Assembly (NCBI GenBank): GCA_905478975.1
Contig: CAJQKW010000074.1
Location: forward strand, 1 to 34,891
From: an uncultured Pseudomonadales bacterium
GTDB lineage: Bacteria; Pseudomonadota; Gammaproteobacteria; Pseudomonadales; Porticoccaceae
DNA length: 34,891 nt
Direction: 5' to 3'
The notes below the pieces were generated by a model. The model had not been told where the DNA came from and searched no databases. It saw only the letters and a program-made list of their open reading frames with translations. Below, piece after piece: positions 1-34,891 of the stretch (within the stretch, counting starts at the first letter, position 1; each line of letters opens with the position of its first letter). Both the position numbers and the translations under genes were made by a program.

Positions 1-2989
1 ACTGAAGAAACTCTGAGCTAGACACTTCTGCCAACTGATTTTGCAGCTGTAGACGGTGTCCTGCTGAGCGGTATCTTTTGTAAGCATCGATTAGCAAGCC
101 GGATTGTTGCTCGGATATGAGTCCGCATTGAGCCAATGACTCTAGTATGCGAATGGTATCACTCCAGCGGCTTATTTCGGGATGATTGTGCGACCAAGCC
201 AAGACTGCAAATTGAACCATAAATTCAATATCGACGATACCTCCAGCACCTTGCTTGAGAGGGTATTTGCCATCTTTAACCGTCTGCCCCAGGTGTTTGC
301 GCATTTTTTCACGCATTTCGACCACTTTGGCGCGCAATAATTGCTCGCTGCGATGTTGCTGGAGAAGGCTTTTACGCAGCAGATTGAACTCCTCTCCGAG
401 TTTTTTATTGCCGGCGACAAATCTTGCCCGAACCAGCGCTTGATGCTCCCAGGTCCAGGCGGTCTCGCGCTGGTATTTTTCAAAAGCTGCCAGTGATGAC
501 ACTAGCATGCCGGAGTTGCCCGAGGGCCGCAGGCGCATATCAATTTCATAGGCGGCGCCAGAGGCGGTTACGGTCGACAGTAGATGGATAATACGCTGAC
601 CGAGACGCACATAGAATGTACTGTTATCAATACTGCGCGGGCCGCCAATGGTCTGCCCTGCGATGCCTCTATGCAAGAAGACCAAATCAAGGTCAGACTT
701 GTAGCCCAGTTCGATGCCACCCAACTTGCCATAACCGAGCACAATAAAATCCGGCGACTCTAGAGTGCAGTCCTGAGGTTGGCCATATTGGCGGCTAAGA
801 TGTTGCCAGGCAATGGTTATCCCATAATCAATAACCACCTCGGCAATCCAGGTTAGATAATCACTGACCTGCATCAACGGTATCACTTCGGTGATATCAC
901 AGGCTGCCACTCGCAGGCTGTTGGAGCGGACAAAGTAGCGGATCACTTCCATCTGCTGCTCGAGATCATCCTCAGGTACGCGGAGCATTTGCTGGCGCAG
1001 CTGATCTTGAAGTGAACCTTTACTTTGCACAGTGTACAGGCTGTTTCTATCCAACAGCTCATCGAGCAGGACCGGGTAGGCGGTGAGCTGTTCGGCAATC
1101 CAGCTGCTGCTCTGACAGAGCAGCACCAATTGCTGCAGTGCTGAGGGGTTTTCTGCCAGCAGCACCAGATAGGCGCTGCGTCGCAGCACCGCCTGTACTA
1201 GACCGACAACGCGACTGAGGGTGACACTGTTGTCCTCTGTTGCGGCACAAGCTGCTACCAGGTTGGGCATCAGTTTATTCAGGCGACTGCGGGGCTCGAG
1301 TTCCAAGCCTATGACCGCTTTGCTCTGATAGATGCCATAGAGCTGTTCCGCGATCGCCTGAGGTTGCTGATAACCTGCGACCTGGAGATGCTCAAGTAGC
1401 TCGGCGAACTCTAGCGGTTGGCACCAAATTGATTCGTCCCCTTGCCCCGCTACAGTTTGATTTGAACCCTGACCTAGACCCTCTGCCTCGAGTCCATCTT
1501 GGTTGTCGGGGTCGGCGAACATATCCTCAAACACTGACATAACATAGTCGCGATGTGTCTGGAGCTGCTGCTGAAAGTCATCCCAGTTCGCACAGCCGAC
1601 AATTAATGCGACGCGCTGCTGACCCAGCTCATCTTCAGGTAATTGCTGGGTCTGCTTGTCGGCTATGCCCTGAAGAGCGTGCTCGGTATTGCGCAAAAAG
1701 TTGTAGGCCTGCCAGAGGTTGTCGCGGTCACTGCTCTCGATAATCTGATCGGCGGCCAGCTGCTCTAAGGCTTTATACAGTGAGGGAGTCTGTAGCGCGC
1801 TGTTGCGGCCGCCACGAACCAGCTGAAAGGCCTGAGTAATAAATTCGATTTCGCGAATGCCACCGGGGCCGAGCTTGATATCCGTCTGCATGCCTTTGCG
1901 CTTTAGCTCGTGGTTAATCGAGCGTTTGAGATCCCGCAGAGCATCAATGGCGCCGAAGTCGAGATATTTGCGATAGATAAACGGCCGTAAAATGTCGTCC
2001 AGCCGCTGAATATCCACTACCTCGCCAGCCACTGCGCGGGCCTTAACCATGGCGAAGCGCTCCCACTCGCGGCCCTGGGTTAGATAATATTCTTCCAGTG
2101 CATCAAAGCTCATCACCAGTGCGCCACTCTGGCCATAGGGCCGCAAACGCATATCGACGCGAAAGACAAAGCCATCGGCGGTCTGTCGATCCAGTGCGGC
2201 AATTAGCTTTTGTCCGAGGCGGGTAAAAAATTCTTGGTTGGAGACGGTTTTGCCGCGGGGAGATGTGGCTGTTCGCCGGGTCTCGCCCTTTTCGGGGTAG
2301 GCGAAAATAAGATCTATATCCGATGAGAGATTGAGTTCTTCAGCCCCCATCTTGCCCATCGCCAGCACCAGCATTTTTTGCTGCTGCTGATTGTGTTCTT
2401 TATTTTGCTCGGAAGCCCCTTGATCGAAAGCACCTTGATCGAAAGCACCTTGATCGCCACGGCTAAAGGGCGCTCCCAGCTCTTCGCAGGTAATTGGATG
2501 CAGTACGCTTAGTGAGGCTGTAATGGCCGCCTCGGCCATCCAGGTGAGTTCTCTGGTGGTCTCGAGCATGGACGCCTGACGGCTGAAGTCGCGCCAGATA
2601 ATCCGCATCTGTTCGCGACTGCGGAATAGACGCAGCTCTGTAGCCAACTGCTCTTCATCGGGCGCTTTTCCATTAGCAGCTTGCTGTCTACTTGAGAGAC
2701 GCTGAGCAATGGCCTGCTGAAAGTCTTGGCGCGAGTAACTGCGCTGCAAATCACCGCTGTCGACTAGCTGTTGGAATAGTTCGGGATGGGTTTCACAGTG
2801 CTCGCCGACAAAATCGCTGGTGCCCCAGAGCAACTGCAGATGCTCTGCAAATAGAGGGTATTTCGGGAACCCAGCCAGTCGCCGAGGGAGCCAAGTGGGG
2901 TCACAGTGGCTGGCCTGAAAACCGTCGAGGCGGCGCTGATAGCTGGCGCTGATCAGCTGCGGGAACCCGTTTGGCATAGAGGACGACAT
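1..2989 (-). CDS. glnE: Bifunctional glutamine synthetase adenylyltransferase/deadenylase (3' end off window)
   Basis: GlnE adds AMP to, and removes it from, glutamine synthetase in response to PII, so it tunes ammonia assimilation in the cytoplasm. The frame is open for 996 codons to the window edge with no stop. The start ATG at 2989 follows a modest GAGAAG; a second in-frame ATG lies at 2977. Two nucleotidyltransferase cores are visible: KMGAEELNLSSDIDLIF near residue 220 (deadenylylation half) and YGKLGGIELGYKSDLDLVF near residue 750 (adenylylation half). The last visible residues still align with the family's C-terminal helical part, so probably only some tens of residues are missing. 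The protein will exceed 1,000 residues, longer than E. coli GlnE (946), partly through a low-complexity insert near residues 178-200 with three DQGAF/S repeats and a Gln run. The ATPase gene ending at 3010 lies just upstream on the same strand. Confidence 0.95.
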   Translation of the reverse strand, partial: MSSSMPNGFPQLISASYQRRLDGFQASHCDPTWLPRRLAGFPKYPLFAEHLQLLWGTSDFVGEHCETHPELFQQLVDSGDLQRSYSRQDFQQAIAQRLSSRQQAANGKAPDEEQLATELRLFRSREQMRIIWRDFSRQASMLETTRELTWMAEAAITASLSVLHPITCEELGAPFSRGDQGAFDQGAFDQGASEQNKEHNQQQQKMLVLAMGKMGAEELNLSSDIDLIFAYPEKGETRRTATSPRGKTVSNQEFFTRLGQKLIAALDRQTADGFVFRVDMRLRPYGQSGALVMSFDALEEYYLTQGREWERFAMVKARAVAGEVVDIQRLDDILRPFIYRKYLDFGAIDALRDLKRSINHELKRKGMQTDIKLGPGGIREIEFITQAFQLVRGGRNSALQTPSLYKALEQLAADQIIESSDRDNLWQAYNFLRNTEHALQGIADKQTQQLPEDELGQQRVALIVGCANWDDFQQQLQTHRDYVMSVFEDMFADPDNQDGLEAEGLGQGSNQTVAGQGDESIWCQPLEFAELLEHLQVAGYQQPQAIAEQLYGIYQSKAVIGLELEPRSRLNKLMPNLVAACAATEDNSVTLSRVVGLVQAVLRRSAYLVLLAENPSALQQLVLLCQSSSWIAEQLTAYPVLLDELLDRNSLYTVQSKGSLQDQLRQQMLRVPEDDLEQQMEVIRYFVRSNSLRVAACDITEVIPLMQVSDYLTWIAEVVIDYGITIAWQHLSRQYGQPQDCTLESPDFIVLGYGKLGGIELGYKSDLDLVFLHRGIAGQTIGGPRSIDNSTFYVRLGQRIIHLLSTVTASGAAYEIDMRLRPSGNSGMLVSSLAAFEKYQRETAWTWEHQALVRARFVAGNKKLGEEFNLLRKSLLQQHRSEQLLRAKVVEMREKMRKHLGQTVKDGKYPLKQGAGGIVDIEFMVQFAVLAWSHNHPEISRWSDTIRILESLAQCGLISEQQSGLLIDAYKRYRSAGHRLQLQNQLAEVSSSEFLQ
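2412..2456 (-). repeat. Three 15-bp in-frame tandem repeats inside glnE
   Basis: Three consecutive 15-bp units (2412-2426, 2427-2441, 2442-2456) share the core CCTTGATCG; the last two are identical. Read in the glnE frame they encode DQGAF, DQGAF and DQGAS. They sit in a hydrophilic, Gln-rich stretch between helices of the N-terminal half, where length variation should be tolerated. Confidence 0.9.
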
Positions 2990-3009
2990 AGAGGAATCTT
3001 CTCAATTAT

Positions 3010-4797
3010 TTAGCGGCCAAGCTCAGGGGTAACCCGCAACACCTCCTCCATGGATGTGATACCGGCGATCACTTTTTCGGCTCCGGCCATGCGCAAGGTT
3101 TTCATGCCCTCGGAAATTGCCGCCTGGCGAATTTCTTGGATATCAGACTCACTACTTATATAGGTGAGCAAGGCATTCGTCAACGGCATTATTTCGTAGA
3201 TCCCCTCGCGACCCAGATAGCCGGTGTTGCGGCACTCGAGACAACCGGCGGGCTGATAGACTTTTGCCGGTGGCACTATTGCAGCGGCACCAACCAATTC
3301 ATGCCAGGCATCGCCGTCACAGTCCACTTCACTGCGACAGTCTGGGCAGAGGGTTCTCACCAAACGTTGAGCCATCACGCCATTCAGCGTGGCTTTAATT
3401 AGGTGGGCGGGGAGCTTGAGGTCGAGCAGACGACTGATAGCGGTGGGGGCATCATTGGTGTGCAGGGTCGAGAGCACCAGATGTCCGGTGAGTGCCGCCT
3501 GTACGGCCATCTCGGCGGTGGCCCGATCGCGAATTTCGCCGACCATAATAATGTCGGGGTCCTGGCGCATCAGGGTGCGAATACCGGCGGCAAAATCAAA
3601 GTCGATGGCTGGCTGAATCTGACTTTGATTAAAGCTGTCGACGACCATTTCGATGGGGTCTTCCACAGTGCTGACATTGACTGAGTCGGTAGCCAGCTGT
3701 TTGAGGGTTGAATAGAGGCTGGTGGTTTTACCTGAGCCGGTGGGGCCGGTGACCAAGACAATGCCGTGGGCGCGCTTGATCATCGACTGCCAGTGGCCGT
3801 AGTCCTCGGCGACCAATCCCAACTGGGAGAAACTGCGCAATAGTACGTCCGGATCAAAGATTCGCATCACCAGCTTTTCGCCAAAGGCGGTGGGCATGGT
3901 GGAGAGGCGCAGCTCCACTTCTCGGGCATTGGGGGCTTTGGTTTTTATGCGACCATCCTGGGGTCGACGTTTTTCCGCCACATTCATACGCCCGAGTATT
4001 TTCAGGCGGCTGATCATGGCGGTCATCACATTGTCCGGCAGCTCGTAAACTAGGTGCAGTACGCCGTCAATTCTAAAGCGCACCTTGCCCTTGCCACGAC
4101 GTGGCTCGAGATGGATATCACTGGCGCGCTGCTCAAAGGCGTATTGCAGCAGCCAGTCGACAATATTGACTATATGCTGGTCCTGAGCATCGGCGTCTTT
4201 AAGCTTGCCCACTTCCAGCAGCTGCTCAAAGTTGGCGATACCAGTGCCGGCGCTTGCCGAGGAACCGGCGCCGAAAACCGATTTCGCCAGGGAGTAAAAT
4301 TCGAGGGTGTATTTTTTAATTTCGGCGGGATTGGCCACCACCGCCTGAATCGCGCGACGGGAGGTCTGCTCAAGGCTCTCAACCCAACTGCGATCAAAGG
4401 GCTGCATGGTGGCAATCACCAACTCATCGCTACTCACTTTAAGACAGAGAATGCCGTAGCGCTGGGCATAGGCGAAGGACATGATGCCGGTGACTGCCGG
4501 AACATTAATTTTTAAGGGGTCTATATGGGCCAGCTGTAGACAGGCTTTTTTAGCTAACCACTGGGTTAGCAATTCCAAGGTCAGGGGTTTTTGGTCGGGA
4601 CCATAAACAAGCTGTTTGGCGGCGATAATTTCCAGGGGGTGGAGCAACGCCTCGTTGCGATTGCGCTGCGTGGTGACTATCTCGGCGGCATCCGCCTGGG
4701 CGATCAATCCGTCGCTGATCAGATCTTTTAAAACCGTTCTTAGGTCCGAACTACTCCCCTGGGCTAGGCTGCTGCCCCGCACCGATGTCTTATTCAT
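3010..4797 (-). CDS. Orphan GspE/PilB-family type II/IV secretion ATPase
   Basis: A cytoplasmic hexameric ATPase of the GspE/PilB/MshE family, which drives pseudopilus or pilus assembly. The 595-residue protein has a T2SSE N-terminal domain (about residues 50-170, our ATG numbering), Walker A GPTGSGKT (about 351-358), the acidic box DPDIIMVGEIRD (about 413-424), a His box HLVLSTLHTNDA, and a zinc-binding CPDC/CLEC tetracysteine element near residues 484-522. ATG 4797 is chosen because AGGAG lies 6 nt upstream; a TTG two codons earlier overlaps that ribosome-binding region. No gspC-O, pilC, pilQ or prepilin gene is in the window, so the machine it serves cannot be named. The gene lies upstream of glnE with a 20-nt gap and is probably co-transcribed with it. 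Family assignment is firm; substrate system is unknown. Confidence 0.9.
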   Translation of the reverse strand: MNKTSVRGSSLAQGSSSDLRTVLKDLISDGLIAQADAAEIVTTQRNRNEALLHPLEIIAAKQLVYGPDQKPLTLELLTQWLAKKACLQLAHIDPLKINVPAVTGIMSFAYAQRYGILCLKVSSDELVIATMQPFDRSWVESLEQTSRRAIQAVVANPAEIKKYTLEFYSLAKSVFGAGSSASAGTGIANFEQLLEVGKLKDADAQDQHIVNIVDWLLQYAFEQRASDIHLEPRRGKGKVRFRIDGVLHLVYELPDNVMTAMISRLKILGRMNVAEKRRPQDGRIKTKAPNAREVELRLSTMPTAFGEKLVMRIFDPDVLLRSFSQLGLVAEDYGHWQSMIKRAHGIVLVTGPTGSGKTTSLYSTLKQLATDSVNVSTVEDPIEMVVDSFNQSQIQPAIDFDFAAGIRTLMRQDPDIIMVGEIRDRATAEMAVQAALTGHLVLSTLHTNDAPTAISRLLDLKLPAHLIKATLNGVMAQRLVRTLCPDCRSEVDCDGDAWHELVGAAAIVPPAKVYQPAGCLECRNTGYLGREGIYEIMPLTNALLTYISSESDIQEIRQAAISEGMKTLRMAGAEKVIAGITSMEEVLRVTPELGR

Positions 4798-4813
4798 AAT
4801 CAACTCCTGTTTG

Positions 4814-4853
4814 TATTCGGTAGCTATTCGGTGGCTCTTTGATAGCTATTCTG
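4814..4853. promoter_or_regulatory. Phased TATTCGG direct repeats between divergent gspE-like gene and argE
   Basis: TATTCGG occurs at 4814 and 4825, and TATTCTG at 4847. The offsets of 11 and 22 bp place all copies on one face of the helix. The last two share the longer word TAGCTATTC. They lie in the 156-bp divergent intergenic region, just upstream of the ATPase gene's ribosome-binding site. This looks like a multi-site regulator target, but no known box (including the ARG box) fits well, so the function is inference. Confidence 0.4.
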
Positions 4854-4953
4854 TCCCTGCCATCCATCAATTTTAGTCGCTAATCTGAATAGAGGTAGCG
4901 CAAATTAATCAATCCGCTAAACTCAGTACAAATGACTGCATAAGAAGCCAACT

Positions 4954-6075
4954 ATGGAAATGACCGATTTACTCTCAAGGATTATTCGCAGCAACTCGAT
5001 TAGCAGTATTAATCCGGCTATAGATCAGGGCAATCGCGAGGTCATTGACCTGCTGGCCAATACTCTCGGCGAGCTTGGCTTTACCACTGAGATTATGGAT
5101 CTGGGCAATAACAAGGCCAATCTGATCGCCACCTATGGCAGCGGCCCCGGCGGTTTGGTGCTGGCAGGCCACACCGATACCGTGCCCTGTGACGAATCAC
5201 TCTGGGATAGCAGTCCCTTTGAGTTAACCGAGCGGGACAATCGCTGGTACGGTCTCGGCAGTTGCGATATGAAAGGCTTCTTCCCGCTGGCTATCGAGGC
5301 GTTTAAATCTCTGCCGGTGAAAGGCTTAAAACAGCCATTGATTATTCTCGCCACCGCCGACGAGGAATCCTCTATGGGTGGTGCCAAAGCTCTGGTCGAG
5401 GCGGGAGCACCTATTGCCCGCAGCGCAGTGATCGGCGAGCCGACTAATATGCGTCCGGTGAAAATGCACAAGGGCATTATGATTGAGAAGCTCACGGTCA
5501 CCGGCCGATCCGGCCACTCGAGCAATCCACAGCTGGGCAACAATGCCATGGAATCCATGCAGCGTATTCTCGGTCAGCTGATGGCCCTGCGCGACCGCAT
5601 GAAAGAGCAAAAACATGCAGGGTTTTTAATTGATCACCCAACCTTAAATCTGGGCTGCATTCAGGGGGGCGACAATGCCAACCGTATTTGCGGGCACTGT
5701 TTTTTGGCCTTTGAAATTCGCCCGCTGCCTGGCATGGACCTGAATCAGTTGCAGACCGATCTGGAACGCCAGATTGCCGCCACCGCTGAGGCAGACAATA
5801 TGGGCTGGTCTCTAGAGAAGCTGATCGTGCCGCCCTTTACCAGTGGCGACCAATCAGAGATCGTCGCGCTCTGTGAAAAACTCACCGGCCATGGGGCAGA
5901 ATCTGTTGCCTTTGCCACCGAGGCGCCCTACCTCCAGCAGTTGGGAATGGACGTGGTGGTGCTGGGCCCTGGGGATATTGATGTGGCCCATCAGCCGAAT
6001 GAATTCCTGCCCCTTGATCGCGTGCAGCCAACTATTAATTTTTTATCTCAACTTATTGGCCGCTGTTGCTTATAA
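4954..6075 (+). CDS. argE: Acetylornithine deacetylase
   Basis: Zinc M20-family hydrolase that releases acetate from N-acetylornithine to give ornithine in the linear arginine pathway. At 373 residues it has the usual length. Visible metal and catalytic residues are H73 and D75 in GHTDTVPCD, D105 in GSCDMKGFF, the EE pair at 137-138 in ATADEESSMGG, E162 in IGEPTNM, and H346 in DIDVAHQPNEF. The dimerisation lid domain runs from about residue 170 to 280. The ATG at 4954 has only a weak upstream purine run; another ATG lies two codons in. argA begins 7 nt after the stop, so the two are very likely one transcript. The divergent ATPase gene shares the upstream region. Confidence 0.95.
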   Translation: MEMTDLLSRIIRSNSISSINPAIDQGNREVIDLLANTLGELGFTTEIMDLGNNKANLIATYGSGPGGLVLAGHTDTVPCDESLWDSSPFELTERDNRWYGLGSCDMKGFFPLAIEAFKSLPVKGLKQPLIILATADEESSMGGAKALVEAGAPIARSAVIGEPTNMRPVKMHKGIMIEKLTVTGRSGHSSNPQLGNNAMESMQRILGQLMALRDRMKEQKHAGFLIDHPTLNLGCIQGGDNANRICGHCFLAFEIRPLPGMDLNQLQTDLERQIAATAEADNMGWSLEKLIVPPFTSGDQSEIVALCEKLTGHGAESVAFATEAPYLQQLGMDVVVLGPGDIDVAHQPNEFLPLDRVQPTINFLSQLIGRCCL

Positions 6076-6082
6076 TCCTCTG

Positions 6083-7405
6083 ATGACTACTCAAAAGTAC
6101 GTACAATTTTTCCGTGAGACCTCGCCATATATCCATGCGCACAGGGGTAAAACCTTTGTTATTGCGATTAGTGGTGAGGCGGTTCTCGACTCCAATTTTG
6201 ACAGTATTGTTCACGATATTGCGCTGATGCAGAGTCTCGGGGTCAATATAGTGTTGGTTCACGGTGCCCGTCCACAGATTGATCAGCGCCTGCAAGTGGC
6301 CGGTTTGCAAACGGAATTCCGCGAGCAAGTGCGTATCACTGATGCACATGCCATGCAGTGTGTTAAGGAGGCGGTGGGCTCTACCCGCTTTCAGATTGAG
6401 TCGGCACTGTCTATGGGACTGCCCAACTCACCTATGCACGGCGCCCGTGTGCGCGTGATTGGCGGCAACTTTATTACTGCGAAACCGGTGGGTGTTCGGG
6501 ACGGTGTTGATTTTCAGCGCGCTGGAGAAATTCGCCGCATTGATCGCACTGCCATTCAGCAGCAACTTGAGGCCGGTGCTCTGGTACTGATGTCGTCGAT
6601 TGGGTTTTCGCCTACCGGTGAAGCCTTTAACCTCAGCTATCAGGATGTGGCGACGCAGACTGCCATTGCCCTAAATGCAGAAAAGCTTATTTTGGTCACT
6701 CAGGCGGCAGGCATAATCGATGCCGATAACAGCTTGCTGCGCAATCTTTCGCTACCTGAAGTCAGTGATCTTAAGGCTACCCTCAAACAGGCTGGCGGTG
6801 AAGACTCTGCAACCTATGGCTTGCTCTCTGCTGCCTATCAGGCCTGTCGCAACAATGTCGACCGTGTGCATCTGGTGGGCTGTAGCGAAGATGGCAGCTT
6901 GCTCAGCGAACTGTTTACCCGCCAGGGTAGCGGCACGCTGATTATGAAGAGTCACTCGGAAGTTATTCGAGCTGCAACCATCGATGATGTGGGCGGTATC
7001 CTCGATTTGATTTCGCCTCTGGAGCAGCAGGGTATTTTGGTTAAGCGCTCACGCGAATTGCTCGAGACAGAGATTTCACGCTTTATGGTGGTAGTGCATC
7101 CAGAGGGCACTCTGCTCGGTTGCGCGGCGCTCTACCCCATAGCAGATAGTCTTGCGGGCGAGCTTGCCTGTGTCGCAACCCATCCTGAATTTCACAACCA
7201 GGGGATTGCTTCGCGCCTGCTTGAGTGCGTTGAAAAAGACGCCACTGAAAATCGACTTAAAACACTATTTGTTCTGACCACACAGACTGCCCATTGGTTT
7301 AGGGAGCAGGGGTTTACCGAGGCGGCAGTCAGCGAATTGCCCGCGGAAAAACAGTCCCTGTACAATTATCAGCGCCAGTCGCGCATCTTCAGCAAGAAAC
7401 TTTAA
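6083..7405 (+). CDS. argA: N-acetylglutamate synthase (amino-acid-kinase plus GNAT domains)
   Basis: Catalyses acetyl-CoA plus glutamate to N-acetylglutamate, the first step of arginine synthesis. The 440-residue protein has an N-terminal amino-acid-kinase-like domain (about 1-290; IVLVHGARPQ, GVRDGVDFQRAGEIRRID), which in this family carries arginine feedback control, and a C-terminal GNAT acetyltransferase domain (about 295-440; ATHPEFHNQGIASRLL is the acetyl-CoA loop). The frame stays open upstream to 5843, but that stretch overlaps argE and has no ArgA similarity. ATG 6083, starting MTTQKYVQFFRE, matches family starts. It sits 7 nt after argE with little Shine-Dalgarno signal, suggesting translational coupling. 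Together with argE this indicates the acetyl-hydrolysing, non-cyclic route. Confidence 0.95.
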   Translation: MTTQKYVQFFRETSPYIHAHRGKTFVIAISGEAVLDSNFDSIVHDIALMQSLGVNIVLVHGARPQIDQRLQVAGLQTEFREQVRITDAHAMQCVKEAVGSTRFQIESALSMGLPNSPMHGARVRVIGGNFITAKPVGVRDGVDFQRAGEIRRIDRTAIQQQLEAGALVLMSSIGFSPTGEAFNLSYQDVATQTAIALNAEKLILVTQAAGIIDADNSLLRNLSLPEVSDLKATLKQAGGEDSATYGLLSAAYQACRNNVDRVHLVGCSEDGSLLSELFTRQGSGTLIMKSHSEVIRAATIDDVGGILDLISPLEQQGILVKRSRELLETEISRFMVVVHPEGTLLGCAALYPIADSLAGELACVATHPEFHNQGIASRLLECVEKDATENRLKTLFVLTTQTAHWFREQGFTEAAVSELPAEKQSLYNYQRQSRIFSKKL

Positions 7406-7415
7406 CCATTAGCGC

Positions 7416-7445
7416 CCTCACCTAGTTTTGACTGGGTGGGGTTTC
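7416..7445 (+). terminator. Probable intrinsic terminator after argA
   Basis: CCTCACCTA (7416-7424) pairs with TGGGTGGGG (7433-7441) through nine base pairs, two of them G-U, around an 8-nt loop. TTTCT follows. The short U tract makes it modest. A TTGACT starting at 7428 could also serve as the -35 of an ilvD promoter, with TATTCT at 7449 as a poorly spaced -10. Confidence 0.5.
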
Positions 7446-7487
7446 TGCTATTCTTGCCACCATTAATCCCCGTTAACGAGATATAAC

Positions 7488-9323
7488 ATGCCTAAGTACA
7501 GATCACATACCACCACTCAGGGCCGTAATATGGCCGGCGCTCGCGCACTTTGGCGCGCCACAGGCATGAAGGACGATGATTTTAATAAGCCGATGATTGC
7601 CATCGCCAACTCCTACACCCAATTTGTGCCCGGTCATGTACACCTGAAAGATATGGGTGATCTGGTTGCCGCGGAGATTGCCAAGGCTGGCGGTATTGCC
7701 CGTGAGTTCCACACTATTGCAGTGGACGATGGAATTGCCATGGGTCACGACGGCATGCTCTATTCACTGCCCTCGCGAGATGTGATTGCCGACTCGGTTG
7801 AATATATGGTCAATGCTCACTGCGCCGATGCGCTAGTGTGTATCTCCAACTGTGACAAGATTACCCCGGGCATGTTTATGGCCGCTATGCGCCTCAATAT
7901 TCCCACAGTGTTTGTTTCCGGCGGCCCTATGGAAGCCGGTAAGACTAAGCTCGCTGAGAATAAGCTCGACCTGGTTGATGCCATGGTGATTGCGGTTGAT
8001 GACAGCGCCACTGATGAAGAAGTTGCCGAGTACGAGCGTTCCGCTTGTCCCACCTGCGGTTCTTGCTCTGGTATGTTTACCGCCAATTCCATGAACTGTT
8101 TGATGGAAGCCTTGGGCCTGGCACTGCCAGGCAATGGTACTGTGCTGGCGACCCATTCCGATCGCAAAGAATTATTCCAAGAAGCTGGCCGCACCATTGT
8201 TAAGTTGGCCAAGGCCCATTACGACAACGATGACTATTCCGTGTTGCCACGTTCGATTGCCAATTTCAAAGCCTTTGAAAATGCGATGACCTTAGATATT
8301 TGTATGGGTGGTTCAACCAATACCATCCTGCATCTTATGGCGGCGGCTCAAGAGGGCTTTGTTGACTTTGATCTGGGTGATATCGACCGCCTTTCGCGCC
8401 TGGTGCCTCAGCTGTGTAAAGTTGCCCCAAGTACACCGGAATATCATGTTGAAGATGTGCATCGTGCCGGCGGCATTATGGGGATCATGGCTGAGCTCGA
8501 CCGCGCTGGATTGATCCACGGCGAACTGCCTACAGTTCATTCCACGACCTTAACCGAGGCCTTGGGGAAATGGGATATCGTTAGCGGGCATGTCAGTGAA
8601 GAAGTGAAGACTTTCTATAAGGCTGGCCCGGCTGGTATTCCAACCCAGACAGCCTTTAGCCAAAGTACGCGCTGGCCGTCACTAGACGCCGACCGAGCAA
8701 ACGGCTGTGTTCGGGATATAGAGCACGCCTTTAGTCTCGAGGGTGGTCTGGCAATTCTGACCGGTAATCTTTCGCCAGATGGCTGTGTGGTTAAGACCTC
8801 TGGGGTCGATGAGTCGATCCATGTATTTGAAGGCCCAGCCTTTATTACCGAGAGCCAAGATGAGGCTGTTGCCAAGATATTAAGTGATGAGGTGAAAGCC
8901 GGTGATGTGGTTATTGTTCGCTACGAGGGACCGCGAGGCGGACCTGGTATGCAGGAGATGCTCTATCCAACCACTTATATTAAATCTAAAAATCTTGGCG
9001 CCGCCTGTGCCTTGATAACCGATGGGCGTTTTTCCGGCGGCACCTCGGGACTGTCCATTGGTCATGTCTCACCGGAAGCCGCTGCTGGCGGTAATATTGG
9101 TCTGGTCCGTCAGGGCGATACTATTCGCATCGATATTCCCAACCGCAGTATTGACGTGCTGGTCTCGGATGCCGAGCTGGCTGAGCGCCGAGCTGAGCAG
9201 GATAAGCTGGGCTGGAAGCCGGTAGAAGAGCGTCCACGCAAGGTCACTGCTTCGCTGAAGGCCTATGCCAAACTGGCCACCAGTGCTGATAAGGGTGCTG
9301 TGCGAGATCTCTCTCAGCTATAG
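7488..9323 (+). CDS. ilvD: Dihydroxy-acid dehydratase
   Basis: Fe-S enzyme that dehydrates 2,3-dihydroxy-isovalerate and 2,3-dihydroxy-3-methylvalerate to the 2-keto acids, the third common step of valine and isoleucine synthesis. The 611-residue length is typical. Cluster and metal ligands are visible: D81 in [13 protein letters not shown]122-D123-K124 in [11 protein letters not shown], and the cysteine group near 187-193 in [15 protein letters not shown]. The C-terminal half has [21 protein letters not shown], the catalytic serine region. The ATG lies 8 nt after a GAG-containing purine run. The gene is monocistronic between two terminators, with argA upstream on the same strand. No attenuation leader peptide was seen in the 82-bp upstream gap. 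Confidence 0.97.
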
Positions 9324-9372
9324 GTAAAAGAGCTTTAACCTATGGCTTTAGGCTAAAGGCTTTAGATAGCAG

Positions 9373-9416
9373 CAATAAAAAACCCCGGGACTCTTAAGTA
9401 CCGGGGTTTTTTATTG
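9373..9416. terminator. Strong bidirectional terminator between ilvD and the TPR gene
   Basis: A perfect 16-bp inverted repeat, CAATAAAAAACCCCGG at 9373-9388 and CCGGGGTTTTTTATTG at 9401-9416, surrounds a 12-nt loop. A-tracts and T-tracts flank the GC core on both strands, so it should stop both ilvD and the convergent tonB2-type operon. Confidence 0.95.
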
Positions 9417-9442
9417 CCTGCTCACTATTGATTGCCAGTGAA

Positions 9443-10810
9443 CTAGCCTTTCTTATTACAACCGGGAACCGTAGCGCCCACATCACGCAGCTTCTGTAAA
9501 CGGCTGCCTTCAGTTTCTGCGTAGCGTATCCACTGTTTGGGATAGCGCTTGCCCTTCTTATCTTTGGCAACTTTTAAAGACTTCTTAAAGGCGCCAACCG
9601 CATCTTTATAACAATTCAGGTTGATCAGTGCATTGCCCATTACCAAGAAATTGGAGTCAGGCTTTTTCACGTCACCCTTTTTGTCAGCGCGGGTAGCAGC
9701 TTTATAGGCTTCAGCATCACGACCGAGATCCAGGTAGATTCCGGCGAGACGGGCTTGAAGATTTCCGGTATCGGATTTCTTCGAGGCGTTCTCAAGTGCT
9801 TTTACCGCATTATTAAGATCTTTGGCCTGATACCACGCGGTACCGAGGATTTCGAGATTCTTGGCAGAACGCTTAATGATGCCGTCCTTCATGCCCTTAT
9901 CAATAATCACGGCAGCACGATAGGGAACCTCTGCACCAAGATACATATAGGCCATGCTCAGAACTTGGCTCTCTTTGCTTAGCTCACCATTCAGATAGAC
10001 CATCTCAGTAGCGACCAAGCGATCCATTTCACGCTCCTGCTCGCCATACATGCCGCCCAGTTGACGCCAGTAGGTCCACTTTGGATAGTGCTTGACCAGC
10101 TTCTCGAGAATATTGACTACTTTTTTGTAATCATTCTTCTCGTAATAGAGCACACGCTGCAAACCCCACCAGCCTTCTTTCGGCAAGATGGCTTTAGCTT
10201 CGACATCGGCAATGGCTTCGTTAACAAAACGTAACGAATCATTTTTGCGTTCTAGCTGGTAGTAGATCTGAGCCAGCAACATCTTCGCGTCAGCACCGAC
10301 AATCAGTGATGCCTCCATCCAGATTTCAAGCTCTTTTGCTGCGTTCTTATAGTCTTCAAGTACTGTGTAAAGCTGTGCCAAGGTGTAGCGTGTATCGAGC
10401 TTCAGTTCAATTGGAGTGCCTTCACCATCGACAACTCTTCTATAAGAGCGAATAGCGTTTTTATAGTCATCCAAAGAGTAGTAGATATAAGCGGAGAACT
10501 TCCATACCTGAGTCTGCTCATAGTCGCTGGCACAGGTCTTGACGTTGACTTCAATCTCTTTCAGCATTTCCAGAGATCCGGCCCAGTTCTCCAGCTCAAT
10601 CTCGGGCTGAACTTTCTCTAAGGCCTTGGAACACCGCGCGCCTACAGACTGGCGCTTTCGGGTTTTAACATTTTTGTATTTTGGCTCTTCCTTTTCTGCC
10701 GCAACGACTACCGCTCCAGAGATGCTTGCGTTTGGGGCGACAACTGCCACCAATAGCGGCAGCAAAAAAGCAGCGCTGAATACAGCTAGAAATTTAGTGC
10801 TTCTAGACAT
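9443..10810 (-). CDS. Periplasmic TPR protein of the TtpC-TonB2 operon
   Basis: A 455-residue tetratricopeptide-rich protein with an N-terminal signal-like segment (MSRSTKFLAVFSAAFLLPLL), followed by a Lys-rich stretch and many helical TPR-like repeats from about residue 60 to the C-terminus. ATG 10810 is preferred because AAGGAG lies 6 nt upstream; the adjacent ATG at 10813 is possible, and a longer reading to 10888 would overlap tonB2 without support. It is the last gene of the operon and stands where Vibrio cholerae has VC1543. By that position it probably works with the TonB complex in the periplasm, perhaps as a scaffold; no direct function can be read. The two-way terminator at 9373-9416 closes the operon. 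Confidence 0.85.
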   Translation of the reverse strand: MSRSTKFLAVFSAAFLLPLLVAVVAPNASISGAVVVAAEKEEPKYKNVKTRKRQSVGARCSKALEKVQPEIELENWAGSLEMLKEIEVNVKTCASDYEQTQVWKFSAYIYYSLDDYKNAIRSYRRVVDGEGTPIELKLDTRYTLAQLYTVLEDYKNAAKELEIWMEASLIVGADAKMLLAQIYYQLERKNDSLRFVNEAIADVEAKAILPKEGWWGLQRVLYYEKNDYKKVVNILEKLVKHYPKWTYWRQLGGMYGEQEREMDRLVATEMVYLNGELSKESQVLSMAYMYLGAEVPYRAAVIIDKGMKDGIIKRSAKNLEILGTAWYQAKDLNNAVKALENASKKSDTGNLQARLAGIYLDLGRDAEAYKAATRADKKGDVKKPDSNFLVMGNALINLNCYKDAVGAFKKSLKVAKDKKGKRYPKQWIRYAETEGSRLQKLRDVGATVPGCNKKG

Positions 10811-10820
10811 CATTGACTCC

Positions 10821-11429
10821 TTATTTCGCCATCTGGAAAGTAAATTTATACAGCACGCCAGACACTTCCTGACCAACGCCATCCACAACCCGAGGGTTGT
10901 ACTTCAACTTCGAAGCAGCTTTAAGTGCAGCGCGACCAAAGCCCCAACCTTCAGGGAATTCTTCGACCATGATCGGATCGCGAGTACCACCGGTTGTGGT
11001 AATAATTACTTCGATCACTGCGTAACCCTCTTTGCCGCGAGTTTGCGCGCGACGGGGATACTGTGGCTGGGGTACGTAGACAGGAATATAATCAGAGTCC
11101 CGTGCAAAACCACCAGTGCCACCAATCTTAAGATTGGCGTTGGCTGCCGGAGCGGCCATGCTGATCGCATTCTCTGGAACTTCAAACTCTATGTTGTCTT
11201 CGGGAATTTCCGGTGGTGGAGTCTCCGGATCTTCAGGCTTTTCAACTTGAGTCTGTTTCGCATTTTCGGTCAACTGTCTGTCGACATGGAGAAAGTCGGC
11301 GATTTTAATCGTCTCTTTGTCATCCATATCTTTGTTGCCCGAATCGATCAATTTGTACATCAAAATGATCAATGCAAAGGTAACCAGAACACCAAGTGCA
11401 GCAGAAATACCAATTCTGATAAAGGCCAT
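10821..11429 (-). CDS. tonB2: TonB-family energy transducer (TonB2 type)
   Basis: TonB spans the periplasm from an inner-membrane anchor and passes proton-motive energy to outer-membrane receptors. The 202-residue protein has one N-terminal membrane helix (about residues 8-25), an acidic Pro/Glu linker (EDPETPPPEIPED), and a C-terminal TonB domain with YPRRAQTRGKEGYAVIEV and a terminal beta strand, SGVLYKFTF. The linker is short and acidic instead of the Pro-Lys-rich kind in E. coli TonB1, as in TonB2 proteins. ATG 11429 is chosen; a TTG three codons upstream also fits the frame. The stop of exbD2 lies 10 nt upstream and the TPR gene starts 10 nt downstream. Confidence 0.93.
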   Translation of the reverse strand: MAFIRIGISAALGVLVTFALIILMYKLIDSGNKDMDDKETIKIADFLHVDRQLTENAKQTQVEKPEDPETPPPEIPEDNIEFEVPENAISMAAPAANANLKIGGTGGFARDSDYIPVYVPQPQYPRRAQTRGKEGYAVIEVIITTTGGTRDPIMVEEFPEGWGFGRAALKAASKLKYNPRVVDGVGQEVSGVLYKFTFQMAK

Positions 11430-11439
11430 ACTTATCAAC

Positions 11440-11844
11440 TCAGTCTTGTTCTACCGAAATTGCCACCGGACGGATACCAATGTCTGTTGCGACATCGGCC
11501 ACCTTGGCGACTACTTCAATATTCGATTCATTGTCGGCTTGGATAACCATGCCGCCCTTTGGATTTTCATTGTACAGTCTCTGTAGATTGATTTTTAGCG
11601 CGGTAGTTTCAACACGCTTCTTATCAATCCAAATTTCATTGTTATCGCTTACTGCTACCAGAATACCGACTTTCTTATAGTTTTCTGCTGTGTCGGCGTC
11701 AACTTTGTTGACCTCGACACCGGGCAGTTTGATAAACGATGCTGTCACAATGAAAAAGATCAGCATAATAAAAACCACATCCAGCATTGGGGTAAGGTCA
11801 ATTGCCTCGCCCTGTGGCTGTGATCCTGTTTGTCTATTGCGCAT
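11440..11844 (-). CDS. exbD2: Biopolymer transport protein ExbD2
   Basis: Inner-membrane stator partner of ExbB in the proton-driven TonB motor. The 134-residue protein has one transmembrane helix (about 22-42) with the essential Asp in LTPMLDVVFIMLIFFIVTAS, followed by a periplasmic domain ending RPVAISVEQD. The length is normal for the family. ATG 11844 follows a GAGAG purine run. It sits between exbB2 (40-nt gap) and tonB2 (10-nt gap) on the same strand. Confidence 0.95.
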   Translation of the reverse strand: MRNRQTGSQPQGEAIDLTPMLDVVFIMLIFFIVTASFIKLPGVEVNKVDADTAENYKKVGILVAVSDNNEIWIDKKRVETTALKINLQRLYNENPKGGMVIQADNESNIEVVAKVADVATDIGIRPVAISVEQD

Positions 11845-11884
11845 AGTTTTCTCTCACGGGAACCTTGTCGTCGACAGGCTCCGT

Positions 11885-12409
11885 TTAGTGATCCATGGTT
11901 AGATGATCTTCCAGTAAATGCTTCTCTCGCTGCGCAGCGCGTTCGACATAGGTCATGCCGAATACACCGGAGAGAGCAGCAACCATGCCCGACATTGTCG
12001 GTACAGTTGCCTGAGAAACACCACCTGCCATCGCCTTGGCGTCACCGCCACCCGTAAATGCCATTACGTCAAATACCACGATCATTCCAGTTACCGTGCC
12101 CAGCAAGCCAAACAGCGGGGCCAGCGCAACCAGGGTTTTGATCATCATAAGATTCTCATCGATCTTGACGCTCACTTCCGAGATCAGCTTTTCTCTGATC
12201 TGACGGGCGCGCTTGGATTTGCGCTCAGAGCGGTCTTCCCAAGAATCGAGTGCGTACTGGACATCTTGACTGACGCTGGATTTGAGATACCACATGCGCT
12301 CGAACAGGAGAGTCCACATCACGAACAGCAGGACGACGATGGCCCAAAGGACCATGCCGCCTGAATCCATGAACTTTCCAACTTCTGCCATAGTATCAAC
12401 AAAGAACAT
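11885..12409 (-). CDS. exbB2: Short ExbB (MotA/TolQ/ExbB family)
   Basis: A 174-residue inner-membrane proton-channel subunit with three membrane helices: about 17-38, then a pair around the conserved LAPLFGLLGTVTGMIVVFD and the SGMVAALSGVFGMTYVE segment near the end. It is the short form found in TonB2 systems. Its start, G-ATG, directly follows the TGA of ttpC (one base between), implying translational coupling. It shares the LLGTVTGMI signature with TtpC upstream, so the operon encodes two ExbB-fold proteins. Confidence 0.95.
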   Translation of the reverse strand: MFFVDTMAEVGKFMDSGGMVLWAIVVLLFVMWTLLFERMWYLKSSVSQDVQYALDSWEDRSERKSKRARQIREKLISEVSVKIDENLMMIKTLVALAPLFGLLGTVTGMIVVFDVMAFTGGGDAKAMAGGVSQATVPTMSGMVAALSGVFGMTYVERAAQREKHLLEDHLTMDH

Positions 12410-12410
12410 C

Positions 12411-13781
12411 TCAGCGACCCTCTACTGAACCAGCAACAATTCCGGCACTCTGCTCTTCAAGTATATGCAGAACACGCTGTGCTTTGCCATTGACCAATGT
12501 GTGCATCAGTACAGTTGGGATAGCTACTACCAGACCCAGTACTGTTGTTATCAGTGCCTGAGAGATACCGCCGGCCATAGCCTTAGGATCGCCAGCACCA
12601 AACAGCGTAATCATCTGGAAGGTAATAATCATACCGGTAACCGTACCCAGCAGACCAAGCAGCGGTGCAACCATGGCGATGATCTTGAGCAAGCTCAGAC
12701 CCGACTCAATAGCTGGACGTTCTTTTAGTACTGCTTCGTGGAGTTTCAGTTCCAACGACTCTGGATCCAAACCTGGGTTGGCCTGTGCCACCGCGAGAAC
12801 GCGACCCAATGGGTTGGTCAGATCAGCAGTACCAGGAGTACGAAGCTGTGCAGATACTCTAGAAGAGACACCTTGCAAGAAGATGAAGCGCCAGATAGCC
12901 AGCAGAATTGCGACAACGAATACACCAGTGATGACGTAGCCTACGATGCCACCGAAGTGCCAGCGCTCAATCAATGTTGGAGTGTTGATCAGTGCGCGCA
13001 ATAAGCCGCCACCCAGTGGCCCTGTAGGATCCAGGCCGGCTTTGGTGAAGCCGCTAACCGCTTCTTGAAGATCTGCAGCGCTGCCCTGGTGACCAGAAGG
13101 CTGGCGAGCCAGCTCTGATACCAGACCGCTCTCTGGGCTGTACTCGAGGTACATGCCGTTAGCCATCAGGTTGTAAGTACCAACACGGACAACTTCCATC
13201 TCTTCTTGAGAACCATCAGCACGCAGTACAGTGCGGTTGAATTTAACCACACGACCACTCTCGTTCATTTCACGCTGCTGCTCGAACCACAATTTCTCAA
13301 TGTCCATGATAGACGGCAGGCGAGTGTCGCTGCTCATCTTCTCAATCAACTCATCGAGGAATTCGGTACGGCCGGGGATCTGAGCACTAACGACAGACTG
13401 AGTCAGATTTGCACGGATATCACCGGCGGCTCCTGTCAGGTGTCCAAATAGCTCTTTTAGTGAACCCAGACGCTTGTCACGCTGCTCGCGCAGTGCAATA
13501 AGCTTCAGGTCGTTGTCACGGATAGTCTGTTCCAGACGGTCCGAACGACGCTCTTCAGCAGTCTTGGTGTTCTTAGCTTTTTTCAGTTCTGCGTCCTGCT
13601 TGCGCTGGTCGCGTTTAAAATCATTTTCACGATCACGATATTCTTGAGTTTCAGAAACCGTTGAGCTCTGAATCATGTTCAGCAGTTCGTCGAGTGATTT
13701 TGCTTCCTGTGCCAGTGCTGGCATGCTTACCGCAGCAGCGGCGATGAAAGCGGCACAAACTTTAATAAATTTCAGTTTCAT
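12411..13781 (-). CDS. ttpC: TtpC, large ExbB-related protein of the TonB2 system
   Basis: TtpC is an additional inner-membrane component needed by Vibrio TonB2 systems (established for Vibrio anguillarum and relatives). The 456-residue protein has a signal peptide (MKLKFIKVCAAFIAAAAVSMPALA, cleavage near AQE), a charged periplasmic coiled-coil region (about 45-115), a further periplasmic domain to about 265, and then a C-terminal MotA/TolQ/ExbB module with three helices, including MVAPLLGLLGTVTGMII near 365-385. The start ATG overlaps the stop of the DUF3450 gene as ATGA. Position and domain order match VC1547. Its periplasmic part probably contacts the DUF3450 protein; that is inference. 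Confidence 0.93.
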   Translation of the reverse strand: MKLKFIKVCAAFIAAAAVSMPALAQEAKSLDELLNMIQSSTVSETQEYRDRENDFKRDQRKQDAELKKAKNTKTAEERRSDRLEQTIRDNDLKLIALREQRDKRLGSLKELFGHLTGAAGDIRANLTQSVVSAQIPGRTEFLDELIEKMSSDTRLPSIMDIEKLWFEQQREMNESGRVVKFNRTVLRADGSQEEMEVVRVGTYNLMANGMYLEYSPESGLVSELARQPSGHQGSAADLQEAVSGFTKAGLDPTGPLGGGLLRALINTPTLIERWHFGGIVGYVITGVFVVAILLAIWRFIFLQGVSSRVSAQLRTPGTADLTNPLGRVLAVAQANPGLDPESLELKLHEAVLKERPAIESGLSLLKIIAMVAPLLGLLGTVTGMIITFQMITLFGAGDPKAMAGGISQALITTVLGLVVAIPTVLMHTLVNGKAQRVLHILEEQSAGIVAGSVEGR

Positions 13782-14560
13782 TGTGCAGTCTCCGGAGCGT
13801 TGATCGGCATTTCCATAACATCCTGCGGCGATAATTTCTTAGCGATGCGGATGCCTTGGTCTACTGGGCGACGGTATTCAGAACCCAGAGTTTCCCAAGA
13901 AGCAGTCGTTTTGTTCCAAGCGCCTGTCTGTGATTTATCTTTTGTTTGATACATCAGGGCAATACGACCGACGCGCAACATATCAACTTCAACCTCAGAG
14001 CCATCAGCGTTGATATCAACGAGATCGCGGTAGGTTTCCAGAGACAGGCTGTACTCAGACTCGATATCGTAGATTTCGAGGATCTGACGGAATTTTTCTG
14101 CTGAAGAGAACTTGGCGCTATCGAGGTTTTCGAAAAGATCTTCGACAGCTTGAGCACGCTGCTCAGTCTTAAAGGGAACGTCCAACTCAACAAAGGTACG
14201 CAGTGCCGTGAGCATGTTCTCCATCAGTGGCGAGATACCTCGCTCAATAACAGTGGCATTCTCAATCGACTCAACGAGCTCAGCCATCATTTGCTTCTGA
14301 CTGTCGATTTGACGCTCAAGCTGTGAGTTGTAAACACGCAGGCTTTCAATTTGCTTGTTAACCTGTTTGAACTCTTGCAAGAGACCGTCGGTTTGATCGG
14401 CGATGCGATCAACTTTTGTCTGTGCTGTTTTGGCTGCCTGAACCTTAACGGATCCGGCTTTTAGCACTTGACTTACCTCTGTAGCCTGAACTGCAACTGC
14501 AGTTAAGCCACCGGCAAGTACGGCAATTAAGGCCAGTGCTTTTAGTGGTTGCTTTTTCAT
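13778..14560 (-). CDS. DUF3450 periplasmic coiled-coil protein, first gene of TonB2 operon
   Basis: A 260-residue protein of the DUF3450 family, found upstream of ttpC in Vibrio, Alteromonas and relatives (VC1548 position). It has an N-terminal signal peptide with a likely cleavage after AVQA-TE near residue 27. A long coiled coil follows (about 45-100; QIESLRVYNSQLERQIDSQ), then a helical domain with FVELDVPFKTEQRAQAVEDL and a C-terminal region with MLRVGRIALMYQT. No catalytic motif is visible. AGGGAACT before the ATG is a good ribosome-binding site. It overlaps ttpC by 4 nt, and TtpC also has a periplasmic coiled-coil segment, so a physical partnership is plausible. Confidence 0.9.
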   Translation of the reverse strand: MKKQPLKALALIAVLAGGLTAVAVQATEVSQVLKAGSVKVQAAKTAQTKVDRIADQTDGLLQEFKQVNKQIESLRVYNSQLERQIDSQKQMMAELVESIENATVIERGISPLMENMLTALRTFVELDVPFKTEQRAQAVEDLFENLDSAKFSSAEKFRQILEIYDIESEYSLSLETYRDLVDINADGSEVEVDMLRVGRIALMYQTKDKSQTGAWNKTTASWETLGSEYRRPVDQGIRIAKKLSPQDVMEMPINAPETAQ

Positions 14561-14600
14561 AGTTCCCTCAACTTGGGTCTATCGGATTGGTGATCTTTAT

Positions 14601-14643
14601 ATTGTCAGGCACTGGAATTAACACTGCTCCGGTAGCTGACAAT
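14601..14643. promoter_or_regulatory. Separated inverted repeat upstream of the TonB2-type operon
   Basis: ATTGTCAG at 14601-14608 and CTGACAAT at 14636-14643 form a perfect 8-bp inverted repeat with a 27-nt gap; CACTG occurs twice inside the gap. It lies 41-83 nt before the DUF3450 start, where a promoter or operator is expected. TTGTCA read on the minus strand could serve as a -35. It does not match a Fur box. Role is inference. Confidence 0.4.
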
Positions 14644-14751
14644 TTTTATTGGTGCGTCTTTTTAACAGTCTGTTCTTCAACAATCAACGTACGGTCACAA
14701 TTTGGGCCCGGTGAACTTGATATAGATCGTTTTTGTTACCTAATGTAACAA

Positions 14752-15255
14752 CTAACTGGGCTTTCTTTCGAGTACCCTATATCTATAGGGATGGGTGTCG
14801 GTTTTCTCTGGCAATTGCTCACTCAGCTGATGCCATTGCTCGGTATCATAGTCGGGGAAAAACGCATCGCCCTCGACCTCTGCCTGTACTTCAGTCAAAT
14901 AGAGTCGGTCAGCAACCGGCAAGGTCAGGCGATAAATCTGTTCACCTCCAATCACCATAATCTCTTCCGCCCCCGCGTCAGCGCAGGCCAAACGCGCCAG
15001 GGTCATGGCCTGGAGCAAGGTTTGCGCAACCTGAACACCCTCTGCATGCCACTCAGGGTCTCGGGTAATCACAATATTAGCGCGCCCAGGAAGCGGACGA
15101 CCAATGGAGTCATAGGTCTTGCGCCCCATGATCAGAGGCTTGCCCATGGTCACTGACTTAAAGTATTTAAGGTCTTCTGGCAGATGCCAAGGCAGCTGAT
15201 TGTTTAGACCAATAACGCCGTTGCGGCTGACAGCCACGATTAAGGATACTTTCAT
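14752..15255 (-). CDS. folA: Dihydrofolate reductase
   Basis: Reduces dihydrofolate to tetrahydrofolate with NADPH, regenerating the cofactor oxidised by ThyA. The 167-residue protein has typical DHFR features: NGVIGLNNQLPWHLPEDLKYF with the catalytic Asp at residue 28, the NADPH-binding GRKTYDSIGRPLPGR, and the IMVIGGEQIY loop near 98-107. It is the last gene of lgt-thyA-folA, 19 nt after thyA. Just after the stop is a small perfect hairpin, TTGTTAC/GTAACAA at 14733-14751, which lacks a U tract and is not a standard terminator. Confidence 0.96.
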   Translation of the reverse strand: MKVSLIVAVSRNGVIGLNNQLPWHLPEDLKYFKSVTMGKPLIMGRKTYDSIGRPLPGRANIVITRDPEWHAEGVQVAQTLLQAMTLARLACADAGAEEIMVIGGEQIYRLTLPVADRLYLTEVQAEVEGDAFFPDYDTEQWHQLSEQLPEKTDTHPYRYRVLERKPS

Positions 15256-15274
15256 AATATTGTCTCAGGCGCGG

Positions 15275-16180
15275 TTAAACCGCCACCGGTGCAGAAATAG
15301 GTCCATGACTCTGATAGTCGAGCAACTCAAAGTCGTCAAAAACAAAATCGAATAGATTGTTGACGGCGGGGTTAATCGCCAGTGTCGGCAGCGGGAAACA
15401 CTCACGGGAAAGCAGCTCCTCAACCTGATCCATATGATTGCTATAGAGGTGGGCATCGCCAAAGGTGTGAACGAAATCCCCCGGCTCTAGACCGCATACC
15501 TGAGCGATCATCAGGGTCAATATGGCATAGGAGGCGATATTGAATGGCACTCCAAGAAACACATCGGCGCTGCGCTGATAGAGCTGGCAGGATAGACGTC
15601 CCTCGGTGACATAAAATTGAAACAGACTATGACAGGGCGGCAGGCCCGACTTAACCATTACCGGAATATCTTTGGGGTTCCAGGCCGACACTATAAGGCG
15701 CCGCGAGTCGGGATTGGCTTTGATTTCTTCAACCACCTGGGCAAGCTGATCCACTCCTTCGAAGTTTCGCCACTGGTGACCATAGACAGGCCCAAGATCG
15801 CCATACTGCTGGGCAAACTCATCATCATCTTTAATGCGCTGGATAAACTCCTTCATCTTCGCCTTCCACTCCGGCGAATACATGGGGTAGGCGGCTTCCT
15901 GGTCAGTCTCCCGCAGCCAGCTCTGATAGGGCCAGTCATTCCAGATGCCGACGCCGTTTTCAACTAGGTAGCGAATATTGGTGTCGCCGCGAATAAACCA
16001 CAGCAGTTCGTGGAGTATCGATTTGAGATGAACTTTCTTGGTCGTCACCAGGGGAAAACCCTGGCTCAGATCAAAGCGCATTTGGTGGCCGAAAATACTC
16101 TGGGTGCCGGTGCCAGTGCGATCTTCTTTTTTAACGCCGTGATCGCAAATCTGTTTAATTAAGTCTAAATATTGCTTCAT
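15275..16180 (-). CDS. thyA: Thymidylate synthase (long form)
   Basis: Methylates dUMP to dTMP using methylene-tetrahydrofolate. Catalytic C183 is in [12 protein letters not shown]. Other family motifs are DRTGTGT, the [12 protein letters not shown] loop, [19 protein letters not shown] and [10 protein letters not shown]-like [12 protein letters not shown]. The 301-residue length exceeds the 264 of E. coli because of about 37 extra residues between positions 85 and 125, as in Lactobacillus-type enzymes. It starts 23 nt after lgt and precedes folA by 19 nt, an arrangement that pairs dihydrofolate production with its recycling. Confidence 0.96.
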
Positions 16181-16203
16181 TGCTGTGCCTTTCGATGTTC
16201 GCC

Positions 16204-17046
16204 TTACGCCTTACGGCTAACAAGTGCGCGCAGGGATTTGCGCATTAACCAGAGACCGAAAACAATCATCGGGATACAGAGTGTCTGACCGCGGGTCATC
16301 CAGCCGAGCAACTCAGCCGCACCGGAATCAATGGCAAACTGAGGATCTGGCTGACGGACAAACTCAACGGCAAAGCGGAAAGCGCCGTAGAGAATTAAAA
16401 ATAGGCCTGAGACCTCGCCAAACAGACGTGGCTTTCTGGCGTACCAATTGATAATCACAAACAGCACAGCGCCCTCGAGCATGGCTTCATATAATTGGGA
16501 AGGATGGCGCGCCAACTGCTCTGGGTCGGCGGGAAATAGCATTCCCCAAGAGACATCGGTGGGGCGACCCCAGAGTTCCTGGCCAATAAAATTACCCAAA
16601 CGGCCGAAAAGTAGGCCCGCGGGCACCAGCGGCGCAACAAAGTCGGCAAGGCTGAGAAAGGCGAGCTTATGCTTGCGGGCATATAACAGCAGCGCTAGGG
16701 CAACACCCAGCAGACCACCGTGGAATGACATGCCGCCTTCCCAGATGCGGAAAATCATACCGGGATCCGCAAGCCATTTGTCGGCGCTGTAAAACAGCAT
16801 ATAGCCAAATCGGCCACCGAGAATGACGCCCCAGGCGCCAAATACGATCAGATCTTCAACCTGGGTTTTAACAATCGGCGACCAAGGGCGCTGACTGTTG
16901 CGGGTTGCCAATAACCAGGCGCAGGTGAATGCCAACAGATACATCACACCATACCAGTGCACCTGTAGCGGCCCGATAACCTTGCCCGCCAATTCAATGG
17001 GCCCCAGTGACAGTGCCACTGGGTCGATCTGTGGATAATTTATCAT
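16204..17046 (-). CDS. lgt: Prolipoprotein diacylglyceryl transferase
   Basis: Inner-membrane enzyme that moves a diacylglyceryl group from phosphatidylglycerol to the lipobox cysteine of prolipoproteins. The 280-residue protein has about seven membrane helices and the signature [26 protein letters not shown] near residue 105 and [11 protein letters not shown] near the N-terminus are also conserved. ATG 17046 is chosen because [16 protein letters not shown] matches family N-termini; the frame continues to 17181 without similarity. An extra segment, AGKVIGPLQ, before HWYG is slightly longer than usual. It heads lgt-thyA-folA, an order also seen in Pseudomonas. Confidence 0.95.
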
Positions 17047-17214
17047 TGCGTTTCCCAAGGATTCATTCTGCATTGATGATAACTTTTTATCTATGCAGCT
17101 GCCACGCGGTGATCGAATATAGACATAAAATAAAGCCTTTAAGCCAAAGCATTTAAAACAAGGCAGATAAAATAAAATCATTAAATAGACAGATACAAAG
17201 TTACACTGCCCGCC

Positions 17215-17979
17215 ATGTGTTTACTTGCAATCGCCTTTAACTACCGCCCGGATACGCCTCTCGCGCTCTGTTCAAACCGTGATGAATTCTATCAGCGCCC
17301 GACCCTGCCCATGCATTGGTGGCAGGATATGCCTGTTCTCGCCGGTCGCGATAAGCAGGAGGGGGGAACCTGGATGGGGCTCTCCCGTAATGGCCGCTTC
17401 GCTGCGGTGACCAATTTCAGAGATCTTTCCAAGCCGGGATTTCACCAAGCGCGGCCCAAATCCCGCGGCAATCTGGTGACGGCGTTTCTTTGCTCTCAGG
17501 CCTCGGCTCAGAGCTGGGCAGACTCGGCATTAGAGGAGTTTGATCTCTATGGCGGCTTTAATCTGCTGATATACGATGGTGAGCAACTGCTCTATCTGAA
17601 CAACTTTAATAACCAGATTCGCAGTCTCAAACCCGGCATCTATGCCCTGAGCAACCACCTTCTCGACAGCCCCTGGCCAAAGGTGGACTACGCTCGAGAG
17701 CAGCTCAGACAAACCCTGGATCAGCCGCGTAGCGATCAACAGATGCTTGGGAATCTACTGGGCCTGCTGGAAAAAAACCAAACCTATCCGGACCACCTGC
17801 TACCCAACACTGGGCTGCCGGCAGACTGGGAAAAGCGTCTGTCGTCGGCATTTATTGTTGCTGAAGATTACGGCACCAGGGCATGCACCTCGATGGTGCT
17901 ATCGAACTCAGGCAGCCATGTTGCCGAACAAACTTATATAGAAGGTGTTGCAGAGCAGAGTGAGATATTCACTTTTTGA
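17215..17979 (+). CDS. NRDE/TANGO2-family protein
   Basis: A 254-residue cytoplasmic protein of the NRDE (TANGO2-like) family. The N-terminus begins Met-Cys, and the naming motif NRDE occurs in LALCSNRDEFYQRPT near residue 22. GGTWMGLSRNGRFAAVTNFRD near residue 50 and SNHLLDSPWPKV near residue 145 are also family features. Cys2 after Met removal resembles an N-terminal nucleophile fold. Animal members have been linked to haem trafficking and lipid metabolism, but the bacterial role is not settled. It is divergent from lgt and converges on ptsP, overlapping its 3' end by 11 bp. Confidence 0.85.
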   Translation: MCLLAIAFNYRPDTPLALCSNRDEFYQRPTLPMHWWQDMPVLAGRDKQEGGTWMGLSRNGRFAAVTNFRDLSKPGFHQARPKSRGNLVTAFLCSQASAQSWADSALEEFDLYGGFNLLIYDGEQLLYLNNFNNQIRSLKPGIYALSNHLLDSPWPKVDYAREQLRQTLDQPRSDQQMLGNLLGLLEKNQTYPDHLLPNTGLPADWEKRLSSAFIVAEDYGTRACTSMVLSNSGSHVAEQTYIEGVAEQSEIFTF

Positions 17980-20290
17980 GGCTGCTTGCACTGCTTGAAA
18001 AGCCCGCCTTTTCATCCAGCTCGGCAGGGCGATAGAGCTTCGACAGCTCAGGTCGGTTGAGGGCATCGGACAATAACTGCGCCACAGAGTCCGCATCCGA
18101 CATACGCAGGGCGCGCTTGGCCAAACTGCGAGCCTCGGCCTTGGGCACCTGACTGAGCATGGATTTTACTTTCAACAGGCTGTTGGCACTCATGGATAAA
18201 TGGTCGTAACCCAAACCCAGCAGCATCACCACAGCCAGTGGATCGCCAGCCATCTCACCACAGACACTGATCTGGCAGTGCACCGCGTCGGCCTGTTCGA
18301 TAATGCTCTTTAAGGCACGCAACACAGCGGGGTGCAATGAGTTATAGAGATCCGCAACCCGGGGATTGTTGCGGTCCACCGCAAGCAGGTACTGAGTCAA
18401 ATCATTGGTGCCGACTGAAAGAAAGTCCACCCGTCGACCGATCTCTTTGACCTGATAGACCGCTGCCGGCACTTCGATCATGGCGCCGATAGACGGCTTC
18501 TCCAGCTGATAGCCTTCCTCTTGCATCAGTTCGCGATAGGCTCTGTCGATAAGCTCTAGGGCGGCGTCCAATTCGGGCACGCTGCTGATCATGGGCAGCA
18601 TGATGCGCAGGTTATTGAGCCCTTCACTGGCCCGCAACATGGCGCGAATCTGGGCGAGGAAAATTTCCGGATGATCAAGTGAAATACGAATGCCGCGCCA
18701 GCCGAGAAAGGGGTTTTCCTCTTCGATAGGGAAGTAGGACAGGGCTTTGTCACCACCGATATCCAGAGTTCGCATAGTCACGGGGTTGGGCGCAAAGGCC
18801 TGCAACTGCTCGCGATAAATTTCTGTCTGCTCATCTTCCGTGGGAAAGCTCGAGCGCATAAAAAACGGAATTTCTGTGCGGTAGAGTCCGACACCTTCGG
18901 CGCTGCTTTTTAAGGCCAGGGCAATATCCTGACGCAGGCCGGTATTGATCCACAGGGCCACGGGAAATCCATCCGGGGTAACACAGGGAATATCCCGCAG
19001 CTTTTCAAGATCTTTGGCCAGCAGTTTCTCTTGCCGCTGACGGTGCAGATAGGCGCGACGCATATTGCGGCTGGCACGGCTGATCACATCGCCGCTAAAG
19101 CCATCAATAATTAATTCATGGCCTTCCATCTCGGTCCAGGGCAAATCCACTGCACCCATCACTGTAGGTACGCCGAGAGCGCGACCAACAATCGCCATAT
19201 GGGAGTTGCTCGAGCCTTTCACCGAGACAATGCCCACCAGACGCTCTACCGGTATATCCGCCAGGGCCGAGGCGGAGAGATCTTCACCGACCAAAATAAT
19301 TCGTCGCGGCAGGGGCTGGGTATTTTTTTCATTACGCTGCAAGTAACCCAGTACACGTCGGCCCAGATCATTGACGTCAGCGGCGCGCTCACGGAGATAG
19401 GGATCGTCCATTTTGCGGAAGGTGCGCACATGCTTGAGGATTACTGAACTCCAGGCGCTCTGAGCGGCCTGGCCGTCAACTATAGCTGCGATCACCTCAC
19501 CGCCCAGGGAGTGGTCGTCGAGCATGCGAATATAGATATCAAATAGCGCGATCTCTTCCGAACTGAGCTTGCCTTCAAGCCCCTTACTGAGATTGCGCAT
19601 ATCGTCTTTGGCAGACTCCAGCGCAGTACGAAAGACTTCTATCTCTGCGGGGGTATCGGTGGCAAAGCGCTCGGGAACAGACTTGAGATCTGCGGTTGGC
19701 GCAACCAACACCACCCGGCCAATACCGACACCGGGAGAACTGGGGATACCGCGAAACAATGCTTCGCGAAGCCTATCACCCCCAGCCGAGGCCAATTGAC
19801 GCAGTGCGCCGGTGGCTTCTGCATGGGCAATAGCGCCGGAAAGCTGAGCGCAGACAGTCACCACAAAGGCTTCTTCTTCACTCTCAAAGCGTCTCTGGGT
19901 TTCCTGCTGCAACACTAGGATACCGAGCACCTTGCGGTGATGGATAATCGGCACGCCCAAAAATGAGTGATAGGGGCTCTCGCCAGTCTCTTCGAAATAG
20001 GCAAAGTTGGGATGCTTGTCGGCGTCTTTTAAATTGAGTGGTTCTTCGCGGGCGGCGACCAGGCCCACCAGACCCTCACGCATGGCCAAGCGCACCTTGC
20101 CAATGGATTCTTGACGCAGACCTTCGGTGGCCATCAACACATAGCGCTGATCAGATTCGTCGAATAGATAGACCGAGCAGACCCCGGCCTGCATGGCCGA
20201 GCGCACCTCTTTGACGATAATCGTCAGAACCTCGCCGAGACTGCGGGCGCTGTTGACTTCTTGCACTATATTGCGCAGTGACGCCAACAT
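17969..20290 (-). CDS. ptsP: Nitrogen-PTS phosphoenolpyruvate phosphotransferase EI-Ntr
   Basis: First enzyme of the regulatory nitrogen PTS: it takes phosphate from phosphoenolpyruvate and passes it to NPr and then EIIA-Ntr. The 773-residue protein has an N-terminal GAF domain (about 1-160) that senses nitrogen status in homologues, a swivelling phosphohistidine domain with H364 in GSSNSHMAIVGRALGVPTV, and a C-terminal PEP-binding barrel with GLYRTEIPF, FLSVGTNDLTQY and QISVCGEMAGDP, holding the catalytic cysteine. It follows rppH by 2 nt, the classic rppH-ptsP pair. Its last codons overlap the convergent NRDE gene. Confidence 0.97.
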   Translation of the reverse strand: MLASLRNIVQEVNSARSLGEVLTIIVKEVRSAMQAGVCSVYLFDESDQRYVLMATEGLRQESIGKVRLAMREGLVGLVAAREEPLNLKDADKHPNFAYFEETGESPYHSFLGVPIIHHRKVLGILVLQQETQRRFESEEEAFVVTVCAQLSGAIAHAEATGALRQLASAGGDRLREALFRGIPSSPGVGIGRVVLVAPTADLKSVPERFATDTPAEIEVFRTALESAKDDMRNLSKGLEGKLSSEEIALFDIYIRMLDDHSLGGEVIAAIVDGQAAQSAWSSVILKHVRTFRKMDDPYLRERAADVNDLGRRVLGYLQRNEKNTQPLPRRIILVGEDLSASALADIPVERLVGIVSVKGSSNSHMAIVGRALGVPTVMGAVDLPWTEMEGHELIIDGFSGDVISRASRNMRRAYLHRQRQEKLLAKDLEKLRDIPCVTPDGFPVALWINTGLRQDIALALKSSAEGVGLYRTEIPFFMRSSFPTEDEQTEIYREQLQAFAPNPVTMRTLDIGGDKALSYFPIEEENPFLGWRGIRISLDHPEIFLAQIRAMLRASEGLNNLRIMLPMISSVPELDAALELIDRAYRELMQEEGYQLEKPSIGAMIEVPAAVYQVKEIGRRVDFLSVGTNDLTQYLLAVDRNNPRVADLYNSLHPAVLRALKSIIEQADAVHCQISVCGEMAGDPLAVVMLLGLGYDHLSMSANSLLKVKSMLSQVPKAEARSLAKRALRMSDADSVAQLLSDALNRPELSKLYRPAELDEKAGFSSSASSLKK

Positions 20291-20292
20291 GA

Positions 20293-20796
20293 TTAACGAC
20301 CTTTAGAGGATTGTGAATGTTGCAAGCGGGCATTGACCGAAGAAAACTCCTGCAATGCGTTGCGATAAATTGTGCGCTTAAACGAGACCACTGAATTGAT
20401 TGGGTACCAGTAATTAACCCATTGCCAGTCATCGAATTCAGGCGTGCCACTGGTATCAAAGCGAACCTGCTCTGGGTCACAGGTCATCTGTAGATAAAAC
20501 CAACGCTGCTTTTGGCCGATACACAGAGGCTTGGAGTGCTTGCGCTGCATCTGCTCGGGAATGTTGTAGCGCAGCCAGCGCTTGGAGCGCTGAATGATTT
20601 TAACATCATCAGATTTGAGGCCGACCTCTTCATAGAGCTCGCGATACAGTGCATCCTCTACAGTCTCACCGAGATCGATGCCACCCTGGGGAAACTGCCA
20701 AGCCTGTTGACCAACTCGCTTCGCCCAAAATAGGCGGCCTTTGCCGTCGCCTATTACAATAGCGACGTTGGAGCGGTAACCATCCTTATCAACCAA
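20293..20796 (-). CDS. rppH: RNA 5'-pyrophosphohydrolase (TTG start)
   Basis: Nudix enzyme that removes pyrophosphate from 5'-triphosphate mRNA and so starts RNase E-dependent decay. The 167-residue protein carries the complete Nudix box in GGIDLGETVEDALYRELYEEVGL-like order at about residues 38-60. The N-terminus, VDKDGYRSNVAIV, matches family starts. The only start consistent with this is TTG at 20796: the frame meets TAA a few codons upstream and no ATG or GTG is available there. AAGG about 10 nt before the TTG supports it. The gene is upstream of ptsP with a 2-nt gap. Confidence 0.93.
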   Translation of the reverse strand: MVDKDGYRSNVAIVIGDGKGRLFWAKRVGQQAWQFPQGGIDLGETVEDALYRELYEEVGLKSDDVKIIQRSKRWLRYNIPEQMQRKHSKPLCIGQKQRWFYLQMTCDPEQVRFDTSGTPEFDDWQWVNYWYPINSVVSFKRTIYRNALQEFSSVNARLQHSQSSKGR

Positions 20797-20931
20797 ATCA
20801 AATACACCTTTTTATACAAGCAGTAATGCGGAAGCATTGTTCCATAGTCTGCCGGTATCGGCAATTTTCTCTTGAGACAACCATGCGCTATGGTTATCCT
20901 CTCGGGCTAAAACCCAATTGGACTCTATGTT

Positions 20932-21588
20932 ATGGCACTGGCTATTTTCGACCTCGACAACACTCTGATCTCTGGTGACAGCGACCACAGCTGGGGCGAG
21001 TTTTTAGTCTCTGAGCAAAGGGTTGATGCTCAGCAGTTCAAGAAAACCAACGATCAATTCTACGCTGATTATGTGGCCGGTAGTTTGGATATTTTGGCCT
21101 ATCTAGAATTTTCCCTGCAACCACTGACCGAAATGTCCATGGCGGAGCTGGCTGAACTGCACCAGCGCTTTATGCAGCAGGTTATTGAACCCATGCAACT
21201 GGACAAGGCTAAGGTGCTGCTGCAAAAGCACCGCGACGCCGGCGATCGACTGCTGATTATCACCTCCACCAATCGCTTTATTGTCGAGCCAATCTGTCAC
21301 GGCCTTGGGGTTACCGAGCTTTTAGCCACGGATGCAGAAATCGTCGACGGCCGTTATAGCGGCAAAGTTGATGGCATACCGACCTATAAAGAGGGCAAAG
21401 TGATTCGACTGAATGCCTGGCTCAAGGAACAGAATGAGACACTTGAAGGTAGCTGGTTTTACAGCGATTCGATCAATGACCTGCCGCTGCTGTTGGAAGT
21501 TGACCATGCAGTTGCTGTGGACCCCTGTCCGGCGCTGCGTGGGGTGGCCGAAGCAAAGAACTGGCAGATTATGTCGCTGCGGGATTAA
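20932..21588 (+). CDS. HAD-superfamily IB phosphatase (SerB-like)
   Basis: A 218-residue haloacid-dehalogenase-type phosphohydrolase. Motif I is FDLDNTL (nucleophile and acid Asp at residues 7 and 9), motif II lies in IITSTNRF near residue 107, and motif III/IV is YSDSINDLPLL near 180. The helical cap between motifs I and II and the overall length resemble SerB-like HAD-IB enzymes. The substrate cannot be told from the sequence. A homologue occupies the same place next to rppH-ptsP in Pseudomonas. It is divergent from rppH across 135 bp and ends at the terminator at 21643-21677. Confidence 0.88.
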   Translation: MALAIFDLDNTLISGDSDHSWGEFLVSEQRVDAQQFKKTNDQFYADYVAGSLDILAYLEFSLQPLTEMSMAELAELHQRFMQQVIEPMQLDKAKVLLQKHRDAGDRLLIITSTNRFIVEPICHGLGVTELLATDAEIVDGRYSGKVDGIPTYKEGKVIRLNAWLKEQNETLEGSWFYSDSINDLPLLLEVDHAVAVDPCPALRGVAEAKNWQIMSLRD

Positions 21589-21642
21589 AATGACCTTAGC
21601 TTGGAAGCCTCTTGTAACAAGTAGTAACAAGCAGCAAACATA

Positions 21643-21677
21643 AAAAAACCCCGATCTAATAATAGTCGGGGTTTTTT
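21643..21677. terminator. Bidirectional terminator between HAD gene and gcvH
   Basis: AAAAAACCCCGA (21643-21654) pairs perfectly with TCGGGGTTTTTT (21666-21677) around an 11-nt loop. A- and T-tracts on both sides suit termination of the HAD gene and of the convergent gcvH. Confidence 0.94.
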
Positions 21678-21723
21678 ATATCTGGCTCTTTATAACCAAG
21701 CCAACTGTAACGACGCTGAGTGT

Positions 21724-22110
21724 TTACTCTTCTACTGAGGCCGCATAAGCGTCGGCATCCATCAGATCGCCCATGCTCGACACATCTGTAGGCATTACGC
21801 GGAATAACCAGCCATCACCATAGGGAGAGCTGTTAACCGATTCCGGCTCATCTTCAAGGCCCGGGTTAATTTCGGTGACATCACCAGTAACCGGGGAATA
21901 GATATCCGAGGCCGCTTTAACCGACTCAATCACGGCAACTTCCGAACCCGCGTCAATATGGGCGCCCACTTCAGGCAGTTCGATGTAGACCACATCACCC
22001 AGTGCATCCTGAGCATGATCGGTAATTCCAACCACAACGCTGCCGTCGCTTTCCAATCTAGTCCACTCGTGGCTGCTGGCGTATTTCAATTCTGCTGGGA
22101 CTTCGCTCAT
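21724..22110 (-). CDS. gcvH: Glycine cleavage system H protein
   Basis: Lipoyl carrier that shuttles the aminomethyl group between the P, T and L proteins of glycine cleavage. The 128-residue protein is full length, with the lipoylated lysine K65 in [25 protein letters not shown] near the N-terminus and the conserved GDGWLFRV near the end. ATG 22110 is preceded by the purine run GGAGAAAGCA. No gcvT or gcvP is present in this window, so the gene stands alone here with its own terminator. Confidence 0.96.
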
Positions 22111-22310
22111 TGCTTTCTCTCCATTACCGCTTCGATAAAATTAATTAATGCCATCTTTTGGCTGATGATCTTTTGTCCGGCATTCTACTGATGAACAGGG
22201 CGAAAGATAAAGTTATTTTCACAACTAATGACCACAGGATTTAAATGTGTAAAATACCGATGCATAAAAAGGACGGTGGGACTGCCCCACTACTATTACA
22301 GGAGTTATTC

Positions 22311-23213
22311 ATGCTGCATATCCCTTCGATCATCAAACAATTCTTTGGCCCATTTTTCCTCACCTTTTGTATAGCCAGCTTTGCCGATGAAATCAAACTC
22401 AGTAATGGCGATGTGCTGCAGGGTCAAGAACAGCAGCGAACTGAGAATCAGGTGCTCTGGCTATCGGATAACTTTGGCCTGCTGGCAATCAATAAGAGCA
22501 GTATTGCAACCATTAATGAGATCCCTCTGAATGGCCCAGTGGAACCCACTATAGAACTTTTCAGCAATACCTATAACGGCGATCTGTCATTTACCGGTGG
22601 TTATTCCAGCGGCAATATCAGGCGCGAAGATTGGGATCTCGACGGCGATGTCCAATGGCGCCACGGTGATTTTCGGCACAAGTCTGAGATCAACTTTGAA
22701 AGCCACCGTCTCCATGGCTCAAGGCCCGCAGAACAATACGATCTAGGGCATGGTGTCGACTGGTTTTTCCAGGACAAGTGGTTCTGGAGTAATTCCCTGG
22801 CCTGGGGGGCCAATGACGATCGCCAAATTGATCAGTTCTACTCCATCGGTAGCGCCATCGGTCGCCAGTTTTGGGACTCGAAGCTCGGCTCGCTGTCGGC
22901 AGAGACCGGTTTGCTGTGGATCAGCGAAGACCTTAGCGATCAAACCTCCGACCGCCGACTAACCTGGAGCTGGGCAGCAGACTATCGCCGTATGCTTAAC
23001 AATAAAATGGAGATTTTTCACCGCCAAGGCGTCCTTATTGCACTGACAGATATGAGTGACTCGGAACTCAGTGCCGACTTTGGTTTAAAAGTGCCTGTAG
23101 TCGCCAATCTGTTTACCGAACTAAAGCTAGAGTGGGTCTATGACAATCAGCCAGCTCTGGGGATCCGCTCCACCGACAGTCAGTTGACCATCGGTGTTAA
23201 TTACAGCTGGTAG
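22311..23213 (+). CDS. DUF481 (YdiY-like) outer-membrane beta-barrel protein
   Basis: A 300-residue predicted outer-membrane protein. It has a signal peptide (MLHIPSIIKQFFGPFF..., cleavage near SFA-DE), a small beta domain with IKLSNGDVLQGQ typical of DUF481 proteins, then alternating strands forming a barrel and a C-terminal aromatic residue (GVNYSW) suited to BAM recognition. Function is unknown; the family includes acid-inducible and putative salt-stress proteins. ATG 22311 follows AGGAG by 6 nt. A second in-frame ATG at 22245 also follows AGGA by 5 nt, but it would place 22 polar residues before the signal peptide. The gene converges on srkA. Confidence 0.85.
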   Translation: MLHIPSIIKQFFGPFFLTFCIASFADEIKLSNGDVLQGQEQQRTENQVLWLSDNFGLLAINKSSIATINEIPLNGPVEPTIELFSNTYNGDLSFTGGYSSGNIRREDWDLDGDVQWRHGDFRHKSEINFESHRLHGSRPAEQYDLGHGVDWFFQDKWFWSNSLAWGANDDRQIDQFYSIGSAIGRQFWDSKLGSLSAETGLLWISEDLSDQTSDRRLTWSWAADYRRMLNNKMEIFHRQGVLIALTDMSDSELSADFGLKVPVVANLFTELKLEWVYDNQPALGIRSTDSQLTIGVNYSW

Positions 23214-23229
23214 AAAACAGCTTCCTCGC

Positions 23230-23271
23230 CAATTGATGCGCCCATCAGCCGATCAATCAACGCATCAATTG
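23230..23271. repeat. Long inverted repeat spanning the 3' ends of the DUF481 gene and srkA
   Basis: CAATTGATGCG (23230-23240) and CGCATCAATTG (23261-23271) form a perfect 11-bp stem around a 20-nt loop. One arm is intergenic and the other encodes the last residues and approach to the stop of srkA. No U tract follows on either strand, so it is not a textbook terminator; it may act as a two-way 3'-end stem for the converging transcripts. Confidence 0.7.
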
Positions 23272-24261
23272 AATCGGTGGCTCCTGTAGCGCGGCAAATT
23301 GCTCGCGCAGCTGTAGAATATGCTCGCTCCAGTAACGGGGTGTATTAAACCAGGTAAAGGCGCGGGGGAAGGCAGGATCAGTCCAGCGCTTAGCGATCCA
23401 TGCACTGTGATGCATAATCCGCAAGGTGCGCATTACCTCGATCAGCTTTAGCTCACGCACATCAAAGTCATAGAACTCGCTATAACCCTCCACCAGCTCA
23501 GCAATTTGCAGGGTCTGCTCCTGGCGATCGCCGGACAGCAGCATCCATAAATCTTGGATTGCCGGCGCCATACGCGAATCATCAAAATCGACAAAATGGG
23601 GATTGTCATCGCGCCAGAGAATATTTCCAGAGTGGCAGTCGCCGTGTACCCGAATATGATTAATCTCACCGTAATCCGCGAGAATCTCCTCAACCTTCTT
23701 CATGATATCCAAAGCCAGGGAATCATAGGCGGGACGCAGGCCCTCAGGGATAAACTGCTCGCTGATCAACTTATAGGAATTCCAGCCAAAGGCTTTGCTG
23801 TCTAACTTGGGCCGATATTTAAACGGCTTGGTGGCGCCGATGCCATGAATGCGGCCCATCAATCGGCCAAGAATAAACAGGTTGTCGAGGTTATCCAGCT
23901 CCGGCGCGCGGCCACCTTTGCGCTGAAACAGGGCAAAGCTAAAGCCACCAAAGTCATTCAAACTATTGCCGTCAGCGCCACACCAGGGCGGCACCACGGG
24001 CAGTTCCTGCTCCACCAGCTGAAAGCAAAATTCATGCTCTTCGAGAATTTGCTCGCGACTCCAGCGGTCCGGGCGATAGAACTTGGCGATCATCGGCGTC
24101 TCATCTTCGATGCCCACCTGATAGACACGGTTTTCATAACTATTGAGCGCCAGCAGGCGTCCGTCGCTGACAAAACCGGCGCTCTCAACAGCGTCGATCA
24201 ACAGGTCCGGGCTTAGGCTATCAAAGGGGTGGCTTTTCGATTCAGGCATTGGGGCAACCAT
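23257..24261 (-). CDS. srkA: Stress-response serine/threonine kinase SrkA (YihE)
   Basis: A choline-kinase-fold Ser/Thr kinase that in E. coli counters death induced by the MazF toxin and oxidative stress. The 334-residue protein has the nucleotide-binding lobe with LNSYENRVYQV and MIAKFYRPDRWS, the catalytic HGDCHSGNILW near residue 205, and the metal-binding FVDFDDSRMAP near 222. In E. coli the kinase lies beside dsbA; here it is last in a run of six minus-strand genes, 33 nt after arfB. Start choice between ATGs at 24261 and 24249 is uncertain because neither has a clear ribosome-binding site. Confidence 0.93.
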   Translation of the reverse strand: MVAPMPESKSHPFDSLSPDLLIDAVESAGFVSDGRLLALNSYENRVYQVGIEDETPMIAKFYRPDRWSREQILEEHEFCFQLVEQELPVVPPWCGADGNSLNDFGGFSFALFQRKGGRAPELDNLDNLFILGRLMGRIHGIGATKPFKYRPKLDSKAFGWNSYKLISEQFIPEGLRPAYDSLALDIMKKVEEILADYGEINHIRVHGDCHSGNILWRDDNPHFVDFDDSRMAPAIQDLWMLLSGDRQEQTLQIAELVEGYSEFYDFDVRELKLIEVMRTLRIMHHSAWIAKRWTDPAFPRAFTWFNTPRYWSEHILQLREQFAALQEPPIQLMR

Positions 24262-24294
24262 TAACAGAGTTGCACGGAGTTTACACTGATGAGG

Positions 24295-24711
24295 TCAGTC
24301 TGGAGAGACTTTCGAGCGCAGGGACTTCTGCTTGCCGTGCTGGGTCTTTTTATCCATCCGCCGACGCTGGGAACCCTTAGTCGGCTTAGTGGGTCGGCGC
24401 ACCTTTGGCGTATAGCTCACTTCAACCAATAGCTGCACCAACCGGTCCAGCGCTTCTTGGCGATTTTTTTCCTGGCTGCGAGTGGTCTGGGCCTTGATCA
24501 CAATCACCCCCTCTTTGGAGATACGCTGATCACTTAGCTTTAACAGCCGCTGCTTAAACAATTCCGGTAGCGATGATTCCTTCACATCAAAGCGCAGATG
24601 AATCGCCGAGGAAACTTTATTGACGTGCTGCCCGCCCGGACCCTGAGAGCGCACCGCGGACAGCTCAATCTCACTGTCGGGAATCGATACGCTAGGGGTG
24701 ATGTACAACAT
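24295..24711 (-). CDS. arfB: Alternative ribosome-rescue peptidyl-tRNA hydrolase ArfB (YaeJ)
   Basis: Releases stalled nascent chains by hydrolysing peptidyl-tRNA on ribosomes that lack a stop codon. The 138-residue protein has the GGQ motif in RSQGPGGQHVNKVSSA (about residues 22-37) and a strongly basic C-terminal tail (KVRRPTKPTKGSQRRRMDKK), which in this family enters the empty mRNA channel and separates it from RF1/RF2. It begins 2 nt after the DUF1653 stop with little ribosome-binding signal, suggesting translational coupling. Confidence 0.95.
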   Translation of the reverse strand: MLYITPSVSIPDSEIELSAVRSQGPGGQHVNKVSSAIHLRFDVKESSLPELFKQRLLKLSDQRISKEGVIVIKAQTTRSQEKNRQEALDRLVQLLVEVSYTPKVRRPTKPTKGSQRRRMDKKTQHGKQKSLRSKVSPD

Positions 24712-24713
24712 GG

Positions 24714-24932
24714 CTAGGCCGTGGCCTCAATAAATTCAAAGCGGGCAATAGCTTTGCCATCCCGCTCAATGGTCTCCGTAAACATCGCCAGAGGGCGAAC
24801 CCAGAGACTGAAATCACCATAGAGAGTTTTGTAAACTGCCATCATTTCCTCTGTCTCACTGTGCCGAGCAACACCAATGACTTCGTAGAGATTACCTTTG
24901 TAGTGCTTGTAAATTCCGGGGGCCAAATTCAT
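24714..24932 (-). CDS. DUF1653 small protein
   Basis: A 72-residue protein of the DUF1653 family (LAPGIYKHYKGNLYEVIGVA, then HSETEEMMAVYKTLYGD and LWVRPLAMF), predicted to be a compact beta-rich, SH3-like fold. Function is unknown. ATG 24932 lies one base after the FAH gene's TAA; a TTG at 24947 would extend it into that gene but is not needed for family similarity. The tight spacing implies co-translation with its neighbours. Confidence 0.88.
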   Translation of the reverse strand: MNLAPGIYKHYKGNLYEVIGVARHSETEEMMAVYKTLYGDFSLWVRPLAMFTETIERDGKAIARFEFIEATA

Positions 24933-24933
24933 A

Positions 24934-25602
24934 TTAAGATCTTTCAATTATGTGGGTGGTTATATTAAGTTTAGTCGACAGATTCAGCTGTAGCTCGTCA
25001 CCCGGGGCCAAAGGGCCGACGCCCGCGGGGGTGCCAGTTAGAACAACATCTCCAGGCTGTAGCGTGAAAAACTGGCTGATATAGGCCAACAGCTGCAATA
25101 CTGGCGTGATCATATCGGCACTATTGCCATCCTGTTTTAACTGGCCATTTTGGCGCAGCTGAATTTGCTGATCCTGTAACTCAGAAGCTGGCAACCTGAC
25201 AAAGTCGGATAGCGGGCAAGCACCGTCAAAGGCCTTGGCTTTTTCCCAGGGCAGACTTTGCTGCTTTAATTCAGCCTGCAAATCCCGCAGGGTTAAATCC
25301 AGAGCAATACCGACACCGGCTATGGCATCGGCTGCCTGCTGTTCAGAGCAACGAGTTAGAGGCTGACCAATCAATACTGTCATCTCCGCTTCAAAGTGAC
25401 AGGAGCCCCATGCAGCGGGAATCTCGACCGGCGCGCCGAGATCCGCCAGCGCCGTGCTCGGCTTAATAAACAGCACCGGTTCCTGGGGAACCGAGTTATT
25501 CAGCTCTTTGGCATGATCCGCAAAATTTCTGCCGACGCAGACAATTTTGCCCAGAGGCAGTGACGCGGGGGCGCCATCGACAATATGAATGTAAGCTGAC
25601 AT
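24934..25602 (-). CDS. Fumarylacetoacetate-hydrolase-family (YcgM-like) enzyme
   Basis: A 222-residue metal-dependent hydrolase of the short FAH family, whose members act on acylpyruvates or decarboxylate oxaloacetate. Family motifs are VCVGRNFADHAKEL near residue 22, the metal ligands in CHFEAEMTVLIG (ExE), and DVVLTGTPAGVGPL near the C-terminus. The metal Asp is probably in ALDLTLRDLQ. Precise substrate is not readable. A good AAGGA precedes ATG 25602. It sits 75 nt after the DUF4870 gene and one base before the DUF1653 ATG. Confidence 0.9.
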   Translation of the reverse strand: MSAYIHIVDGAPASLPLGKIVCVGRNFADHAKELNNSVPQEPVLFIKPSTALADLGAPVEIPAAWGSCHFEAEMTVLIGQPLTRCSEQQAADAIAGVGIALDLTLRDLQAELKQQSLPWEKAKAFDGACPLSDFVRLPASELQDQQIQLRQNGQLKQDGNSADMITPVLQLLAYISQFFTLQPGDVVLTGTPAGVGPLAPGDELQLNLSTKLNITTHIIERS

Positions 25603-25677
25603 TGAGTTTCCTTAGAACAAAATAAGCGGGGGACATAAAAGGGCGGGCTAACACTACGAGGCAAGAGCCCAAACCAA

Positions 25678-26043
25678 TTAGAAGATAATTGACTTGTTAT
25701 CGTTGAGCAGCAGCGCGCCTTTAACCACCCGGTAAATCGCCCACAGTGTAAGAATGCCCCAAACCAGCCAGCCCAACAGCAGTATCCACGAGATCAAGCC
25801 CACCACCCACCAGAGCAATCCATACCAAAAGGTATTGAGCTGCCAGCGAAAGTGGGTTTCCAGCCAGGTACCTCTGACACTGTCGTACTTAATATAATTG
25901 ACCATCATCGCAGCAATCCAGGTCAATCCACCAGTGACGAAACCGAAGCCCTGCAAGATATAGACGAGGAACGCGAGATTTTTGCGCTCGGCTAACGAGG
26001 GATCGAGAAATTCCGAATCGGTAACATTCTCATCGGTGATCAT
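25678..26043 (-). CDS. DUF4870-like small inner-membrane protein
   Basis: A 121-residue protein with a short acidic N-terminus (TDENVTDSEF) and about three or four hydrophobic helices: near 22-50, 70-85 and 85-110 (WYGLLWWVVGLISWILLLG). Between the first two is HFRWQLNTFWYG, a family feature of DUF4870/Tic20-like proteins. Function is unknown. It lies between the FAD dehydrogenase gene (37 nt upstream) and the FAH gene on the same strand. Confidence 0.8.
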   Translation of the reverse strand: MITDENVTDSEFLDPSLAERKNLAFLVYILQGFGFVTGGLTWIAAMMVNYIKYDSVRGTWLETHFRWQLNTFWYGLLWWVVGLISWILLLGWLVWGILTLWAIYRVVKGALLLNDNKSIIF

Positions 26044-26080
26044 GGGATTTACTCTTCTGGCTTAGTTAATACAAGGTTAA

Positions 26081-27475
26081 TTAACGGTCAAACAACTTAC
26101 CTGGATTCATAATATGGTTTGGGTCGAAGGCTTGCTTAATACTACGCATCATATTCATTTCGACTGGCGATCGGGAATAGTGCAGGTAATCTTTCTTCAG
26201 TAACCCAACCCCGTGTTCAGCGGAAACACTGCCTTCATACTTGGCCAACAGCTGACCGATTTCAGTGCTGACATTAACACATTTGCGATGGAACTGATCT
26301 ATCGTTAGCGCCTCTGGTTTGAGGATATTTAGGTGTAAGTTACCGTCGCCTATATGGCCGTACCAGATAATTTCAAAGTTCGGATACTGCTCCATGACCA
26401 ACTGATCAACCTCGCCAAGAAAATCTGCCATGCGCGAAATGCGCACAGAGATATCGTTTTTATAGGGCTGCCATTGCCAGAGAGTCTCGGATATATCCTC
26501 GCGCAATTTCCACAGGCTTTTCGCCTGAGACAAACTTTGACTGATAACCCCATCCAACACCCAACCCCTACCCACACAGTGTTCAAACAACTCCATGGCC
26601 TTATCCACCAGCGCTGGGCTGCTGTGCTCGAACTCCAGCAGCGCATAAAAAGCGGTCTGGGTCTGAAATGGCACAGCATGACCCCGGTGCGCGACCACCT
26701 TATCCAGAGCCTGCTTAGAGAAGAATTCAAAGGCGCTGAGATCCAGATCGCGGCTAAAGCAATTCAAGACATCGACAATCTCAGCAAAGTGCTCAATGCC
26801 CAGTACCATCACTGACGATTCCAGCGGTACCCGAGCCAACTGAATCGTCGCCTCACAGATCAGCCCCAGAGTTCCTTCAGAGCCAATAAACAGATGGCGT
26901 AGATCGTAACCGGTATTATTTTTCGCCAATCCTTTATTGAGCTCGATAATATCGCCGGCGCCATTGACCACCTTAAGGCCAGCCACCCAGTTACGGGTCA
27001 TGCCGTACTTGATCACTTTGATGCCGCCGGCATTGGTGGCTATATTGCCACCAATCTGACTGGACCCTGAAGAGGCAAAATCTACCGGATAAAACAGTCC
27101 CCGCTCTTCAGCAAATTGCTGTAACTGCCCAGTAATCATTCCGGCGCCCACTGTGACACTGCGATCCATAGGGTTAAATTCAATAACTTGGTTCATACGG
27201 TCAAGGGCCACTACCAACTCGCCATCCTTTGCCACAGCGCCACCGCTGAGGCCAGTCCTTCCACCCGAAGGCACAATCGCCAAATTACACTGATTGGCAA
27301 GGCGCACAATAGACTGCACCTCATCGACCGTTTCCGGCAACACCACCGCGCAGGGTGCCGCTTGCCACAAGCGGGTGCGATCGACACCAAAGCGCTGTAA
27401 ATCGTCGGCTTCGAGTAATACTCGCGACTCGCTAACAATTGCGATTAGCTGCTCAATAATATGCGGTGGCAACAT
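26081..27475 (-). CDS. FAD-linked D-2-hydroxyacid dehydrogenase (D-2-hydroxyglutarate dehydrogenase-like)
   Basis: A 464-residue VAO/PCMH-fold flavoenzyme. FAD-binding segments are PSGGRTGLSGGAV near residue 69 and SSGSSQIGGNIATNAGG near 135. The C-terminal half has the metal-binding HIGDGNLHLNIL near 375 and SAEHGVGLLKK near 414, which place it in the D-2-hydroxyglutarate / D-lactate / glycolate oxidase group. In Pseudomonas a close relative oxidises D-2-hydroxyglutarate made by SerA and lies next to serA; no serA is present here, so the substrate is inferred. It leads the six-gene minus-strand run. AGGA lies about 12 nt before the ATG. Confidence 0.88.
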   Translation of the reverse strand: MLPPHIIEQLIAIVSESRVLLEADDLQRFGVDRTRLWQAAPCAVVLPETVDEVQSIVRLANQCNLAIVPSGGRTGLSGGAVAKDGELVVALDRMNQVIEFNPMDRSVTVGAGMITGQLQQFAEERGLFYPVDFASSGSSQIGGNIATNAGGIKVIKYGMTRNWVAGLKVVNGAGDIIELNKGLAKNNTGYDLRHLFIGSEGTLGLICEATIQLARVPLESSVMVLGIEHFAEIVDVLNCFSRDLDLSAFEFFSKQALDKVVAHRGHAVPFQTQTAFYALLEFEHSSPALVDKAMELFEHCVGRGWVLDGVISQSLSQAKSLWKLREDISETLWQWQPYKNDISVRISRMADFLGEVDQLVMEQYPNFEIIWYGHIGDGNLHLNILKPEALTIDQFHRKCVNVSTEIGQLLAKYEGSVSAEHGVGLLKKDYLHYSRSPVEMNMMRSIKQAFDPNHIMNPGKLFDR

Positions 27476-27960
27476 ACTGTTGAATCCTATTTATCAATAG
27501 TAAGTGGAAGTAGACTTGCATTTTTTAGCCCTTTCCCGAGAATGTAAAGAATATCATTGGGCTGCCACTTTTAAATTCATTTCGAGAACTTAAAAAGCGT
27601 TTTTGGCCTCAAAAAAGCTCCCATCAAAATAACGCGCGGAGAGCAAAAATCCATTAGCGGCACCATTTTGGCCCTTAACCTTGCCCCAAATCATGAAAAT
27701 TGGTTAAAAAATGATCAAAATAGCGGTTTATTTGATTAAAGATCACTCAAATATTAGCCAAAGCAATAAAAACCCAATACACTGCGCGGTCTGAATTGAC
27801 GGTTGCACACTTTAGTGTCTGTTGAAACAGTAATGCCTTGATAGGATAGGTTTTACATTTAGTAAAACCAGCAATTGAAAGGTGTAGGCTAGCCCCGTTA
27901 CGAGGCTGGATATTTTAAATGCCTTAAACGGTACACAATTTTTTATAAGTGAGGTTAGTT
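27476..27960. other. Long AT-rich intergenic region with csp leader
   Basis: This 485-bp divergent spacer carries no credible ORF. The half nearest the dehydrogenase gene is very AT-rich. The half nearest the cold-shock gene contains CTGTTGAAACAG (27819-27830), an interrupted palindrome, then a longer perfect hairpin, then a small AGCC/GGCT stem near 27890. Cold-shock genes commonly have long structured leaders, and most of the last 150-160 bases probably serve as one. I could not fix a promoter with confidence. Confidence 0.6.
27849..27869 (+). promoter_or_regulatory. Perfect hairpin/palindrome in the csp leader
   Basis: GGTTTTAC (27849-27856), a 5-nt ATTTA loop, and GTAAAACC (27862-27869) form a perfect 8-bp inverted repeat about 92 nt before the csp start. 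No U tract follows, so it is not a terminator. It may be a structured element of a cold-shock leader mRNA or a DNA operator. Confidence 0.65.
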
Positions 27961-28170
27961 ATGTCGGATAGAGTTTCTGGCACTGTTAAGTGGTTCAACG
28001 ACAGTAAAGGTTTTGGTTTCATCGAGCAAGAAGGCGGCGGTGACGTATTTGTTCACCACAGCGCAATCCAAGCTGATGGTTTCAAATCTCTGAAAGAAGG
28101 CCAAGCGGTAACGATGGAAGTTACTCAAGGTCAGAAAGGCGCTCAAGCTGAGAACGTAGTTGCCGATTAA
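27961..28170 (+). CDS. Cold-shock domain protein (CspA family)
   Basis: A 69-residue single cold-shock domain that binds single-stranded RNA/DNA and melts mRNA structure. RNP1 is KGFGFI (about 16-21) and RNP2 is VFVHHSAI (about 28-35). ATG 27961 follows GAGG by 6 nt; an upstream GTG at 27949 overlaps that site and is unlikely. Length and motifs match CspA/CspD-type proteins, and the long structured leader suggests post-transcriptional control. A perfect terminator follows directly. Confidence 0.95.
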
Positions 28171-28207
28171 TTTCTGATTATGCCCTAGGGCAAATTAGTA
28201 AATTATG

Positions 28208-28239
28208 AAAAACCCGATAAGAAATTATTGGGTTTTTTT
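28208..28239 (+). terminator. Intrinsic terminator after the cold-shock gene
   Basis: A 13-bp stem (28208-28220 with 28225-28237; core CCCGATAA/TTATTGGG with one G-U pair) closes a GAAA tetraloop and is followed by T residues to 28239. Confidence 0.95.
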
Positions 28240-28320
28240 ATGCCTTGAAGAAAGTACCCGGCAAACACAGGACTTACCCGCGCGCTGAGCTCGACTCAAT
28301 AGACTGGCTTCGGCGCACCA

Positions 28321-28467
28321 AAGCGAGAAAGCGCATACTGGGAGCGAGGAAGCTCATACTGGGAGCGAGGAAGCGCATGTAGAAGACAAGTTAGCAAGCG
28401 TTTATGGAGAGTAGGGAAGCGCAAAAAGAGCCAGCGACAAAGCGCACATAGAGAGCAAGAAAGCGCA
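28321..28467. repeat. Array of about 21-bp direct repeats between convergent terminators
   Basis: The heptamer AAGCGCA or a close variant occurs eight times in one orientation at 28321, 28329, 28350, 28371, 28396, 28417, 28440 and 28461. From the second copy on the steps are 21, 21, 25, 21, 23 and 21 bp. The best units, 28323-28343 and 28344-28364, are 21 bp with core GCGAGGAAGCTCATACTGGG and few differences; later units decay. The array lies between the csp terminator and the rpmG terminator, so both flanking transcripts should stop outside it. It is not a CRISPR (no unique spacers of regular size) and not palindromic like REP elements. Confidence 0.85.
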
Positions 28468-28487
28468 CATAAAAAGCCCCAGGCAAA

Positions 28488-28515
28488 AAAAATCCCACCG
28501 AGAGGCGGGATTTTT
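28488..28515. terminator. Terminator after rpmG, bidirectional shape
   Basis: AAAAATCCC (28488-28496) pairs with GGGATTTTT (28507-28515); an inner CC/GG pair extends the stem across an A-C mismatch. It ends the rpmB-rpmG transcript on the minus strand. Confidence 0.88.
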
Positions 28516-28532
28516 CACAAGCTAGAGACCAC

Positions 28533-28700
28533 TTACTTAATCTTGGCTTCTTTGTAGATCACATGCTTGCGGATAGTGGGATCGTACTTCTTGATCTCCA
28601 TTTTCTCAGGCATATTGCGCTTGTTTTTATCTGTAGTGTAAAAGTGCCCAGTGCCAGCACTGGATACCAAACGAATCTTTTCTCTCGCTGATTTAGCCAT
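28533..28700 (-). CDS. rpmG: 50S ribosomal protein L33 (zinc-free form)
   Basis: A 55-residue ribosomal protein of the large subunit, read as [20 protein letters not shown] and on to [11 protein letters not shown]. No cysteine is present, so it is the C-minus, zinc-independent form. The start ATG at 28700 lies 11 nt after rpmB, and AAGGAG lies just upstream. rpmB-rpmG pairing is conserved in many bacteria. Confidence 0.97.
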
Positions 28701-28711
28701 CAGTAGTCTCC

Positions 28712-28948
28712 TTAGACCTTCTGTCCACGAGCCTGAAGCTCAGACAAAACTATTTCAATACCTTTTTTGTCAATGATGCGCATACCTTTAGTCGATACGC
28801 GAAGCTTAACAAAGCGTTTTTCGCCTTCAACCCAAAAACGGTGGGAGTGAAGGTTCGGCTCAAAGCGTCGACGTGTTCTGTTTTTCGCGTGAGATACATT
28901 GTTACCAGCCATTGGGCGCTTGCCTGTGACTTGACATACTCTGGACAT
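28712..28948 (-). CDS. rpmB: 50S ribosomal protein L28
   Basis: A 78-residue large-subunit ribosomal protein. [17 protein letters not shown] at the start, [17 protein letters not shown] in the middle and [10 protein letters not shown] near the end match the E. coli protein closely, and the length is the same. The ATG at 28948 follows GAGG; a TTG at 28969 would add seven unrelated residues. It is transcribed with rpmG from the promoter at 29056-29084. Confidence 0.97.
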
Positions 28949-29055
28949 TTCTACTGCCTCTGATTGCAATTGTGATGACCGAATTAGTATCCGCTCAACA
29001 CGTGAATTCTGAATATCTAACCCTAGTTGCAGGACCCTCCCGCAAAGGGGCGCAA

Positions 29056-29084
29056 TTTATACCAGAAAGGCCTATCTGAATCAA
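29056..29084 (-). promoter_or_regulatory. Sigma-70-type promoter of rpmB-rpmG
   Basis: On the minus strand TTGATT (29084-29079) and TATAAA (29061-29056) are separated by exactly 17 nt. A GC-rich discriminator, TTGCGCCCC, follows the -10, as in growth-rate-controlled ribosomal promoters. It would give an rpmB leader of about 100 nt. Confidence 0.65.
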
Positions 29085-29132
29085 ATCAAATTGCCGGATT
29101 AGACGGTATTGAGGGATTTAATTGGCGTAAGC

Positions 29133-29807
29133 TCATAATTTGCCACGCTGGGCCAGAGAGACGACCTCTCCACGACCAATTACCAGATGATCGAGCAAAC
29201 GGATCTCGACCAGATTGAGTGCCTGTTTTAGACGCCGAGTAATATCTATATCTGCTTGGCTTGGCTCCGCCGAACCAGATGGATGGTTGTGGGCGACTAT
29301 CACCGCCGCGGCATTTTTGCGCAGGGCGCGCGCCACCACTTCCCGGGGATGAACACTGGCGGCATCAACGGTGCCCTGAAACAGCTCATAGGTATCAATG
29401 AGCTGATGCTTGCTGTCGAGCAACAGCATCATAAAGACTTCGCGCTTGTAGTCACGCATTTGCACCGAGAGATAATCGCTAACGTTTTCTGGGCTGGTGA
29501 ATACCGGCTGGCCTTCGAGCTGTTCTTGTAAATAGCGGCGAGTCAGTTCAATAGAAGCTTTGAGTTGAACATACTTTGCAGTGCCGACACCCTTGGCTTT
29601 GCAAAAGGTTGAATGATCAGAGCTGATAAGTGGCCCGAGCCCACCAAACTCTTTGATTAGATTGCGTGCCAGATCAATTGCGGTGATTCCCGGTAGCCCG
29701 GTACGCAGAAAAATTGCTAGCAATTCAGCGTCAGAAAGTGCCGACGCCCCCCGAAGAATTAACTTCTCTCGCGGCCGTTCGTTCTCCGGCCAGTGGCTTA
29801 TAGCCAT
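29133..29807 (-). CDS. radC: RadC-family JAB-domain protein
   Basis: A 224-residue protein with the RadC layout: a helix-hairpin-helix-like N-terminal part with ERPREKLILRGASALSDAELLAI and FLRTGLPG, and a C-terminal JAB/MPN metallo-domain with AAVIVAHNHPSGSAEPSQAD, carrying the HxH...D metal site. Although named for DNA repair, its role is disputed; the domain resembles metal-dependent isopeptidases. AAGGAC precedes ATG 29807. It is divergent from coaBC across 80 bp, as in Pseudomonas, and upstream of rpmB. Confidence 0.95.
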   Translation of the reverse strand: MAISHWPENERPREKLILRGASALSDAELLAIFLRTGLPGITAIDLARNLIKEFGGLGPLISSDHSTFCKAKGVGTAKYVQLKASIELTRRYLQEQLEGQPVFTSPENVSDYLSVQMRDYKREVFMMLLLDSKHQLIDTYELFQGTVDAASVHPREVVARALRKNAAAVIVAHNHPSGSAEPSQADIDITRRLKQALNLVEIRLLDHLVIGRGEVVSLAQRGKL

Positions 29808-29887
29808 AGTAAGTCCTTATTTATTGCTACAGAATTCCTTGTCTTAATGCTATCTTACAGCCTTTATTTGAGCTGTCCGGACGATTA

Positions 29888-31081
29888 ATGAGCACCCTTT
29901 CAAACAAACGAGTAATAGTCGGTGTCAGTGGCGGCATCGCCGCTTACAAGAGTGCCGAACTTGTCAGGCGACTACAGGACGCTGGCGCTGAGGTACGGGT
30001 AGTGATGACCCCTGGCGCTGAAGAGTTTATTCGGCCGCTGACATTGCAGGCTCTCTCGGGACATCCCGTGCATGCCGACCTGCTCGACCCAGAAGCTGAA
30101 GCCGGCATGGGCCATATTGAGCTGGCGCGCTGGGCCGACCTGGTTTTGATTGCACCGGCTACCGCGGACTTTATTGCCACCATGGTTCACGGCCGTGCCA
30201 ACAGCCTATTGAATGCCGTTTATCTGGCGACACCGGCAATGGTTGCCGTGGCCCCGGCAATGAACCAAGGTATGTGGTCGCACCCGGCGACTACCGCCAA
30301 TATGGAGCTACTCAGTCAGCGCCAAGTGAAAATTTTTGGCCCCGACAATGGCATCCAAGCCTGTGGCGATATTGGCCCAGGACGCATGCAACAACCAGAT
30401 ATCCTGGTGGAGCAGGTTGCCGCCTGCTTTGCCTCACAGCAGTTGAGTGGTATGAAGATGGTAATTACCGCCGGGCCCACCCGCGAGGCGATTGATCCGG
30501 TGCGCTATATCAGCAATCACAGCTCGGGGAAAATGGGTTATGCCCTGGCCGAGGCGGCGATTGAAGCTGGCGCAGAGGTCACCTTGATCTCGGGGCCGGT
30601 GAATCTTCAACCGCCGGAACGCTGCACCCTTATTCCAGTGATTTCTGCCGCCGATATGCACAGCGCCACCATGAGTGCCTGTGCCAATGCCGACATTTTG
30701 ATTTCATCAGCGGCCGTGGCGGATTATAGGCCGGTGACAGTGGCCACCCAGAAAATCAAAAAACACGCCGACGCCATGACCCTGGAAATGGAAAAAAATC
30801 CGGATATTGTCAGTGCTGCCGCGACTAAATATGACGACCTATTTGTGGTGGGCTTTGCCGCCGAGACCCAAGATGTGGAGAGTTACGCCCGCGGCAAACT
30901 CGAGCGCAAAAATCTCGATGCCATTGTCGCCAACGATGTGTCGCGCAGCGATGTGGGTTTTAACAGTGATAACAATGAAGCTTGGTGGATCAGTGCAGAC
31001 ACCAGCAAGGCCTTTAGTATAAGGAGCAAAACGCAACTGGCTCGCGACATTGTCGCCGCTATAGCAGAGCAGCTCGGTTAA
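29888..31081 (+). CDS. coaBC: Bifunctional phosphopantothenoylcysteine synthetase/decarboxylase
   Basis: Joins cysteine to 4'-phosphopantothenate (CoaB) and decarboxylates the product (CoaC) in coenzyme A synthesis. The 397-residue protein has the flavin-dependent CoaC domain first: [16 protein letters not shown], the catalytic His in [20 protein letters not shown] and CGDIGPGRM. The CoaB domain follows from about residue 185: [20 protein letters not shown] and [19 protein letters not shown]. It leads the coaBC-algC-argB-slmA run. GGACGATTA before the ATG includes an 8-bp palindrome, GTCCGGAC. Confidence 0.97.
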
Positions 31082-31118
31082 CCAGAGCCGCGCCAAGCAA
31101 GCCAGTTGCAATTGAATA

Positions 31119-33488
<2,370 letters not shown>

Positions 33489-33489
<1 letters not shown>

Positions 33490-34076
33490 TGGCTAAAAAA
33501 CCCGGTACCCGCGCCCAAGAAATTCTCCAAGCCCTAGCGCGCATGCTTGAACATTCAGGTGGTGGACGAATTACCACTGCGGCACTGGCCGCCGAAGTGG
33601 GCGTTTCTGAAGCGGCTCTCTATAGACACTTCCCGAGCAAAACCCGCATGTATGAGGGTCTTATCGACTTTATTGATGAGACAATTTTTGCTCGCGTACG
33701 CGGCATTGTCAGTGACGAGCCAGACGCGATTAACCAGTGCTACCGCATTCTCAGTTTGGTGCTGGCATTCTCAGAAAAGAATCCAGGTATCACCCGCATC
33801 CTCAATGGCGATGCACTGACTGGCGAGACCGAGCGACTACATGATCGCGTCGCCCAGTTTTTTGATCGCTTGGAATCACAGCTTAAGCAGATCCTCCGTG
33901 AAGCAGAAGTGCGCGACGGCTTAAAGCTACAAGTGCCAGTGGCCACTGCTGCCAATCTGATGCTCTGTAGTGCCGACGGTAAAATAAGTCAATTTGTGCG
34001 CAGTCAGTTTAAGACACCGCCAACTCAGAACTGGCAGGAGCAGTGGCAGCTTTTGACCGCCGCCATGTTTGAGTAA
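33489..34076 (+). CDS. slmA: Nucleoid occlusion factor SlmA
   Basis: A TetR-type DNA-binding protein that binds FtsZ and blocks division over the nucleoid. The 195-residue protein has an N-terminal helix-turn-helix (ALAAEVGVSEAALYRHFPSK, about residues 32-51) and an all-helical C-terminal ligand/dimer domain. Length and the sequence YRHFPSKTRMYEGLIDFID fit SlmA. Its ATG shares a base with argB's TAA (TAATG), so translation is coupled. pyrE, its common neighbour, converges from the other side. Confidence 0.93.
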
Positions 34077-34093
34077 TCTTCTGTAGAGACAAG

Positions 34094-34140
34094 CTGTTAG
34101 TGCGAGTCGTTTTTAACCGCGCCGCACTAACAGTATTTTT
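34094..34140. terminator. Hairpin terminator between slmA and pyrE
   Basis: CTGTTAGTGCG (34094-34104) and CGCACTAACAG (34123-34133) form a perfect 11-bp stem with an 18-nt loop; TATTTTT follows, which fits slmA termination. It may also close pyrE from the other side. Confidence 0.8.
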
Positions 34141-34142
34141 AG

Positions 34143-34793
34143 CTAGACCCCGTACTGCTCTCTGTAGCCTTCAATCGCAGCGATCAACGCATCGTTCTCA
34201 GACTTGGTTTTCAGATAGTCAGTAATATCGCCAATATCGACAATGCCCACCACTGGGATGGAGAAATCTCGCTCCACTTCCTGAATCGCCGACAACTCAG
34301 ATTTACCCTTTTCTTTGCGATCCAGACCAATCACTACGCCAGCTGCTGTGGCACCGGCACTCTCGACAATTTGCATCACTTCGCGAATCGCCGTACCTGC
34401 GGTGATCACGTCGTCAATAATCAACACTCGACCTTCGAGTGGGGCACCGACCATGGTGCCGCCCTCGCCATGGTTCTTTGCCTCTTTGCGGTTAAAGCAA
34501 TAAGGCACATCGCGATCATAGTGGTCGGCAAGAGCGATTGAAGTTGCCGCCGCCAGGGTGATACCTTTATAGGCCGGACCAAACAATACATCGAACTCAA
34601 TACCGGACTCGATAATGGCCGCCGCGTAACTGCGACCCAACTCCGCCAGAGCGCGACCAGTGTAGAACTGCCCAGCATTAAAAAAGTACGGCGAGACGCG
34701 GCCGGACTTTAATGTGAACTCGCCAAACTTGAGTGCGCCGCTGCGCAAGCCATTGTCGATAAACAGGGTTTTGTAATTATTTTCAGTTGTCAT
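34143..34793 (-). CDS. pyrE: Orotate phosphoribosyltransferase
   Basis: Couples orotate to PRPP to give orotidine monophosphate in pyrimidine synthesis. The 216-residue protein has [21 protein letters not shown] near residue 23, [14 protein letters not shown] near 68, and the PRPP loop [16 protein letters not shown] near 125. ATG 34793 gives the family's normal N-terminus; an upstream GTG at 34805 is possible but adds unrelated residues, and neither has a strong ribosome-binding site. It is transcribed toward slmA, with the terminator between them. Confidence 0.96.
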
Positions 34794-34856
34794 AATGTTT
34801 TTCACTACTGTTGTTATTAGTCGTCTAGCTCTACTACTGGGTTCTTGGTTACTGAG

Positions 34857-34891
34857 CTCTTTATTGATCTCTTTATTGATCTCTTTATTGA
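34857..34891. repeat. 12-bp tandem repeat at window edge
   Basis: CTCTTTATTGAT occurs at 34857-34868 and 34869-34880, and 11 of its 12 bases again at 34881-34891, where the window ends. The array may continue. It lies 64 nt or more upstream of pyrE on the pyrE promoter side. Confidence 0.9.

Follow-up and report, generated by a model that had tools for sequence, protein, structure and literature searches.

What is the array of short direct repeats that lies between the convergent genes csp and rpmG in a genome of the Porticoccaceae? An initial annotation, made from the letters alone, proposed either a protein-binding array phased on two turns of the DNA helix or a decaying minisatellite, and stated that no standard feature type explains it. 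The window, i.e., the whole stretch of DNA analysed (34,891 nucleotides), belongs to a draft genome (2.24 Mb, 80% complete) of a genus which we take to be the SAR92/HTCC2207 group. Its L33 protein has its closest named relatives in Porticoccaceae metagenome assemblies.

An array between two convergent terminators

The plus-strand gene csp and the minus-strand gene rpmG converge on the array, which is placed between their two intrinsic terminators (Table 1). On the minus strand, rpmG forms a pair with rpmB (encoding L33 and L28) and radC lies beyond. The flanking by two terminators holds as annotated, each being a hairpin with a T-tract; both were seen as inverted repeats, and a simple consensus terminator scanner listed neither. 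A hairpin like the csp terminator is also visible in the spacers of relatives.

Table 1. Features of the csp-rpmG region (window coordinates)
Feature	Position	Strand	Evidence or remark
csp, cold-shock protein gene	27961..28170	+	ORF; Pfam CSD 1.4e-27
csp intrinsic terminator, 13-bp arms, T-tract	28208..28237	+	inverted repeat
Non-repeated spacer stretch, common to four aligned near relatives	28245..28320	.	alignment
First array part	28321..28384	-	period 21; core copies 28323, 28344, 28365
Middle copy, decayed, AAGCGTT word at 28396	28385..28416	-	
Second array part	28417..28471	-	word at 28417; core copies 28434-28446, 28455-28467
Best-preserved extended element (T-rich lead + core), adjoins rpmG terminator	28454..28477	-	profile match
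rpmG intrinsic terminator, 12-bp arms, T-tract on - strand	28488..28515	-	inverted repeat
rpmG, ribosomal protein L33 gene	28533..28700	-	ORF; Pfam Ribosomal_L33 1.2e-18

The eight AAGCGCA-like words on the plus strand (28321, 28329, 28350, 28371, 28396, 28417, 28440 and 28461) and all seven steps between them (8, 21, 21, 25, 21, 23 and 21 bp, in that order) are present exactly as annotated. Their number alone is unexceptional, with six words at one mismatch or fewer against a mean of 2.2 and a maximum of 7 in shuffled sequence. The period of about 21 bp stood up far better: self-matching in the 250-bp interval bounded by the terminators peaks at lag 21 with a run of 35, whereas the best runs of 500 dinucleotide shuffles averaged 8.9 and never exceeded 14, and Tandem Repeats Finder (TRF) reports period 21 twice, at 28322-28378 (2.7 copies, score 100) and 28417-28471 (2.5 copies, score 64). 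A decayed stretch separates these two arrays, and decayed copies are found both in the window and elsewhere. The copies of the first part resemble GCGAGAAAGCGCA on the plus strand, which is equivalent to TGCGCTTTCTCGC in the sense of rpmG; this 13-mer is hereafter called the core. At up to two mismatches it has five matches in the whole window, a number equalled in 3 of 100 shuffles. A coding role was ruled out, as steps of 19, 20 and 23 bp break the frame, and a promoter scan found none.

The spacer across the genus

L33 was found in 42 of the 50 genomes of the genus, and all 42 loci were collected. In 39 of them csp adjoins rpmG in the same convergent arrangement as in the window; no csp was found in the remaining three, where contig ends lie nearby. 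G018 and another contig of G034 each added a spacer at a contig end, giving 44 in total. The core or its complement occurs, with three mismatches at most, in 16 of these 44 csp-rpmG spacers, from 15 genomes, and at that threshold is absent from the other 28. Thirteen of the 16 carrier spacers hold an exact copy, and the number of copies ranges from one to five, with a single copy in G029, G048 and G005. The contig of G018 stops within the array. The two contigs of G034 (C24 and C39; loci L015 and L154) carry two differing csp-rpmG spacers in one assembly, which suggests mixed strains or contamination.

The annotation had called for an alignment of spacers from relatives, and had held that a repeat without any counterpart in close relatives or elsewhere would favour a local slippage event. 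The array is present in relatives and a few near-copies stand at other gene ends. Four near relatives align with the window across the spacer yet differ in copy number: at three mismatches or fewer, G026 has one copy, G041 and G002 have two each, G001 has four and the window five. With one genome per species, this variation is seen between species only. Head-to-tail, near-identical units above chance, together with a copy number that differs among close relatives (between species), are the marks of a variable-number tandem repeat (VNTR), and the "decaying minisatellite" of the annotation is borne out in this respect.

The helical phasing fared differently. Regular runs step by 18 bp in G007, 19 bp in G022, G034 and G046, 20 bp in G017, 21 bp in the window and G002, and 23 bp in G047, while the runs of G001, G018 and G041 are irregular (17-27 bp). 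The steps differ between species and therefore helical phasing is not conserved: the two-turn spacing is specific to the window, and a phased protein-binding array as initially proposed finds no support in the relatives.

Both orientations of the core occur. TGCGCTTTCTCGC lies on the csp strand in eight spacers and on the rpmG strand in seven (the window's clade, G017 and G018). G047 has it in both orientations, with spacer arms of 57 nt that are 86% complementary and 80 nt apart. Orientation is thus single within 15 of the 16 spacers, without the alternation that marks REP/BIME elements. In the window's clade the array adjoins the rpmG terminator. Where the spacer is short, the array occupies all of it and cannot be attributed to either gene; there the rule that the array reads in the sense of the abutting gene fails. 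Most first copies are preceded by a T-rich lead. The two orientations could be explained by an inverted duplication of which one half was later lost, or by an inversion between the two terminators.

The core, its linkers and other loci

A logo over the 16 spacers gives 1.46-2.00 bits per position for the core, 1.33 for position +1, 0.08-0.59 for positions +2 to +12 and 0.07-1.43 upstream, so that the core hardly varies and the linker varies almost freely; the logo takes the best-matching copy per spacer, which flatters the core. Linkers repeat exactly among the intact copies within G046, G007 and G017 and differ between lineages. Spacers were also compared pairwise, in 31 of the 44. Exact-core spacers of the near and far clades (25 pairs) have common words of 14-20 bp (median 15), a median which falls to 6 once the exact cores are masked. 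It is also 6 in the 185 pairs where one or both spacers are without an exact core, the few that reach 13-17 bp doing so through one-mismatch cores.

On a radC tree of 37 genus rows and an outgroup, which leaves out G018 and five genus rows without a single clean radC hit (including the carrier G034), the 13 carriers fall in two deep groups. The carrier state needs four changes (bootstrap range 3-5), compared with a mean of 10.9 after shuffling, and none of 500 shuffles was as low. Because the core is kept across clades, the annotation's suggestion of a sequence-specific element still stands as a hint. The conservation of the core is not what pure neutrality predicts, with the putative constraint resting on perhaps two to four independent lineages; the balance leans somewhat towards constraint.

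The exact 13-mer has 35 matches in 18 of the 50 genus genomes, and its reversed control has none. Twenty-five of these lie in the csp-rpmG spacer, two in other gaps (G007 and G048) and eight within open frames, four of the latter being Tex-like (Pfam was run on the window genome's own copy). The window's genome holds two exact copies, in the array and in its Tex gene, far from the high abundance of REP/BIME elements. A genome-wide signal of the uptake type was likewise rejected, since this genome has seven matches at one mismatch or fewer, four of them within the array. A 25-position profile returned 16 matches at E <0.005, 15 of which are in the csp-rpmG spacer, the other being at lptG of G048; these strong matches include copies used in building the profile, among them the lptG copy, and in each genome 150 candidates were scored from a first-look set of 543 to 1787. 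The best-preserved element of the window scores 22.5 bits (E 2.6e-4) and is itself one of the copies that built the profile.

Other gaps with copies are the lptG end of G048, which has two units of the csp-rpmG type, and a gap between serine-acetyltransferase and class II tRNA-synthetase-like genes in G007. The weaker profile matches include a copy with one mismatch in a convergent gap of G047, and G048 has another gap copy, matching at 15 of 16 positions, that is seemingly isolated. Among 18 loci with one-mismatch 13-mers examined in six relatives, five are in arrays; the rest overlap frames of at least 70 aa, one being 23S rRNA. With up to three mismatches allowed, we count 91 matches to TTTTATRTGCGCTTTCTCG in the genus, compared with 26 for its reversed control. 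About 23 of them are in the csp-rpmG spacer and two in the other gaps already named, which leaves about 66 at further sites, a result that speaks against confinement to a single locus. Eight of these 66 were inspected, six being in open frames and two in gaps, and most of the 66 probably reflect composition. In 62 other genomes of the family, a two-core pattern gave eight matches against four for the reversed control; this pattern demands two intact cores, misses even the window's own array and would overlook lone or decayed copies beyond the genus.

The genus has many short intergenic tandem arrays, and the statement that no standard feature type explains this one was too strong. In 400 kb of G048, TRF reports ten arrays with a score of at least 48 and a period of at most 24 outside heuristic ORFs, and the window's score of 100 is that of the best among them. 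As a control gap, the convergent pair formed by a NUDIX (mutT-like) gene and yacG, array-bearing in G048, was taken from 30 of 45 yacG genomes (L329-L358). TRF arrays are present in 8 of the 30 loci with several unrelated units: one is common to G048, G029 and G047, and others occur in G026, G002, G023, G003 and G022. The two genes overlap in 13 of the 30 loci, so this gap serves as a control chiefly for the near clade. At the lptG end, the position of the G048 copies is taken in the sister genome G029 by a tandem array of another kind, and G047 has none. The G029 array (L299), between the stop codon and the terminator downstream of lptG, consists of about five copies of a unit of about 16 bp.

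Nature of the array and possible role of its core

The array belongs with intergenic minisatellites. Because near relatives align across the spacer yet differ in copy number, we read it as a VNTR between the terminators of convergent genes, which has likely grown by slippage from a single ancestral element. That element would have comprised a T-rich lead followed by TGCGCTTTCTCGC, about 20-23 bp together, and this seed was probably a short element under constraint. Growth would have proceeded by local tandem duplication, through replication slippage or template switching, in the interval between the terminators, where selection is presumably weak, and the extra copies are likely to be neutral slippage products. 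The single-copy core may be under weak constraint, or may formerly have been, in that it "does, or did, something" at transcript ends. Its likeliest role would be that of a sequence-specific site there, either bound by a protein or acting as RNA that backs up termination. The interpretation in the initial annotation is partly supported overall.

The MIRU loci of mycobacteria and other bacterial intergenic VNTRs are similar to the array in having head-to-tail intergenic copies, the number of which differs between relatives. However, MIRU units are longer than the unit of the array (steps of 17-27 bp), and the array is mainly found at one locus per genome, with a core that crosses species and linkers that do not. 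Iteron-type phased binding arrays also have direct repeats near two helical turns, as in the window, but the 17-27 bp steps between species do not keep such a spacing. REP/BIME elements share with the array an extragenic position near gene 3′ ends and clusters of variable length; in contrast, the array lacks a clear palindrome, keeps to one orientation in nearly all spacers and occupies few loci, compared with over 100 copies. One account describes MIRUs as minisatellites of variable copy number (PMC3635867), and another credits REPs with helping Rho-dependent termination and BIME-2 with binding gyrase (PMC2817692). Among open-licence papers, none with the 21-mer of the array and none on Porticoccaceae with "tandem repeat" were found, only general relatives.

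The strongest alternative is a purely neutral minisatellite, in which no part has a job and the core is shared by descent or by transfer between species. This is plausible, if somewhat short of an even chance: it would fit the patchy presence of the core, the wide distribution of intergenic arrays with unrelated units and the decayed copies of the window, but it sits poorly with the long words common to two clades whose spacers otherwise share about 6 bp, and the shared mutT-yacG unit, in an admittedly limited control, does not extend beyond G048, G029 and G047. A near-invariant core among freer linkers, found mostly at this convergent gap with few copies in others, is what would be expected if a DNA-binding protein sat on the cores and formed a roadblock or insulator separating the two convergent genes, both probably expressed at a high level. 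Such an array is nevertheless unlikely, given that its spacing is unphased between species, that G029, G048 and G005 have a single copy in this spacer and that most relatives do without the core; we know of no binding motif that the core matches. We consider it improbable that the array backs up termination at the RNA level, by a pyrimidine-rich RNA on one strand that would disfavour a stable RNA-DNA hybrid or offer a loading site to Rho. The T-rich lead ahead of most first copies and the long-spacer arrays in the rpmG sense, which adjoin the rpmG terminator, agree with this model, whereas the gap-filling arrays of short spacers cannot be attributed to either gene, the lptG copies of G048 are antisense to lptG and the core is not strongly richer in C than in G. 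Moreover, the RNA of neither strand folds better than its shuffles in the interval between the terminators (z 0.17 and -0.14); the whole-spacer value (z -3.49) includes both terminators, and Rfam gave no hit at gathering score, which does not suggest a structured RNA. The copies in other gaps of G048, G007 and, with one mismatch, G047 would also be expected of a low-copy mobile or REP-like element inserted beside terminators, but the few loci per genome and the unit without clear palindrome make this highly improbable. Phage origin was rejected, with no phage match and 30 viral stretches of one 15-mer each (not inspected singly), i.e., single hits only in viral contigs, as was a plasmid link, the two plasmid hits covering the terminator hairpin only.

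A further reading concerns the 5′ end of 23S rRNA. The 15-mer AAGCGAGNAAGCGCA has 25 matches in 17 of the 50 genomes. N is A or G in 13 of them, all csp-rpmG copies, and T in the other 12; among the latter, 11 are 23S rRNA 5′ ends and the one in G006 is not. The likeness was noted at loci L186 (from 1495 onward), L359-L361, L366-L369, L373, L374, L377 and L381, and Rfam LSU gives the 23S identity for one locus. Core and flanks of the window's unit match the 23S 5′ end at 17 of 18 bases, and the unit of the far-clade G005 does equally well. Compared with 200 random 60-mers, none was as good in 10 of 11 spacers and one was in G001; this test used a single preselected target rather than the whole genome, and the likeness was spotted after the fact. 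In 400 kb, chance gives two likenesses at 15 of 16 for the spacer of G048, and none at 17 of 18 for those of the window or G005. The split of AAGCGAGNAAGCGCA between arrays and rRNA and the agreement in two distant clades could thus point to a core that derives from, or mimics, the start of 23S rRNA. This is very improbable in our estimate, as no intact array copy has the T of the rRNA at N, the T-rich lead has no 23S counterpart, the exact 13-mer also occurs in Tex genes and equal likeness at up to 16 bp arises by chance. The likeness is an unproved lead, the boldest reading and not the best, and may be due to chance.

More broadly, and rather doubtfully, the core could be a genus-specific candidate site recognised by an undescribed factor, with slippage setting its dosage from zero to five copies in either or both orientations; in the boldest form the site would mimic the 23S 5′ end, and a factor reading young 23S rRNA would also read the array beside two ribosomal-protein genes. 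Should the core be functional, array length would be tied to the control of convergent transcription, and perhaps to rRNA, in a largely uncultured marine group. In either case the spacers form a natural series of a short element between convergent terminators, from zero to five copies and in both orientations with the same flanking genes. If the core has no function, the array documents the ready growth of tandem repeats at gene ends in this genus.

Such growth may account for contig breaks, including the one in the array of G018. The end of the window's own contig falls in a 12-bp tandem repeat (TTATTGATCTCT, 3.6 copies, 34849-34891), which is perhaps the cause of the assembly break there. 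The window has a second intergenic tandem array at 4814-4851, with 3.5 imperfect copies of period 11 (TATTCGGTAGC). Long intergenic tandem repeats with periods of 251, 158 and 186 bp are found in G048 (L319 8446-9123, L328 2852-3401 and L320 17629-18022, respectively), those of L319 and L320 having a "TTTGGACGCCGAAGGCG" stretch in common. Downstream of lptG, several relatives (L303, L305 and L306) carry a dispersed-looking repeat (GAGATCCCTCGTCGC...GGGATGACA), and in G001 (L306) a run of AACCCTA repeats, resembling plant-type telomere repeats, occurs in a bacterial contig.
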